DNA of 64,000 nt, taken from positions 37,816 to 101,815 of the forward strand of contig CAMNGP010000002.1 of assembly GCA_946538495.1 (NCBI GenBank), written 5' to 3'. The translations under genes were made by a program, and so were the position numbers. Position 1 is the stretch's first letter. The number at the start of each line of letters is the position of its first letter. Of this stretch, positions 1-64,000 are shown piece by piece. Source of the stretch: an uncultured Candidatus Saccharibacteria bacterium. GTDB taxonomy: Bacteria; Patescibacteriota; Saccharimonadia; Saccharimonadales; Saccharimonadaceae. A model generated the notes under the pieces. It was not told the origin of the DNA, searched no databases, and worked only from the letters and a program-made list of their open reading frames with translations.

Positions 1-1780
1 ACTTGAGGTAGTTGGCACCCAGGTATACGCCGCTACTAGCCAAGCTCAGGGCGTAACTACGGTCGTTGCCGTACACAGTACTAGACCAATAGTTCCCGTA
101 GGAGCCACGAAAGGCTGGCGAAGCACCGCTGAGGTAGCCGGAATAAATAAAGTTATTAGGATAGCTTCTAAAGATGCCAGACATTACTGTTCCTGTTGGA
201 GTGGAAGATGAGTCTGCAGTTGCACCATTTGTTGGACCACCTAATGCTACGCTAAGTGCGCCAAAGCTTTTACTTGCTGTAGTTTGTGCTCCTATTGGTA
301 TACTCCAACCAGCAGGACAAATAGAGGTAGTATTATGGGCACCATTAGTATAGTAAGATGTATCAGCGATAGCTGCTGCCCAGGTGTAGTAGTTACCATA
401 ACTATAGATGTTGGCGTCATTACTTGTTATATTTGTTGCTGGTGAAGCGGTATTTCGGTTATTATAGCGGGGGAAGCGGTAATTTTGGTTAGAACCAGTA
501 ATATTAGAAGTAGAGTAGAGGGAGTTAGCGGTGGTACCATTAGCGAAGTTGACGGTTTCTGGATTCGCTAGCCCCACAAATGCTCCACCAAAGCCTTGGC
601 TTAGGTTATCATCTCCCCAATTTGGATTAGTGGCATTGTTATCTAGTCTTAGATTCTCAATCATCCAACAGTTACCATCAGCTAGTCTAGCTACAGCATA
701 GGTCTGGTGGTCTCGTTGGTCTGTAAGGGCAGTGACGCTGTTTTTGGTGAGGTCTAGTTTGCCAGTGGTGGAATCGTAGGTAGCAGTGTCTAGATTTGCG
801 CAGCCCACCCAGCCTTGGAGGTCTCCTTGGCTCTGTAGCCATACAGCATAGAGTTTAACTATACCATCACTATCAGTATCGTAGTTTAGGAGATCATTTG
901 GTAAAGTAATGTCTTCTTGTGGGCCATAGACTACTGGGTTATTAGTGTTATCGTTATCTAGGAGTTTAGTGCCAGCATCACTGTCAAAGGACCAGCCAGC
1001 AAAGCCATAGCCAGTTCTAGAAAAGTTAGAAGCAATAAGACTGATATTGTCTCCATCTTTAACATTGGTATGGATTACTCCAGTACCTACTGCACCCATA
1101 GTACCAGCATCGGCATTATTACCATCATAGGCAATATCTACAACATTACAGCTACCATCCATAGTAAGGTAGTATATTAAGGAGCCGTTCTCTGCTCCAC
1201 TTTGGTTACTTTCTGGAATCATTTTATAGGAACCTGGAGTAATGCTGTTATTCATAGTGACACCTAGATATACTTGCAAGGTATCGTTAATATCTGCACT
1301 ACTAGCGGTTTGGGTAGTAGTCTTTAAAGTGGCAGGAGTAGCATTACTGGTAGGGACTGGACTAAAGACACTGGTTTTAGTAGGAATAGTAGGAGTTTGA
1401 GATCTAGCTACGTTAGAAAAGAAATAGCCCCAAGAGTTAGTGGAGGTATTTAGAGGAGAAGTACCATTTACTGGTGTAAAGTAAGTACCAGTAGTGTTAT
1501 TAGTGCTATCACCATTTAGATATAAGTTATTGTTATTTACGGAAGTGGACATGGTGAGGTTATAGCCTGCCCTACAAGTAGTTACTACATTTACATCATC
1601 TACACTGATATTAGTACTGGTATCACTATCTTTATCCGGCAAGATATCTATGGAAGCGTCTTCTGAGGAAGTAATGGACATGGTGAAGGCAGAAACATTA
1701 CTAGCACTACTTGTGGCAACAAAAATACTGCTAAGCAAAGCTAAGAAAATTAACACACCTGTTTGTTTAATGCTTCCCAT
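1..1780 (-). CDS. Partial secreted/surface protein with InlB-like repeat and FISUMP (Fibrobacter succinogenes major paralogous domain)-type region; runs off the left edge
   Basis: Read by hand on the minus strand; absent from the ORF track because it is open at the window edge. Starts MGSIKQTGVLIFLALLSSIFVATSSASNVSA (signal peptide); contains GYGFAGWSFDSDAGT, DQRDHQTYAVARLADGNCWMIENLRLDN, SICPAGWSIP, YWSSTVYG. Confidence 0.85.
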   Translation of the reverse strand, partial: MGSIKQTGVLIFLALLSSIFVATSSASNVSAFTMSITSSEDASIDILPDKDSDTSTNISVDDVNVVTTCRAGYNLTMSTSVNNNNLYLNGDSTNNTTGTYFTPVNGTSPLNTSTNSWGYFFSNVARSQTPTIPTKTSVFSPVPTSNATPATLKTTTQTASSADINDTLQVYLGVTMNNSITPGSYKMIPESNQSGAENGSLIYYLTMDGSCNVVDIAYDGNNADAGTMGAVGTGVIHTNVKDGDNISLIASNFSRTGYGFAGWSFDSDAGTKLLDNDNTNNPVVYGPQEDITLPNDLLNYDTDSDGIVKLYAVWLQSQGDLQGWVGCANLDTATYDSTTGKLDLTKNSVTALTDQRDHQTYAVARLADGNCWMIENLRLDNNATNPNWGDDNLSQGFGGAFVGLANPETVNFANGTTANSLYSTSNITGSNQNYRFPRYNNRNTASPATNITSNDANIYSYGNYYTWAAAIADTSYYTNGAHNTTSICPAGWSIPIGAQTTASKSFGALSVALGGPTNGATADSSSTPTGTVMSGIFRSYPNNFIYSGYLSGASPAFRGSYGNYWSSTVYGNDRSYALSLASSGVYLGANYLK

Positions 1781-1846
1781 GTTTATTGTACGACCTTTAT
1801 GTTTATAATAATACCACCCTCCCCCCACGAAATGCAAGGGTTTTTG

Positions 1847-4800
1847 CTAGCAAATTTTGACTTTTTCGGGGCCTACGAGGTCTTGGAGTTTTTGGACTAG
1901 TGCCTTGTCCGTGGCATCTACCTTAAACGGCATTCTGAGCGGGCGCTTGGCTTCCCCGTCCTTTAGCACCAGCACCACTTCTTGAACGCCGAGGTAAATA
2001 TCGGCTAAGCGGCGAATGGCGGCAAGAACTTCTGTGTTGTTAGGGTCTTCTATTAATATATAGAGACGCTCTTTAGAATGATCCTTGGGTGGCTCTTTTA
2101 ATACTTGCGGCGGATCAATCGGAGCAGAGGCGGGCGCCCTCTTGGCACCAGAATACACCCTTTCGGCTGAAGTACGGCTACCGCGACGACGATTCACGGC
2201 TGGCGCGCTTACTGGCATAGCTAGCTTAGTGCCAGTAGATTTGTAATTATCTAGTACTTCGTCTGAGACTAGCTCAATTGACTCGGCTAAGATTTTTACA
2301 TCCGAAGTAATATTACCATCTTTATCGGTAGCGTTGACCTTGCCAGATAAACGAATTACATTATCTACTTCTAGCTTGGCACCATGTTCGGCAAAAACAC
2401 TTGGGAACACAATAAACTCCGTTTCGTCTGTCTTATTCTCTATTTTAACAAAGGCCATTTTATCGCCCTTTTTGGTAAGGATAGTGCGAACGTTAGTAAT
2501 GATGCCGCCGATGGTAACAATTTTGTTATTGTTCTCTACTGTAATCAAAGACATCGGATGGGTTTGTTCCTCAAAATAAGTATCGTATTTATCTAATGGG
2601 TGAGCAGAAAGATAAAGCCCCATTAAATCCCTTTCCCACAAGAGTTGTTCCTTTTCAGGATGCTGCACAGGCGCCGGCTTAATTTCTACCTCTGGGACTT
2701 CTCCGGCGGTCCCCATCATTCCAAACAAATCAGTTTGTCCAGAACCGACGTCTTTTTGAATTTTGGATCCATAGGCCTGAATTGCTTCTAGATTGAATAG
2801 TAAATCTGAACGAGTATTGCCAAATCTATCAAAAGCGCCGGTCTTAATAGCAGATTCCCAGGATTTTTTATTAAATTTGGTAGAATCTACTCTTTTAGCA
2901 AAATCGCAGACAGATTTGAACGGACCATTTTTATCGCGCTCTGGGATAACAATTTCCTCCACCAAGGATTTGCCCATGTTTTTGATGCCGGACAAGCCAA
3001 AACGAATAGTTTTTTCGCCGCCCACAATACCGAAGTCGCCGTAGGACTGATTAATATCTGGGCCTAGAACTTTTAGCCCCATGCGTTTGCACTCGGCGAT
3101 TTCGATGGCAAGGCGATCAGTCCAACGCATATCGGCCGTCATAAGCGCAGCCATGAAGGCGTCTGGATAATGCGCTTTTAGATAAGCTGTCCAGTAAGCA
3201 ATCAAAGCGTAGCACGCAGCGTGAGACTTATTGAAACAATAGTTTGCAAAATCTAGGAGCTGATTCCAAAATGTTTCGGCAATTTCTTTAGTGGCACCAC
3301 CTATTTTGATGGCACCCTCAATAAATTCTGGTTTCACTTTGTTCATGAGGTCAATTTTCTTCTTCCCTACCGCCTTACGCAGAGTATCAGCCTGACCACC
3401 AGTAAAGCCGCACCATTCCTTAGAAATCTGCATGAACTGCTCCTGATAAATCAAAATACCGTAGGTGTTTTTAAGCGAATTTTCAAGACCTGGATGAAGG
3501 TAGGTGATAGGTTCTTCCCCATGTTTACGTTTAATAAAAGAGTCGATAAACTGCATTGGCCCAGGGCGATATAATGCCACCATAGCGATAATATCTTCAA
3601 AGGTTGAAGCTTTGAGGTCGCGCAGATAACGTTTCATGCCAGCGGATTCTAGTTGAAATACGCCGGTGGTTTCAGCACGTTGCAATAATTCGTAGGTCTC
3701 TTTGTCGTCGAGTGGTAAATTAGATAAATCGATATCGGTTTGATAGACCTTACGAATCATGCGAAGTGCATTATTGATTACGGATAAGTTAGATAGGCCC
3801 AAGAAGTCCATTTTAAGTAGGCCGAGCTCTTCAACCTGGCCCATGGGAAACTGAGCGGCAATTGGCCCCTTGGCGGAAACTTCGAGCGGAAGGAATTTGA
3901 CTAAATCGTCTGGGGCAATAATTACGCCACAGGCATGCACACCGTGATTCCTGATGGTGCCCTCCAGACGGGAGGCAAAATCGATTACTTCCTTTGAAGT
4001 AGGATTGGTTTCGTATTCCTGTTTTAAGTCTGGTACGTCTTTAATGGCGTCTTTAAGATGCACGTGATGGCCCATCACTGGATCTGGAACCATTTTGGCG
4101 AGGCGGTCAGCTTCGGAGTAAGGAACCTCCAACACACGAGCAACGTCGCGCACAGCGTTTTTGGCCATCATTTTACCGAAGGTAGCAATATTTGAAACCC
4201 GCTCTTCTCCGTATTTTTTGGTACAGTATTCGATTACTTCGTCACGACGCGTATCTTGGATGTCAGTATCGATATCTGGCATACTGATACGGTCTGGGTT
4301 TAAGAACCTTTCAAAGAGCAGGTCGTATTTGAGCGGATCGAGTTCGGTGATGCGAAGAGCATAAGCCAAAATTGAACCAGCTGCGCTACCACGCCCTGGT
4401 CCATATACAATACGCTGACTTTTGCCCCAGTTGATAAAATCTTGCACGATTAAGAAATAGCCATTATAACCCATTTTGTCTACTACGGATAACTCATAAT
4501 CAATACGTGGCAAGACTTTATGTAAATCATCCCGGTCTTTATCAACTTCTTCAAGAATCTTACGGCATTCCTCTACGGCTAGGTTCGTTGTTTCTTCAAG
4601 TTTTTTGCCCCCATAGCGGTATACAAGCCCCTGAAAAACTAATTTATCAAGATAAGTCTTTTCGTCTTCGCCGTCAGGCACGGGAAACTTAGGAATTAAG
4701 ATTCTGCCTAACTGCAAATCAACATCACAGCGGTCGGCAATTTTTTTAGTGTTAAGCACGGCTTCGGGACAAGTATCTTGCCAATGCTCAATGATTTCTT

Positions 4801-5575
4801 CAGCTGGAATTACATGAAGATCATAATCTTTTAACGTCATCCTATTAGTATCCGAGAGATTGGCAGCAGTTCCAATACAAAGTAATACTTCGTGTGCGTC
4901 CTGGTCTTCATGCTTCAAATAATGAGCATCGCAGGTAACAACGAGCGGAATGCCGAGTTCTTTAGCATGAGCCATGTGCCAATCATTAACCTTCTTTTGC
5001 TCTTCTGAGTGCGTGGAGGATTTTGGATGACCATGGTCCTGCATCTCTAAATAAAAGCGGTCCTTGAACACATTTTTGTACCAATCGATCAATTCAAAAG
5101 CCCGCTTATCGTCGCCGGCGCGAATAGCTTCAGAAATCTCGGAGCCCATACAACCCGACAAACAGATAATACCTTCGTTATACTTTTTGAGTTCGTCATG
5201 GTCGGTACGGGGTTTGTAGTACTTGCCGTGCTCTTCGGCGTTACTCATAATACGACAAAGGTTTTCAAAGCCTTTGTTATTCATAGCGATGAGAGTCACA
5301 TGGAAACGCTGTTTGTCGTGAGCTGGGTCTTTGTCGGTCATTTTGCGCGCAGCAACATAGGCCTCTAAGCCAAGCAAAGGTTTGATTCCTGCGGCGTTAC
5401 ACTCTTTATATAGCTCTACGAGGCCAGACATAGTACCATGATCGGTAACAGCTACAGCTTCCATGCCATCGTTTTTGACAAATTCAACAAGTTCGGGAAT
5501 TTTGGTTAAGCCATCAAGAAGCGAGTAGTGCGTATGGTTGTGTAAATGGACAAAATCACTCGGTTTCAAACTCAT
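1847..5575 (-). CDS. dnaE: DNA polymerase III alpha subunit
   Basis: PHP domain FVHLHNHTHYSLLDG, PDIDTDIQDTRRDEVIEY; start set at MSLKPSDF (5575) rather than the upstream ATG, preceded by TGCTATAAT. Confidence 0.95.
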   Translation of the reverse strand: MSLKPSDFVHLHNHTHYSLLDGLTKIPELVEFVKNDGMEAVAVTDHGTMSGLVELYKECNAAGIKPLLGLEAYVAARKMTDKDPAHDKQRFHVTLIAMNNKGFENLCRIMSNAEEHGKYYKPRTDHDELKKYNEGIICLSGCMGSEISEAIRAGDDKRAFELIDWYKNVFKDRFYLEMQDHGHPKSSTHSEEQKKVNDWHMAHAKELGIPLVVTCDAHYLKHEDQDAHEVLLCIGTAANLSDTNRMTLKDYDLHVIPAEEIIEHWQDTCPEAVLNTKKIADRCDVDLQLGRILIPKFPVPDGEDEKTYLDKLVFQGLVYRYGGKKLEETTNLAVEECRKILEEVDKDRDDLHKVLPRIDYELSVVDKMGYNGYFLIVQDFINWGKSQRIVYGPGRGSAAGSILAYALRITELDPLKYDLLFERFLNPDRISMPDIDTDIQDTRRDEVIEYCTKKYGEERVSNIATFGKMMAKNAVRDVARVLEVPYSEADRLAKMVPDPVMGHHVHLKDAIKDVPDLKQEYETNPTSKEVIDFASRLEGTIRNHGVHACGVIIAPDDLVKFLPLEVSAKGPIAAQFPMGQVEELGLLKMDFLGLSNLSVINNALRMIRKVYQTDIDLSNLPLDDKETYELLQRAETTGVFQLESAGMKRYLRDLKASTFEDIIAMVALYRPGPMQFIDSFIKRKHGEEPITYLHPGLENSLKNTYGILIYQEQFMQISKEWCGFTGGQADTLRKAVGKKKIDLMNKVKPEFIEGAIKIGGATKEIAETFWNQLLDFANYCFNKSHAACYALIAYWTAYLKAHYPDAFMAALMTADMRWTDRLAIEIAECKRMGLKVLGPDINQSYGDFGIVGGEKTIRFGLSGIKNMGKSLVEEIVIPERDKNGPFKSVCDFAKRVDSTKFNKKSWESAIKTGAFDRFGNTRSDLLFNLEAIQAYGSKIQKDVGSGQTDLFGMMGTAGEVPEVEIKPAPVQHPEKEQLLWERDLMGLYLSAHPLDKYDTYFEEQTHPMSLITVENNNKIVTIGGIITNVRTILTKKGDKMAFVKIENKTDETEFIVFPSVFAEHGAKLEVDNVIRLSGKVNATDKDGNITSDVKILAESIELVSDEVLDNYKSTGTKLAMPVSAPAVNRRRGSRTSAERVYSGAKRAPASAPIDPPQVLKEPPKDHSKERLYILIEDPNNTEVLAAIRRLADIYLGVQEVVLVLKDGEAKRPLRMPFKVDATDKALVQKLQDLVGPEKVKIC

Positions 5576-5669
5576 AATGATAAGATTATAGCACAAAAAA
5601 ATACGCTTTGAGGGGACAGGTCTTTCGACCATTTATCCACGGCGCGACCCCTGGATACCCCTCAAAGCA

Positions 5670-5891
5670 CTATTTCTTTACGCTTTTCTTGGCTGCTGGT
5701 TTTTCTTTAGTAGTAGTTTTTTTATCACATTCGCAGTTGTCACAATTACAATGCGATTCTTCTGCGTCTTCGAGCTCTTCTCCCGAATCAGGATTAACTT
5801 TGATGAACTTGCCAGCAATAGCACCAGCGATTCCACCAAGCAAAGCACCTAGGAAAAATTTACCGGCACCGCTTTTATTTTTTTCCGTCAT
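5670..5891 (-). CDS. Small membrane protein, glycine-zipper segment plus Cys-rich CNCDNCECD motif
   Basis: ORF sequence GAGKFFLGALLGGIAGAIAGKF then HCNCDNCECDKK. Confidence 0.6.
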   Translation of the reverse strand: MTEKNKSGAGKFFLGALLGGIAGAIAGKFIKVNPDSGEELEDAEESHCNCDNCECDKKTTTKEKPAAKKSVKK

Positions 5892-6168
5892 CTTTTTTCT
5901 CCTCCTTCTTTTCTTTCATTTTTTCCTTGAGCTTGGGATTGATATATTTGTCTACAAACATTTCTACTGTACCACCAATCGAAGTCATACCCTTAACGTT
6001 ATTGACTATACCGTTGGCATTGTCGGCAATGTCTTGGCTTTTGATAACAACCTTGCGTGCATCTCCAGTGAGACCGATAAGCTTGATTATGAGCACAATG
6101 CCCACGATTAAGAAAATCAAAAGCGTTAAACTTAAGATTGCAACTAATATCCATTCTGCTACGTTCAT
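5875..6168 (-). CDS. Small single-pass membrane protein (DUF948-like)
   Basis: N-terminal TM WILVAILSLTLLIFLIVGIVLIIKL; overlaps next ORF by a few nt. Confidence 0.55.
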   Translation of the reverse strand: MNVAEWILVAILSLTLLIFLIVGIVLIIKLIGLTGDARKVVIKSQDIADNANGIVNNVKGMTSIGGTVEMFVDKYINPKLKEKMKEKKEEKKDDGKK

Positions 6169-6183
6169 TTTTTTATATCTCCT

Positions 6184-7056
6184 TTATCCCATTATAGCAC
6201 GCTTAATATCTTCGCCATAATCCGTTTCGGATAATACGTATTCAAGATGTGCCATAAAATAGTTTTTGGGGTCGCCGGTAGTAATCCATTTCCCCTGACT
6301 GCGAGCCACAAAGACGTCGCCACGCTCGGCGAGTTTAGTGATTGCATCAACGGTCCATAACTCACCGTCTAGCCCCGTATTGCTGGGCACGAGATAATCA
6401 AAGACTTCTGGAGTAAGTAGATAGCGTCCGTAACTAGTTAGATTACTCGGGCTAAGGTCTGGAGTTTTGGGTTTTTCTACTATATGGCTTAGAGTGCCGT
6501 TTTCTTTAAGTGCGATCATGCCATATTTGTGCCAAACGGATTCTGGCATTTCTTGTGCCGCAATCACGGCTTTAGCGTCTGGGTGTTGTTCATACTCATG
6601 AATGAGGGTTTCTACATCGCCTTGACCAAGAATTAAATCGTCACTATAAAGCACAACGAATGCTTCTTCGCCTTCTACAAATTGTTTGGCGGAAACGATA
6701 GGAGAGCCATTGCCGTATGGCAAATCTGGATTTTGTTCTATAACGATTATTTTTGGTAGATTTAGAACCTCCTGTACTGACTCAAAACGCTCGGTTTTGC
6801 CCTGCTTGGTTAAAAGTTCTTTAACATTGCTGGCGGGATTATGGAAATAATCGTCGTAGATTTCTTTAGACTTAGTATTTGGAGTAGCTACGATGATGAT
6901 TTCTTTAATGCCGGCTTTAGCGCATTCTTCTACACACAGTTGCATAACTGGCTTAGAGCCGATTGGGATCATGGCTTTTGGGATGGTTTTAGTAATTGGT
7001 AAATAGCGACTAGCAAAGCCTGCGTCGGTGATAATTGCTTTTTTAATCTTTGACAT
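6184..7056 (-). CDS. galU: UTP-glucose-1-phosphate uridylyltransferase
   Basis: KKAIITDAGFASRYLPITKTIPKAMIPIGSKPVMQLCVEE, VEKPKTPDLSPSNL. Confidence 0.9.
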   Translation of the reverse strand: MSKIKKAIITDAGFASRYLPITKTIPKAMIPIGSKPVMQLCVEECAKAGIKEIIIVATPNTKSKEIYDDYFHNPASNVKELLTKQGKTERFESVQEVLNLPKIIVIEQNPDLPYGNGSPIVSAKQFVEGEEAFVVLYSDDLILGQGDVETLIHEYEQHPDAKAVIAAQEMPESVWHKYGMIALKENGTLSHIVEKPKTPDLSPSNLTSYGRYLLTPEVFDYLVPSNTGLDGELWTVDAITKLAERGDVFVARSQGKWITTGDPKNYFMAHLEYVLSETDYGEDIKRAIMG

Positions 7057-7057
7057 T

Positions 7058-7918
7058 TTATACTCCTAACCTTGCTTTATTCTTTTTATGCTTTTTAATA
7101 ATCATAATAACTGTGGCAATTATTGCGGCTAAAGTAAGTATCGCGAGCGCCAAGAACCAGATGGGGCAAATAATGATGTCTTTTTCTTCCTTTGAGACAT
7201 CACCATTATAATATATTGTTTGATTAACCTTAATCACGCCGAGTGCAGGAAGATTGCTGATTTCGCGTTCAACGTAACGCTCAGAATCTGGCATGATGAT
7301 TTCGTTGTATTCGCCATCATTTTCTTCGGTTGGCAAAATCACCCGTCCAGTAAAGAAATCCGAAACCGTAATCACAAATGTAGCGTCTTCGTGGACGTTG
7401 CCTCCGTTAGTAATGAGAGCGCCAACGGTGACTGGAGTAGAGGTGACAAAGCCAGGAATATTATTCTCTAAGATTTCACCTACGTGTCTTGTTTCGCCAG
7501 CTACTTGTGCATAGACTAGGCTGGCTAATTCGAAAACGTTTTGCACCGCAACACCCTGTGTACTGCTAGCCTCGTTATTGGAGGATACTGCAATGGCGGC
7601 ATATTGACCACCGGCCGGAGCATCTTCTGGCACTTTAATGGTGAATTTGATTTCTTTTGATTCGTTAGGTTTAACTTCACCAGTCGGTTCCTCGACAGTA
7701 ATCCATTTTGCAATGGCTGTGTGGTCACTATCCGTAGTTAGATCGGCAGTATAATCTCTACCAACGACGCCGTACGGCAATAATGAAACTTTGTACGAGA
7801 AATTTTCCGTAGCATCAGCTGGATTTACAATAGTAATGGAGCCATCATACGATTCTCCTGGTTCCAAATTGCCAAAACGTTGGCTCATTGGGAGAACCGT
7901 AAAAGTATTATTATCCAT
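7058..7918 (-). CDS. DUF916-like / WxL-associated membrane protein
   Basis: FTVLPMSQRFGNLEPGESYDGSITIVNPADATENFSY beta-sandwich pattern; C-terminal TM and basic tail. Confidence 0.55.
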   Translation of the reverse strand: MDNNTFTVLPMSQRFGNLEPGESYDGSITIVNPADATENFSYKVSLLPYGVVGRDYTADLTTDSDHTAIAKWITVEEPTGEVKPNESKEIKFTIKVPEDAPAGGQYAAIAVSSNNEASSTQGVAVQNVFELASLVYAQVAGETRHVGEILENNIPGFVTSTPVTVGALITNGGNVHEDATFVITVSDFFTGRVILPTEENDGEYNEIIMPDSERYVEREISNLPALGVIKVNQTIYYNGDVSKEEKDIIICPIWFLALAILTLAAIIATVIMIIKKHKKNKARLGV

Positions 7919-7956
7919 TTTTCCTCCGCAGTTATTTTTCTAATTATATCAGAAGA

Positions 7957-8505
7957 TTACTCTACCTGCAAAATTTTGCCAGTGCCTAATTCGAGATGAA
8001 GAAGACGTTGATTCTTGGAACCACGAAATCTTAAGCTTAAATCTCTTTGAGCTAGAATAAATGGTCCATCGATTAATGCATCTAAAGATTTAAGAAGCTC
8101 CCACGGCTCTTTGCCATATTCTTTGATAATCTCATAGGTAAAACCAGAAAAACTCCAAATATTCCAACCAAATTCTTGACGCGCATAATCGGCAATTTCT
8201 TTGCAAGCCTTAGCCTGGACGAATGGTTCCCCACCGCAGAATGTTAGTCCTACCTGACCTTTAAAACTAGCAAGCTCCTTTTTGATATCTTCGATTTTTA
8301 CCAAAGTGCCGCTTTCATAGTCCCAGGTTTCGGGATTTTGACATCCTGGGCAATGATTAGGGCAACCTTGAGTCCAAAGAACCACACGAAGGCCATCACC
8401 ATTAACGATGTTGTCGTGTTCGAGCGGGCCGGAGAGACGAATATATCCCTCCGGCGTTTCGAGCTGTTTAGCGATTTTGGCAAGTGAAATCTTGTGCCAA
8501 TCCAT
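7957..8505 (-). CDS. nrdG: Anaerobic ribonucleoside-triphosphate reductase activating protein (radical SAM)
   Basis: CPNHCPGCQNPETWD (CxxxCxxC), TFCGGEPF; adjacent to nrdD. Confidence 0.92.
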   Translation of the reverse strand: MDWHKISLAKIAKQLETPEGYIRLSGPLEHDNIVNGDGLRVVLWTQGCPNHCPGCQNPETWDYESGTLVKIEDIKKELASFKGQVGLTFCGGEPFVQAKACKEIADYARQEFGWNIWSFSGFTYEIIKEYGKEPWELLKSLDALIDGPFILAQRDLSLRFRGSKNQRLLHLELGTGKILQVE

Positions 8506-10700
8506 TATTCCCCTTTCGCGCAGCTGCAGACTTTTTCAAATGGAAGATCACCTTCGAGACGACCACAGTGTGGGCATCGATCTCCGGTAATGACACCCGA
8601 AAAGCCACAAACTGGATCGCGATCAACTGGATGGTTAACCGAACCGTAGCCAACACCTTCGTCGTGCATTTTACGAATCACGGCCTCAAAGGCAGCGATG
8701 TTCTGAGACGGGTCGCCATCGAGCTCGATATAGGTAATGTGGCCAGCATTGCAGAGGTTGTGATATGGCGCCTCAATTTCAATCTTTTCAAAAGCAGAAA
8801 TTGGATAATAAACTGGCACATGGAACGAATTGGTATAAAACTCTCGGTCGGTCACGCCTTTGATTTTGCCGTATTCCTTGCGATCAATCTTAGTAAAGCG
8901 GCCGGCGATACCTTCGGCAGGCGTAGCAAGTAGCGAGAAATTGAGTTTATACTTTTTAGAGAACTGGTCGCATTTTTCGCGCATGTGGGTGATAATATCA
9001 AGACCAAGCTCACGAGCATCTTCATCTTCGCCGTGGTGTTTGCCAACCATAGCAACCAAGGTTTCGGCAAGGCCAATAAAGCCAATTGACAATGTGCCAT
9101 GCTTGATTACATCCCTCAAGGTGTCGTTAGGTCCAAGTTTATCGGAGCCAATCCAGTTCCCTTGCCCCATCAAGAATGGGAAGTTACGAACATGTTGATT
9201 GGCTTGAAATTCAAAACGTTCTAAGAGTTCATCTTTTACTAGGTCAAGTTTTTCGTCGAGCTCGTGATAGAATCCATCCCAATCGGCTTCTTTGCGTTCG
9301 CCTAGGCAAATTCCATGTTTGATGCCGATACGCACTAAGTTGATGGTAGTAAACGAAAGGTTGCCTCGTCCAGTAACGATGCCATCTGATTCTGGGAAGA
9401 TAGACGCAAAAACACGGGTGCGGCAGCCCATGGTAGCAATTTCGGTACGATAATCGCCTGACTTATAATACTTAAGATTGTATGGCGCGTCGATAAAACA
9501 AAAGTTCGGGAAAAGGCGCTTGGCGGAAACTTCCATTGAACGCTTAAATAAATCGTAATTTGGATCTTCGGGATTGTAATTGATGCCTTCTTTTACCTTA
9601 AATATGGAGATTGGGAAGATAGGAGTTTCGCCCTTGCCAAGACCGTTTTCGGTAGCCTGAAGGAGATATTTAGAAACTAAGCGACCCGATGGGCTAGTGT
9701 CTGTGCCAAAGTTGATTGAAGTAAATGGGACCTGCGCACCAGCACGCGAATGCATAGTATTAAGATTGTGTACGAATCCTTCCATGGCTTGAAGAGTTTC
9801 ACGTTCAACATCTTCGCTACTAGCATCGATGACTTCTTTGGGCCATTTAGCCTTCTTAAGTCTAGAATCGTCGCCAAATTTAATATCATCTTTGATTTCT
9901 AATTGCAGTTTTTTGCCGGCAAATTTGTTGTATTTTTCGAGATTCTTCTTTAATGCTTTTCTAAATGATTTGTCTACACCTGGTGCCATGGCATAATCAA
10001 AATTCGGAATAGATTGACCGCCGTGTTGCTCGTTTTGGTTGGCCTGAAGGAGGATGGCGCAAAGAGCAGCATATGAGCCAATTGAGTTTGGAGTGCGCAG
10101 ATGGCCGTGGCCAGTATTAAATCCACCATTTTCGAACATGACAAATGGATCAGATTGGCAACAAGTTAGCGTACCGGTTGCATAAAAATCGAGATCATGA
10201 ATATGAATGTCGCCGTTATCATGGGCAGCGGCAATATCAGGGCGCAAAAGTGCAGATTTGGCAAACATCTTGGAACCTTCAGCACCAAATTGGAGCATTT
10301 TACCCATGGCAGAGTTGCCGTCGACATTAGCGTTGGAGCGCTTAATATCGGAATCTTCAGATGCATCGGCGTGCGAAATGGTGCGATAAATCATCATAAG
10401 GTCAGATTTGGCATCACGAATGCGCGAACGTTCCTGACGATAACGAATATAAGCACGGGCAGTCTTTTTGAAGCTTGATTCCATCAAAACTTCTTCGACG
10501 AGGTCTTGAATTTGTTCTACGTTAGGAGTGCGTGAAGTAATGGTCTCGGCAGCTTTTTTGAGAACCTTATCAGATAAAGCTTTGGCGCGGTCGTACTTGA
10601 ATTCTTCTGTGGCTAGGCCCGCTTTAGCAATGGCTTCGGTGATTTTTTCTGGATCAAATTTGACGATTTTGCCGTCTCTTTTGATAATTCTCTTGAACAT
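8505..10700 (-). CDS. nrdD: Anaerobic (class III) ribonucleoside-triphosphate reductase
   Basis: N-terminal ATP-cone FKRIIKRDGKIVKFDPEKITEAIAKAG; C-terminal VCGFSGVITGDRCPHCGR. Confidence 0.95.
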   Translation of the reverse strand: MFKRIIKRDGKIVKFDPEKITEAIAKAGLATEEFKYDRAKALSDKVLKKAAETITSRTPNVEQIQDLVEEVLMESSFKKTARAYIRYRQERSRIRDAKSDLMMIYRTISHADASEDSDIKRSNANVDGNSAMGKMLQFGAEGSKMFAKSALLRPDIAAAHDNGDIHIHDLDFYATGTLTCCQSDPFVMFENGGFNTGHGHLRTPNSIGSYAALCAILLQANQNEQHGGQSIPNFDYAMAPGVDKSFRKALKKNLEKYNKFAGKKLQLEIKDDIKFGDDSRLKKAKWPKEVIDASSEDVERETLQAMEGFVHNLNTMHSRAGAQVPFTSINFGTDTSPSGRLVSKYLLQATENGLGKGETPIFPISIFKVKEGINYNPEDPNYDLFKRSMEVSAKRLFPNFCFIDAPYNLKYYKSGDYRTEIATMGCRTRVFASIFPESDGIVTGRGNLSFTTINLVRIGIKHGICLGERKEADWDGFYHELDEKLDLVKDELLERFEFQANQHVRNFPFLMGQGNWIGSDKLGPNDTLRDVIKHGTLSIGFIGLAETLVAMVGKHHGEDEDARELGLDIITHMREKCDQFSKKYKLNFSLLATPAEGIAGRFTKIDRKEYGKIKGVTDREFYTNSFHVPVYYPISAFEKIEIEAPYHNLCNAGHITYIELDGDPSQNIAAFEAVIRKMHDEGVGYGSVNHPVDRDPVCGFSGVITGDRCPHCGRLEGDLPFEKVCSCAKGE

Positions 10701-10738
10701 GGTTTACCTCCTTCGTATGTTCAGGTGTTTTTGTTATG

Positions 10739-10775
10739 ACGCTACATTTAGTGTACGTTACTTAGTATATAGCAC
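10739..10775. promoter_or_regulatory. Paired NrdR-box-like operators upstream of nrdD
   Basis: acgctacatttagtgt (10739-10754) and acttagtatatagcac (10760-10775, opposite orientation); similar pair at 35663-35711. Confidence 0.55.
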
Positions 10776-10819
10776 TAAATATGGAATTGCAAGTACTTTT
10801 TGTGGTTATTTTTAGATAA

Positions 10820-11878
10820 TCATCGCAAAAATCCGTTGATAATTTTGGATTCGGCTTGTTGCCTGGTGAGCCCTAGGGTCATAAGTTTAGTTAATTGATC
10901 GCCGGCGATTTTGCCGATGGCAGCTTCGTGAATTAGCTCAGCATCCTTAGTTTTAGCATCTAGGGCTGGTATAGCATGAACTTCTGCCTGATCCATCAAA
11001 ATAGCATCGCATTCTGAGTGACCACGACAAATATTATTCCCTATTATGGTGGCCCTGAAGGTTTGTTTTGATAAATCTTGGGCGACAGAGCGCGAAGCGA
11101 TGTCGGCAACGGAATTTTTGCCGTCTAATTCAACCTCGTAGATGCTTTCCGCAGCTTGGCGTCCATGGGTCATTAGACGCTCTTTAACGAAGATTTTTGC
11201 GTTATTTTTGGCAGTGGCGGTGGTTTTGCGAATAGTAGAGTCTACTCCTTTTATTTGTTCCATTTCGAGTTCAGCCGTGGCGCCATCTTCTAGATAAACT
11301 TCCGTGACAGGATTTAAAATTTTGCCACCCCTACCTGGCCCAAAACCATAATGTCTTTCAATGTATTTAATCTTAGAATTCTTACCAACATAAAACCTAT
11401 GTATGCCATCATGCACCGAATCTTCGGGTCCGCAATTATAAATGCCGCAGCCGGCAATAATAGTGGCTTCTACGTTTTCTTCAATATGAAAATCATTGTA
11501 AACAACCTCTTTGAGACCGGTTGCAGAAATTGCCACCGGGATGTGTACTGCTTCGTTTTTAGTGTCTTTTTTTATGTAGATGTCTAGACCTTTGCCGCCT
11601 TCTTTGGGCACTACGTTGATATTTTTAGTAGATTTTCGTCCAACGGATTTGCCATTGACGCGGAAATTGTAGGCACCCTCGGGAATTAGCTGAGATGATG
11701 TTTCTCGGGCCGCGTCGCTCGCTCCCGTCGACCCTGCGGGTCGTCCGCGTCCCAAGGGGCGGTCCGCCACGGGGCTCGCGCGCTCGTCCTCGCCTTGCCA
11801 GGCTCCGGATTCCCTCGAAACATCACTCTCGGCTAATATCTCACAAAAGATCTGTCTTTCCTCGTCAGTCAGTTTCAT
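10820..11878 (-). CDS. sufB: SufB/SufD-family Fe-S cluster assembly scaffold (carries an in-frame palindromic insertion)
   Basis: SufBD core: VEATIIAGCGIYNCGPEDSVHDGIHRFYVGKNSKIKYIERHYGFG, AEVHAIPALDAKTKDAELIHEAAIGKI. Confidence 0.85.
   Translation of the reverse strand: MKLTDEERQIFCEILAESDVSRESGAWQGEDERASPVADRPLGRGRPAGSTGASDAARETSSQLIPEGAYNFRVNGKSVGRKSTKNINVVPKEGGKGLDIYIKKDTKNEAVHIPVAISATGLKEVVYNDFHIEENVEATIIAGCGIYNCGPEDSVHDGIHRFYVGKNSKIKYIERHYGFGPGRGGKILNPVTEVYLEDGATAELEMEQIKGVDSTIRKTTATAKNNAKIFVKERLMTHGRQAAESIYEVELDGKNSVADIASRSVAQDLSKQTFRATIIGNNICRGHSECDAILMDQAEVHAIPALDAKTKDAELIHEAAIGKIAGDQLTKLMTLGLTRQQAESKIINGFLR
11697..11824. repeat. GC-rich palindromic element inserted in frame in sufB
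   Basis: Arms gatgtttctcggg / ccctcgaaacatc; internal hairpins cgaccctgcgggtcg and ggcggtccgcc; shares tcctcgccttgccaggctccgga with the argS element. Confidence 0.8.
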
Positions 11879-12563
11879 GATTTACTCCTGTAATTTGTGG
11901 TAAGATTTTTTCTGGCGAGCCATGCGTTTTAATCTTGCCAGCCTCTAAGACGATAATCTTGTCGGCAATCTTTAGAATGCGTTCTTGATGAGAAATGACA
12001 AGGATGGTTTTTTTCTCGGCTTTTAGTTTTTTAAATACCTTGGTGAGGTTTTCAAAACTCCAGAGGTCGATACCGGCTTCTGGCTCGTCAAAAATTAGGA
12101 TTTCGGCGTTTCTAGCTAAAACGGTTGCAATTTCGATGCGTTTTAATTCCCCGCCGGAGAGTTTGTCGTTTACTTCTCGCGTTAGATATTGTTCTGGATT
12201 CAAACCAACTTTTTCCAAATATTTGCCGGCTTCGTCTTTTTCCATCATTGCACCACTAGCAATATTTAGTAAATCACAAACTTTGATTCCTTTAAATTTT
12301 ACTGGTTGCTGAAAAGAAAAAGCAATGCCCTTCTTTGCTCGCTCAGTAATCGATAAATTAGTAATGTCTGTATCATTATAAATTATTTGGCCACTGGTGG
12401 GGTTTTTAATACCGATGATGATTTGCGCAAGCGTAGACTTGCCGCTGCCGTTCGGCCCAGTAATTACGACAAAATCTCCAGAATTCACTTTCAGCGAAAC
12501 TAGGTCTAGGATTTTCCTAGACCCACCTTTGATTGAGTAGTTTATATTTTTCAGTTCCAACAT
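11865..12563 (-). CDS. sufC: Fe-S cluster assembly ATPase
   Basis: ABC ATPase: GPNGSGKSTLAQ, LSGGELKRIEIA, LIFDEPEAGID. Confidence 0.92.
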   Translation of the reverse strand: MLELKNINYSIKGGSRKILDLVSLKVNSGDFVVITGPNGSGKSTLAQIIIGIKNPTSGQIIYNDTDITNLSITERAKKGIAFSFQQPVKFKGIKVCDLLNIASGAMMEKDEAGKYLEKVGLNPEQYLTREVNDKLSGGELKRIEIATVLARNAEILIFDEPEAGIDLWSFENLTKVFKKLKAEKKTILVISHQERILKIADKIIVLEAGKIKTHGSPEKILPQITGVNHETD

Positions 12564-12571
12564 GAATAATT

Positions 12572-12648
12572 TGGTGGGGATTACAGGGCTTGAACCTGTG
12601 ACCTTACGAATGTGAATCGTACGCTCTAGCCAACTGAGCTAAATCCCC
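12572..12648 (-). tRNA. tRNA-Val(CAC), CCA encoded
   Basis: Reverse complement ggggatttagctcagttggctagagcgtacgattcacattcgtaaggtcacaggttcaagccctgtaatcccc-a-cca; loop TTCACAT. Confidence 0.9.
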
Positions 12649-12669
12649 AAAGTGTGCTATAATTATAGC

Positions 12670-13707
12670 ATGGATTTAACGAAAATCAAAGAGGAGCTTG
12701 AGGGGCTGGAGGAGTTTTTGGCTCGTCCTGACGCATATGCTGATAGTAGTTTTGGTGCCAAAAATAAGCGCGCCAATGTTTTACGCGAAATTCTAGAATT
12801 GAACAAAAAAATTGAACATTTTTCCACAAGATTAACAGAGACGGAGGCACTAGTTAATGATTCGGAGCTCGGTGATATCGCTAAGGAAGATGTAGCTAAT
12901 TTAAAGGAGCAAATCGCAGCGACACAAGCAAAACTAGAAGAGCTCTTGATTCCGCGTGATCCTGCCGATGACAAGCCAGCAATTGTTGAAATCCGCGCCG
13001 GAGCTGGTGGCGATGAGGCTTCCCTGTTTGCGGGCGAGCTATACCGCATGTATTTAAAGTATGCCGAAGCACACGGGCTTAGATCCGAATTAATTTCAGA
13101 GAATCTAAACGAGGCGGGTGGCACGAAAGAGGTGATTTTTAAGATTTCGGGCGATAATGCCTATGGGCAATTGAAATTCGAAGGCGGCGTACACCGTGTA
13201 CAGCGCGTGCCAGTCACAGAGTCGCAAGGACGCATTCATACTTCCACAGTGACGGTGGCAGTGCTGCCCGAGGCATCAGAACAGGAACTAGAAATCAATC
13301 CTGAGGATTTGCGTATTGATATCTATCGCTCGGGCGGTCATGGCGGCCAAGGAGTTAATACTACTGATTCAGCAGTGCGTATTACTCATATCCCCACAGG
13401 TATTGTAGTAGCAATGCAGGATGAGCGCAGCCAGCAGCAAAACCGCGTGAAAGCAATGAATATTTTGCGTTCTAGATTACTTGAAAAAAAGAAGGAGGAG
13501 GAATTAAAGAACGCTTCCGAGGCGCGCAAGTCATTAATTGGCACGGGTGACCGAAGCGAAAAGATTCGGACCTATAATTTTCCGCAAGACCGAGTTACAG
13601 ACCATAGAATTCATTATTCTCGATCTAATATTCCGGCGGTGATGGATGGCGATATTGAAGATATTATTCAGGAACTAACCAAACATGAACGAGGGCTCCA
13701 AAGTTAA
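12670..13707 (+). CDS. prfA: Peptide chain release factor 1
   Basis: GGQ motif [20 protein letters not shown]; start after TGCTATAAT-TATAGC. Confidence 0.95.
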
Positions 13708-14341
13708 TTTTTACGGACGCGACTTTGATATTACGCCCGACGTCTTAATTCCCCGCCCCGAAACGGAAATGGTGGTGGATGCAGTACTGAATTTGGCTGG
13801 CAAAAGCTATCTACCTGGCGTGAAGCCGGCGCCTAGGGTTTTGCCGAGAAATCCGCGAATATTGGACGTAGGAACTGGCTCTGGATGTGTGGCGATTAGT
13901 TTGGCTTTAGAACTATCGGAAGCAGCCGTGACGGCTTGTGACGTATCAAAAAAGGCATTAATGGTAGCGAAAAAGAACGCAAAAAACCTTGGTACAAAGA
14001 TCGAGTTTGTTGAATCAGATTTGCTTAGTGATGTTTTGGGCGATTTTGATGTAATTGTAGCTAATTTGCCCTATGTGGACGCCGATTGGGATTGGATAGA
14101 TAAAAAGGCCTTGTCGCGCGAGCCGGCGATCGCCCTTTATGCTGGAGACGGCGGACTAGCTTTAATTAAGAAACTAATAGGCCAGGCTGCCAAACGAAAG
14201 ACTAAGTATCTTATTCTGGAAGCTGATCCCTGCCAGCATGAAAAAGTCATCCAATACGCTAGCAATTATAATTACTCCTTACTCGAAACTCGTGGGTTTT
14301 GTCTAGTTTTTACTCTGGATAACCTTCGAGTGTTACGTTGA
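13685..14341 (+). CDS. prmC: Release-factor glutamine methyltransferase, lacking the usual N-terminal domain
   Basis: [39 protein letters not shown]; overlaps prfA. Confidence 0.85.
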
Positions 14342-15503
14342 TGGCGATTTCTTTGCCTTCACGAACTACGGTAAGTTGTACGGTATCGCCTGGTTTGTAT
14401 TCGCCAATTAAACTAGCGAGCGAGCCAGCAGCGCCAACTTCTACGCCATTTATCTTGGTGACGATATCCTTATCCTTGAGGCCAGCTTTGGCGGCAGGGC
14501 TATCTTTTACGATAGCAGAATAGCTAGAAGAGCTATAAAGATAGGCGCCGGAGTTTACTGGCAAATTAAATTCTTTAGCAACTTCTGGAGTGATTTCTAA
14601 ACTATAAATTCCAAGATAAGTACGTTCGGCTTTGCCGTTCTCGATTAGCTGTGCCAACATGCCTTTGACACTGGAGATTGGGATAGCAAAACCCATGTTT
14701 TCGGCCGAAGTCGAGGTGGCAGTGTTGATACCAATAACTTCACCAGCAGCATTCACCAACGGACCTCCAGAATTGCCCGAATTAATTGCAGCGTCAGTCT
14801 GAATCATGTCAGTAAGAGTTTCAGAGTTTTGGCCACTACCATCTGAGGCTGTGACCGAACGGCCAGTGCCAGAAATAATACCAGAAGTGACGGTGTTTTG
14901 ATATTCTCCTAAAGCATTGCCGATGGCGATTACTTGTTGGCCAACATGAATGGTTTTTGAATCGCCCAAGGTTGCAGCATTCAAATCTGAAACATCTTTA
15001 ATCTTGAGAAACGCAACATCGTTTAATGGGTCGGTAGTAACGACTTCGACATCTTTGTATGTTGTGCCATCATCAAGAATAACGGTGACCTTGGTGGCTC
15101 CATTAATTACGTGCTTATTCGTGACGATGTATCCATCGCTGGTTGCAATAATACCAGTACCAGCAGCTGAAGAATCGTAGCTTTGGCCAAAATAATTCAT
15201 GACTTTGGTAGATGTAACAATAGAAACAACGCTTTTAGATACCTTCTCGGCCACATCGGCAATTGAGCCTTCGGTGAAATTGGCCGAATTGCCATCACTG
15301 CCACTGTTCAAAAAGGTAATAGGAGTGTTTGATTTTTCGAACCCTAGCCAACCAAGCACCATGCCGCCGCTACCAAACACAAGTGCCAATACTGCTAGAA
15401 TAATCGCGAGAGAGTTCTTATTGGTTTTTTCTCCTCTTGTTGCTGGCTCTACCTTCTGAACGTTTTCTTTCGCTTCAACAATTTCACCCTTTTCTTTTTC
15501 CAT
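14310..15503 (-). CDS. HtrA/DegP-like serine protease with PDZ domain
   Basis: NKHVI, NDVAFLKI, AINSGNSGGPL; C-terminal PDZ; N-terminal TM. Confidence 0.93.
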   Translation of the reverse strand: MEKEKGEIVEAKENVQKVEPATRGEKTNKNSLAIILAVLALVFGSGGMVLGWLGFEKSNTPITFLNSGSDGNSANFTEGSIADVAEKVSKSVVSIVTSTKVMNYFGQSYDSSAAGTGIIATSDGYIVTNKHVINGATKVTVILDDGTTYKDVEVVTTDPLNDVAFLKIKDVSDLNAATLGDSKTIHVGQQVIAIGNALGEYQNTVTSGIISGTGRSVTASDGSGQNSETLTDMIQTDAAINSGNSGGPLVNAAGEVIGINTATSTSAENMGFAIPISSVKGMLAQLIENGKAERTYLGIYSLEITPEVAKEFNLPVNSGAYLYSSSSYSAIVKDSPAAKAGLKDKDIVTKINGVEVGAAGSLASLIGEYKPGDTVQLTVVREGKEIAINVTLEGYPE

Positions 15504-15514
15504 TCTTTCTCCTT

Positions 15515-16297
15515 TTATATATTAAATATTGGATTACTAAAACATAAAACGATAATGCCGATCAATAATGCGCCAAAAATTACTGGGCCAAGGATGTGCT
15601 TGAAGCGGAAATCATCCTGGTATTTAATCATGGCCTGGCGCGCATAGTTATAAACGAATGCAAAGATGGTTAGAATAATTGCTAGTTGCGGAATACGAAT
15701 GCCGGTAGAACCAAAGGTATAGACAATTTCCCACATATAGCAAAGGCTGGCAACTTCAGCAAAAACTAGACCACAAACCAGCGTGGTGAGCGTAAAATCT
15801 TTGGCGTCACTTTGTACTAATACATGACGGCTAGCAGCATAGCCAATCAAGAATGATAATACCACTAGAAGAATCGAGTCGACATTTGCGGACATAACGG
15901 TGGCGGCAGAAATACCCAAAAATACTGCGATTAGAGACTGTGCAAGTGTAGCCTGTTCAGAAGAGAGCGGCTTGATAAAAAGTAGCCAAATCGAATAGAT
16001 TGCCATCAAGATAAAATCTACTACTAAGAAGGAAGAGCCAGCATAATAGGTGAGTAATACAACACTAACGCCAACGATTAAATCGACGAGATTCGATTTG
16101 ATATTTAGCCAAAGATAGCGGCTGCGCACAGCGAAGATTCGCCATTTGGAAATAAAAACAAGTAACAGTCCTAGCAATGGACTGCCAGATAGGACCGTAA
16201 TCAAAACGGAGCCCACGCCAAGTAAGAGATTCAGAAAAACGTGAACCGCTGAACTCGCAATATTACGAGACTTTCTAGCTAAAACATAATCTGCCAT
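15515..16297 (-). CDS. Multi-pass membrane protein of unknown function
   Basis: Many hydrophobic segments in the ORF. Confidence 0.6.
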   Translation of the reverse strand: MADYVLARKSRNIASSAVHVFLNLLLGVGSVLITVLSGSPLLGLLLVFISKWRIFAVRSRYLWLNIKSNLVDLIVGVSVVLLTYYAGSSFLVVDFILMAIYSIWLLFIKPLSSEQATLAQSLIAVFLGISAATVMSANVDSILLVVLSFLIGYAASRHVLVQSDAKDFTLTTLVCGLVFAEVASLCYMWEIVYTFGSTGIRIPQLAIILTIFAFVYNYARQAMIKYQDDFRFKHILGPVIFGALLIGIIVLCFSNPIFNI

Positions 16298-16358
16298 ATA
16301 TTTATATATTATAGCAAATATTTTAAATTAAGCTTAAAATAATGATATAATAGCCCAT

Positions 16359-17027
16359 ATGGAAGCAACTTTTTTTCAGCGACATCCTCTGTTTAAAGAT
16401 ATTCTGAGCTTAGTGTCATTTATTTTGGCAATTGTAGTGGGAACGCTTCTTTTGAATACTTATGTATATCGTTCTTATAATGTAGTGGGTGGAAGTATGG
16501 AAAACACTTTACACGAAGACGACAGAGTAATCGTAAATCGCGCAGCGGTTTCTTGGTCACATTTTATGGGCCAAGAATATGTGCCTGAGCGGGGCCAGAT
16601 TATCGTGTTCTTGAACGAAGACGAGGAAAAAGTCAAAGAATATAAGGCGCAAGGGATTGAACATCCTATGACTTGTAATGTGCCATCCAATGTAAATGAT
16701 CAATACATCATTAAGCGTGTAATTGCTTTCCCTGGTGAGAGAGTAGTAGTTAAAGACGGCGTGATGACAATTTATAACGACGAACATCCAGATGGTTTTG
16801 TTTATGATAACGAATGGCGGACATCCGAAACCGAAGGCCCCAAAGAACATACTTCTGGCGAAGTAGATTTGACTGTACCAGAAGGTGAGTTATTTGTGTC
16901 GGGAGATAATCGCGAAGGGTCTAATTCTTGGGACTCGAGGAACGGTCTTGGTACGATTCCCTACTGCCGAATCATTGGCCCAGTGGCTTTAAGAATATTC
17001 CCATTCGACAAAATCAGAGCTTTTTAA
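16359..17027 (+). CDS. lepB: Signal peptidase I
   Basis: GGSMENTLHEDDRVIVNR, YIIKRVIAFPGERV, VSGDNREGSNSWDSR. Confidence 0.93.
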   Translation: MEATFFQRHPLFKDILSLVSFILAIVVGTLLLNTYVYRSYNVVGGSMENTLHEDDRVIVNRAAVSWSHFMGQEYVPERGQIIVFLNEDEEKVKEYKAQGIEHPMTCNVPSNVNDQYIIKRVIAFPGERVVVKDGVMTIYNDEHPDGFVYDNEWRTSETEGPKEHTSGEVDLTVPEGELFVSGDNREGSNSWDSRNGLGTIPYCRIIGPVALRIFPFDKIRAF

Positions 17028-17031
17028 TATC

Positions 17032-17880
17032 CTACCGTAACTTATTGATAAGATTTTTCAAATCGGTGTCGGATTTGCATTTGAAGGTAAGACTGCGACC
17101 AGTGATTTTGACAACAGCATTGTATTTACTGGCAAGACTATCTTCGTCTTTGTGATATTTGCTTTGTTTAATTAAGGCGACGGAAGATTTGGGTGTGTGA
17201 TCAGCAAAATAACGTTCGACTTTGCGGGCAGTCCAGCCCTCTTCGATGATTTTTGGTAGAACCTTTTTGATGGTGGCCTCGTCACGAGAAACTAGTGGAC
17301 GCATAACGCCTTCGGTGAGCTTTTCCTTAACCATGATTTTTTTGACATCTTCTGGCAAGTTTAACAGTCGCATGGTAGTACGGACTGAGGCCTCGGACTT
17401 CCCTACTTTGGCGGCGATATCTTCGTCGCTAAGGTTGAACTGAGTTTTTAGTTTAGCGTAGGCCGTAGCGAGTTCGATAGCATTCAAATCCTCACGTTGA
17501 GCATTCTCGATAATGGAGAGTTCCAGCCGATTCTGTGAATCTAATGTGCGAATAATAGCAGGGATTTTTTCGAGACCAGCGATTTTGCTAGCACGCCAAC
17601 GACGCTCACCGGCAACGATTTTATATTTGCCATCTTCTTTGGTAACTACGATTGGTTGTAATACGCCATGTTCTTTGATGGAGGCAGCCAATGCATTGAG
17701 GGCTTCCTGGTCAAATTCACGGCGTGGTTGCTCTTCATCACGCACGATTTCACTGATTTTGAGCGTTTTGAGTTCGCTTGATTTTTTGTCTTCGGTGGCG
17801 GTAGGATCAAACTCGTCATCAATGAGCTCGGTCGGGATTAGTGATTCAAATCCGCGACCTAATCCTTTTTTCAGATTCAT
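17032..17880 (-). CDS. parB: Chromosome partitioning protein ParB
   Basis: KKGLGRGFESLIP, EQPRREFDQEAL, GERRWRASKIAG. Confidence 0.95.
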   Translation of the reverse strand: MNLKKGLGRGFESLIPTELIDDEFDPTATEDKKSSELKTLKISEIVRDEEQPRREFDQEALNALAASIKEHGVLQPIVVTKEDGKYKIVAGERRWRASKIAGLEKIPAIIRTLDSQNRLELSIIENAQREDLNAIELATAYAKLKTQFNLSDEDIAAKVGKSEASVRTTMRLLNLPEDVKKIMVKEKLTEGVMRPLVSRDEATIKKVLPKIIEEGWTARKVERYFADHTPKSSVALIKQSKYHKDEDSLASKYNAVVKITGRSLTFKCKSDTDLKNLINKLR

Positions 17881-18650
17881 TTCGTTCTCTCCTCTACTTC
17901 TTTGGTAAATGCTTTATAGGCTTTGGCGCCTTTACTAAACTTATCGTATGCGCCAACCGGCACGCCGTGACTAGGCGCTTCGGCTACGCGCACATTGCGC
18001 GGAATAGTAGTCTTGAAAGTTAAGTTTTTAAAGTATTTCTGGATTTCGTTATAAACCTGAATGGAGAGACTCGTGCGTTTGTCATACATAGTGGCGAGTA
18101 CGCCGAGTAAACGAAGACTAGGGTTAGCTTGCTTCATAACTAGCTTCATGGATTCCAATAATTGTGCTACACCCTCAAGCGCATAAAATTCGGTCTGAAC
18201 AGGAAGTAGAAGATAGTTGCTAGCAATCATGCCGTTAACCGTAAGGAGTGAAAGCGAAGGTGGCGAATCGATGATGATGTAATCATAGTTGTTTTCGACA
18301 CTACGAATAGCATCGCGCAAACGAACAAATTTGCGTTGCATACCAGTGATTTCGACTTCGGCATTAGCGAGATCTGGCGCTGTAGGGGCGAGGTCAAAAT
18401 TCTTGTATTTGGTGGGGCGGATTGCATCTGACAACTGTGCCACACCCAGAATAACATTCGTCATGGTGATACCAAGCACGCCAGAATCGGTCTTATCGAT
18501 TCCGAGTCCGGAAGTGGCATTGCCCTGCGGATCAAAATCAATCAATAAAGTTTTGAATTTATCTTTTGCGAGATAATATGCCAAATTGACGGCAGTCGTA
18601 GTCTTCCCTACGCCGCCCTTTTGATTAGTTACACATATTACCTTCGCCAT
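17877..18650 (-). CDS. parA: Chromosome partitioning ATPase ParA
   Basis: MAKVICVTNQKGGVGKTTTAVNLAYYLA; start moved to 18650. Confidence 0.95.
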   Translation of the reverse strand: MAKVICVTNQKGGVGKTTTAVNLAYYLAKDKFKTLLIDFDPQGNATSGLGIDKTDSGVLGITMTNVILGVAQLSDAIRPTKYKNFDLAPTAPDLANAEVEITGMQRKFVRLRDAIRSVENNYDYIIIDSPPSLSLLTVNGMIASNYLLLPVQTEFYALEGVAQLLESMKLVMKQANPSLRLLGVLATMYDKRTSLSIQVYNEIQKYFKNLTFKTTIPRNVRVAEAPSHGVPVGAYDKFSKGAKAYKAFTKEVEERTK

Positions 18651-18743
18651 AACACTTACGATTATAACATAAAATAAGGAAAAGCTAAAATCATTTTTGG
18701 TGGCTAGACTTGTTTGTTTATAATTATTACAACATGGGTCAAG

Positions 18744-18786
18744 AAAAAATGTCCTTATTCGCCCTGTGGGCTGTGGGACATTTTTT
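18744..18786. terminator. Hairpin terminator-like palindrome between rplU and parA
   Basis: aaaaaatgtcc ... ggacatttttt with inner gccctgtgggc. Confidence 0.65.
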
Positions 18787-18851
18787 TCATTGCTAGGTTG
18801 CAATAATTACACGAACAAATCTGGCAAATGCTACCAAAAGCAATTTTAGCT

Positions 18852-19160
18852 TTAGCCGATTTTGGTGATTTCAATCTCAGTGTATTTTTGGCGATGGCCA
18901 GTTTCGGTGTGTTCGCGCTTTTTAGGCTTGTAGTGAATAATGCGAACCTTGTCACCCTTCACCTCGGGCGTTTTGACTTTAGCTGAAACTTTTACGCCCT
19001 TTACCGTAGGTGTGCCGACTTCGGTTTTGTCGCCGTCTATTACGAGTAAAGCGTCAAGTTCGAGCTCTTTGGTTCCTGCCGGGAGGAGGTCCACCCGTAG
19101 GGTCTCTTTTTCGGTGACGACATATTGTTTGCCGCCAACTAGAATGACTGCTTTTTTCAT
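18852..19160 (-). CDS. rplU: Ribosomal protein bL21
   Basis: KKAVILVGGKQYVVTEKETLRVDLLP, KPKKREHTETGHRQKYTEIEI. Confidence 0.93.
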   Translation of the reverse strand: MKKAVILVGGKQYVVTEKETLRVDLLPAGTKELELDALLVIDGDKTEVGTPTVKGVKVSAKVKTPEVKGDKVRIIHYKPKKREHTETGHRQKYTEIEITKIG

Positions 19161-19216
19161 ATTAATCCTTTATTAACTCTTGTAATTTTATCATAATTGC
19201 AAGAATAATGCAAGAA

Positions 19217-19250
19217 AATACCGCCCAAAGGAGCTCCCCTGAGCGGTATT
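19217..19250 (-). terminator. Rho-independent-like terminator downstream of the 515 aa surface protein
   Basis: aataccgc ... gcggtatt arms with inner ggagctcc; minus strand continues into tttt. Confidence 0.6.
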
Positions 19251-19260
19251 GGATTTTGTT

Positions 19261-20808
19261 TTATTTGTCTGATTTCGCCTTTGGCTCCTTAGCTACTTCT
19301 TTTGGCTCAGCGTCTTTAGTTTGAGCTGCGTCTTTAGTTTCTTTTGGAGACTCTTCGGTTTTGGCAATTTCTTCACCTTTAGCTTTGCTCTCTACCTTGG
19401 CAAGAGTCTTCTTGGTGCGATAGAGATAATAACCGCCACCACCAATGCCGAGGATTACAACTACTGCCATCACGATTTCGAGCGGACCAGTGGACGGTAA
19501 CTCTTGACAGCCTTCCATTTCTGGGTTGGTTTTACAGTTTTTCTCTTGGCATTCTGGTAAATTTGGATTAGTGGTACAATCTTGGCATCCTGGCGCATCT
19601 GGATTAGTGGTACAATCCTGACATTCTGGTGCATCTGGATTCGTGGTACAGTCCACTACTGGATCTTCACAAGGCTCGGAAACTAAGACTGACGCTTGAT
19701 TCCCAAGTGTACCGTAACCACCGTCGGCCAATGCGTAATCCATATATACTGTATTAATTAGTCTTGAGGTGCCACAGGTTTTACCGTCAAATACTTCGTC
19801 GGTGATTTTGGCATCATATTCGATATACCAACCAGCTCCACCAACACTAAGTTGATAGGTTAATGCCCCATTCGACGTGAAAAAGTCGCCTGAAAGAGCT
19901 TCAGTTTTTTTGGCTCCACTGGTTGCCGTATCCTTAAATACTGCGTCAGATGCTGCAACCAGACCAGTAGGCAATTGGTCTTTGATAGCAATTTTTGTTG
20001 TGGCGATGCTGCCTAGGTTTTTAGCAACAACCTTATAATGAATCGTGTCGCCAACTTTGGCATTAATGTTATCATAGTAGTTTACGCCGTCAGTAGAAGC
20101 CATTTTGGAAAGATAAATTGAAGCTTGTTCTGCTTTAACTTTATAAATGATATATCCAGAATACTCTGCGCAGCCAGGTACTTTCCCGTCTAAGGTACAA
20201 TTTGTCTCGCCTTCAGCGCAATAACCTATTAATGCGCCCGAGGTAAACATATCTTCGCCAATTTTTGCCGTCGTTCTTCCGCCGTTCCAATAGATTGTTG
20301 CTGAATTATCTACATATCTTAGGCGTACGCCCACACTGGATTTATTGATAAAATCAGCTTCGTCCCATACGCTCGTCGGATTGGCATTTGAGGCAGAAAT
20401 TTTCGCGCCAGTTTCTGCGGTTGAGTCGCCAGATATTACTCCAGGAAAATAGGCAAAAACTTTCGTATTTTCGGCAGTTAGCTTATAGTTCGAAGCTGCA
20501 TTGTTATGATAAAACACATATACTTCAAACTCTTGACCATTTTTGGCGTCTGCGTCAGATATTTCAACTTGGTCTCTAAAGGTCGTTTCGCCAGCTTTAC
20601 GAACGCGAACAAAGTTTCTTTCATCACCAATACCAACAGATTCACTACTTTGATTATTAGTGATCGAATTAAACGTAACATACGTTGCTGGTTTATCCAT
20701 TTCAAAAGTTCTACGCTCTGGACCCCATGCCTGTGCAGCACATACACCCTGGAGCGCCAAAAGTATCGTAATAGCTATTCCACCCGTTTTTATGAAGATT
20801 TTCTTCAT
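19261..20808 (-). CDS. Secreted surface protein with DUF11-like repeats and LPSTG-type C-terminal anchor
   Basis: Signal peptide; YYDNINAKVGDTIHYKVVAKNLGS; CTTNPDAPECQ repeats; ELPSTGPLEIVMAVVVILGIGGGGYYLYRTKKT. Confidence 0.75.
   Translation of the reverse strand: MKKIFIKTGGIAITILLALQGVCAAQAWGPERRTFEMDKPATYVTFNSITNNQSSESVGIGDERNFVRVRKAGETTFRDQVEISDADAKNGQEFEVYVFYHNNAASNYKLTAENTKVFAYFPGVISGDSTAETGAKISASNANPTSVWDEADFINKSSVGVRLRYVDNSATIYWNGGRTTAKIGEDMFTSGALIGYCAEGETNCTLDGKVPGCAEYSGYIIYKVKAEQASIYLSKMASTDGVNYYDNINAKVGDTIHYKVVAKNLGSIATTKIAIKDQLPTGLVAASDAVFKDTATSGAKKTEALSGDFFTSNGALTYQLSVGGAGWYIEYDAKITDEVFDGKTCGTSRLINTVYMDYALADGGYGTLGNQASVLVSEPCEDPVVDCTTNPDAPECQDCTTNPDAPGCQDCTTNPNLPECQEKNCKTNPEMEGCQELPSTGPLEIVMAVVVILGIGGGGYYLYRTKKTLAKVESKAKGEEIAKTEESPKETKDAAQTKDAEPKEVAKEPKAKSDK
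19499..19655 (-). repeat. Tandem 36-nt-scale coding repeats encoding (D)CTTNPDAPECQ units
   Basis: Consecutive units DCTTNPDAPECQ / DCTTNPDAPGCQ / DCTTNPNLPECQ / NCKTNPEMEGCQ. Confidence 0.75.
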
Positions 20809-20836
20809 AGTCCTCCTTACTTTAAGTTATATATTT

Positions 20837-22447
20837 TTATAAACCTTCGCTATAATCTGCGCCGTCAACGCCTGTCGCGTTGTCTAGACTCTGTTCAATT
20901 GTTCCGCCGCCGCTTGCACTTGGAGTACTTCCAGTTACCTCTCCAGTACTGACAGTGGCACCAGCATTAAAGTCATTTGATGGTCCAGATCCTTCCGTAG
21001 TACCAGCGACAGGTCTTGGCGCTTCTCCACCCGCGCCAGCGGTAGACTGCGATCCTCCACTAGTGCTGCTAGGAGGAGTGCCGCCAGTGACTTCGTGGCC
21101 AATTTGCCCTGATGGCTGACCGTCATAGGTGTTCGTCCCAGGATTATAGGGGCGATTAGAGTCAGCAGTCGGTTCTGGCGTCGTTCCCCTGTTTTGGCTT
21201 TCCGGCTGAACAATGTTGTCGTTGGCTCCGGAGTTTTCGTTCGCCTCAGCCTGATTCTTTGGCTCAGGAGTTGGTTCAGGCTCTGATGTGGGATTGTCTT
21301 CTGATGGAGTATCTTTCGTTGGTTTGTTATCTCTACTGATTATTACGGGGATAGGATCCCCATCGTAGTAGACGACATTTAGCAAATTCGTGCATACAGT
21401 ATTAAAGTATCTGACCACCTCTTTTCCATCTGCTTTAGTTGTGACTCTTACAAGTTCTGGCTTATCACCTTCTCTAACTAAATCGTCAACCGCAAGCTCC
21501 GTAAACATGCCAGTCATAACATGATGGTAATCTGCATTCGGTTCTCCTTCTTCAGGGTTAAACTCCCTATACTCAATACCCATGTTAAGAATCTTCTTGT
21601 TATCTTCTGGCCGACCGAATTCGAATGTAGTGTTCTTATATTGCCCCATTAGCCATGAAACAAGTTCTTTCATATCGTCTGGATCTGTTTGATAGAGTAT
21701 TTCTTCGGCTTTTTTCTGAGATTTACCGGAAAACCTTGGATGGCCGAGAATACTTAGCTCCGCAGCGGCTACTGGACCATGAGTACGAACTATATGTTCA
21801 AAAAACGCGGCGTAATCCTCTATTGTTTCTAGCCCCTCAAACTGCCCATCGTATAGATCCAAGAATTCTTCATTTTCTAGAAGGTTTTTCTTAAATGCCA
21901 CCCAGTATTTGGTTTCTTCACTGTAATCCTCTGCATACTGATGACCTCCTGGCGTAGTTGAAAGATTGAATGGCAATTCGTTTTCTTCGTCGATTTTTTC
22001 AAAAATCCATCTTAGGTCCTTGGACCTTTCGGTTTCATGATCGTCGGTGGTTTCATGATCGTCGGTGATTTCAGAATTGTCTGATGAGCCATATCCATTC
22101 AGCTCCTCTTCCGACAAGTCTTCGGGGGCACCCTGTCGAAAAGCATTATTGATAGCCATACCAGCAGCACCCAGGAGGGTGGCACCCGCCAGAGCCATAA
22201 AGCCCCTTCTGGAAAGATTTTTCTCTTTGCCTCGTTCGGCACCTTGAGCGGAATTTGGGTGATTTGCCGATGGAGGTGTTTCCGTACTGCCCCTCGTATC
22301 AAGTAGTTCCGTTTCGTCAAAGTCCCGACCAGATAAGACTGCTCTGATTATATCTTGAAGTGTACCTTCTTCAAACTCTTTTTTAGTGAGAGGTGATTTA
22401 TCGGGCCCTTCATTCCCGTTGTTAGCCCCAGATCTTTCCGGATTCAT
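20837..22447 (-). CDS. Predicted surface protein with internal twin-arginine-like TM segment and long Pro/Ser/Thr/Gly-rich C-terminus
   Basis: NLSRRGFMALAGATLLGAAGMAI; low-complexity tail. Confidence 0.6.
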   Translation of the reverse strand: MNPERSGANNGNEGPDKSPLTKKEFEEGTLQDIIRAVLSGRDFDETELLDTRGSTETPPSANHPNSAQGAERGKEKNLSRRGFMALAGATLLGAAGMAINNAFRQGAPEDLSEEELNGYGSSDNSEITDDHETTDDHETERSKDLRWIFEKIDEENELPFNLSTTPGGHQYAEDYSEETKYWVAFKKNLLENEEFLDLYDGQFEGLETIEDYAAFFEHIVRTHGPVAAAELSILGHPRFSGKSQKKAEEILYQTDPDDMKELVSWLMGQYKNTTFEFGRPEDNKKILNMGIEYREFNPEEGEPNADYHHVMTGMFTELAVDDLVREGDKPELVRVTTKADGKEVVRYFNTVCTNLLNVVYYDGDPIPVIISRDNKPTKDTPSEDNPTSEPEPTPEPKNQAEANENSGANDNIVQPESQNRGTTPEPTADSNRPYNPGTNTYDGQPSGQIGHEVTGGTPPSSTSGGSQSTAGAGGEAPRPVAGTTEGSGPSNDFNAGATVSTGEVTGSTPSASGGGTIEQSLDNATGVDGADYSEGL

Positions 22448-22542
22448 TTGTTTTCTCCCATTATATTTGATAGCAAAACTATTCTGGTTTTAGTTTAGCA
22501 TGAGCTTTTAGTGTGGTCAAGAATTTTGTCGAGATTGCTTCA

Positions 22543-22575
22543 TCAAAAAACCGAACATTTTGTTCGGCTTTTTGA
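22543..22575. terminator. Bidirectional hairpin terminator
   Basis: tcaaaaaaccgaacattttgttcggctttttga. Confidence 0.75.
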
Positions 22576-22584
22576 TATAAGGTT

Positions 22585-22698
22585 TTACATTAGACTCATA
22601 AAGAGAACGGCTAGTTCATAGAAAGTCTGGAAATTATTAATTCCGATCGGACTTACATTGGCAATCCTTTCTGTTAAAGTTAATATTTGTTTGCTCAT
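22585..22698 (-). CDS. Small ORF, 37 aa (not in ORF track)
   Basis: MSKQILTLTERIANVSPIGINNFQTFYELAVLFMSLM*; ends just before the terminator hairpin. Confidence 0.5.
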   Translation of the reverse strand: MSKQILTLTERIANVSPIGINNFQTFYELAVLFMSLM

Positions 22699-22731
22699 CT
22701 TATGTTAAAGTCCTTTCTTTATGACAAGAAA

Positions 22732-22875
22732 TTATAATCCAAAGATACTAGCGGAGCCAATCTTGCGCATGAGATCGAGCGTAGCTTTGTTCACTTTCTT
22801 TTCTGGTGAGACGTATTCTTTTTCGTCAGGGTACGTCTCATAAGAAAGCACCTTAAGACTATTTTTTCTTGTCAT
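22732..22875 (-). CDS. Small ORF, 47 aa (not in ORF track)
   Basis: MTRKNSLKVLSYETYPDEKEYVSPEKKVNKATLDLMRKIGSASIFGL*; purine-rich aaggaaa upstream of ATG and strong promoters upstream. Confidence 0.6.
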   Translation of the reverse strand: MTRKNSLKVLSYETYPDEKEYVSPEKKVNKATLDLMRKIGSASIFGL

Positions 22876-22948
22876 ATATTTTCCTTTTTGTTTTATTGTT
22901 TTTATTTTTGTTTGTTAGAATTTTTATTTTATTTTCTAACTTGTCCTT

Positions 22949-23011
22949 AGTGTAGCACACTTTAGCGATTTTGTCAATACTGTTTATGCTAATATTTCTT
23001 AGTTTTGTCAA
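22949..23011 (-). promoter_or_regulatory. Sigma70-type promoter(s) for the small-ORF locus
   Basis: TTGACA (22977-22972) -17 nt- TACACT (22954-22949); second TTGACA (23011-23006) -17 nt- CATAAA (22988-22983). Confidence 0.7.
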
Positions 23012-23070
23012 GTTAACAGAGACAATAATCCAAAAACAAACCCAGTAAGGACGTATGTATTTTTTACAAT

Positions 23071-26004
23071 TTATAATTTCTCTAATGAAATTGTTATGTT
23101 TTCGCCGTCTAATTTGGCGATTTCATCATAAGAATAATTATTGTTTTTTACTACTTCGTGAGCGTTGACTTCTGTTCTAATCAATTCTTCAAATCCATTT
23201 GGTAAATCAATTGAAAGAGAGAGTTTGATTTGGTCGTCTTGGCGTAAGCCAGCGTGCTTACGGGCGGATTGTACGGCGCGAATGATTTCACGGGCCTGTC
23301 CTTCCCTCTTAAGCTCGGCGGTGAGTTTTTTGTCGAGTGAGAGACTCTTACCGTGTTTTACTGTCTTAACGTTTACCTCGTCGGCAATGATTTTTTCATA
23401 GAAATCGTCTAGTTTGTCGCCATCGTACGTAAGCTTTGCTAGCGGCTGACGGATTTTGATTTGATCTTCGGTATCTGATTTTTGCATTCTAAGTGCCAGT
23501 GCATCAGTAATGATTTGGCGAGTACGAGACATTATTCCTAGGATTTCCGTGTCAATCTTGCCTGCATCTGGCCAATTCAAGAGATGCACAGACTCATTCT
23601 GCCCTGTCATTTTTTGATAAAGCTCTTCGGAAAGAAATGGCGTAAACGGGGCTAGGATTTTAGCCAGATAGATTAATACAAAATGGAGCGTAGCGAATGC
23701 TGCATGTTTATCTTTTGGATCGTCATTTTTGCTAAAACGTCGGCGCGAGCGACGCACAAACCAGTTAGATAAATCATCTATAAATGGCAAGACCTCTTCT
23801 AGAGCTTTAGGGAGATTGTATTCTTCCATGCCAGCAGTAATAGCGTTTCTTAATTGATAAACGCGAGAGAAGATCCATTGGTCTAATGGATTATTTAGCT
23901 CTATATCATACAAATCGTCTGAGTCGATATTCTCGACCTCTGCGTAGGTCGTGAAGAAATCATAGACATTCCAAACCATGGCAAGTTTGCGGTTGACGTC
24001 GGAGACATCTTTGTCAAGAAGAGCGAAGTCTTCGCCAGAGAGGACTGGGGAGCTAAGGAGCAAAAAACGGAGAGCGTCAGCAGAATATTGATCCATGAGC
24101 ACATTTGGGTCGGTGAAATTACCGAGCGATTTGCTCATCTTGCGCCCATCGTTTCCCGCTAAGGTGCCGGTGGTAATTACATTCTTATAAGCATTTTTGT
24201 GACCTTTTTTGGCTTTTTCACCAAAGGCACCCGTTTCAGCAAGTGCAGTATTGACGGCATGAACATAATAGAACCAGGCGCGTACTTGACCGACGTATTC
24301 TACGATAAAATCGGCTGGATAATTTCGCTCAAACTTTTCTTTGTTTTCGAACGGATAATGAAGCTGCGCGAAGGGCATAGAGCCAGATTCAAACCAGCAA
24401 TCTAATACCTTTTCGATACGGGTAAAATGTTCGCCATCGATATCGAATTCGATCGCATCCACCCAAGGGCGATGATAATCGTCTAGTTCTTTGCCAGACA
24501 ATTCTTTAAGCTCAGCATAAGAGCCGATTACTTTGACGGAGCCTTTGTCACCTTTCCAGACCGGCATAGCAGTAGCCCAAAAACGATCGCGCGACAGATT
24601 CCAATCAGGTGCGGCTTCGATGTTTTTGGCAAAGCGGCCGTGTTTTAGATACCCCGGGAACCAGTTGATGTTTTCATTCTCAGCTAGCATTAGAGGTTTT
24701 TGACCCTCGATATCAAAGAACCAAGACGGAAATGCGCGATACATGATGCGTTCCTTGGAGCGAGGGTTGAAGGGATATTCGTGCTGAATATAATCTATCT
24801 TGTAGATAATTCCCTTGTCTTCCAAGCATTTTGCAATAAATTTATTAGCTGCCCAAATTTGAATGCCGTGCTCATCGGTGTCACGAACACCGAAATCATG
24901 TAACTTGTTGGCGTATTCTGCTATATAATAGCCATTCTCGTCAAGAGTATCTACAAAATCAATCTCGTCTTCGTGTTGCTTGTAGAGCTCGTAATCATCT
25001 TCACCATAAGCAGGGGCAATATGAACAATACCTGTGCCTTCTTCGTCTCCCACAAAGTCAGCGGTGAAAACTTGGCAAATAGTGCCATCTAGGGATATGT
25101 ATTTAAGACCCTGAAGATCCTTGCCTTTAAAAGTCTTTTCTGGTTCGGCGTCTTCACTAAAGAGTTTGCCGGCGAGCCTGGTTGCAACAATAAGACGCCC
25201 ACCATCTATATTATATACGCCATATGATAGGTTTTTACTGACAGCTAAAGCACGGTTCGCCATCAAGGTCCAAGGGGTGGTGGTCCAAGCTAGAAGATAA
25301 ACAGGTTCAGAAATAGATATTTCTTTAGACGCTTCGTCCTTCGAATCTGTATTTACTAGCTTGAATTTGACATAGGCGGAAGGGTCAGTGACGGTTTGGT
25401 AGGCATCGTTATCCATGGTGACTTCTGCTTTCGAAACAGGAGTAGCGAATTTGGTATCGTACATTAAGACTTTGCGACCTTCATAGATTTTGCCTGCTTC
25501 ATAGAGCTGTTTAAATGCCCACCAGACAGATTCCATGAAATCCTTGTTCATGGTGCGATAGCAATTATCAAAATCTACCCAACGACCAACGCGATCGATG
25601 GTAGAGCGCCAGGTTTCGGAGTTCGCAACCATGGATTCTCTGGCTTTAATAATATAATCTTCGAGACTCCATTTAGTGCCGATGTCGCGGCGGTCAGTAA
25701 TACCGAGCTGCTTTTCGACAAAGTTTTCGGCTGGAAGACCGTGACAGTCCCAGCCCCAACGGCGTTCTACGCGACGACCATTCATGGTCCAATAGCGCGG
25801 GACGGCGTCTTTGACAATAGAGCTAAGGAGGGTTCCATGATGAGGGTTGCCAGTAATAAATGGTGGGCCATCATAAAAAACATAGGATTCGTCGATTGGT
25901 CTCTGTTCTACAGATTTTTCGAATGTTTTATCTTTTTTCCACCACTCAATGAGGGCTTTTTCGTATTCGACGGCTTTGCGTCGTTCTCCAGCTCTATATT
26001 TCAT
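23071..26004 (-). CDS. ileS: Isoleucyl-tRNA synthetase
   Basis: YDGPPFITGNPHHGTLLSSIVKD, WGWDCHGLPAE, GRKMSKSLGNF. Confidence 0.95.
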   Translation of the reverse strand: MKYRAGERRKAVEYEKALIEWWKKDKTFEKSVEQRPIDESYVFYDGPPFITGNPHHGTLLSSIVKDAVPRYWTMNGRRVERRWGWDCHGLPAENFVEKQLGITDRRDIGTKWSLEDYIIKARESMVANSETWRSTIDRVGRWVDFDNCYRTMNKDFMESVWWAFKQLYEAGKIYEGRKVLMYDTKFATPVSKAEVTMDNDAYQTVTDPSAYVKFKLVNTDSKDEASKEISISEPVYLLAWTTTPWTLMANRALAVSKNLSYGVYNIDGGRLIVATRLAGKLFSEDAEPEKTFKGKDLQGLKYISLDGTICQVFTADFVGDEEGTGIVHIAPAYGEDDYELYKQHEDEIDFVDTLDENGYYIAEYANKLHDFGVRDTDEHGIQIWAANKFIAKCLEDKGIIYKIDYIQHEYPFNPRSKERIMYRAFPSWFFDIEGQKPLMLAENENINWFPGYLKHGRFAKNIEAAPDWNLSRDRFWATAMPVWKGDKGSVKVIGSYAELKELSGKELDDYHRPWVDAIEFDIDGEHFTRIEKVLDCWFESGSMPFAQLHYPFENKEKFERNYPADFIVEYVGQVRAWFYYVHAVNTALAETGAFGEKAKKGHKNAYKNVITTGTLAGNDGRKMSKSLGNFTDPNVLMDQYSADALRFLLLSSPVLSGEDFALLDKDVSDVNRKLAMVWNVYDFFTTYAEVENIDSDDLYDIELNNPLDQWIFSRVYQLRNAITAGMEEYNLPKALEEVLPFIDDLSNWFVRRSRRRFSKNDDPKDKHAAFATLHFVLIYLAKILAPFTPFLSEELYQKMTGQNESVHLLNWPDAGKIDTEILGIMSRTRQIITDALALRMQKSDTEDQIKIRQPLAKLTYDGDKLDDFYEKIIADEVNVKTVKHGKSLSLDKKLTAELKREGQAREIIRAVQSARKHAGLRQDDQIKLSLSIDLPNGFEELIRTEVNAHEVVKNNNYSYDEIAKLDGENITISLEKL

Positions 26005-26016
26005 TCTATAATTATA

Positions 26017-26817
26017 TCACTTTTTGGTGTGAACGTCGAGCTGGGCGTAAGGGATATGAATTTTATGTTCTTCTAAAGTTGTAACGATTGCACGCAAGCA
26101 GTCGCGACGAATCTGTAACTGATTTAATGGGTCACATGTAACCATAATTTGGTAATTCAAAGAAGAGTCGGCAAGGGCAGTAATTCCCTGATATTTGACA
26201 CCAGTGATGCCGTCGTGCACAGAAAGCTGTTTAACGATGTCGTGTAAAACAAATTCAGCCTTTTCGACTTTTAGTTCATATGGTAATGGAATTGGAATAT
26301 ATATGCATCCGGAGACTATTTCGACGCGATCGATGTTACGATTGGCAATAGAGACGATATTCATAGTATTGATATCTTGAATTTTGGTAGTGCGGAGGCT
26401 GATGGATTGCACCTGGCCAACATTGTCACCAAACTTAATAACGTCACCAATACTGTAATAATTGTCGGAAATAATTTCGAAGCCACGGAAAATATCTTTT
26501 AGTGCATCTTGAAGTGCAAAACCAATAACGATACTAGCAATCCCAACGCCAGCAAGCATAGACGTAACATTAACGCCGAAAATTTGCAGAATAACTAGGA
26601 TTGTAAAGATTCCGATCAGATAGCCGATAACGCTTTTAAGCATACGGATAAATGTTTTGTTTTTCTTATTGGAGAGAATTTTGGAATTCTTCTTTTCTTT
26701 ATTATTTAGAAACCTGGCAGCAAGATGATAAATCAGTAAACTAAGCAAGGCAACTATTAATGACCAAAAACAACGTTGAACCCAAACATTTTCGATTAAT
26801 TGTTCTAAAAACTGCAT
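26017..26817 (-). CDS. Small-conductance mechanosensitive channel family protein
   Basis: MscS core: LAGVGIASIVIGFALQDALKDIFRGFEIISDNYYSIGDVIKFGDNVGQVQSISLRTTKIQ. Confidence 0.9.
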   Translation of the reverse strand: MQFLEQLIENVWVQRCFWSLIVALLSLLIYHLAARFLNNKEKKNSKILSNKKNKTFIRMLKSVIGYLIGIFTILVILQIFGVNVTSMLAGVGIASIVIGFALQDALKDIFRGFEIISDNYYSIGDVIKFGDNVGQVQSISLRTTKIQDINTMNIVSIANRNIDRVEIVSGCIYIPIPLPYELKVEKAEFVLHDIVKQLSVHDGITGVKYQGITALADSSLNYQIMVTCDPLNQLQIRRDCLRAIVTTLEEHKIHIPYAQLDVHTKK

Positions 26818-26824
26818 ATGTTTA

Positions 26825-27079
26825 TTATATCATATAGGATAACACTTCATTAACCAGGGGTAAGGATTTGCCACGCCATGTGGCACAAACTGCGCCATTA
26901 TTATCCAGCGCGAGAATGGTAGGGTATTCAACAACATCATAGGTTTCGCAAAAACTCGTATTAGTATCTGGATTCATGATCTCTATTTCCCTGCCTGTTT
27001 GACGACGAAAATTCTCGAGCCACTCGTTGACGCTTCTACTGTAATCTTGATTGTCCCGAAAAATACACACCACCCGCAT
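26825..27079 (-). CDS. Thioredoxin-fold-like small protein lacking a CxxC
   Basis: Length, ETYDVVEYPTILALDNNGAVCATWRG. Confidence 0.5.
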   Translation of the reverse strand: MRVVCIFRDNQDYSRSVNEWLENFRRQTGREIEIMNPDTNTSFCETYDVVEYPTILALDNNGAVCATWRGKSLPLVNEVLSYMI

Positions 27080-27084
27080 ATACT

Positions 27085-27540
27085 CTATCCTTTACGTTTT
27101 GTTTTTTGCTCTTTTAGAATGTTTTCAAAATCTTCGAGGGTTTTGAATTCGCGAAAGACAGAGGCAAAACGAACATAAGCCACTTCATTAACTTCTGCCA
27201 AAACATCTAAGACGGCTTCGCCAATTTGTTTGGAGGTAATTTCATCGGTTCCGAAAGAATAAAGGATGTCTGACGCACGATTAACGACGTCTTCTACTTC
27301 GAGTTCGGAATTAAAGAATTTGCCAACGCTGCGGCGTACGGCCAGTAGAAGCTTGTCGCGATCGAATATTTCTTTATTGCCGCTACGTTTAGTAACGGTG
27401 AGCGGCGGCATCTCGATACGCTCATAGGTAGTAAAACGATGACCATCGGGAGTTTCGCGACGGCGTCTAATCATAGTGCCGTCTACCGTCTCGCGGCTTT
27501 CTAGAACTTTGCTGTCCCCGATACGAAATTTATGTTCCAC
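27085..27540 (-). CDS. nrdR: NrdR-like transcriptional repressor with ATP-cone but no zinc-ribbon cysteines; GTG start
   Basis: DSKVLESRETVDGTMIRRRRETPDGHRFTTYERIE + ATP-cone KRSGNKEIFDRDKLLLAVRRSV; SD aggag 6 nt before GTG. Confidence 0.88.
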   Translation of the reverse strand: MEHKFRIGDSKVLESRETVDGTMIRRRRETPDGHRFTTYERIEMPPLTVTKRSGNKEIFDRDKLLLAVRRSVGKFFNSELEVEDVVNRASDILYSFGTDEITSKQIGEAVLDVLAEVNEVAYVRFASVFREFKTLEDFENILKEQKTKRKG

Positions 27541-27558
27541 CCGCGACTCCTTTTTTGA

Positions 27559-28719
27559 TTAGTTTTTCTTCTTGCGATTTTTTAGACGATCACGTAGTGA
27601 GGGCGGGATGTCCATGTCGTCATCATTGTCGTGAGCTGGTTCTGGTTCTGGTGCGCTTTTAATGGAATCCCACATATTCGACTTGTTGTCAGTAGCAAAA
27701 TCTTTAGCTTCAACTTCTGGCTTTTCGTCTTCGAAATTTGTTTCTGGAGTAGTGTTAGCTGCGTCGTTATAATAATCAGAATCAAAGCCAGTAGCAACCA
27801 CGGTAACAATGATTTCATCCTCAAGGTCTGGACGGATAGAGGCACCAAAGATAATATTGGCTTCGGGAGACACTGATCCAGTGATAACCTCGGCGGCTTC
27901 TTGGACTTCGCTCATTGACATATCGTAGCCACCAGCTACTGAGAACAATACACCCCGAGCGCCTTCAATCTTAACCTCGATGAGAGGCGATTCGACAGCC
28001 TGCTGGGCGGCGATAACGGCGCGATTTTCGCCAGAAGCGCGACCGATGCCCATGAGTGCAGAGCCGGCGTTTTTCATGATAGCTTTAACATCGGCAAAGT
28101 CTAGATTGATTAGTGAATGTTCGGTGATTAGCTCAGAAATACCCTGTACGCCTTGGCGCAAAACGTCGTCGGCGATTTTGAATGTTTCTAGAAGTGGGGT
28201 GCGAGGATCGATAGTTTGAAGTAACCTATCATTTGGGATTGTAATAAGGGCATCAACTTGGCGAGCTAGTTTTTCGATGGCGACGTCGGCATTTGCTCGA
28301 CGACGAGCCCCCTCGAATGTGAACGGCTTGGTAGCTACACCCACGGTAAGAATATCTTTTTTGCGAGCCTCTTCTGCTACGATTGGGCCAGCGCCAGAGC
28401 CTGTACCGCCACCTGCACCTAAGGTAATAAAGACCATGTCGGCACCATCAAGAGCTTTGTCGATTGCCTCCCTACCTTCTTCGGCAGCTTCGCGACCTTT
28501 TTCTGGGTCACCACCAGCACCAAGGCCTTTACCAATATGAACTTTAACATCTGCAGGAGAGTGATGTAGAGCCTGGGCATCAGTATTAATTGCAACAAAT
28601 TCTACGCCAGAAAGGCCCACTTCTTTCATGCGTTCTACTGCGGAACCGCCGGCACCGCCGACCCCTACTACCTTAATACTAGCTTGACTTTCCACCTCTG
28701 TCGGTTTAACTTCTGGCAT
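27559..28719 (-). CDS. ftsZ: Cell division protein FtsZ
   Basis: [35 protein letters not shown]. Confidence 0.96.
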
Positions 28720-28783
28720 AATAATATCCTCGCTTTAATATATTTATAGTATATATCTATTCTTAAAGAATTGCAAGGGGGTG

Positions 28784-30010
28784 CTAGAATTTAGAAAAGA
28801 TGTTCTTGAAAAAATTAAGTCTGCCTGATTTTTTGATCTTCTGTGATTTTTTAGTTAGAGTGGCTGGGATATGTGATTCTTCGGCAGCAAGCAAGGCAAG
28901 GCCTACAGCGGTAGCGAATTCTGGTTTTTCGATTGGCTCGGATACGCCGTTAAGCCCTGTAGGCGTACCGATTTTAACAGCAGCCTCTAGGGCTTGCTTA
29001 GCAAAGATTTCGATATCGCGCATCTTGGCGCCGCCACCGGTAAGAATGACACCTTCTGGAAGACGTTGATCGTATTTAGCAGCTTTCAGTTTTTTGCGAA
29101 TTTCAGCAAATATCTCTTCTAACCTAGCTTTAACGACTTCTTCAACTTCTTTACGCTCAAAGGCGCGTTCTCCATTTTTTCCTACTTTGATGGCGATGGA
29201 TTTGTCAGAATTAAAATTGCCCGTCACAAAGCGTGTTTTGATTTCTTCAGCAAGCTCTGGCTCAATTGCTAGTACAATGGCGAGGTCGTTGGTGATATTG
29301 TTTGAGCCGGCCGGAATAACGCCAATGTATTGCAAATCGCCTTCTTCATAAACGGCAACTGATGTTGTAGCGGCGCCTAAATCTACTACCGCTACGCCAT
29401 TTTCTTTCTGGCGCTCAGTAAGAACAGCTCTAGCAGCCGCAACGACGCTGGGGACTAATCTCTCGGCTTTGACATCTGCAGTCATAGTGGCGCGTTTTAA
29501 ATTTTCACAATTGGGCGTAAGTGCAGAGACTACGCAGGCGCGCATTTCTAATCTAGCTCCAGCCATGCCAAGTGGGTCTTTAATTCCACCTTGGCCATCC
29601 AAGGCGTATTCTAGCGGAACTACGTCTAGGACATCGCGATTAGCTGGGATGCGGCCACTAACAGCCATATCTTCAACGCGTGCGATATCCTCGTCAGTAA
29701 TTTCGTGATCAGCGGGGCCAACGGCAATCATGCCTTCGGCATTGGTAGAAATAACAGTAGAACCATTAATAGAAACGTAGGCGCTACGTACATCGTAACC
29801 GCCCATGCGTTCGGCGTCGCCAAGCATTCGGTCGATAGCCTCAGCGGGGCCAGTGAGATTAGCAGGAATACCCTTACGCATGCCGACTGATTTGCCTTCA
29901 TTATAGCCAACGATAGATATCTCGCCAGCTTTTGAAACTGATGCGATTATGGCACGGACATTTTCTGTACCAACGTCTAAACCTGTGACAAAGCGATTAC
30001 TTTCATCCAT
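28784..30010 (-). CDS. ftsA: Cell division protein FtsA
   Basis: RFVTGLDVGTENVRAIIA, VVDLGAATTSVAVYEEG, GVILTGGGAKM. Confidence 0.95.
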   Translation of the reverse strand: MDESNRFVTGLDVGTENVRAIIASVSKAGEISIVGYNEGKSVGMRKGIPANLTGPAEAIDRMLGDAERMGGYDVRSAYVSINGSTVISTNAEGMIAVGPADHEITDEDIARVEDMAVSGRIPANRDVLDVVPLEYALDGQGGIKDPLGMAGARLEMRACVVSALTPNCENLKRATMTADVKAERLVPSVVAAARAVLTERQKENGVAVVDLGAATTSVAVYEEGDLQYIGVIPAGSNNITNDLAIVLAIEPELAEEIKTRFVTGNFNSDKSIAIKVGKNGERAFERKEVEEVVKARLEEIFAEIRKKLKAAKYDQRLPEGVILTGGGAKMRDIEIFAKQALEAAVKIGTPTGLNGVSEPIEKPEFATAVGLALLAAEESHIPATLTKKSQKIKKSGRLNFFKNIFSKF

Positions 30011-30040
30011 AAGCTTATTATAACATAATTTATAAAGACA

Positions 30041-30131
30041 AGTAAGAATTCCTAAGCGTGCCCTGCGGGCACGCTCCAGGCCGCTCTAGCCAAGTCTTTA
30101 TGTCTCGTAGGACACCTTAGAAATTCTTACT
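30041..30131. repeat. Palindromic multi-hairpin intergenic element (type I)
   Basis: Arms agtaagaattcctaag / cttagaaattcttact; hairpin agcgtgccctgcgggcacgct; homologous to 31524, 36255, 40810 elements. Confidence 0.8.
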
Positions 30132-30909
30132 CGCCATCCGCTAGTGTCAGCACCTCATAACCATCTTTGTTTACGAGGATAGTGTGTTCACAATGGCAGC
30201 CAATGGAACCGTCTTTCATCTTGACGCTCCAGCCGTCGTCTTTGTCGACATAATTAGCTGGCTTACCAAGACAGGACATTGGTTCGATGCAAATCGTGTC
30301 ACCTTCTACTAGTTTATAACCCTGACCTTTTTTGCCATAGTTTGGAACTTCAGGAGCTTCGTGCATCGAAACGTCGATACCGTGACCGATGTAGTTTTCG
30401 ATTACGCCAAGGTGGCCTTTTCTTAACACGGTTTCTACTGCATGGCCAATATCGCCTATATGGGCACCCGGCTTCACTTGTTCTATGCCAGCCCACAAGG
30501 ATTCTTCAGTAATGCTAATCATTTTTTTAACTGCTGGCGAGCCAGTACCACCTACCAGCATCGTGAAGGCCGCATCCGTATAATATCCTTTATATTTTAT
30601 GACCAAATCAAAAGAAGCCTTATCGCCTTCTTCCAGGGGTTCGTCTTTCGGCGCGCCATGAACAAGTTCGTCGTTTATTGAAATACAGATTGCTCCTGGA
30701 AATTTTTCTTCTAGCTCGTCGTAGGCTACAGAAGCCCCGCGTTTAATAATTTCTTGGCGTACCCACGAATCAATTTCTTTCCCTGTCATACCAGGTTGGA
30801 CATAATTCTTGAGATCTTTTAGGAGGTTACCCATGATTTTGCCACCTTCTCGCATGGCGAGGATTTTGGCTTGCAATGTTTTGGCGTCGGAGTTTTCTTT
30901 ATTCACCAT
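30127..30909 (-). CDS. map: Methionine aminopeptidase
   Basis: YIGHGIDVSMHEAPEVPNYG, EGDTICIEPM, HCEHTILV; start chosen at MVNKENSD. Confidence 0.92.
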   Translation of the reverse strand: MVNKENSDAKTLQAKILAMREGGKIMGNLLKDLKNYVQPGMTGKEIDSWVRQEIIKRGASVAYDELEEKFPGAICISINDELVHGAPKDEPLEEGDKASFDLVIKYKGYYTDAAFTMLVGGTGSPAVKKMISITEESLWAGIEQVKPGAHIGDIGHAVETVLRKGHLGVIENYIGHGIDVSMHEAPEVPNYGKKGQGYKLVEGDTICIEPMSCLGKPANYVDKDDGWSVKMKDGSIGCHCEHTILVNKDGYEVLTLADGE

Positions 30910-31492
30910 AGCTTTTTTCGATTTCTCCACCGTTAACGTCATTTTCTTGGATGGTAGCGTCAGGCGCAATTCTCTCAACGACCCGCATAAGACGTGCGGT
31001 AACTTCTTCAACTGCACCTACGCCGTCAACGCGTTCAATTGGAATGTTGTGAGCTTCTAACAGAGGTAAAATTGAATAAATATTTTGTTCAAAAACCTCA
31101 AAACGTCGGTCGATGCTTTCCTTTTCTTGGTCATCATCACGTCCACGCAAAGCCAATCTTTGATACAACTCTTCTTTTGGTACCTCTAGAATAATGGCAC
31201 CGTTGATTTTGTCGGCCATATTGGCTACTAAATATTCGGCTTGAGCTTTATCTCTTGGATAGCCATCAAGAATGACGTCAAAACCCTCTGCTTCGGCCTT
31301 TAAAATTTGGTGGTTCATGAGTTTAATAACTTCTTCGTCAGGAATCAATTCGCCTCTGTCGGTGATTTCTTTATATTCGCCAGTTTGACGGATTGCTTCA
31401 CCAACCGAAAGCCAACGCCAACCATAGATTTCGGAGAGCGCCTTGCCTTGTGTGCCCTTACCCGAGCCAGCTAAGCCAAATAATATGATCAT
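30899..31492 (-). CDS. adk: Adenylate kinase
   Basis: IILFGLAGSGKGTQGKALSE, VILDGYPRDKAQAEYL; SD aaggag. Confidence 0.9.
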   Translation of the reverse strand: MIILFGLAGSGKGTQGKALSEIYGWRWLSVGEAIRQTGEYKEITDRGELIPDEEVIKLMNHQILKAEAEGFDVILDGYPRDKAQAEYLVANMADKINGAIILEVPKEELYQRLALRGRDDDQEKESIDRRFEVFEQNIYSILPLLEAHNIPIERVDGVGAVEEVTARLMRVVERIAPDATIQENDVNGGEIEKSYGE

Positions 31493-31523
31493 AAAAACTC
31501 CTTTTTCTTCATTATAACATACC

Positions 31524-31603
31524 GTAATCGAATATACCCCTCTAGGACACGCTCAAGGGCGCTCGCCCAAGCTTATGGTCCTAGAGGGGTATATTGCGAT
31601 TAC
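31524..31603. repeat. Palindromic intergenic element (type I, truncated core)
   Basis: 25-26 bp arms gtaatcgaatatacccctctaggac / gtcctagaggggtatattgcgattac; inner gggcgctcgccc. Confidence 0.8.
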
Positions 31604-31624
31604 TTATCCTTTAATAAAGGTAGA

Positions 31625-31843
31625 TTATTTGAGTCCTAATTTGATGCGCTCGGTTTTTTCGGCCTTGCGAGCTTCACGAATGATAGCTTTAAGGCGACGT
31701 TCACGCTTGGAAATAGGTTTTGCGAAGCGCATTTGAGACTTCTTAAGGGGCATCATGCCGCTTTGAAGGACTTTACGATTAAAACGACGAATAATGTTTT
31801 CGTTTGCCTCGCCCTGATCTTTTCTTGTAACTTTAATTGCCAT
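31625..31843 (-). CDS. rpsU: Ribosomal protein bS21
   Basis: MAIKVTRKDQGEANENIIRRFNRKVLQSGMM, KPISKRERRLKAI. Confidence 0.88.
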   Translation of the reverse strand: MAIKVTRKDQGEANENIIRRFNRKVLQSGMMPLKKSQMRFAKPISKRERRLKAIIREARKAEKTERIKLGLK

Positions 31844-31877
31844 ATTGGGATGTATTATATCACAGAGGGGGTAAAAA

Positions 31878-31900
31878 AACAAGACCTACGAAGTCTTGTT
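31878..31900. terminator. Hairpin terminator after tRNA-Asp
   Basis: aacaagacctacgaagtcttgtt flanked by an A-run (T-run on minus). Confidence 0.65.
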
Positions 31901-31909
31901 GTGTTTCTC

Positions 31910-31986
31910 TGGCGGAACCGACGAGACTCGAACTCGCGACCTCTGCCGTGACAGGGCAGCGCTCTAACCAACTGAGCTACGATTCC
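31910..31986 (-). tRNA. tRNA-Asp(GTC), CCA encoded
   Basis: Reverse complement ggaatcgtagctcagttggttagagcgctgccctgtcacggcagaggtcgcgagttcgagtctcgtcggttcc-g-cca. Confidence 0.92.
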
Positions 31987-32027
31987 AGCACTATTATTAT
32001 AACGCACTTTTAAGAGAAAAGCAAGTA

Positions 32028-33719
32028 TTACATGCCAGGGATTTTGAAAGCACCTGGATCGGCGGCTTGAGGATTGTAGATTTGATCCTGCATGGCTGGC
32101 TGCGGACCAAGGGGTTGAGCGGCCCCATTATTAGCGGCCGAAGGAACAGAATCTGCAGCGGGAGGGGCGATCGGTTCGGTTGGGATAGTTGGCTCTGGTG
32201 TAGGTTCTGGTGTTGGCATAATAGTGTCCATGCCGATAGGAGGAGCTGGTGGTGGAGGTAAGATATCTTCGCTTGATGTTGGCATATAGTTTATTTGTGG
32301 AACACCGTTGATCTCTGGATTCTCTGGAACCGCCGGAGCATTAGCAGCGGCAGGATTTTCTGGTTCGGACATTATTGGCTCAGTACTGCCTGGCACTGGA
32401 GAAGATGAGTTCGCTAAGGCGTCCTCGACCATTTGACCATAATTGATGCTTGGATTGTTTTGTCCAAATGAGTCTTTCCCTGTTTCGATGGCCGGAGTAG
32501 ACATTTCTTCTGGAGTTGGAGTAGCAGAGCTATCAATTTCTACTGGTTTTTCTTCTGGAGTTGGGACGGTTTCGCTGCCGGCCTGAGCTAGGCTAGCCGC
32601 GGCGGCTTGCAAATCGTCAAGCAAGGCGCTGTCCTCGGTGGAAGACGGCTCATCCTTAGGTTTGGCCTCTGAATGGGGTTCCGTTTGGGCAGGTTTTTCT
32701 TCGGTGTGATTATCGGATTTTTGCGCTTCTGGATCGTGCTCTATATCTAAGCTTGTGGGGTCATTATTGGTTTTAGCTGGAGCACTAGATAATGTCATGT
32801 TAAAGAGTTCATTCTCGATATCGTCGGTAATATTTTGCGAAATCAATTGTTGATTAGCTCCAGACTCCATTAGTTTAGAAGAAAGTTTCATAGTTTCGGA
32901 AGTAGTGCTTGCGCTTGAAAAACGATCAGTGGCGGCCACAATACCAGTGAGGAAGGCGGTAGCTTCTTCGGGATCAAGTTTCTCTTTAGTATTCATATTA
33001 TATATTAGGCTGGCGATCATTTCGGAGACCGAGCTAGCTGTTTTGTCGCTCCATTCGATTTCGCCAAATTTACCGGGATTTCCAGTTGTAATATTAATAA
33101 TTGACGCGTCATGCATAATCCGACCATGTTCACGAAGTGCCGCATCTAAGTCTATACCATTTGCAACGTCAAGAGCCAGAACTAGATCTACGTTATAGTC
33201 GCCATGAGAAAATTCTAGATCTTCTTCCGAGACGCGCGTATGATAAGGCGTGATGTAAATCTTAACGTAATCACCATCAATTTTATAGCGTAGGTGATCG
33301 GCTTTTTCTTTATTTAAAGCTACGACAAAATCCTGCAGGACATCGGCAGATGTTTCGAAAGTTTCTTCTGGCTTCAAAAATTCAAGTGCATTTGGCGTGG
33401 AGCCAGAGTAAATCGCTGTCGTGTTTTTGCCAATTTTGTCAAGAAAGAGAGATAAGCCGATGGCCGCCGAAATCTCGTCAACAGAAGGGTCGCTCGATAA
33501 TGCAACTAAGACATTCTTAGACTCGGCAATTTTGTGAGCTACATCAGCCTGAATGCTATGCCCTTCTTCGGCTGGAGCGCCGGAGCTGGACGGATGTTCT
33601 GAAACGAGCGGATCAACCACCACTGAACTGGCTGCGCTATCATTAGAAGTTGGTTCAGGAGTAACATTATCTACTGGTGGAGTAGAAATTGGCGCGGGAG
33701 TAGTATTGTTATCTGGCAT
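32028..33719 (-). CDS. DHH-family phosphoesterase-like protein with long Pro/Glu-rich C-terminal tail
   Basis: AESKNVLVALSSDPSVDEISAAIGLSLFLDKIGKN, VDLVLALDVANG; start at MPDNN. Confidence 0.7.
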   Translation of the reverse strand: MPDNNTTPAPISTPPVDNVTPEPTSNDSAASSVVVDPLVSEHPSSSGAPAEEGHSIQADVAHKIAESKNVLVALSSDPSVDEISAAIGLSLFLDKIGKNTTAIYSGSTPNALEFLKPEETFETSADVLQDFVVALNKEKADHLRYKIDGDYVKIYITPYHTRVSEEDLEFSHGDYNVDLVLALDVANGIDLDAALREHGRIMHDASIINITTGNPGKFGEIEWSDKTASSVSEMIASLIYNMNTKEKLDPEEATAFLTGIVAATDRFSSASTTSETMKLSSKLMESGANQQLISQNITDDIENELFNMTLSSAPAKTNNDPTSLDIEHDPEAQKSDNHTEEKPAQTEPHSEAKPKDEPSSTEDSALLDDLQAAAASLAQAGSETVPTPEEKPVEIDSSATPTPEEMSTPAIETGKDSFGQNNPSINYGQMVEDALANSSSPVPGSTEPIMSEPENPAAANAPAVPENPEINGVPQINYMPTSSEDILPPPPAPPIGMDTIMPTPEPTPEPTIPTEPIAPPAADSVPSAANNGAAQPLGPQPAMQDQIYNPQAADPGAFKIPGM

Positions 33720-33865
33720 ATCGATATCCTTTTTATTTGATAGTTTTATGTTAACATAAGCCTTTAGATTATTCAAGAGTTAAGATTTTTTCACCCCTTT
33801 ACTTTTTGGGGCAAAAGAGTTATAATAGTCGAAAATTATTAATAATTAATGTATATAGGAAGAAA

Positions 33866-34222
33866 ATGCCGATTATTAAATCTGCCAAAAAGGCTGCCAG
33901 ACAAGCGGAAAAACGCACTGCGCATAATGTAGAAATCAAGAAAGCAATCAAGGCTGCTTTGAAAGCCTTTAAGAAAAATCCTTCTGCAGAAAATCTTGCT
34001 AAAGCTCAATCTGAATACGACAAAGCCGTAAAAAAAGATTTAATGAAGAAGAACACCGCTGCACGACGCAAGGCTAAATTACATACTATGGCTAAGGCGG
34101 AAAATGTCAAATTGAGTAAAAAAACAGCAGCAAGGTCCGAAGCCAAGAAACCGGCCGCTAAGACCACCACGAAGAAAGCCGTAGCAAAAAAGACTCAATC
34201 AAAGACCAAGAAGACAGCTTAG
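33866..34222 (+). CDS. rpsT: Ribosomal protein bS20 with Lys/Ala-rich C-terminal extension
   Basis: MPIIKSAKKAARQAEKRTAHN; SD agga; start at 33866. Confidence 0.88.
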   Translation: MPIIKSAKKAARQAEKRTAHNVEIKKAIKAALKAFKKNPSAENLAKAQSEYDKAVKKDLMKKNTAARRKAKLHTMAKAENVKLSKKTAARSEAKKPAAKTTTKKAVAKKTQSKTKKTA

Positions 34223-34769
34223 AGGATTTTAAATCAATATCTAGTTTGGAGAGCTCTTTTAGGGTTCTCCTTTCTTTTGTGCCCTGTCTTAATGCATAAT
34301 CATTAATAGCCTGGGAGTTCAGTAGGCCAGCGAACTGGATTGGGTCCTCATTTATCTTAATCTTTTCCAATAATTCTATAGCCTTTTTGCCGTCTTTTTT
34401 AGCGGTACGATAGATATCAAAAACAAGTCTAAAATCTTGGTTTTGCGGAAGGGTGAATTCTTGAATATCTATTTTTCCTTTAATTGCCTTATAGGCCGCT
34501 GAACGTTTGTCGAGTTTTGTTTCGAAGAGAGCGATCTGGTGAGGTGAATTCAGGTAGTCTGGGAGCTTTTCAAAGGCTACCTTGTTTTCGCTGAAATCGC
34601 GCAACAGAATTCTGCGTTTCTCGTCAAAAAGCGAATTGCCGAGGAAAACATTTGGCAGATCGCCTAGGTCGAGATTGGTAGCGTCGATTATTTCGTATCT
34701 AGGGCCCAGAAATTTTTCAATTGCCTTTTTTGCCGCCACACGGTCGTTGCCAGTAAAAATTTTAATCAT
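34158..34769 (-). CDS. holA: DNA polymerase III delta subunit-like
   Basis: MIKIFTGNDRVAAKKAIEKFL, FEKLPDYLNSPHQIALFETKLDKRSAAYKAIKG. Confidence 0.7.
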   Translation of the reverse strand: MIKIFTGNDRVAAKKAIEKFLGPRYEIIDATNLDLGDLPNVFLGNSLFDEKRRILLRDFSENKVAFEKLPDYLNSPHQIALFETKLDKRSAAYKAIKGKIDIQEFTLPQNQDFRLVFDIYRTAKKDGKKAIELLEKIKINEDPIQFAGLLNSQAINDYALRQGTKERRTLKELSKLDIDLKSSKLSSWSLIESFLLRLSSWWS

Positions 34770-35613
34770 GGGCTAGCTCCGGTTGGCATTTTGGGCAAAT
34801 ATGCGTGCCGCGACCAGCAACCTTAGTTTTAATAACCTTTGTTCCGCAGCGCGGACACGGACAGCCCTCTCGGCGAAACACTTTGGCGAATTTCTCTAGA
34901 TAATCACCCTTGGTGCCATCCGCTTTAACGTAAGTTGCCATGGTGGAGCCGCCAGATTTAATTGACTCATCCATGACAGCGCGCGCGGCAATTAATAGAT
35001 CAGCTGCTTCTTTTTGAGTGAGAGTACCCGCTCTTCTGGCGGGATGAATTCTAGCTGCAAACAAAGACTCGTCAGCGTAGATATTGCCTAGTCCACAGAT
35101 AAGAGACTGGTCAAGAATGGCCGCCTTAATAAGAGATTTCTGATGTTTTTGCAGTTTTTCGTAAAATTCTTCAGGAGTCATTTGCCAAGGCTCTTTAGCA
35201 AGTTTTTGGATGAACGGGTCTTTTTCAACATCCTTGGTGATAATTGTCTTAATGAAACCGAATTTTCGTTGATCGTTAAAATAAAGAGTGCCATTTTCTA
35301 GTTCAATAATAACCCTGGTTTGCTTATTGGGTAACTTAGCAGTGAAATTATCGCTCGGATGGCCAGCAGCATAGCGTTCTTCCCCGTCATATATTAATTG
35401 TCCGGTCATGCGTAAATGTATCATAAGTGATTTTTGGTTATCAAGATCCAAAATTAATGCCTTGCCAAAACGACGAATGCCTACTATTTTGCCAATTTGA
35501 GGCGTTCCGATAAATGATTTGTCGCACAAGACTTCAATTTTCTGAATTTTTTTTCCAAAAATATATTTTAAGAGCCCACGCCTAATAGTCTCAACTTCTG
35601 GTAACTCTGGCAT
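34762..35613 (-). CDS. mutM: Formamidopyrimidine-DNA glycosylase
   Basis: MPELPEVETIRRGL, GLGNIYADESLF, C-terminal zinc finger CPRCGTKVIKTKVAGRGTHICPKCQ. Confidence 0.95.
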   Translation of the reverse strand: MPELPEVETIRRGLLKYIFGKKIQKIEVLCDKSFIGTPQIGKIVGIRRFGKALILDLDNQKSLMIHLRMTGQLIYDGEERYAAGHPSDNFTAKLPNKQTRVIIELENGTLYFNDQRKFGFIKTIITKDVEKDPFIQKLAKEPWQMTPEEFYEKLQKHQKSLIKAAILDQSLICGLGNIYADESLFAARIHPARRAGTLTQKEAADLLIAARAVMDESIKSGGSTMATYVKADGTKGDYLEKFAKVFRREGCPCPRCGTKVIKTKVAGRGTHICPKCQPELAHD

Positions 35614-35662
35614 ATTTTTATTCTACCATAAATTCACAGAGAGCAAAGTTTTCCACAACCAA

Positions 35663-35711
35663 ACGCTATATTTAGTGTTAGAAAAGTCTTGACAAACGCT
35701 ATATGTAGGGG
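35663..35711. promoter_or_regulatory. Tandem NrdR-box-like operators
   Basis: acgctatatttagtgt (35663) and acgctatatgtagggg (35696), 33 bp apart, flanking a TTGACA. Confidence 0.55.
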
Positions 35712-35783
35712 TTAGAATGTTCCTAGGTAATGCTTATAATATAAAAAGAAGGCATCAAAAGTACGGTAAACGAGACTACTTTT

Positions 35784-36242
35784 ATGCTCTTCAGAAAGGA
35801 AACCATGAAGAAAATTATCTACCGAAACCAAAATGAGGTTGAGAATTTCGATTTGAAAAGGTTTGTTAAATCTATTAATAAATATGCTAAGGTTTCTGAG
35901 AAAGATGTGAAGGAGGCCTTGGAGGATTTTGATCAATATGATACCATGCACGTTTCTTGCCTCGTAGAAGTCGGCATGAAATTGATTGGCGAAAGAGCTG
36001 GCGATGAAGCTATGAAGGAATACTTCACCGAACACGGGACCTGGTTTGAGGAGGGCAAGTTCGAACGATTGCGCCGAATCACTGGTTATTTGGTCGGCAC
36101 ACTTGATCGCTGGAATGATGCTAAAAAGGCCGAGGAACATGCACGCGTTAAGCACTGTGTAAATTCTTCGATTGATGATGCGGAGAGATTGGCGGCGCTT
36201 GAAACCCAAGCGATGGAACATAACGTTGCATACGCACACTAA
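35784..36242 (+). CDS. Stand-alone divergent ATP-cone-like protein
   Basis: KKIIYRNQNEVENFDLKRFVKSINKYAKVSEKDVKEAL; ORF start as in track, preceded by gaaagga. Confidence 0.55.
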   Translation: MLFRKETMKKIIYRNQNEVENFDLKRFVKSINKYAKVSEKDVKEALEDFDQYDTMHVSCLVEVGMKLIGERAGDEAMKEYFTEHGTWFEEGKFERLRRITGYLVGTLDRWNDAKKAEEHARVKHCVNSSIDDAERLAALETQAMEHNVAYAH

Positions 36243-36254
36243 TAAACAAGGTAG

Positions 36255-36344
36255 GAGAGATTTGCCAAGCGTGCCCTGCGGGCACGCTCTAGGCACGTTC
36301 TAGTCGAGTATTCGTGCCCCTTAGGAGAACTTAGCAAATTTCTC
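36255..36344. repeat. Palindromic multi-hairpin intergenic element (type I)
   Basis: Arms gagagatttgc / gcaaatttctc; hairpin agcgtgccctgcgggcacgct identical to that at 30054. Confidence 0.78.
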
Positions 36345-36348
36345 TTTT

Positions 36349-37326
36349 TTATTCACTAAGCAATTTGCAAATCAGGGCTATGAGGAGCCCTTTTTCTTTA
36401 GGATTGGACTCAGCAATTAATAACGCTAGCGCAGTAAGGGCGCGGTCGGAGATTTTGGTTTCACCGTTTTTAGCTAAATGATAGTCGTTAATAGTCAAAA
36501 AAATCACAAAAAGTAAGGCACCGATGCGTTTGTTGCCATCGTAGAATGGGTGGTCCTTGATGATGAGATAGAGCAAATTGGCAGCTTTTTCGGAAATAGA
36601 AGGATAGACATCTTTATCGTCAAAAGTTTGAATGATGGCGCTGAGTGAGGATTCGAAGGCATTGCCACGAGGCTTACCAAATAGCTCGTCGCCCTTAACT
36701 GATTTTTTGAGCTCTTTAATAATCTTAAGCCCTTCGGCTTCGGTGATTATCTTGGTTGCCTTTTTCCCTTTCGTAAAAGAAATATGTCCCTCGTCATACT
36801 CTTTGAGAGCCTTAAAGCTGGGACTATATTTGGTAATCACCTCCAATACTCCGCTAGCTTCATCAGCAGAAAGACTAGAAGAAGCGACAAGGCGCTTGAC
36901 AATACCAAGTGCGCCCTCGATTTCATGTAGTTTATTGGAATCTAATTCTTTTAATCTACGTTCGTTAATGGCGGCACCGTCCACCACATAATGATGAAGC
37001 ACCTTGGTGGCCCAGATGCGGAAGTTGGTGGCCTTTTTAGAATTGACACGATAGCCGACCGAAATAATGGCGTCAAGATTATACATTTTGACTTTACGAG
37101 TAATCGACCTACTACCCTCTTTTTGAACTTGTAAAGAATCTTTACAAGTTCGTTTTTCGGATAATTCACCTTCTTTAAATATTCTATTTAAATGGTAGGT
37201 GATGTTTTGAGGAACAACATCAAAAAGCTTAGCAATCTGGGCCTGGGTAGCCCAAATAGTTTCTTCTTCGATATTAAAAACTACTTCGCCCTTGGCAATC
37301 TTGTAGATTTCGATCCCCTTTTCCAT
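36349..37326 (-). CDS. RhuM-family protein fused to Fic/Doc domain
   Basis: RhuM: ETIWATQAQIAKLFDVVPQNITYHLNRIFKEGEL, YNLDAIISVGYRVNSKKATNFRIWA; Fic: HPFYDGNKRIGA. Confidence 0.88.
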   Translation of the reverse strand: MEKGIEIYKIAKGEVVFNIEEETIWATQAQIAKLFDVVPQNITYHLNRIFKEGELSEKRTCKDSLQVQKEGSRSITRKVKMYNLDAIISVGYRVNSKKATNFRIWATKVLHHYVVDGAAINERRLKELDSNKLHEIEGALGIVKRLVASSSLSADEASGVLEVITKYSPSFKALKEYDEGHISFTKGKKATKIITEAEGLKIIKELKKSVKGDELFGKPRGNAFESSLSAIIQTFDDKDVYPSISEKAANLLYLIIKDHPFYDGNKRIGALLFVIFLTINDYHLAKNGETKISDRALTALALLIAESNPKEKGLLIALICKLLSE

Positions 37327-37371
37327 GTCTTATACTATACCATGGATAAACAAAAATGCACAGAATCGGAC

Positions 37372-39795
37372 TTAGAGTTCGCCCCAGTTTTGACCGGTAG
37401 AGATTTCGACGGCAAGTTTAATATTTAGCTCGGGAGCAACGGATTCCATTTCTTGTTTTAGAATTCTTGCGACTCCTTGAACCTGGCTCTGGTCGCACTC
37501 CACAATTAAGGAATCGTGAACTTGCATAATTAGGTCTGCACCGCCTGGGAGCTTTTGATCTACTTTGATCATGGCGCGTTTCATGAGGTCAGCTTCAGTA
37601 CCCTGGATTGGCATATTCTCGGCCGCGCGTTCGGCAGCTTGACGAATCAAGAAATTGCTCGATTTGACGTCTGGCGTGGGGCGACGACGACCATAGAAGG
37701 TTTCGACATAGCCTTGTTCCCTGGCCTGCTTTAGTATTTCGTCTAATTTTTGCTTAATCGGTGCGCGCAGTTTAAAGTAATTATCGATGAATTGTTTGGC
37801 TTCGGCTATTGGCATTTTGGCGGCATCAGCGAGGCCCTTAACACTCATACCATAGAGAATGCCAAAATTAATAACTTTGGCAGCTCGACGCTGAGACTTA
37901 GTAACTTCGCTCATTGGAACTTTAAAGGCTTCGGAAGCGGTTTTAGTGTGGATATCTACGCCGTGATTAAAATCATCAATTAAGGCTCGATCGCCAGACA
38001 GAATGGCGGCGAGACGCAGTTCGAACTGCGAATAGTCTGCCGAAACCAACACTTTGCCAGCTGGTGCAATAAAACCAGCGCGAATACGTTTGCCCTCATC
38101 GGTGCGGACTGGAATGTTCTGCAGATTGGGATCTTTGGAGCTAAGGCGCCCAGTAGCGGTAACGTTTTGGGTGAAGGTAGTATGGATGCGATTATCTTCT
38201 CCAGCAAGACCAGGCATTGGAATTATGTAGGTGTTTAGCAACTTGGCGGCTTCACGGTATTCGATAATTTTTTGAATAATTGGATGAAGATCCTTTAGTT
38301 TATCTAATTCCTTAGCGCCGGTTGAATATCCGCGCGTAGTTTTTTTGATGCCACTAGCTGGAAGAGCCAACGTAGTGAAGAGAATTTCGGAAAGCTGAAC
38401 AGGAGAATTAACATTAAAATCCTTGCCAGCAAGAATACAGATTTCTCGTTCTAGCTTAGCAACTTCTTTGGTGTATTCCTCTTTGAGTTTTTCGAAGTAT
38501 TCACGATCGATCATCATTCCCTGCTTTTCCATTTTGTAAAGAATTGGGATTAGGGGCAAATCAAATTCAGTATATATATTATATAGTTTGGGATACTTTT
38601 GGAATTCTAAAAACTGCCTTTGACATTCGTCTTCAGGCGGAGTTAGCTGTGGTATTTCTCTGGCCAACGGATTTAGCAAGAAAGCAGCTTGGCCAAGATC
38701 CCAGTATTTTTTGCCACCTAAAATCTCGGAGGCAATTCTTTCATTGCTATGCATAGAGGATTTGACGTCCCAATCAATAATAATGGATGAATCAGAGATA
38801 ATATTCTCAAGGCCTGAACTATTATCGTTTCTGAGGTCGCGTCGCTCGCGCCCGTCGCCACGGGGCAAGTGCGTTAATTCTCGCGCCGCCGCGCTCCGAA
38901 CTCCCTCAGAAGCAGCACTAGCTTCAGGCTTATCCAGCTCTTTTTCGATTTTGCGAATGAGAGAGTTGAACTCGAGTTTTTTGAGGCCAGCTACAACTTG
39001 TTCATGATTAAACTTAAAATCTGGAATTTGCGACAAATCAACTGGAGCATCAAACATAATTTTGGCAAGATTTTTCGATAAATAAGCCGATTCCTTCCCT
39101 GCTTCAAGTTTGGCTTTCGTGGAACCAGTTATTTTATCTATATTATTATAGATATTATCTAGGTCACCAAAATCATTCAGAAGCTTGGCGGCAGTTTTTT
39201 CGCCAATACCAGGAACTCCAGGGATATTATCGGACGAATCGCCCTTCAAAGCTTTAAGATCTAGGAACTGAGATTTTTTGATGCCATACTTTGCCTCGAC
39301 TTCGGCGACGTCAATTTGTTCAATGTTAGAAAACCCTTTAAGAATGCGCCACATAAAAGTATTCTCGTCTACGATTTGTAACATATCTAAGTCAGAAGAA
39401 ATAATATAGGTTTCCCAATCTCCTGCATCATCGGCTTCACGAGAAAAAGTACCGATAATATCGTCGGCTTCATAATTATCGATTTCAACAAAATTCCAGC
39501 CGAGGTCACGAATCAGCGTCTCGAGTAGAGGTATTTGAGTATAAAAATCGTCACCAGGTTTAACGCGACCGGCTTTGTATTCGGGATATAGCTCGCGACG
39601 TTTAGAAACTGAAGTTTTGGAATCCCATGCCACTACGACTTTGGTAGGATTAAGCTTTTTAACGATTTCCATCGCAATTGCGGCAAAACCATAAACACCA
39701 CCAGTAGGAGTGCCATCTGAAAGCGACAATGCACCCATTGCGTAATATCCTCGGTAAAAAACCGATTTACCGTCTATCAAAACTAGTCTTTTCAT
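37372..39795 (-). CDS. polA: DNA polymerase I (carries palindromic insertion in inter-domain region)
   Basis: 5' nuclease VLIDGKSVFYRGYYAM; pol SADYSQFELRLAAILSGD, RRAAKVINFGILYGMS, QVHDSLIVEC. Confidence 0.95.
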   Translation of the reverse strand: MKRLVLIDGKSVFYRGYYAMGALSLSDGTPTGGVYGFAAIAMEIVKKLNPTKVVVAWDSKTSVSKRRELYPEYKAGRVKPGDDFYTQIPLLETLIRDLGWNFVEIDNYEADDIIGTFSREADDAGDWETYIISSDLDMLQIVDENTFMWRILKGFSNIEQIDVAEVEAKYGIKKSQFLDLKALKGDSSDNIPGVPGIGEKTAAKLLNDFGDLDNIYNNIDKITGSTKAKLEAGKESAYLSKNLAKIMFDAPVDLSQIPDFKFNHEQVVAGLKKLEFNSLIRKIEKELDKPEASAASEGVRSAAARELTHLPRGDGRERRDLRNDNSSGLENIISDSSIIIDWDVKSSMHSNERIASEILGGKKYWDLGQAAFLLNPLAREIPQLTPPEDECQRQFLEFQKYPKLYNIYTEFDLPLIPILYKMEKQGMMIDREYFEKLKEEYTKEVAKLEREICILAGKDFNVNSPVQLSEILFTTLALPASGIKKTTRGYSTGAKELDKLKDLHPIIQKIIEYREAAKLLNTYIIPMPGLAGEDNRIHTTFTQNVTATGRLSSKDPNLQNIPVRTDEGKRIRAGFIAPAGKVLVSADYSQFELRLAAILSGDRALIDDFNHGVDIHTKTASEAFKVPMSEVTKSQRRAAKVINFGILYGMSVKGLADAAKMPIAEAKQFIDNYFKLRAPIKQKLDEILKQAREQGYVETFYGRRRPTPDVKSSNFLIRQAAERAAENMPIQGTEADLMKRAMIKVDQKLPGGADLIMQVHDSLIVECDQSQVQGVARILKQEMESVAPELNIKLAVEISTGQNWGEL
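38813..38928. repeat. GC-rich palindromic element inserted in frame in polA
   Basis: Inner arms ttctgagg/cctcagaa, outer cctgaa/ttcagg; core gcgtcgctcgcgcccgtcgccacggg shared with the sufB/argS elements. Confidence 0.72.
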
Positions 39796-39796
39796 T

Positions 39797-40240
39797 TTAT
39801 AATCCTATATACTCGCGGCCAATTTTGCGCGAAATTAAACTTTTGATGGTAGCAAGAATTTTGGGTTTTTCCTCACAGGCGCCTAGTTCACATAATTCTA
39901 TTGCATCGGTGTCATATTTAAGGGTTGAAGTATTAATACCATCGTATACCAAGACGACGCGATTAACCGAATCGTCTTCAAAGCCTTCGTCTTCGGCTAG
40001 GATGCGGTCGTCGTAAACATAATAGGTGGTTCGCGTTTTGCTGCCATTAGCATAGTTGTCGGTAACCGAGAACTTATATCCTTCTGGCACCGAAGCAGAT
40101 ACTTCCCCGCTCATTGTAAAAACAAATGTATAAATCAAAACACCGATACAAACTATGCCAAGCGCCCACAATGTATAACGCATCCAGTTACCTTTTTTGT
40201 ATGCAACATTTGAGATATTGGCAATGTTAGGCAAAATCAA
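39797..40240 (-). CDS. Single-pass membrane protein, unknown function
   Basis: TM YTLWALGIVCIGVLIYTFVF. Confidence 0.5.
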   Translation of the reverse strand: MILPNIANISNVAYKKGNWMRYTLWALGIVCIGVLIYTFVFTMSGEVSASVPEGYKFSVTDNYANGSKTRTTYYVYDDRILAEDEGFEDDSVNRVVLVYDGINTSTLKYDTDAIELCELGACEEKPKILATIKSLISRKIGREYIGL

Positions 40241-40796
40241 CCTCCTTTATAATTCTGTCGACTTCTTGATACATATCTTCTTTGGTACCATTATTCAATA
40301 TGTAATAATCGGCGGCGGCAATTGGACCGCCTTTTTCGAGATTCTCGATTTCGCTACGGTCGCGTTCACGAATAGCGGCATGGTCAAAGGCTCGCCCAGG
40401 GCGGTTGGCTACTCTTTCGTAGCGGAGTTTTTTGTCGACAACTACGGCGATAAAAGTAAGTGACTTAGGGAATTCGTGTTTTAAAGTTTTGTATTCGGTC
40501 CAAGAATAGACGCCGTCCAGAATAATGCGCTTTTGGCCCGCAGCAATTAGATCTTTGGTTTCGGCGATAACTTGCTTGACTACCCAATCTTTGCCTTCGG
40601 TTTCGCGAATCATTTCGCGAAATTGCTTTTCGGACTCTCCGTCCTCGGTGCGTTCGATGCCACGTTTTTCCATTTCTTTGTAAATCATGCCACCAAAGTA
40701 GACCTTGGGATATCCTTTATCGGTAAGATAATCCACTACGACGGATTTACCGCTCCCACTCATGCCAACAATGGCAAGAATTTTAACATTGTCCAT
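40227..40796 (-). CDS. P-loop nucleotide/dephospho-CoA kinase-like protein
   Basis: ILAIVGMSGSGKSVVVDYLTDKGYPKVYFGGMIYKEM; start at MDNVK. Confidence 0.7.
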   Translation of the reverse strand: MDNVKILAIVGMSGSGKSVVVDYLTDKGYPKVYFGGMIYKEMEKRGIERTEDGESEKQFREMIRETEGKDWVVKQVIAETKDLIAAGQKRIILDGVYSWTEYKTLKHEFPKSLTFIAVVVDKKLRYERVANRPGRAFDHAAIRERDRSEIENLEKGGPIAAADYYILNNGTKEDMYQEVDRIIKEVDFA

Positions 40797-40809
40797 AGTG
40801 CTATTATAG

Positions 40810-40913
40810 CATAGGAAAGTAAGAATTTTAACGTGCCCTTCGGGCACGTTCCGAGCCACTCGGGCCAAGTCCTTATGTCCCGCAGGACAGATTAAAATTC
40901 TTACTTTCCTATG
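40810..40913. repeat. Palindromic cloverleaf-like intergenic element (type I) between divergent -10 boxes
   Basis: 22-bp perfect arms cataggaaagtaagaattttaa / ttaaaattcttactttcctatg; three internal hairpins. Confidence 0.88.
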
Positions 40914-40925
40914 ATATAATGGGGT

Positions 40926-41738
40926 ATGGCAAAATTTTTTACCACGAAGGACCCGTTAGATAAAATCATTGCAGAGACAATGCCAGAACACAGGATTCTG
41001 AGGACTGAGCATATTTTGACCGGATGGACGAATATCGTAATTGAAGTTACCACCGACAAGGGTGCGTATTTTTTTAGATTCCCGAGAAATCCGTTTTGGT
41101 CAAAGATGATTATAAAAGATGCGGCGGTATGTAATTATGTAGATGGTAAGACCAGTTATTACACACCGCAAATGAGACTCTGTTATGATTCAAAAAATCG
41201 TCCTTTTTCTGTTCATAAAAAGATTGAAGGATACACGCTGGGTGACAGGATTTACCATTTGTCGCACACGGCTTTAGCTGGCGTAGCTTACGATGTCGCT
41301 AAGTTTATAAAAGAATTATCCAGTGTCGATTTGAAAGATGCACCTAAGGAAGTGAAATATCCTTTGTCTCAGTTTTTGCACGAACTAGATTACAAGCATT
41401 ATGACAAACATATAGATGCGGATCACGAGTATATTAAGTCAAAAGAAGAGGCTAAGCTCGTACACGGTGATTTGAACCTCGGCAATATTTTGCTAGACAA
41501 AAATGATAGAGTGATTGGTGTAATTGATTTTTGTTTTGCAGGTACCGGTAATCCAAATATGGACGTAGCGCGGATGGTTTCTCGCCCGGCACCAAAAGAG
41601 TTTGAAAAAGAGTTTTTGAGTTATTTTAATGATAAGGCTGAAATCGAAAGAATGAAAAAGGCCTGGAAGCATATTGACAATGGCTACGCCGAGCATATCC
41701 GAGCAAAATTCCCGGAGATTAACCTAAATCAACTATAA
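40926..41738 (+). CDS. Choline/aminoglycoside phosphotransferase-like kinase
   Basis: LVHGDLNLGNILLDKNDRVIGVIDFCFAG. Confidence 0.85.
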   Translation: MAKFFTTKDPLDKIIAETMPEHRILRTEHILTGWTNIVIEVTTDKGAYFFRFPRNPFWSKMIIKDAAVCNYVDGKTSYYTPQMRLCYDSKNRPFSVHKKIEGYTLGDRIYHLSHTALAGVAYDVAKFIKELSSVDLKDAPKEVKYPLSQFLHELDYKHYDKHIDADHEYIKSKEEAKLVHGDLNLGNILLDKNDRVIGVIDFCFAGTGNPNMDVARMVSRPAPKEFEKEFLSYFNDKAEIERMKKAWKHIDNGYAEHIRAKFPEINLNQL

Positions 41739-41790
41739 TTCCCGAAAAACTATTTTTGATGTATAATAGGCATTAGAATTAAGGAGGTTT

Positions 41791-43524
41791 ATGGAAAAAG
41801 AGACGAGCGCCACTGATGTGACGTCATCAGAAAATTTGAATGCAAAGGCAACAAGCAATGTAGCTGATGATTCTGCTCCGCCGACAGAACCTATTACAGA
41901 TAGTACGACTGAAAAAACTGCGCAGAAAAAAATATCCAAAAAGAATAAAATCCTAGTATGCCTAACATTTATCGTGCTATTGGTAATAGCTGGTGTTATG
42001 GTTTGGTATTTCTTCTTCAGGACCCCAGAAAAACCTCAAAACGATCAAACTAGCACCGAGTATGTTCCGAGGCAAATTTCAGAACTTACATTGAAAGATA
42101 ATAGCTTAAGTGATTTCGATTTGACTTTTCTGAAGCTCAATGATAACGCCGATAACATCGTTTATAGTCCATTATCCATCAAATATGCACTTGGTATGTT
42201 GGCAAGTGGGGCCAATGGAGATACTAAAACTCAAATTACCACTTTAATTGGAAACTATCAACCTAAAGCCTATTTGAATAATGCCAATCGTTCCCTAGCC
42301 AACGCAATGTTTGTACGTAGAGAATCAAGCTTTGAGGATCTTATAAAGGATTCTTATATTAATGACTTAAAAGCAAAATATGGTTCTAGTATAATTTATG
42401 ATTCATTCGAATCACCTGATAATGCGAACAAATGGATCAACGACGAGACACTTGGCGTTATTGATAATCTATTTGACGAAGATAATTTTAATACCGAAAG
42501 AGATTTTGCTCTTGTTAATGCGCTCGCCATCGATATGGAATGGAATAATCAGCTGCAGTGCACTGAGGATATCTTCTACGCTACGCAATCTTCCGACAGT
42601 AATGGCTTGAAATGCAAGTACTATTCGATTCGGTACGCTCATGAAAACTATCACGATAGCATCGATATAATAAACCACGATAAAGGTTTTTCGAAACAAT
42701 TTTTTAATAATAATCAAGAGGTTCCAGTTGCCGAGATTGGCGCTAGCGCTAATCGCTATAATATCATTGAGGAGCTCGGTGAGGATTACATTCGTAAAAC
42801 TGTTCAAACGGAATATGACAAATGGCTAGAGGAGGGCAATGAAGACAGCGAGGATCATCCCTTCAACTTAGATGAGTATATGCAAAAATTAAAAGACAAT
42901 TATGGAAGATTAGACGAATCGACAGATTTCTTGTTTTATGATTCTAATGACGAAAAAGTTTTTGGTAAATACTTACGTGAGTATGATGGTGCAACCCTAG
43001 AATATGTAGGTATTATGCCAAAGAATGCCAAGTTGGACGACTATATCAAAACTCTTGATGCGAATAAAATAGCAGATATTATCAGTAATCTCAAGGTTTC
43101 ATCTAGTGCAAATAGTTATAAAGACGGTGTAGTAACGAAAATCCGTGGTTCTTTACCATTTTTTAACTATAGTTACTCCATGAAGGATTTTAAGAAGAAT
43201 CTCCAGCAGCTAGGAGTCACCAATGTATTTGATCAAGCAAAGGCAGATTTGTCCAATATGGTAGACCTCGAGAATTGCGACGACAATGCATTCATTATGG
43301 ATGCCTTGCATAAAGCGAATATTGATTTCAGTAATAATGGTATTAAGGCCGCTGCTATTACGGCCGTGATTGGTGGTATGGGTGCTACCGGTGGCGGATT
43401 CGATTATGAATGGGACGTACCAATAGAGGAAATTGACCTGACTTTTGACAAGCCATTTATGTTCATTATTCGAGATAAGGCTTCTGGCGAAGTGTGGTTT
43501 ACTGGAGCAGTTTATAATATATAG
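41791..43524 (+). CDS. Membrane-anchored serpin-family protease inhibitor
   Basis: TM ILVCLTFIVLLVIAGVMVWYFFF; NIVYSPLSIKYALGMLASGANGDTKTQI; NGIKAAAITAVIGGMGA hinge; DKPFMFIIRDKASGEVWFTGAVYNI; SD aaggagg. Confidence 0.88.
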   Translation: MEKETSATDVTSSENLNAKATSNVADDSAPPTEPITDSTTEKTAQKKISKKNKILVCLTFIVLLVIAGVMVWYFFFRTPEKPQNDQTSTEYVPRQISELTLKDNSLSDFDLTFLKLNDNADNIVYSPLSIKYALGMLASGANGDTKTQITTLIGNYQPKAYLNNANRSLANAMFVRRESSFEDLIKDSYINDLKAKYGSSIIYDSFESPDNANKWINDETLGVIDNLFDEDNFNTERDFALVNALAIDMEWNNQLQCTEDIFYATQSSDSNGLKCKYYSIRYAHENYHDSIDIINHDKGFSKQFFNNNQEVPVAEIGASANRYNIIEELGEDYIRKTVQTEYDKWLEEGNEDSEDHPFNLDEYMQKLKDNYGRLDESTDFLFYDSNDEKVFGKYLREYDGATLEYVGIMPKNAKLDDYIKTLDANKIADIISNLKVSSSANSYKDGVVTKIRGSLPFFNYSYSMKDFKKNLQQLGVTNVFDQAKADLSNMVDLENCDDNAFIMDALHKANIDFSNNGIKAAAITAVIGGMGATGGGFDYEWDVPIEEIDLTFDKPFMFIIRDKASGEVWFTGAVYNI

Positions 43525-43525
43525 T

Positions 43526-44323
43526 TTATCTTATAAGATAGTTTATCTTGGCTATCCTACGCGCATCGTCGTCAGGTGCTGGGAGATCTTCCCTATTTGA
43601 ATAGTCTGTAAAGATTTCTAGACAGTCTTTGACGGGGCCGTCGTAGATTGGGTCTTTATCGTAAACGCTCCATAAAATAATGTGAAGTTCTGGCGCATTG
43701 CTAGCATAGAATTTAAGTGCCTCGGAGGTGGCGCGAATGAATTCTTGCTCGGTAGCTTTGGTATGGCGCCAAGCACGACTGCCCAAGAAATACTCAGTTA
43801 CTTTTGATGAGATTGCGATCATTAATAGAATAGTTTGATAATAATTGGTATCTAAGAGCTGTAATAATATCGCTTCCATTTGTGGATCCAATAAAGTCAC
43901 ATCCAAAATAATGTCGTAGCCTAGCTCGATAAGTTTAGATAAAACAAGAAACAACATAATAGTGGCAAACTCGTCGGTGTTTTGGCGCAGGTTTTCTTCA
44001 CCGTAATAATCCTTAATCTCTTGGTAGTGCGGGTGATATTCAACAAAACGACGGGCCGCTACGAGAACTGGGTCTAGATTGTTTTTTTGACAGTACGCTT
44101 CTACGGCAGGTAGAATCTGCGTGGTTTTGCCAGAGCCGGAAAGTCCTGCGATGCGGAAGAGATGATGATTAGTGGTTTTTCCGGCGGTAAAATCCGCCAA
44201 AACTCGCTGCGCTATTTTGGGGTATTCAGAAAGATCAACTTGCCATTCTGATTTTACTCGAGAAGGCCAGTGAGATTTCATGTAACTGACAATTTTTGCT
44301 AATTCTGGATTACTTTCAGACAT
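43526..44323 (-). CDS. Zeta-toxin-like P-loop kinase
   Basis: FRIAGLSGSGKTTQILPAVEAYC, YDIILDVTLLDP, RRFVEYHPHYQEIKDYYG. Confidence 0.65.
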   Translation of the reverse strand: MSESNPELAKIVSYMKSHWPSRVKSEWQVDLSEYPKIAQRVLADFTAGKTTNHHLFRIAGLSGSGKTTQILPAVEAYCQKNNLDPVLVAARRFVEYHPHYQEIKDYYGEENLRQNTDEFATIMLFLVLSKLIELGYDIILDVTLLDPQMEAILLQLLDTNYYQTILLMIAISSKVTEYFLGSRAWRHTKATEQEFIRATSEALKFYASNAPELHIILWSVYDKDPIYDGPVKDCLEIFTDYSNREDLPAPDDDARRIAKINYLIR

Positions 44324-45196
44324 TTTTTGCTTTTCCTTATTTCGATTCTACTAACATCTTTTAAGACACAACTTTCACCTTCGGCTTGCAATTCAACCGT
44401 GGCTGGTTTAGTGAATTCTAAAATATCGCCGCTAGTTTCGGAACCTGGAGTACGAAACAGAATACTCCTAAACATTAGTTTGAACAAGCGCCAAAAACTC
44501 GTAAGACGGTCAGTTTTAGAACGGAATACCTTTGCATCTTTATAATCTTCCCCGCCCTTCATTACACGGGCCATAAAGCAGCCATTAACTGCGGCATAAT
44601 CGGAAGTCTTTGGATGTTGTAATTTATCGTTGAGCTTAAATTCAGGAATGAACTGTTTTTTGTGACGGTTCTTGAAATACCAACTGGCAAGATTAGTATA
44701 GGAACTAATTTTTCTGCCAAAAGCCGTTTTTAGTTTTTTGCGCATTTTCGGCGAATCATAGAGCTTAACAGCCTCGGCGGTCATACCAATCGTGACGTAA
44801 CAAGTAGCGTAGCGATAGTGAGCGCCATCGACAAGGATTTCGAGAGGATAATATATCGTACATGAATGGTCAAGGATATCCTCCAGGGTATTTGTGCCGA
44901 GGGTACGAGATAGGTCGTTAAAATTGCCGTAAGGTAAAACTGCCAAGGTGGCATCTTTACCAGAATTTAGAATTGCATTGGCGGCGATAACGCCGGTTGC
45001 GTCTCCACCGGCAGCAATAACTAAATCATCGTTCTTTAGGATTTTTGCGAGTTTGGCGGAATTTTGATCTACGTCGGTAGGTTTTACTTCATATTTACCA
45101 ATTATACAACCAGTTAATCCCGTAAGTTTATTTAGTACTTCAGCTCGAACGTCATTGTAGCGTGACGAGCGAGGATTATAAACTACGATATAGCGT
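44299..45196 (-). CDS. Diacylglycerol kinase / lipid kinase family protein
   Basis: YIVVYNPRSSRYNDVRAEVLNKL, LVIAAGGDATG; start near MKRYIVV. Confidence 0.85.
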
Positions 45197-45214
45197 TTCA
45201 TGAAGTCCTTTTGG

Positions 45215-45571
45215 TTACTCGGGTTGGCCGCCCGTACCGACACCAAGCCAGTTCAAGAGAGCATACATAACCGCATAAACTGCAAGCCCAATGACAATTT
45301 CGAATAAACGACGCTTGGCGGTGCGAGTTTTTTCCTCATTGCCACCAGCAGTAAGATATTGAATACCAACGATAGTGATGCCAACTACACCTAGAATTCC
45401 GACGCCGATAGTAAGAATATTGACAACAAGATTCAATACACCATTGATACCCTGGTTACAATCCAAAATGGCACAGTCCGGATTATCAGCGAAAACGGAT
45501 GCAGCTGGCAAAATAGCTACAGTTAATAAGCTTAGAATAACTGATGCGATTTTGATGATGGATTTTTTCAT
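45215..45571 (-). CDS. TrbC/VirB2 pilin-like membrane protein
   Basis: Signal peptide then two TM segments NLVVNILTIGVGILGVVGITIVGIQYLTAGGNEEKTRTAKRRLFEIVIGLAVYAV. Confidence 0.75.
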   Translation of the reverse strand: MKKSIIKIASVILSLLTVAILPAASVFADNPDCAILDCNQGINGVLNLVVNILTIGVGILGVVGITIVGIQYLTAGGNEEKTRTAKRRLFEIVIGLAVYAVMYALLNWLGVGTGGQPE

Positions 45572-45578
45572 GTGCCTC

Positions 45579-46553
45579 CTATCTTAAATATTCGTGTAAT
45601 TTTTTGGTGTCTTTGTTCTTGCGAAGTTTAGAAAGAGCCTTGGCCTCGATTTGGCGAATACGTTCGCGCGTAACATCGAATTCGGCGCCAACTTCCTCTA
45701 AAGTATGTGGGCGACCACCACCAATGCCAAAGCGCAGGCGAATGATTTTTTGCTCGCGGTCAGTAAGTGTAGCGATGATTTCGGATAATTGCTCTTTTAG
45801 AATTTGATTGGCGGCAGAATCTTCGGGAGAGTCGCGCTCTTCATCTTCGACAAAATCACCGAGTACAGAATCTTCGTCATCTCCTTCCCTACCGACGGAT
45901 GCATCTAACGAGGCGATGTCTTGCTTAATGCGCATGACATAATCAATCTTCTCGGGCTCCATGTCTAATTCTTTGGCAATTTCTTCGTTGGTGGGTTCGC
46001 GATTCAATTCGGAAGTGAGCTTGCGGGAGGTTCTGAGGACTTTGTTAATCGTTTCTACCATATGGACAGGAATACGGATGGTACGGGCTTGGTCGGCGAT
46101 GGCACGAGTAATAGCCTGGCGCACCCACCAAGTGGCATAGGTGGAGAATTTAAAACCTTTGTCGGGATCGAACTTATCAACGGCGCGCAAAAGACCAGTG
46201 TTGCCCTCTTGAATGAGATCGAGAAAATCTAGGCCGCGGCCGCCATAACGCTTAGCAATAGAGACCACTAGGCGCATATTAGACTCAACCATTTTGTCTT
46301 TGGCCTTTTTGTCGCCTTTTACGATGCGCTGGGCAAGGTCGGCCTCTTCCTCGGGAGTGAGAAGAGGAATTTTGCCGATTTCACGCAGGTACAAACGCAC
46401 ACTGTCGTCGGCAAAGGCATCAACATTCTCTGCCGTAATGGCAAGCTCTTCGTCGGAGAGCTCTTCCTCGTTTTCGAGATCGCCAGTCTCTGGCTCGTCG
46501 ATGTCTAAAGGTAAATCTTTTGCATTCAAAATATCGTCTTTTTTAACGCTCAT
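45579..46553 (-). CDS. rpoD: RNA polymerase primary sigma factor
   Basis: [73 protein letters not shown]. Confidence 0.96.
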
Positions 46554-46635
46554 TAAAGATTAGTATAATCTATTTTAGAGATTTTGGCAAGAAAACGCCG
46601 ACAATTAGTAAAGAAACTTTGAAGCAGAAAAGCAA

Positions 46636-46900
46636 CTAAGATCCAACTAAACATCGGATTGGATAACCAACATGTTTAGAAATTACATATGTGCCAGGAT
46701 TAACACCTCTATTATACGAGCCGTAGCTGTAAATGTTGGCCTCAGCGGTAGTAGGATTACTGGCTCTGGAGCTAGTGTTGATATTATCGTAACGCGGAAA
46801 TCTACTGGCATAGCATGAAGCTGTGCCGCCATGCCCTGAGCTTGGGTAGCATCGTAAGAACTTGCGGCTTCCAGTCTTAGGTTTTCAACCAGGAGTGATA
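46636..46900 (-). pseudogene. Frameshifted/deleted FISUMP surface-protein remnant
   Basis: Minus strand shows ENLRLEAASSYDATQAQGM then, in another frame, RFPRYDNINTSSRASNPTTAEANIYSYGSYNRGVNPGTYVISKHVGYPIRCLVGS*; matches ENLRLDN...RFPRYNNRNTASPATNITSNDANIYSYGNY of the gene at 1-1780. Confidence 0.8.
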
Positions 46901-46982
46901 TTTAACCGGTTCATAAAAATTAACTTTCCTCCATATATATTATGTATTAGCATAAAGATTTTAAAATTACTAGAAAGTATTT

Positions 46983-48617
46983 TTAGGTTTTTTGGAGGAT
47001 AGTAATGCGACGAAGGGTGGATTCGTAGGCTGGATCATCGTCTTTGAGACTGGCTAGGGTTTCTTTAAGGGTTTTGATTTCCTGGCTTCTAAGCTCGGAT
47101 TGGTAGCGGGCGAGTAATTCCCTGGCCTCTTGATTAGTGTCAAAATCTTCTAGTCCTTCGTGCTCTTTATTAAAAACCAATTCTAGCTCGGCGAGGCGAG
47201 CATCATCTTCAGGGATCTCTAACGGGATTTTTACTTTAGAAATGCCACCGTAAATTTTGAGTGCAAGAAGTGAATTTTCTAGTTTTTCTAGCTTACTATT
47301 TTTGACTGCGGTTTTAGGTTTTTTAAGATATTTTTTGCTGGCAGCTTCAGTGAGTTTGCGATCTAGGCGAGCACCCTTTTCGTGTAAAACTGACACCTCT
47401 ACTCCCAATATTTCGGCAACCTTCTTTTCGTAACTAGCGCGTTCTACCTCATCATTAATGTATGAAAGAAGTTTGAGCGCTACATCAGAAAACTTACGTT
47501 TGCCGGGTGCGGTATTCAGATTTAGGTTCTCTTCGTACTTTTGAAGTAGCCAGTCTACGGCCGGAACGCTATTTTCTACGGCTTGCTGCCAGAGTTTGGG
47601 GTCTTTTTGGATTAGTTCGTCTGGATCCTTGGCGCCGTGGTAGTCAGAAATTACAGTAAGATCAATGCCAAGATCACCAGCCATCATAATGGCACGTTCG
47701 GTGGCCTTGATGCCAGCTTCGTCGCCATCGTAGGCGAGACGAATATCATTAGTTAGATTACTAAGTGTTTTTAGATGTTGCTCCGTCATGGCGGTGCCAC
47801 TGGTAGCCACAGCTTCCTTCACTCCGGCCTGGTGACTTGAAATCACGTCCATGTTCCCTTCCACAATCACCACGAAACCATTGCGACGGATGGATTCTTT
47901 AGCCTGATATAGACCAAAGATAAACTTGGATTTATTAAAGAGAATGGTTTCGGGAGTGTTTAAATATTTGGGCTCACCCTTGCCAATAATACGAGCGGTA
48001 AAACCAATGATGTTTCCGGTAGTATCTATAAAAGGTACCATCATGCGATTTCGGAACATATCGCCCTTAAATCGGTTGAGCAGGCCAGCCGCATCTAATT
48101 CTTGCTCAGTAAAGCCGCGCTTATAAAGTGCAGTAGTGAGCGCCTTACCGTCGGCGGGCGAATAACCAATTTTAAATTCTTGCACAGTTTTGCGATTGAG
48201 ATTCCTTTGGTAAAAAACATATTCGCAGACTGTTTTACTACGCACTAGGCAAGCTTGATAATACTTAGTGGCAAGATTTAATGCTTCCCTGGCGCGAGTT
48301 TTACGTTTGGAGACGGCTGGATCGCCGCCACGATATCTGGACAAATCCACGCCAGCCTGAGCGGCAAGTTTTTCCATGGCTTCTTTAAAACCGATTCCTT
48401 CTACTTCCATTACAAAAGTAAAAATATCGCCACCCTTATTGGCAGAAAAATCGTGCCAAATGCCTTTTTCGGGAGAAACCATAAAAGAGGGAGTTTTGTC
48501 GACACCCCAAGGAGAACGGCCTTTAAGATTGCGGCCGGCACGCTTTAGCTCTACATATTGCCCGACGACATCTTCCACCGCGAGTCGGGATTTGATTTCC
48601 TCCTTCGCGTCGTTCAT
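46983..48617 (-). CDS. dnaG: DNA primase
   Basis: RSPWGVDKTPSFMVSPEKGIWHDFSANKGGDIFTFVMEVEGIGFKEA, VIVEGNMDVISSHQAG. Confidence 0.95.
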   Translation of the reverse strand: MNDAKEEIKSRLAVEDVVGQYVELKRAGRNLKGRSPWGVDKTPSFMVSPEKGIWHDFSANKGGDIFTFVMEVEGIGFKEAMEKLAAQAGVDLSRYRGGDPAVSKRKTRAREALNLATKYYQACLVRSKTVCEYVFYQRNLNRKTVQEFKIGYSPADGKALTTALYKRGFTEQELDAAGLLNRFKGDMFRNRMMVPFIDTTGNIIGFTARIIGKGEPKYLNTPETILFNKSKFIFGLYQAKESIRRNGFVVIVEGNMDVISSHQAGVKEAVATSGTAMTEQHLKTLSNLTNDIRLAYDGDEAGIKATERAIMMAGDLGIDLTVISDYHGAKDPDELIQKDPKLWQQAVENSVPAVDWLLQKYEENLNLNTAPGKRKFSDVALKLLSYINDEVERASYEKKVAEILGVEVSVLHEKGARLDRKLTEAASKKYLKKPKTAVKNSKLEKLENSLLALKIYGGISKVKIPLEIPEDDARLAELELVFNKEHEGLEDFDTNQEARELLARYQSELRSQEIKTLKETLASLKDDDPAYESTLRRITILQKT

Positions 48618-48630
48618 ACGTATATTTTAT

Positions 48631-48787
48631 CATAGAAGTTATTTTATTTTAGGCGATGACTTCACGCCTAGTAAAATTATTGTCAATTAATCATGGCTGC
48701 GCCTGGTGCTTTCCAGTACTCGCCTTGACTAATTGACAATGATTTTACGAGGGTTCGTCATATGCCCATAATAAAATAACTTCTATG
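48631..48787. repeat. Large nested-palindrome intergenic element (type II)
   Basis: Outer arms catagaagttattttat / ataaaataacttctatg (17 bp perfect); second stem gtaaaattattgtcaattaatc / gactaattgacaatgattttac. Confidence 0.85.
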
Positions 48788-48800
48788 TTATAATAACAAT

Positions 48801-49412
48801 ATGGACGGGCAAGAATATCTTAATCAAATTTCGGCTAGCAATAGGCCGTTGAAGTCTGCTAAGGGTGGTTTTTGGCGGTCTAAGTATTTTATGTGGGGGA
48901 TGGGTGCTCTTGCGGCGTTGATTTTTATTATCATTATCGGGGCAATTCTAGGAAGCGTAAAAGGTGGTGAGAAGGATTTATCCTATTCATTGCTACTCCA
49001 TATCGATAATACTTCCCAGACTATCCAAGAATATCAATCAAAAGTTAAATCGTCAGAACTAAGATCAAGCAGTGCGTCGCTTTATGGTGTATTAACTAAT
49101 ACTAGCAAGGCGCTAACAGAATATTTGGAAGCGAAATATAATTACAAAGAAGGTGATATCGATGAGAAGCTTGTTGAGCAAGCTACTCTTGAAAAAGATG
49201 GTTTAGTCGCTGATTTATTTGAGGCAAAAATTAATGGAATACTAGATAGGATTTATGCACACAAAATGGCCTACGAGATTTCCCTATTTACCAGTGAAGA
49301 GGCCAGACTGATTAATACGACAGGTGATTCTACGTTAAAAGAACTACTAACAATATCGCATAGTAGTTTAGAAAACCTGTACGAAAAATTTAACGGTTTT
49401 TCGGAAAGCTAA
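48801..49412 (+). CDS. Single-pass membrane protein, unknown function
   Basis: TM YFMWGMGALAALIFIIIIGAILG; TATAAT 6 nt before ATG. Confidence 0.6.
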   Translation: MDGQEYLNQISASNRPLKSAKGGFWRSKYFMWGMGALAALIFIIIIGAILGSVKGGEKDLSYSLLLHIDNTSQTIQEYQSKVKSSELRSSSASLYGVLTNTSKALTEYLEAKYNYKEGDIDEKLVEQATLEKDGLVADLFEAKINGILDRIYAHKMAYEISLFTSEEARLINTTGDSTLKELLTISHSSLENLYEKFNGFSES

Positions 49413-49427
49413 TTAAAAGGAGTAAAA

Positions 49428-49808
49428 ATGGCTAAAGAAGAAAAAGAAACCAAGAAAGAAAAGAAATCATTTAAGGAAGAATTTATCGAATTCATTAACC
49501 GCGGTTCGGTAGTAGATCTAGCTGTAGGTGTAGCCGTAGGTGGCGCTTTTACGGCGATTGTCAATTCCCTGGTCAATGACATTGTAATGCCAATTGTAGG
49601 TTTAATTGCTGGTGGCGTAGATTTTACAGGGCTAGCTATCAGAATTCCAAATTTCTTTGGAAACGGCGACGAGGCAGTAATCGCCTATGGTAACTTTATC
49701 CAGAACGTAATTCAATTCCTAGTTATTGCTTGGGTAATCTTTATGATTATAAAGGCAATGAACAAGCTCAACGAAAAGCGCGAAGCTAGAAAGGCTAAGA
49801 AAGATTAA
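49428..49808 (+). CDS. mscL: Large-conductance mechanosensitive channel
   Basis: [45 protein letters not shown]. Confidence 0.95.
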
Positions 49809-49814
49809 TGATTC

Positions 49815-49846
49815 AAAAAACTCCGCTTAGAAAGGCGGAGTTTTTT
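49815..49846. terminator. Rho-independent terminator
   Basis: aaaaaactccgcttagaaaggcggagtttttt. Confidence 0.85.
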
Positions 49847-49847
49847 G

Positions 49848-50135
49848 TTAGACGGTAAGATTATAACTTAGGCGGATAAGGTCTTCGATTTCGGAAGGAG
49901 TGAGTTGGCCAGCCAAAACAATCTCGATACCGCCATGGCCATAATAACGCGATTCCATGACGGATTCATATTTCTCTTTTAGGTGATTAGCTAGCCTTTG
50001 ATCGCAGCGAACTTCGATGGTATTGCGACGTAATACCAAAAACGCCATCTGACCTTTATAATAAATGTCACGATCTTTTTCGTTTTTGACGGTGAATTCT
50101 TTAATGCCGTTTATTTTAGAAACGTTAAGTACCAT
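49848..50135 (-). CDS. Conserved hypothetical small protein
   Basis: ORF overlapping orn in an operon-like arrangement. Confidence 0.45.
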   Translation of the reverse strand: MVLNVSKINGIKEFTVKNEKDRDIYYKGQMAFLVLRRNTIEVRCDQRLANHLKEKYESVMESRYYGHGGIEIVLAGQLTPSEIEDLIRLSYNLTV

Positions 50136-50635
50136 TGGAGTTCCTCTATGCTACCATTAATATCGTCTAGGGCGCGGTGGTTTTCGGGTTTAATAAACTT
50201 TTTTCTAAGGCCGTGCTCAAAATAGATTTTCCAGGCAGAAACGTCGAGCATGCGGTAATGTAATCTTTGATTAAGTTTTGGCATTTCGTGCTCGATAAAC
50301 TTGCGATCTTGATGAATAGAATTGCCAGCCAGGAAGATTTCTTTACCAAAGTGTTGGTTAATAAACTCAAACAACTCTTTTTCGACTGCCTTTACTGTTT
50401 TACCGTCCTTGTTCTGGGCAATCAATGCGTCGCGAACCTTAGGATGGGTATCCCAAAACTGCCCTACCATACGTTCTTTTATAATCTCATCATCAACTTT
50501 AATGACGGCTTGGTATTCGGCAATTCTGTTTAGCTTCATATCGGTAGCAATGGCAGCAACTTCCATTACCCTGTCCTTGAATGGGTCTAGTCCGGTCATT
50601 TCAAGATCCACCCATAATAAAACGGCTTTTTTCAT
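50111..50635 (-). CDS. orn: Oligoribonuclease
   Basis: LLWVDLEMTGLDPFKDRVMEVAAIATD, HRALDDINGSIEEL. Confidence 0.92.
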   Translation of the reverse strand: MKKAVLLWVDLEMTGLDPFKDRVMEVAAIATDMKLNRIAEYQAVIKVDDEIIKERMVGQFWDTHPKVRDALIAQNKDGKTVKAVEKELFEFINQHFGKEIFLAGNSIHQDRKFIEHEMPKLNQRLHYRMLDVSAWKIYFEHGLRKKFIKPENHRALDDINGSIEELQWYLTFLK

Positions 50636-52366
50636 CTACATTTCCTCCGGGATTTTAATGCTTAGAATATTGAGGCCATGCGACATGACGTTTAGGAATG
50701 TTTGAACTAGCTTGATACGCTCTGATTCTTGCTCACTACCGGCAACCGGACAGTTTTCGTAGAAGCGGCTGAATTCTTGAGCGAGTTCATATAAATAATT
50801 TGCCAGTTTGTGAGGAGCCATTTCAGTGACTGCGTCGTCTAGGACTGCTTTGTACTCAAGGATTTTTTTGATTAAATTCTTCTCTGCGCGGGGCCTGGTG
50901 GATATTTTCACCTCGGGGGCGCGTCCGGCCGGCCCGTCGCCACGGGCGACCGGCGCTAATCCTCGCCTTGCCAGGCTCCGGACCCCCCTTCGGTCGGAAA
51001 TATCCGCCACCCGCGCAGAGTTGGATTTATCCAAGATTTTCTTGGCGCGGACGCAGGAGTAGAGAAGGTAGGGACCGGAGTTGCCGGTCATTTTAACTGA
51101 TTCTTTAGGATCGAAGATGATGTTACCGCCCATTTTGTATTTTAGAAATGCATATTTGGTGGCAGCTAGAGCCACAATCTCGTCAGTAGAATCATACTCG
51201 GATTTTAATTCATCTTTAACCATGTCTAAAACATCGACGGCTTTCAAGAAATTGCCTTTACGGGATGACATTTTAACGTTGCCGGGGAGTTTAACTAGGC
51301 CGTGAATCAGGTGGTTGGTTTTGGCAACCAATTCTGGGGCATATTGTTCGATGGATTTTAATACAACCTTCATATAATCCAATTGTTCGCTACCAGTAAT
51401 AACGACGGATTTATCAAAATGATAGTCTTGCCATTTTGTAAAGATTAGGCCGACATCCTTTGCTTCGTAGGTTGGTACGCCTTCGCTGTTTATAAAGACA
51501 CGTGTATGAAGGCCAAACTTTTCGCCATCAAAGATGACGGCACCATTGCTTATCTCGTATACACCTTTTTCTAGCTGTTCTTTGACTGTTTTCAGACCTA
51601 GAGCTGCAACGGTGGATTCAGGGTAATACTTATCGAACTTTAGACCAATACTAGCATAGAAATTTTCAAAATAAGCATAGGATAATTCCCTGCCTTTCCA
51701 GTATAATTTGGCGAGGTCGGTATTATGGAGATCTTCGGCATTAATCTTGTATATTTCTTTGTTGAGTTCTGTGATGGCTTTTTTGGCATTTTCATCATCT
51801 TCGTAAGCTGCGGTGCCTTCGACATAGCATTTGCCAATATCTTCTATTTTTAGATCTTTGATATCTTTTTGCTGGAGGGCATACATAGTTTTAGCGACAT
51901 GAAGTCCGACGTCACCACCAAAATTAGCTCGGATTACTTTGGCGCCAGCATATTCAAACAGCTTACCAATTGAGTCGCCAACGATTGAAGTATACAAATG
52001 GCCAACATGTAGGACTTTAAAGGGATTTGGATCACTGAATTCACAAATTACAGTTTTGTCTTTAAAAGTATTAGAGGAAATAGTCTTTGCAAAATCTTGA
52101 ACAAGGTTGTTGATGCTTTCCTCTAGAAAATCGTCTGACAATGTAAAATTTAGAAAACCAGGATTTGAGATATTTGCATCTAAAGTTTTATTTAATTCCT
52201 CGGCGATAGCCATTGGAGATTTATGTAGTTCTTTTGCAAGTTTGAGTGGCGCATTTGAAGAATAATCTGCATCGATGTTGTCTGGGGATGGCGTAATGTC
52301 TGGCTCAAAATCTAAGCCGTATAATTTTTTGATAGCGGTTTGTAGTCGTTCTTTAATATCTTGCAT
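50636..52366 (-). CDS. argS: Arginyl-tRNA synthetase (carries palindromic insertion)
   Basis: FSDPNPFKVLHVGHLYTSIVGDSIGKLFEYAGAKVIRANFGGDVGLH, KMSSRKGNFLKAVDVLD; DALR C-terminus. Confidence 0.95.
   Translation of the reverse strand: MQDIKERLQTAIKKLYGLDFEPDITPSPDNIDADYSSNAPLKLAKELHKSPMAIAEELNKTLDANISNPGFLNFTLSDDFLEESINNLVQDFAKTISSNTFKDKTVICEFSDPNPFKVLHVGHLYTSIVGDSIGKLFEYAGAKVIRANFGGDVGLHVAKTMYALQQKDIKDLKIEDIGKCYVEGTAAYEDDENAKKAITELNKEIYKINAEDLHNTDLAKLYWKGRELSYAYFENFYASIGLKFDKYYPESTVAALGLKTVKEQLEKGVYEISNGAVIFDGEKFGLHTRVFINSEGVPTYEAKDVGLIFTKWQDYHFDKSVVITGSEQLDYMKVVLKSIEQYAPELVAKTNHLIHGLVKLPGNVKMSSRKGNFLKAVDVLDMVKDELKSEYDSTDEIVALAATKYAFLKYKMGGNIIFDPKESVKMTGNSGPYLLYSCVRAKKILDKSNSARVADISDRRGVRSLARRGLAPVARGDGPAGRAPEVKISTRPRAEKNLIKKILEYKAVLDDAVTEMAPHKLANYLYELAQEFSRFYENCPVAGSEQESERIKLVQTFLNVMSHGLNILSIKIPEEM
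50882..51020. repeat. GC-rich palindromic element inserted in frame in argS
   Basis: Arms ctctgcgcggggcctggtggatattt / aaatatccgccacccgcgcagag; shares tcctcgccttgccaggctccgga with the sufB element. Confidence 0.85.
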
Positions 52367-52412
52367 AAAATTATTATACCATATTTACAGGGATATGCTA
52401 TAATGAAGGCAC

Positions 52413-52487
52413 GCGGGTATCGTATAGCGGCTATTATGTATCCTTCCCAAGGATGAGATCAGGGTCCGACTCCCTGTACCCGCACCA
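52413..52487 (+). tRNA. tRNA-Gly(CCC), CCA encoded
   Basis: gcgggtatcgtatagcggctattatgtatccttcccaaggatgagatcagggtccgactccctgtacccgc-a-cca; upstream TGCTATAAT. Confidence 0.92.
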
Positions 52488-52577
52488 AAGAAAGCATAAA
52501 TAGGCGCTTGCGCTTATTTTTAGTTTCTTTGAGGTGGGTCTAAGGGGTGCGCAGTCTCCCTGTACCCGCATTATTTT

Positions 52578-53609
52578 TTATTCTGGCTGATCAATAGATT
52601 CGCCAGCTTGGTCTTTGATTTCGATTAGTTCTTTGATTTTACCTTCTTCGGATAAGGCAGTAAACCGCCTATCAAATTCAGTGAATGGAACTTTGATTGA
52701 TACAAAATTGGCTTCGGAATCGGTTTTCTTTATTAATTTGACGAAATAGTATCCATCACCATTCATAGAAATAAAGCGACCGCTGCTAGTATCAGGCTCT
52801 AGTTTCATGGCTTCGGAGGCGCGTCCGCCGTCGATATTCTTGCTATCTACTAAACCACCAGTCTCCTCGTAGACAATTTCGTCACCGAGTGCTTCTGCCA
52901 CAACACTGTAGTTATTACCATTCTCTGCTAGAAGTTTTTCAACTTTTTCGGCGGTTTTGTTGGCGTTTTCATCAATAGCAATGCTAACTTTTGATTTCAA
53001 CAAGGACAAATACAGCATGCGCTCGTATTCGCTTTTGTTCATACCAAAATTATCATTGATAATTTTAAGGAAACCTTCTTCGCTTCGATCGACGCCACCA
53101 ATTTTGAGGTGACGTTCAAATTCTTTAGTAACTTCATCGTCAGTAACTGTAATATTTAGTTGCTTAGCAAGCAATGTAGCATAAGTATACTCTTCGGCTT
53201 CATCTAGTGCAGCGCGCTTGTATTCGGAACGTAAGGAATCGGCAGAGCTCTTATCAAATTGGTTGCCAGATTGCCGTTCAATAGACGTCATGCTACTACG
53301 AAATAACATAAGATAATCAGAGAAACGTACATTGTCAGAATCAACCGTAGCCACTGGTACGGGAACAATTTTAGTAATACGATAGAGGAGTTCGTCGGTC
53401 ATTCCCAAACGATAAAGTGCAAGCCAGCCGCCCACAATAATGATAGCAAAAATAATCACAGAGATTAAAATGGTATTAATAACGATGCGATGTTTTGTCC
53501 ACTGTAATGGATATTTGAATTTACGACCTTTTGCTAAGACTTCTTCACGGCGTTCTTCAACCTTTTCTTGTTCGGTTTTCTTGGTATCTTTCTTCTTTAG
53601 CAGATTCAT
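52578..53609 (-). CDS. SurA/PrsA-like peptidyl-prolyl isomerase-type membrane-anchored chaperone
   Basis: N-terminal TM; EYTYATLLAKQLNITVTDDEVTKEFERHLK; start MNLLKKKD after TATAAT. Confidence 0.65.
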   Translation of the reverse strand: MNLLKKKDTKKTEQEKVEERREEVLAKGRKFKYPLQWTKHRIVINTILISVIIFAIIIVGGWLALYRLGMTDELLYRITKIVPVPVATVDSDNVRFSDYLMLFRSSMTSIERQSGNQFDKSSADSLRSEYKRAALDEAEEYTYATLLAKQLNITVTDDEVTKEFERHLKIGGVDRSEEGFLKIINDNFGMNKSEYERMLYLSLLKSKVSIAIDENANKTAEKVEKLLAENGNNYSVVAEALGDEIVYEETGGLVDSKNIDGGRASEAMKLEPDTSSGRFISMNGDGYYFVKLIKKTDSEANFVSIKVPFTEFDRRFTALSEEGKIKELIEIKDQAGESIDQPE

Positions 53610-53630
53610 GATAAAATTATAACATATATT

Positions 53631-53706
53631 GGCTCCGTAGCTCAATGGATAGAGCGGCTCCGTCCTAAGGAGAAGGTTGCGCGTTCAAGTCGCGCCGGGG
53701 CTACCA
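53631..53706 (+). tRNA. tRNA-Arg(CCT), CCA encoded
   Basis: ggctccgtagctcaatggatagagcggctccgtcctaaggagaaggttgcgcgttcaagtcgcgccggggctacca. Confidence 0.92.
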
Positions 53707-53729
53707 TTTTTTTGTGCTATAATAAGAAT

Positions 53730-54581
53730 ATGGTTAAGCTTAAGAAGGTCATCATTCTGATAGTGTTCTTATTAGTAACTGTTGGTATGGGGGTAAGTGT
53801 TTGGTGGTCGATTGATGGCGAAAAAGGAGCAGATTATGTAGTAGAAACTAACGTACCTTTTGCTCCGTTTGAGTATTATAGTAATCGTGAAATTGTAGGC
53901 GTGGATGTTGATATCGTAAACCGCGTGGCCGAAAGATTAGACAAGACAATTCAGGTAAAAAATGTTGAGTTTGATGTAATTATTGACAACGTAGAAGCTG
54001 GAAAAATTGCTGATGCGGGAGCCGCAGGATTGACAATCACACCTGCCCGCGCCGAAAAAGTTAGCTTTACAATTCCCTATTATAATTCGGTGCAATATGT
54101 TGTTTTTGATCGTAGCGCCCCTCCTTCTTTGCGAAACGATCACGTCGTATGGGAGGCACTAGATGGCGCTAAGTTAGGTTCGCAAATTGGGAGTACGGGT
54201 TATATTTTCGTAGAAGATGAAATTGAAAATGGAGTGCTCGCTGGCACTACTACAACCATCAAAGGCATTGACTCTCATCAACTAGCAGCAGACGCTATTT
54301 TAGCGCACATTATAGATTACGCAATTGCCGATGAATTGGCCGCCAAGTTCATTATCGACAAAAATCCCGATTTAGACGCTTTGCCGCTTTATTATTCGGG
54401 CGCAACACGCGAAGAAGATTATCCAGTAGAAGAATCCTACGCAATTGCCGTAAATAAGGATAGAACAGATTTATTAGAAGCTTTTAATGAGGTACTAGCA
54501 GAAATGCTGACAGTGGATGCGGACGGTCGCAGTGAAATTGATAGATTAGTATTAAAACATATGGGGTTCACCGATGAATGA
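53730..54581 (+). CDS. Amino-acid ABC transporter substrate-binding protein
   Basis: TNVPFAPFEYYSNREIVGVDVDIVNRVAERLDKTIQVKNVEFD; followed by permease and ATPase. Confidence 0.88.
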   Translation: MVKLKKVIILIVFLLVTVGMGVSVWWSIDGEKGADYVVETNVPFAPFEYYSNREIVGVDVDIVNRVAERLDKTIQVKNVEFDVIIDNVEAGKIADAGAAGLTITPARAEKVSFTIPYYNSVQYVVFDRSAPPSLRNDHVVWEALDGAKLGSQIGSTGYIFVEDEIENGVLAGTTTTIKGIDSHQLAADAILAHIIDYAIADELAAKFIIDKNPDLDALPLYYSGATREEDYPVEESYAIAVNKDRTDLLEAFNEVLAEMLTVDADGRSEIDRLVLKHMGFTDE

Positions 54582-55278
54582 TTTCTTTTCAAAGATAGCA
54601 GAGCTTTTTAGTACGCCAGAATACATTGATTCTCTACTGCATGGTTTTTGGTTAACTATACAAATATCGTATTTCGCAATTTTAATTGGCATAATACTTG
54701 GTACCATCATAGCATTGATTGATACCGCAAAACCATCCAAATGGCTGGCTATACCAAAGTTTATCTGCAGAGTTTATACAACCGTAATCCGTGGTACGCC
54801 AATGGCGCTACAACTATTTATAATGTTTTTTGTGATTTTTGCCTTTAAGGGATTTCCTAGTATTATTACTGCCATTCTGGCCTTTGGCTTGAATTCGGCA
54901 GCTTATACGGCAGAAGTGATAAGAGGCGGCATATTATCGGTAGATAAAGGTCAAACCGAGGCTGGTTTAGCATTAGGATTATCACGAATGACGGTTTTCA
55001 TGAAGATTGTCGCACCGCAGGCAATCAAAAATATAATACCAGCACTTGGCAATGAGATAATTACAGTAATTAAGGAAACGGCAATCGTGAGCATGGTTGG
55101 TATGTATGATTTGAACATGGCAGCAAAGGATATTGGCTCTGGGCAGAATATGGCGAGCTATATCGTGCCAATGTTCGTAGCGGCACTATTCTATCTAGCG
55201 ACAATTTACCTGATTTCCTTCCTAGTAAAAAGATTAGAGAAGAGCCTGCGAAGAAGTGATTTGAAGGCGGAGGAATAA
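54574..55278 (+). CDS. Amino-acid ABC transporter permease
   Basis: VIRGTPMALQLFIMFFV, AYTAEVIRGGILSVDKGQTEAGLALGLS. Confidence 0.93.
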   Translation: MNDFFSKIAELFSTPEYIDSLLHGFWLTIQISYFAILIGIILGTIIALIDTAKPSKWLAIPKFICRVYTTVIRGTPMALQLFIMFFVIFAFKGFPSIITAILAFGLNSAAYTAEVIRGGILSVDKGQTEAGLALGLSRMTVFMKIVAPQAIKNIIPALGNEIITVIKETAIVSMVGMYDLNMAAKDIGSGQNMASYIVPMFVAALFYLATIYLISFLVKRLEKSLRRSDLKAEE

Positions 55279-56013
55279 ATGGAAGACAAGAATACAGATT
55301 TAGTAATAAAGAATCTACGAAAATCGTTCGGTAAAAACAACGTACTAAATGGTATTGATTTTGAGCTAAAAGAGGGTGAAAGAGTGGTGGTGCTGGGACC
55401 TAGTGGGTCTGGCAAATCTACGTTCTTGCGTTGCATTAACTGGATGGAAGAGCCTACCGCGGGTGATATTATTTTGGATGGTGAAAAAGTAACAGAAAAA
55501 AACGTTCGGAAAATTAGACAAAATGTCGGTATGGTATTCCAGCATTTTAACCTAATTAATAATATGACCGTGATGGAAAATTTAACTTTGGCTCCAATAA
55601 AACTTCGACTAATGAAGCGAAGCGTAGCAGAAAAACGAGCAATGGAGCTGCTAAGGCACATCGGCCTAACAAGCAAGGCTAATTCTTATCCCGCTTCCCT
55701 TTCGGGTGGACAAAAACAGCGCATTGCAATTGTTCGGGCGATGATGTTGTCGCCTGAGGTTTTGTTATTTGACGAGCCAACTTCTGCATTGGATCCAGAA
55801 TCGATTGGAGATGTATTATCATTAATACGAGAACTGGCCGACCGTGGAATGACTATCATGATAGTTACGCATGAAATGAGTTTTGCAAAAGAGGTTGCTA
55901 CCAGAATCGTATTCATCGATAAAGGAAAAATAATCGAAGAAGGCACGCCTACCGAATTCTTTAAAAACCCAAAAACTCCTCGAGTAAAGGAGTTTTTGAG
56001 GAAAGTATTATAA
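55279..56013 (+). CDS. Amino-acid ABC transporter ATP-binding protein
   Basis: LGPSGSGKSTFLRCINWMEEP, LSGGQKQRIAIVRAM, LLFDEPTSALDPE. Confidence 0.95.
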   Translation: MEDKNTDLVIKNLRKSFGKNNVLNGIDFELKEGERVVVLGPSGSGKSTFLRCINWMEEPTAGDIILDGEKVTEKNVRKIRQNVGMVFQHFNLINNMTVMENLTLAPIKLRLMKRSVAEKRAMELLRHIGLTSKANSYPASLSGGQKQRIAIVRAMMLSPEVLLFDEPTSALDPESIGDVLSLIRELADRGMTIMIVTHEMSFAKEVATRIVFIDKGKIIEEGTPTEFFKNPKTPRVKEFLRKVL

Positions 56014-56014
56014 A

Positions 56015-56530
56015 CTAACGAGTGTATTTTTCGTTGAGGTCGCTATAATCGTAAAGCTCGTTAGCATTAAACCAAAGGTCGATTTCCTTTTTGGCTTCTT
56101 CGATAGAACCAGATGCGTGGACAAGATTTGGCACACCAGTACCTTTAGCGTCTGAATAACCAAAACTCATATGAGAGAAATCACCACGAATGGTGCCCAT
56201 TTCAGCGGATTTCGGCTCGGTAGGGCCAACAATCTTACGGACGAGTGGTTGAGCCTCTACGCCTTCTAGTACCATCGCCACCACAGGACCAGTCATCATG
56301 TATTCTACATTGTAACGAAATACCTGCTCACCACGACGAGTAATCATTTGGCCGATATCTTCATAGTGTTGACGATATAAATGTTCGTCTGGCATGACCA
56401 TTTTCATACCAACGATCTTGAGGCCAACACGCTCAAAGCGTTGAACGATTTCGCCGATAATGCCGCGTTGAACGGTGTCTGGTTTGAGCACTACTAGGGT
56501 GCGCTGGATAAAATCTTGTGATTTTGCCAT
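56015..56530 (-). CDS. ndk: Nucleoside diphosphate kinase
   Basis: RTLVVLKPDTVQRGIIGEIVQRFERVGLKIVGMKM, NLVHASGSIEEAKKEI. Confidence 0.95.
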   Translation of the reverse strand: MAKSQDFIQRTLVVLKPDTVQRGIIGEIVQRFERVGLKIVGMKMVMPDEHLYRQHYEDIGQMITRRGEQVFRYNVEYMMTGPVVAMVLEGVEAQPLVRKIVGPTEPKSAEMGTIRGDFSHMSFGYSDAKGTGVPNLVHASGSIEEAKKEIDLWFNANELYDYSDLNEKYTR

Positions 56531-56560
56531 AAAAATAACTCCTTTTTTACATTATATCAC

Positions 56561-56753
56561 AGAACCTAAAATTAAACTTCAATCGCGGTTTGCTTCGCAC
56601 CACGTTGTTTTTAACAACATTTCACTCAATCCTCGTCTCGATCAAGTTGTCTCGCACCAAGGTCGCTCGCAACTTTACTCGCCTCGGATGAGGAAAGGTT
56701 GTTAAAACTAACTGGGCTCGCAAAATGCTCTCTCAGATTTAATTTTAAGTTCT
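56561..56753. repeat. Large imperfect palindromic intergenic element between divergent -10 boxes of ndk and xerC/D
   Basis: Arms agaacctaaaattaaa / tttaattttaagttct; inner tttttaacaac / gttgttaaaa. Confidence 0.7.
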
Positions 56754-56767
56754 GGTATAATAAGGTC

Positions 56768-57706
56768 ATGGATATTTACGACTTAATAAATGATTTTTTG
56801 GAGCACTTGGAGATTGAAAGTGGTAGAAGTAAAAAGACGATTGATAACTATAGATTATACCTAGAAAGGTTCTTAAGTATTGCGCAAGAAATACTGAATA
56901 AAGATGAAGTAAAGCCAGGTGATATTACGCGGGAATTACTCAGAAAATATCGCATAAAGCTTAATCGATATGGCTCAGAGAATGGCAATGACGATTTGAA
57001 AACTATCACACAAGCATATCATCTGATTGCCCTGCGAGGGTTCTTGAAGTATCTAGCCAGGCGAGAAATTAAGTCTCTTGATCCTTCCCTAATTGATCTG
57101 CCACACGTTGTGCGCAAGCAAGTGACATTCTTGCATTTTGACGAAGTAGAAGATATGCTGAATCAAATTGATTTATCGACAGAGTCTGGATTACGCGACC
57201 GCGCAATTATAGAACTATTATATTCTGGGGGTTTGCGCGTATCAGAACTTGTAGGGTTGAACCGAGATTCGATCAACCTGGCGCGACGAGAATTTATGGT
57301 GAGAGGAAAAGGTAGCAAAGATCGGCCAATCTTTATTAGCAAATCGGCAGCAGAGAGAGTACAAGACTATTTGGACGCTAGGACTGATTCCCTGCCGGCC
57401 TTGTTCTTAAATAATTCTCGAAACTTACAGGCAGTAGATACTTCGGGAGATTATCGCAGAATCACCACGCGTTCGGTGGAGAGAATTGTCGAAAAATACG
57501 CCAGACTGGCTGGCATCACTAAACATGTTTCGCCCCACACTTTAAGGCATTCGTTTGCAACTGATTTATTGATGAACGGAGCAGATATTAGGTCTGTACA
57601 ATCAATGCTGGGACACGCAGATATTTCGACCACACAAATTTACACTCACGTGACGGATAAGCACCTAAAAGAAGTGCACGAGAAATTTCATTCAGATACT
57701 AATTAG
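56768..57706 (+). CDS. XerC/XerD-type tyrosine recombinase
   Basis: ELLYSGGLRVSELVGLNRDSI, HTLRHSFATDLLMNGADIRSVQSMLGHADISTTQIYTHV. Confidence 0.93.
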   Translation: MDIYDLINDFLEHLEIESGRSKKTIDNYRLYLERFLSIAQEILNKDEVKPGDITRELLRKYRIKLNRYGSENGNDDLKTITQAYHLIALRGFLKYLARREIKSLDPSLIDLPHVVRKQVTFLHFDEVEDMLNQIDLSTESGLRDRAIIELLYSGGLRVSELVGLNRDSINLARREFMVRGKGSKDRPIFISKSAAERVQDYLDARTDSLPALFLNNSRNLQAVDTSGDYRRITTRSVERIVEKYARLAGITKHVSPHTLRHSFATDLLMNGADIRSVQSMLGHADISTTQIYTHVTDKHLKEVHEKFHSDTN

Positions 57707-58424
57707 TATTTTTGACGATAGCTGGGTTATAAAGGCGAATAACAGTAGAAACTAGTGAAGGTTTCTCGGCATTTGAGCCGTACCAACAAGTGCGAATATA
57801 AAAATCGTAGAATCCTTTAGTGGGAGTGGCTTCGTTGCCGCCTGTAGCGATTTTGGTCTCATCATTATAATCAGCGACGGCGATTATGTAAATACCTTCG
57901 GCAGCAACAAGTGAGCCGCTGTCGCTATAAACTAGGCGGGGGTAAGTTGAGGCAGGTTGGAACTTGTCGCCTGAAGCGGGAACAATTATATTGCTGACAC
58001 CTTCATCGGTATTATTTTTGTTGCCCAATTGATGTAAATCAATAACAAAGGCTTTTTGAAAATAAATGCTGTTTGGATCATCCTGCTTGTTGTATAGCTC
58101 GTCACAGCTTTCGGGTGAATATTGTAAAATTTTTTCGATTGTCTTGTCGTTAAATTCGCCTTCCTTGGTAATAGCGTGTTTGGTAATTGTGTCCCATAAC
58201 TTGGAATACTTACCATTTGGATCATTCTCAATGATGGCGGAAGATTGAATAAATCTTAGTGCTTCAGTTTGAGAATCTACTTCTTCCCTGGCTAGGGTAG
58301 ATTCGAGAGAGGTCTGAGCATTGGAAGTGCCGTTACTCATGACAGCGACGATTGCGATGGCAATCATAGAAAAAATTCCTACCGCTAATGTTACCTCTAT
58401 TAATGTGTCACCCTTTTTAATCAT
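57699..58424 (-). CDS. Prepilin-like protein with type IV N-terminal motif
   Basis: MIKKGDTLIEVTLAVGIFSMIAIAIVAVMS; start after TATAAT-AAGCTT. Confidence 0.8.
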   Translation of the reverse strand: MIKKGDTLIEVTLAVGIFSMIAIAIVAVMSNGTSNAQTSLESTLAREEVDSQTEALRFIQSSAIIENDPNGKYSKLWDTITKHAITKEGEFNDKTIEKILQYSPESCDELYNKQDDPNSIYFQKAFVIDLHQLGNKNNTDEGVSNIIVPASGDKFQPASTYPRLVYSDSGSLVAAEGIYIIAVADYNDETKIATGGNEATPTKGFYDFYIRTCWYGSNAEKPSLVSTVIRLYNPAIVKNTN

Positions 58425-58431
58425 AAGCTTA

Positions 58432-59229
58432 TTATAACATACTTTGGAAAAAATTTGCAAAGGCGAAGGCAATGATAAATGCGGCTACTAAAAACGGACC
58501 AAAATAGATTTGATGCTTCTTGTGTTCAAAAGCGGTTGGAGCCATAACTACACAGGCCGAGAGATTAGCTAAGAAAAGCGTGACGAGAGCAAGAAATGGA
58601 TGAGACAACGCTAACCCAAGCGCCACACCGAGTAGCCAGTCACCGTCACCAACCCATTTGCCCTTAGATATTAGATACAGTAGTAGATATAGCCCGCCTA
58701 AGATTACGACCGACAGCAGTGGTTGCCAGATTAACTCCAGTGAGAAGCCCGATACCGACATAGTTTCGTATTCTTTAAGTGCTAGGATTAGCGCAGAACA
58801 AACAATTGCAATGACTAGCATATTGGCAGGGAGCTCACCATACAACCCGTCATAAATTGCTAAAAATCCAATAATAACAACAAAAACCAAAGTAAGAACA
58901 AAACCCGCCCAAGCAACAATGCTATTGGTCGCAAAATCAAATGTAGCACCAATCAATATAAAGGCAACCGCAAGGCTAAGCTCGGACAATAGTTCAGCCA
59001 CGCCGATGGAGGCTTTGCAAAAACGACACTTCCCTTTTAAGAATAACCAGGAAATAATAGGAAGATTGTCATACCATTTGAGTTGCTTGTGACACTTTAA
59101 ACAAACGGAGCGAGAGCCGAGCGTTTTGTGATGGTTGGCTTTTAGATTTAGGCGGCGAGCTTGGCAACAAAGAAAAGACCCAAAACAAGCGCCGAGAACG
59201 AAAAGTAAGATTAGGAAAACAGCAGTCAT
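58432..59229 (-). CDS. pilD: Type IV prepilin peptidase
   Basis: ACFGSFLCCQARRL, CLKCHKQLKWYDNLPIISWLFLKGKCRFC, GKWVGDGDWLLG. Confidence 0.93.
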   Translation of the reverse strand: MTAVFLILLFVLGACFGSFLCCQARRLNLKANHHKTLGSRSVCLKCHKQLKWYDNLPIISWLFLKGKCRFCKASIGVAELLSELSLAVAFILIGATFDFATNSIVAWAGFVLTLVFVVIIGFLAIYDGLYGELPANMLVIAIVCSALILALKEYETMSVSGFSLELIWQPLLSVVILGGLYLLLYLISKGKWVGDGDWLLGVALGLALSHPFLALVTLFLANLSACVVMAPTAFEHKKHQIYFGPFLVAAFIIAFAFANFFQSML

Positions 59230-59265
59230 ATTGTCATTTTAACATAAATAATTTATAATCAGGGT

Positions 59266-59787
59266 ATGAAAAAGGGTGATATTGATTCTAGGGGGTTTAC
59301 GATAATTGAGGTAGCTTTGGTGCTGGCAATTGCGGGCTTAATCTTTTTGATGGTGTTTGTGGCGTTGCCAGGTTTAAGAGCCTCGCAGCGTGATACTTCT
59401 AGGCGCGAAGACATGATATCTTTGATAGACGGTATAAAAAAATATCAGCAAAATAACCGAGGGACGTTGCCCACTGATTGGGATAGTTTTAAAGCAGAGT
59501 ATATGGGTGGCGAAGACTTTAATGACCCAGATGGGCCAGCGTATGAACTGAAATACGAAGAATGTGCGGATTTGTTGAAGAATACGAGCAAGGAGCCTGG
59601 CAAGACGCCGTGTTACGATGATAAGTCGATGTATGACGTATTCGAAGATTACGATAATAGATACACTATCTTGGTTTTAAAGCAAGCCTCTTGTCAAGGC
59701 GAAACACCAATATACGTTTCGAATCCTCGCAAGATGGCTGTGGTCTACAGGCTTGAGGGGTCTGGAATTTATTGCGGCAACACGTAA
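59266..59787 (+). CDS. Type IV pilin-like protein A
   Basis: SRGFTIIEVALVLAIAGLIFLMVFVALPGLRASQRDTSRRED. Confidence 0.88.
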   Translation: MKKGDIDSRGFTIIEVALVLAIAGLIFLMVFVALPGLRASQRDTSRREDMISLIDGIKKYQQNNRGTLPTDWDSFKAEYMGGEDFNDPDGPAYELKYEECADLLKNTSKEPGKTPCYDDKSMYDVFEDYDNRYTILVLKQASCQGETPIYVSNPRKMAVVYRLEGSGIYCGNT

Positions 59788-59949
59788 CCAAGTAGATTTA
59801 TGCTCATTCGCGCTTCGCTTCGCGCCGCGCAAAAGTCTCGTCGGTAAATCGGGCCTGCGCCCAGTACTATCTGGTACTCGGCTCGACTTACCGCCTCGCC
59901 TTTTGCTCGGGCTCGCTCAATGCTCATTCGCAAAAAACTACTTGGTTAC
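59784..59949. repeat. Nested palindromic intergenic element (type II) between convergent pilin paralogs
   Basis: Outer arms gtaaccaagtag / ctacttggttac; inner gcaaaag/cttttgc and cggtaaatcg/cgacttaccg; direct repeats tgctcattcgc. Confidence 0.82.
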
Positions 59950-59955
59950 ATACTT

Positions 59956-59987
59956 ATCAAAAAACTCCCAGGTGGGAGTTTTTTGAT
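59956..59987. terminator. Bidirectional terminator between convergent pilin genes
   Basis: atcaaaaaactcccaggtgggagttttttgat. Confidence 0.85.
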
Positions 59988-59999
59988 TGTAGACTAATT

Positions 60000-60569
60000 C
60001 TACTGATCGTCGATGCAGTAAGTACCAGCGCCTTCTAGGCGATAGAGGATTGCGAAGTGACGCTTTGCGGCTCCGCTACTTACAGCTGATTCGCCGGAAC
60101 ACTGTGCGTTGGTTCGAATGTAGATAGTATAGTTCATAGCATTCGGGGCATCATCCCACTCGCCTGTACCAATCTCTAGGTTGTAATATGTTCCATCTGG
60201 ATCCTTGAAGGTATTTGTTTCGGAATCGGTGCCTGAATTCATATATCTTTGAAGAAATTTGCAAGCTTCATTAGTTGAACAATTTTCCGGGAAAGTACTA
60301 TGATCATCGTCATCGTCATTCACTTCCCAGTCCCAACTGGAGTCATTAGGCAAGTCGCCGTTGCCGGTGTCTTGGTTGTTGGTTTGATACTGGATGAGCG
60401 AAGTGTCTACGCGAGACATATCGTTACGACGGGCAGTATCACGCTGAGAGCGCTGAAGCGCAGGTAACGCGACGAAAACCATCAAGAAGATAAGGCCAGC
60501 GATAGCAAGCACGAGCACGACCTCGATGATGGTAAAGCCTTGTTTAGAGTTGGTATTTAGTTTAGCCAT
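60000..60569 (-). CDS. Type IV pilin-like protein B
   Basis: KQGFTIIEVVLVLAIAGLIFLMVFVALPALQRSQRDTARRNDM; SD aaagga. Confidence 0.88.
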   Translation of the reverse strand: MAKLNTNSKQGFTIIEVVLVLAIAGLIFLMVFVALPALQRSQRDTARRNDMSRVDTSLIQYQTNNQDTGNGDLPNDSSWDWEVNDDDDDHSTFPENCSTNEACKFLQRYMNSGTDSETNTFKDPDGTYYNLEIGTGEWDDAPNAMNYTIYIRTNAQCSGESAVSSGAAKRHFAILYRLEGAGTYCIDDQ

Positions 60570-60637
60570 AAATAATCCTTTCTAGATTTTTATCCTTATG
60601 CTAATAATATCGTAAGTTTTTTCAAAAATCAAGTTTT

Positions 60638-61843
60638 TTATACAGCGACGTTATTGACGAGAGAGTAGATTGGGAGTAGGGTGCCGCCGATTACTACACC
60701 AATCAATCCCGCCATAATCACCATCAAGATTGGCTCGACCATGGTAGAAATATTGTTAATTTGTTCATCGAGTTCAGTCTCGTAGACTTGGGCGGCTTTG
60801 CCGAGCATTTCGTCGATTTTACCAGATTCTTCACCGATGCTGGCCATCTGTGGCACGAGTGGGAGCATAAAATTACGGTCCTTGAGCGCTTCAGAGAGTG
60901 CTTTCCCGCCCTTAATAATATCTAGTGATTTGGAATACTCATCTTCTACTACCACGTTGTTGGTGGCGTCGATAGCGATTTTGACCGAATCGAGCATTGG
61001 GACGCCGGTGGCGAGCATCATTTCGGCGGTACGGGCAAAACGTGAAACATATAGTTTGCGGAAAAGTCCACCAAAGATTGGCACATATAGTTTGAAATTG
61101 TCGGCAACTCTGCGACCAGCGGCAGTTTTCTTGACGGCATACCATATCCCACCAGTAACTCCGCCAACGATAAGTAACACCAACCACCAAAAATGGTCAA
61201 AGAAATTAGAAAGATTAACGAGTAATTTAGTAAGCTCTGGCAACTGCTGACCCATGTCTTTATAAAGGTTTTCAACTTGTGGCACTACCATAATCATCAT
61301 GAAGGCAAGCACGGCGATAATAACTACAAGAATAATGCCAGGGTAAACTAAGGCGCCTTTGATTTTGCTCATCATGGCAGCGTCTTTTTCTTCTTGGTCG
61401 GCAAGGCGCTTAAGCGCCAAATCTAGCGTACCAGACATTTCGCCAGCACGAATCAAGGCAAGATAAACACCGTTGAAGATATCAGGAAATTGCGAGAAAG
61501 AATCATAGAGAGTTTTGCCAGATTCTACACTGGTAAGAATCTCTTCGATAACGGATTTCATGCTTTTGCTTTGGGTTTGCTCGGTCACAGTGCGAAGGCT
61601 TGCGGCCAGAGGCAGACCCGCGCCAATCAAGGTAGATAGCTGACGAGTAAACATAATGCGATCTTTGGTAGTAATCCTAGTCTTCCCTCCCAGCAAACCC
61701 GTGCCTTCCTCGGTGATACTCTGTGGAATATAGCCTTGGTCGATCAACAAGCGGCCGGCAATATTCTCATTCTCGGCCTGAACATTCCCTTTGAGGATTT
61801 TGCCCGTTTTTTTGTCCTTAGCTTTGTAATTATAGCGCTTCAT
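60638..61843 (-). CDS. pilC: Type IV pilus inner-membrane platform protein
   Basis: MKRYNYKAKDKKTGKILKGNVQAEN, TRQLSTLIGAGLPLAASL, EPILMVIMAGLIGVVIGGTLLPIY. Confidence 0.95.
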   Translation of the reverse strand: MKRYNYKAKDKKTGKILKGNVQAENENIAGRLLIDQGYIPQSITEEGTGLLGGKTRITTKDRIMFTRQLSTLIGAGLPLAASLRTVTEQTQSKSMKSVIEEILTSVESGKTLYDSFSQFPDIFNGVYLALIRAGEMSGTLDLALKRLADQEEKDAAMMSKIKGALVYPGIILVVIIAVLAFMMIMVVPQVENLYKDMGQQLPELTKLLVNLSNFFDHFWWLVLLIVGGVTGGIWYAVKKTAAGRRVADNFKLYVPIFGGLFRKLYVSRFARTAEMMLATGVPMLDSVKIAIDATNNVVVEDEYSKSLDIIKGGKALSEALKDRNFMLPLVPQMASIGEESGKIDEMLGKAAQVYETELDEQINNISTMVEPILMVIMAGLIGVVIGGTLLPIYSLVNNVAV

Positions 61844-61844
61844 T

Positions 61845-62930
61845 CTAGCCTCTTACTAACCGATCCAATTCAGTAATATCTACAGCATATTCGCGAGCGG
61901 ATTCATAAGTAATAACGCCAGTTTGGACGAGTTTGGCTAGTGTGCGGTCCATAGTTTGCATGCCTTGTTCGGCGCCAGTCTGAATTGCAGTATCGATTTG
62001 ATGGGTCTTACCATCACGAATTAGTGAGCGAATAGCTGAATTTGCTACCATGATTTCGGCAGCTACCACGCGACCACCGCCAATGGCTGGCACAAGACGC
62101 TGAGCACAGATTGCCATTAACATATTTGCTAGCTGAGTACGCACTTGAGGCTGCTGGTGCGCCGGGAAAACATCCACCATGCGGTCGATAGATTGGGCCG
62201 CAGAGTTGGTGTGTAGAGTGGCAAAGACTAGATGGCCGGTTTCGGCAATAGTGATGGCGGCTTGAATGGTTTCGAGGTCGCGCATCTCGCCGATTAATAC
62301 GACATCTGGATCTTCACGCAAGACACTACGCAGGGCAGCTGCAAAACTAAAAGTATCGTAATGAACTTCACGCTGAACGATTACGGAACGTTGAGACCTA
62401 TGTGTAAATTCAATTGGATCCTCGATAGTAACAATGTGGACAGATTTTTCACGGTTAATTTTATCGACTAAGGCCGCAAGTGTAGTGGATTTACCAGAGC
62501 CAGTAGGACCAGTAACGAGCACTAAACCACGTGGAAAGTCGGCAAAAGTTTCAACGATAGCTGGCATGCCAAGGTCATTAATTCCCCGAATCTTGTTGGG
62601 GATGAGACGGAAAGCCGCGGCGAGCTTACCACGTTCATGAAAAGCATTTACACGGAAGCGAGCAATGTCGCCAAAGGCGAATGAATAATCAAATTCTTTA
62701 TCTTTGATTAGAATACCTTGTTGCTCTTGGTCGAGAGTTGTAAAAATCAGGTTTTTAAGCATCTCCTCGTTGAGAGCTGGAGTGCCGGGAATTGGCGTGA
62801 GAGCGCCATCGATACGCAAGATGGGAGGAAGGCCATATTGAATATGAAGATCAGAAGCATTACGCTTGACGCATTCTTCAAGTAAGGTTTCAATTTTGAC
62901 GTTGTTTGTAATTTGCCCACTGTTTTGCAT
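61845..62930 (-). CDS. pilT: Type IV pilus retraction ATPase
   Basis: ASDLHIQYGLPPILRIDG, VTGPTGSGKSTTLAALVDKIN, TLHTNSAAQSIDRMVDVFP. Confidence 0.95.
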   Translation of the reverse strand: MQNSGQITNNVKIETLLEECVKRNASDLHIQYGLPPILRIDGALTPIPGTPALNEEMLKNLIFTTLDQEQQGILIKDKEFDYSFAFGDIARFRVNAFHERGKLAAAFRLIPNKIRGINDLGMPAIVETFADFPRGLVLVTGPTGSGKSTTLAALVDKINREKSVHIVTIEDPIEFTHRSQRSVIVQREVHYDTFSFAAALRSVLREDPDVVLIGEMRDLETIQAAITIAETGHLVFATLHTNSAAQSIDRMVDVFPAHQQPQVRTQLANMLMAICAQRLVPAIGGGRVVAAEIMVANSAIRSLIRDGKTHQIDTAIQTGAEQGMQTMDRTLAKLVQTGVITYESAREYAVDITELDRLVRG

Positions 62931-62951
62931 ATCATTATTATACCACAAGCA

Positions 62952-64000
62952 TTATGAGATATCACTAGCTACGCGGTCTACCTCCTCTATTGTTGTAATG
63001 CCAGAAAGTGCTTTCAAAACACCATCTTGGCGCATTGTGACTGTGCCTTTGGACTTTGCTAGACGCATTATTTCGCCAGCGGTAGATTGGGAAATGATCA
63101 TCTTTTGAATATCTTCATCAACGACGATAGTTTCGTAAAGACCAGTACGACCAGAATAACCATTGGGAGTTTCCTTGGAATTGATTCCCCGTGCTAACAT
63201 GTAATGGTCGTTGTTTTTGATTGGCAAATCTGGATAACCTAAATCTTCACTAAATTTAGCTACATCTTCTTTAGTGGTTGGCAAAATATCGCCGACGATT
63301 GCGTTGATTTCTTTGGTTTCAATTTCGGAAGATTTATGCATCTCGCGTTTTTCGGTAATGCGGCGCACCAAACGCTGACCAATTACTACATTTAAGGTAG
63401 ATGAAAGAAGAAATGGCTCAATACCCATATCTAGAAGACGCGGTAAAATGCCGGCGGCAGAGTTGGTATGAAGAGTTGAAAAGACTAAGTGACCAGTAAG
63501 GGCGGCCTGCACAGCAAGACCTGCAGTCTCGGAATCACGAATCTCACCTACCATGATGACGTCTGGATCTTGACGCAAGATGGAGCGTAGGCCTGAGCCG
63601 AAGGTAAGGCCAGCATCCTCGTTGACTTGAATCTGATTAATACCATTCATTTTGTATTCAACTGGGTCTTCAAGTGTGACGATATTGATTTGTTCGGATT
63701 TGATTTGCTGAATTAGAGCGTAGAGGGTAGTAGATTTACCAGAACCGGTAGGGCCAGAAGTCAAGATCATACCATTTGGACGCTTGATTCCCTCCAGGAC
63801 ATCGCGCAAGGCACGACCGGTCATGCCCATTTTTTCAATCTCCATCGACACGCCAGTTTTATCAAGTAGACGGATGACAACCTGTTCACCCCAGGTGACT
63901 GGAGAAATTGCGATACGTAAATCAATTTCTTGACCATCAACTAAAACCGTAAATTGACCGTCTTGCGGAATACGATGCTCATCGATTTTAAGATTAGACA
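62952..64000 (-). CDS. pilB: Type IV pilus assembly ATPase, partial (continues past window)
   Basis: LTSGPTGSGKSTTLYALIQQIK, QVNEDAGLTFGSGLRSILRQDPDVIMVGEIRDSETAGLAVQAALTGHLVFSTLHTNSA; frame stays open to 64000 (SNLKIDEHRIPQDGQF...). Confidence 0.94.
   Translation of the reverse strand, partial: SNLKIDEHRIPQDGQFTVLVDGQEIDLRIAISPVTWGEQVVIRLLDKTGVSMEIEKMGMTGRALRDVLEGIKRPNGMILTSGPTGSGKSTTLYALIQQIKSEQINIVTLEDPVEYKMNGINQIQVNEDAGLTFGSGLRSILRQDPDVIMVGEIRDSETAGLAVQAALTGHLVFSTLHTNSAAGILPRLLDMGIEPFLLSSTLNVVIGQRLVRRITEKREMHKSSEIETKEINAIVGDILPTTKEDVAKFSEDLGYPDLPIKNNDHYMLARGINSKETPNGYSGRTGLYETIVVDEDIQKMIISQSTAGEIMRLAKSKGTVTMRQDGVLKALSGITTIEEVDRVASDIS

Follow-up and report, generated by a model that had tools for sequence, protein, structure and literature searches.

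Palindromic elements that lie in frame within protein-coding genes are known from Rickettsia (RPE; described in PMC10969869). They are hairpin-forming inserts of about 100–150 bp, fall into several families, and are found both in intergenic DNA and, in frame, inside unrelated and essential genes. Their arms are described as the element's own, with an identity that is lost over time, in PMC6649704 (citing its reference 7). Wolbachia palindromic elements (WPE-like) are found in addA, addB and priA (PMC4224334), where stop-free inserts lie in frame within functional genes and the genome is a reduced one. In the mitochondria of Nematomorpha, coding palindromes are maintained at the DNA level, and template switching has been proposed for them (PMC6649704). 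The byp elements of Magnusiomyces mitochondria are also palindromic and interrupt protein genes, and are not translated (mentioned in PMC6649704). REP/RAYT elements and MITEs are short GC-rich palindromes present in many copies; the former are extragenic and the latter have common terminal inverted repeats.

An element of Candidatus Saccharibacteria, here studied in the gene for arginine--tRNA ligase (argS), shares several properties with these systems. Like RPE and WPE, it is a hairpin-forming palindrome of about 100–150 bp, it belongs among several palindromic families, and it lies between genes or in frame in many unrelated and essential genes, which stay open. It differs from RPE in its host, in its use of all six reading frames, in a conserved branched core, in the repeated use of the same sites in sister genomes, and in its arms, which are not common to the copies but copy-specific and seemingly inverted copies of a host flank. 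Wolbachia belongs to another phylum, and neither host-derived arms nor this core is described for WPE in PMC4224334. In Nematomorpha, inverted repeats likewise lie within coding genes and are held at the DNA level, but both arms encode conserved protein and there is no common inserted core, whereas here a mobile core lies between the arms. Unlike the byp elements, this one leaves the reading frame open from end to end. Unlike REP/RAYT elements and MITEs, 87% of the copies (197 of 227) are intragenic, the arms differ from copy to copy, and the good genomes of the genus have no RAYT. The Saccharibacteria element works like RPE and WPE and is set beside them by description, not by sequence homology; with arms that the copies do not share, it is not filed as a member. 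The stem seems to be made by backward copying of neighboring host sequence, which is not reported for known coding hairpin elements. In the full-text literature outside most subscription journals, no paper was found with both Saccharibacteria and palindromic elements, and a search for "inverted target site duplication" gave an off-topic match only.

The argS locus lies in a 64,000-nt stretch of contig CAMNGP010000002.1, which is referred to as the window; its features are collected in Table 1. As single-stranded DNA the 139 nt of the argS element fold at −47.7 kcal/mol, compared to −31.1 ± 3.1 kcal/mol for dinucleotide shuffles (z −5.3; 0 of 200), and the argS reading frame is free of stops across it, encoding the peptide SARVADISDRRGVRSLARRGLAPVARGDGPAGRAPEVKISTRPRAE. 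An earlier sequence-only reading had proposed just such an in-frame palindromic element, and the arms it drew, with a 3-nt bulge and one wobble, were obtained again when the pairing was recomputed. Its placement of the segment between the catalytic part and the C-terminal DALR region agrees with the Pfam domains (DALR_1, residues 434–575) and with Escherichia coli ArgRS (4OBY); the insert precedes the C-terminal helices of that region. The palindrome does extend over 139 nt, as that reading had it, and its repeated part is narrower, a core of about 76 nt with copy-specific arms outside it. A stretch held in common with a copy in a gene named sufB was also borne out: CTCGCCTTGCCAGGCTCCG occurs exactly at 11789 and 50962, with a chance expectation of 0.01, and the frames differ. 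That gene encodes a SufB/SufD-core protein (PF01458), and its best equivalog is sufD, below the cutoff.

Table 1. Positions of the argS element, its parts and related features (window coordinates unless a locus number is given).
Feature	Position	Strand	Basis
argS, arginine--tRNA ligase, 576 aa, host gene	50636..52366	-	ORF; TIGR00456 1.3e-92; Pfam catalytic, DALR and N-terminal domains; homologous to 4OBY
Entire argS palindromic element, arms and core	50882..51020	+ (antisense to argS, in frame)	fold; open frame
Left arm, copy-specific (CTCTGCGCGGGGCCTGGTGGATATTT), with GGGGCCTG at 50890-50897	50882..50907	+	pairing; resembles boundary motif GGGTCCTG
Right arm, copy-specific (AAATATCCGCCACCCGCGCAGAG), with CCACCC, the boundary-motif partner, at 51007-51012	50998..51020	+	pairing
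GC-rich core, conserved, common to all copies	50913..50989 (approx.)	+	profile match 50915-50989, 6e-17; covariance-model match G000:C2:88727-88806, 3.1e-15
Core hairpin P2, conserved CGCC loop	50921..50956	+	covariation: double-sided changes in 10/15 pairs, 95.2% paired
Core hairpin P3, conserved TGCC loop	50960..50982	+	covariation: helices 3 and 4 paired 91.4% and 98.7%
polA, second host	37372..39795	-	Pfam PF00476, PF02739, PF01367
polA-linker copy (core 38832-38907)	38827..38915	+ (antisense, in frame)	profile match
SufB/SufD-core protein gene, third host	10820..11878	-	PF01458 1.8e-23; TIGR01981 1.5e-21 (below cutoff)
SufB/SufD copy near N-terminus (core 11705-11817, including an inner extension of ~36 nt)	11685..11837	+ (antisense, in frame)	profile match
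Boundary-motif loci	50890-50897 and 51007-51012; L044, L047, L286, L302, L308, L333, L361, L363, L083, L384		

The aligned cores form a three-way, branched structure, with a base stem and two hairpins with the conserved CGCC and TGCC loops. Of the cells in the alignment 94.8% are paired, and double-sided cells number 202 compared to 62.5 after shuffling (0 of 500). The pairs are nearly all of the Watson-Crick kind. No Rfam family matches the core, including any intron or ribozyme. By BLAST it is present in 22 of 60 relatives, every one a congener. With a covariance model, scoring no more than 11 candidates in each genome, 92 of the 393 genomes in the order gave a match, within one family and 3 of 156 genera; the carrier family is that of the Nanosyncoccus lineage of Ca. 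Saccharibacteria. A scan of GTDB contigs for the exact pattern gave at least 119 stretches, and among the 80 scan matches listed all were from Candidatus Saccharibacteria, mostly of the ruminant gut, including Ca. Nanosyncoccus alces. Viral contigs contained no exact match to the core pattern, and carriage of the element by phage was rejected on that ground.

Three copies of the core lie within the window, at least 11 in the source genome and 227, after removal of redundancy, among the loci analyzed. Searches with the element identified as hosts in the source genome, besides argS, a methyltransferase gene, tgt, queA (two copies), lepA, polA and the SufB/SufD gene; further hosts encode TrmD, MnmA, TatD, cysteine desulfurase, TruB, LigA, LeuS and Der. 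This dispersal through unrelated genes supports the kinship with other coding copies that had been suggested for the argS segment. The nearest core came from the same genome in 37.5% of cases, compared to 6.4% with shuffled labels, and this resemblance above expectation fits a recent spread. The P2 loop of the SufB/SufD copy is enlarged by a further hairpin, some 36 nt long (GACCCTGCGGGTCGTCCGCGTCCCAAGGGGCGG); L067, L089, L245 and L367 have similar extensions. The window also has a short GC-rich intergenic hairpin in three copies (30045-30081, 36258-36294 and 40820-40856; GTGCCC-GGGCAC, then CTC-AGGC and AAGTC), whose ends resemble those of another, gene-internal element family (GCTCGCCCAAGTCTTAGGCC), and a 36-nt repeat, three in tandem, at 19544-19651 (TCTTGGCATTCTGG..GGATTAGTGGTACAA).

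On either side of the core every copy has its own arms, about 18 nt long, which are complementary to one another but not to those of other copies. The mean score for pairing within a copy was 36.6 for coding and 37.5 for noncoding copies, compared to 13.3 ± 3.5 for arms swapped between copies, and 95% of the coding and 100% of the noncoding copies exceeded the 99th percentile of the swaps. Pairing is 92–95% at 12–18 nt from the core and falls to about 60% at 22 nt. In the coding strand, the arm mismatches comprise 68 G-U and 83 A-C; since G-U is no commoner than A-C, the pairing arises in DNA and is not kept by the mRNA, and structure at the mRNA level was rejected as its cause.

The origin of the arms was approached in trmD, mnmA, queA and tgt, where blocks of conserved codons were defined by regular expressions from empty orthologs. 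Among 40 copies in these four genes, the left arm alone reached conserved host codons in 17, the right alone in 5, both in 2 and neither in 16, the last being uninformative as to direction, so that the overlap was one-sided in 22 of 24 informative cases. The right arm in trmD (L078/L368) is a backward repeat of the codons for the conserved AR-F-A block. Copies in mnmA differ in this respect: L069/L276 have the left block copied, and L310/L399/L403 the right VRLR block. The median arm in the four genes is 18 nt and the median added length 91.5 nt, with a core of about 76–80 nt. Pairs of filled and empty orthologs have an inverted copy of one flank, and the hosts are too diverged for the alignment of short direct repeats. 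These comparisons indicate that a host flank was probably copied in inverted form to give one of the arms, and they give good support to an insertion that adds the core and roughly one arm, leaving one arm as ancestral flank and the other as a new inverted copy. The argS linker is too variable for either of its arms to be assigned to the ancestral flank.

The complementarity of the arms could instead postdate the insertion and be due to template switching at quasi-palindromes or to selection, which is unlikely but is the most serious of the alternatives. Template switching is known to homogenize arms and to invert spacers in coding DNA (PMC8604942, PMC8794818); the gradual fading of the pairing past 20 nt is consistent with such a process, as are the paired changes between L161 and L159, which have a homologous insertion in queA. 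On the other side, the added length is near that of the core plus one arm, and, set against the ancestral linker, the arm is different as one block, as a single event predicts. Part of the arm pairing may nevertheless represent later homogenization, not made at insertion.

Of lower probability is the view that a resident transposase moves a classical MITE or REP-type element and that the arms are ordinary terminal repeats which have drifted apart between copies. It would account for the high copy number of an element without its own coding capacity, and for the short inverted termini next to the core, where about 8 nt are common to the copies (TTCTCGGG/CCCTCGAA). Beyond these 8 nt, the arms are unlike between copies yet paired within them, and they overlap conserved host codons on one side. 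The search for a mobilizer covered the Y1 and reverse transcriptase families. None of the 26 good genomes in the genus had a Y1/RAYT transposase, which was present in one low-quality genome only; reverse transcriptase was lacking in genomes that are nearly complete and rich in the element, G004 and G026 among them. Both were rejected as the mobilizer, being missing from element-rich genomes. Reverse transcriptase genes were seen in 50 of 80 genomes of the genus, yet are missing from several that are rich in the element.

The core is dispersed both ways round in essential genes, and nearly all coding copies keep the frame. The copies inside genes occupy ORFs that are 180 aa or longer and open across the element, 89 in sense and 108 in antisense; as a coding copy has an open frame by definition, this count is partly circular. 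All six frames are used, including one in which 155 of 224 cores have a stop. The remaining 30 copies are intergenic, several of them between convergent genes, and provide a non-circular check, which is blind to copies in genes already lost: no neighboring ORF enters the core and stops there (0 of 30 truncations). Many of the intergenic copies (L055, L046, L223, L233, L252 and L246) lie between convergent genes within a few nt of both stop codons, and such copies might act as terminators.

A very doubtful explanation is that the element is removed from the product, either as an mRNA intron or by translational bypass as in Magnusiomyces mitochondria, with the arms joining the junctions. The flanking codons would be brought side by side by a long hairpin whose arms are specific to the copy, and the conserved branched core also speaks for removal. 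It is opposed by the occupation of both orientations and six frames, by coding copies that are free of stops in frames where the core often has them, by the lack of a G-U excess in transcribed arms, by the equally good arms of intergenic copies and by the failure to match an Rfam intron or ribozyme; bypass is also opposed, indirectly, by the 30 copies outside ORFs, which truncate no gene. The evidence favors translation of the argS insert as part of the enzyme, a reading of the sequence that would have it remain in the protein.

Empty and filled orthologs were compared for several hosts. In the genus, many argS orthologs have a linker of 12–18 aa, a few have this core, and others have different inserts at the same place, in other frames and from other element families. 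Between the conserved blocks of trmD there are 3–7 aa in empty and 34–44 in filled orthologs, and trmD of the window's own genome is empty. Empty and filled orthologs are found alike for mnmA, queA and tgt, and also for polA. One site is filled in opposite orientations in different genomes, and identical sites are used recurrently across sister genomes. Orthologs that are empty, filled or otherwise filled, together with the two orientations, show an insert that is not conserved and not fixed by vertical descent.

The same sites hold several unrelated palindromic families (argS, L098-L102; trmD, L380, L381, L384 and L393; mnmA, L327, L344 and L348; queA, L158-L160). The peptides of such inserts include STSYAGTPAEPSLRDEPVGSVRNIRVENSN, EEHNRRRGDYGATEARNDGPEGAFRE and SREGYDPSEESEARDDGPERTG, and other palindromic cores in these hot spots encode peptides of the STSYAG-, DYGATE- and REGYDPSE- types.

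Recurrence of sites in different genomes would also be seen if the element entered natural hairpins that were already present, both arms being ancestral, and one empty queA ortholog (L177) is indeed palindromic. In most empty queA orthologs the site has no more palindromic character than the rest of the gene, for which reason pre-existing hairpins were rejected as the target; conserved codons are reached on both sides in just 2 of 40 copies, and the extra length of filled genes exceeds that of the core. This explanation is highly improbable, slightly more so than removal from the product. The recurrence of various inserts at the linker in several genomes might have pointed to a conserved domain of ArgRS or to a protein insertion specific to the lineage. 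This is refuted by the many congeners without it and can be dismissed, as other frames and element families occupy the same site, the same DNA is present in unrelated genes, and ArgS, TrmD, MnmA, QueA and Tgt all have empty sister orthologs, so that the insert is not a conserved domain.

Within ArgRS, 41 residues occupy the site, compared to 13 in the E. coli enzyme (4OBY). The net gain over empty orthologs is about 33 codons rather than 46. Structure prediction gives residues 458–487 as disordered, with pLDDT of 34–46, between helices at 430–459 and 492–502; owing to a shallow alignment, the catalytic domain of this model is also of low confidence in places. The insert is probably a disordered linker of about 33 residues that would join the catalytic and anticodon-binding domains.

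Taken jointly, a mobile, non-autonomous, protein-coding palindromic element of Nanosyncoccus-lineage Saccharibacteria, with one arm copied from the host flank and with its argS copy translated as an ArgRS linker, is the likely explanation. At insertion, the self-complementary ends of the core could allow a strand under synthesis to fold back on itself and to copy the flank just made, by a template switch. Alternatively, hairpins might cap the break and then be opened off-center, much as the P nucleotides of V(D)J joining arise by off-center opening of hairpin-capped ends. Only an insertion that preserves the frame and falls in a tolerant loop would survive. Fold-back template switching is known to create and homogenize inverted repeats (PMC8794818, PMC8604942).

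A boundary motif, GGGTCCTG...CCACCC, is found at a fixed distance around 13 core copies, among them argS in the GGGGCCTG form, and it also surrounds other element families. It could delimit either a larger unit or the process of insertion. A broader and tentative proposal, less probable than the explanation preferred above, is a class of mobile elements with inverted rather than direct target duplication, in which hairpin ends would prime the copying of the flank on either side and give private stems. Several unrelated core families would share this mode and the boundary motif, jointly adding disordered peptides to essential proteins throughout the family.

Coding palindromic elements were known before from Rickettsia and Wolbachia; here there is a large, recently active set in one ultra-small, gene-poor lineage of Saccharibacteria. 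Reduced genomes can hold many in-frame peptide inserts in tRNA synthetases, tRNA-modifying enzymes, polymerases and ligases and still retain the genes. With hundreds of copies and empty sister orthologs, the mode of insertion and the tolerance of the proteins are directly testable, and the apparently host-derived arms point to a specific and unusual insertion chemistry.
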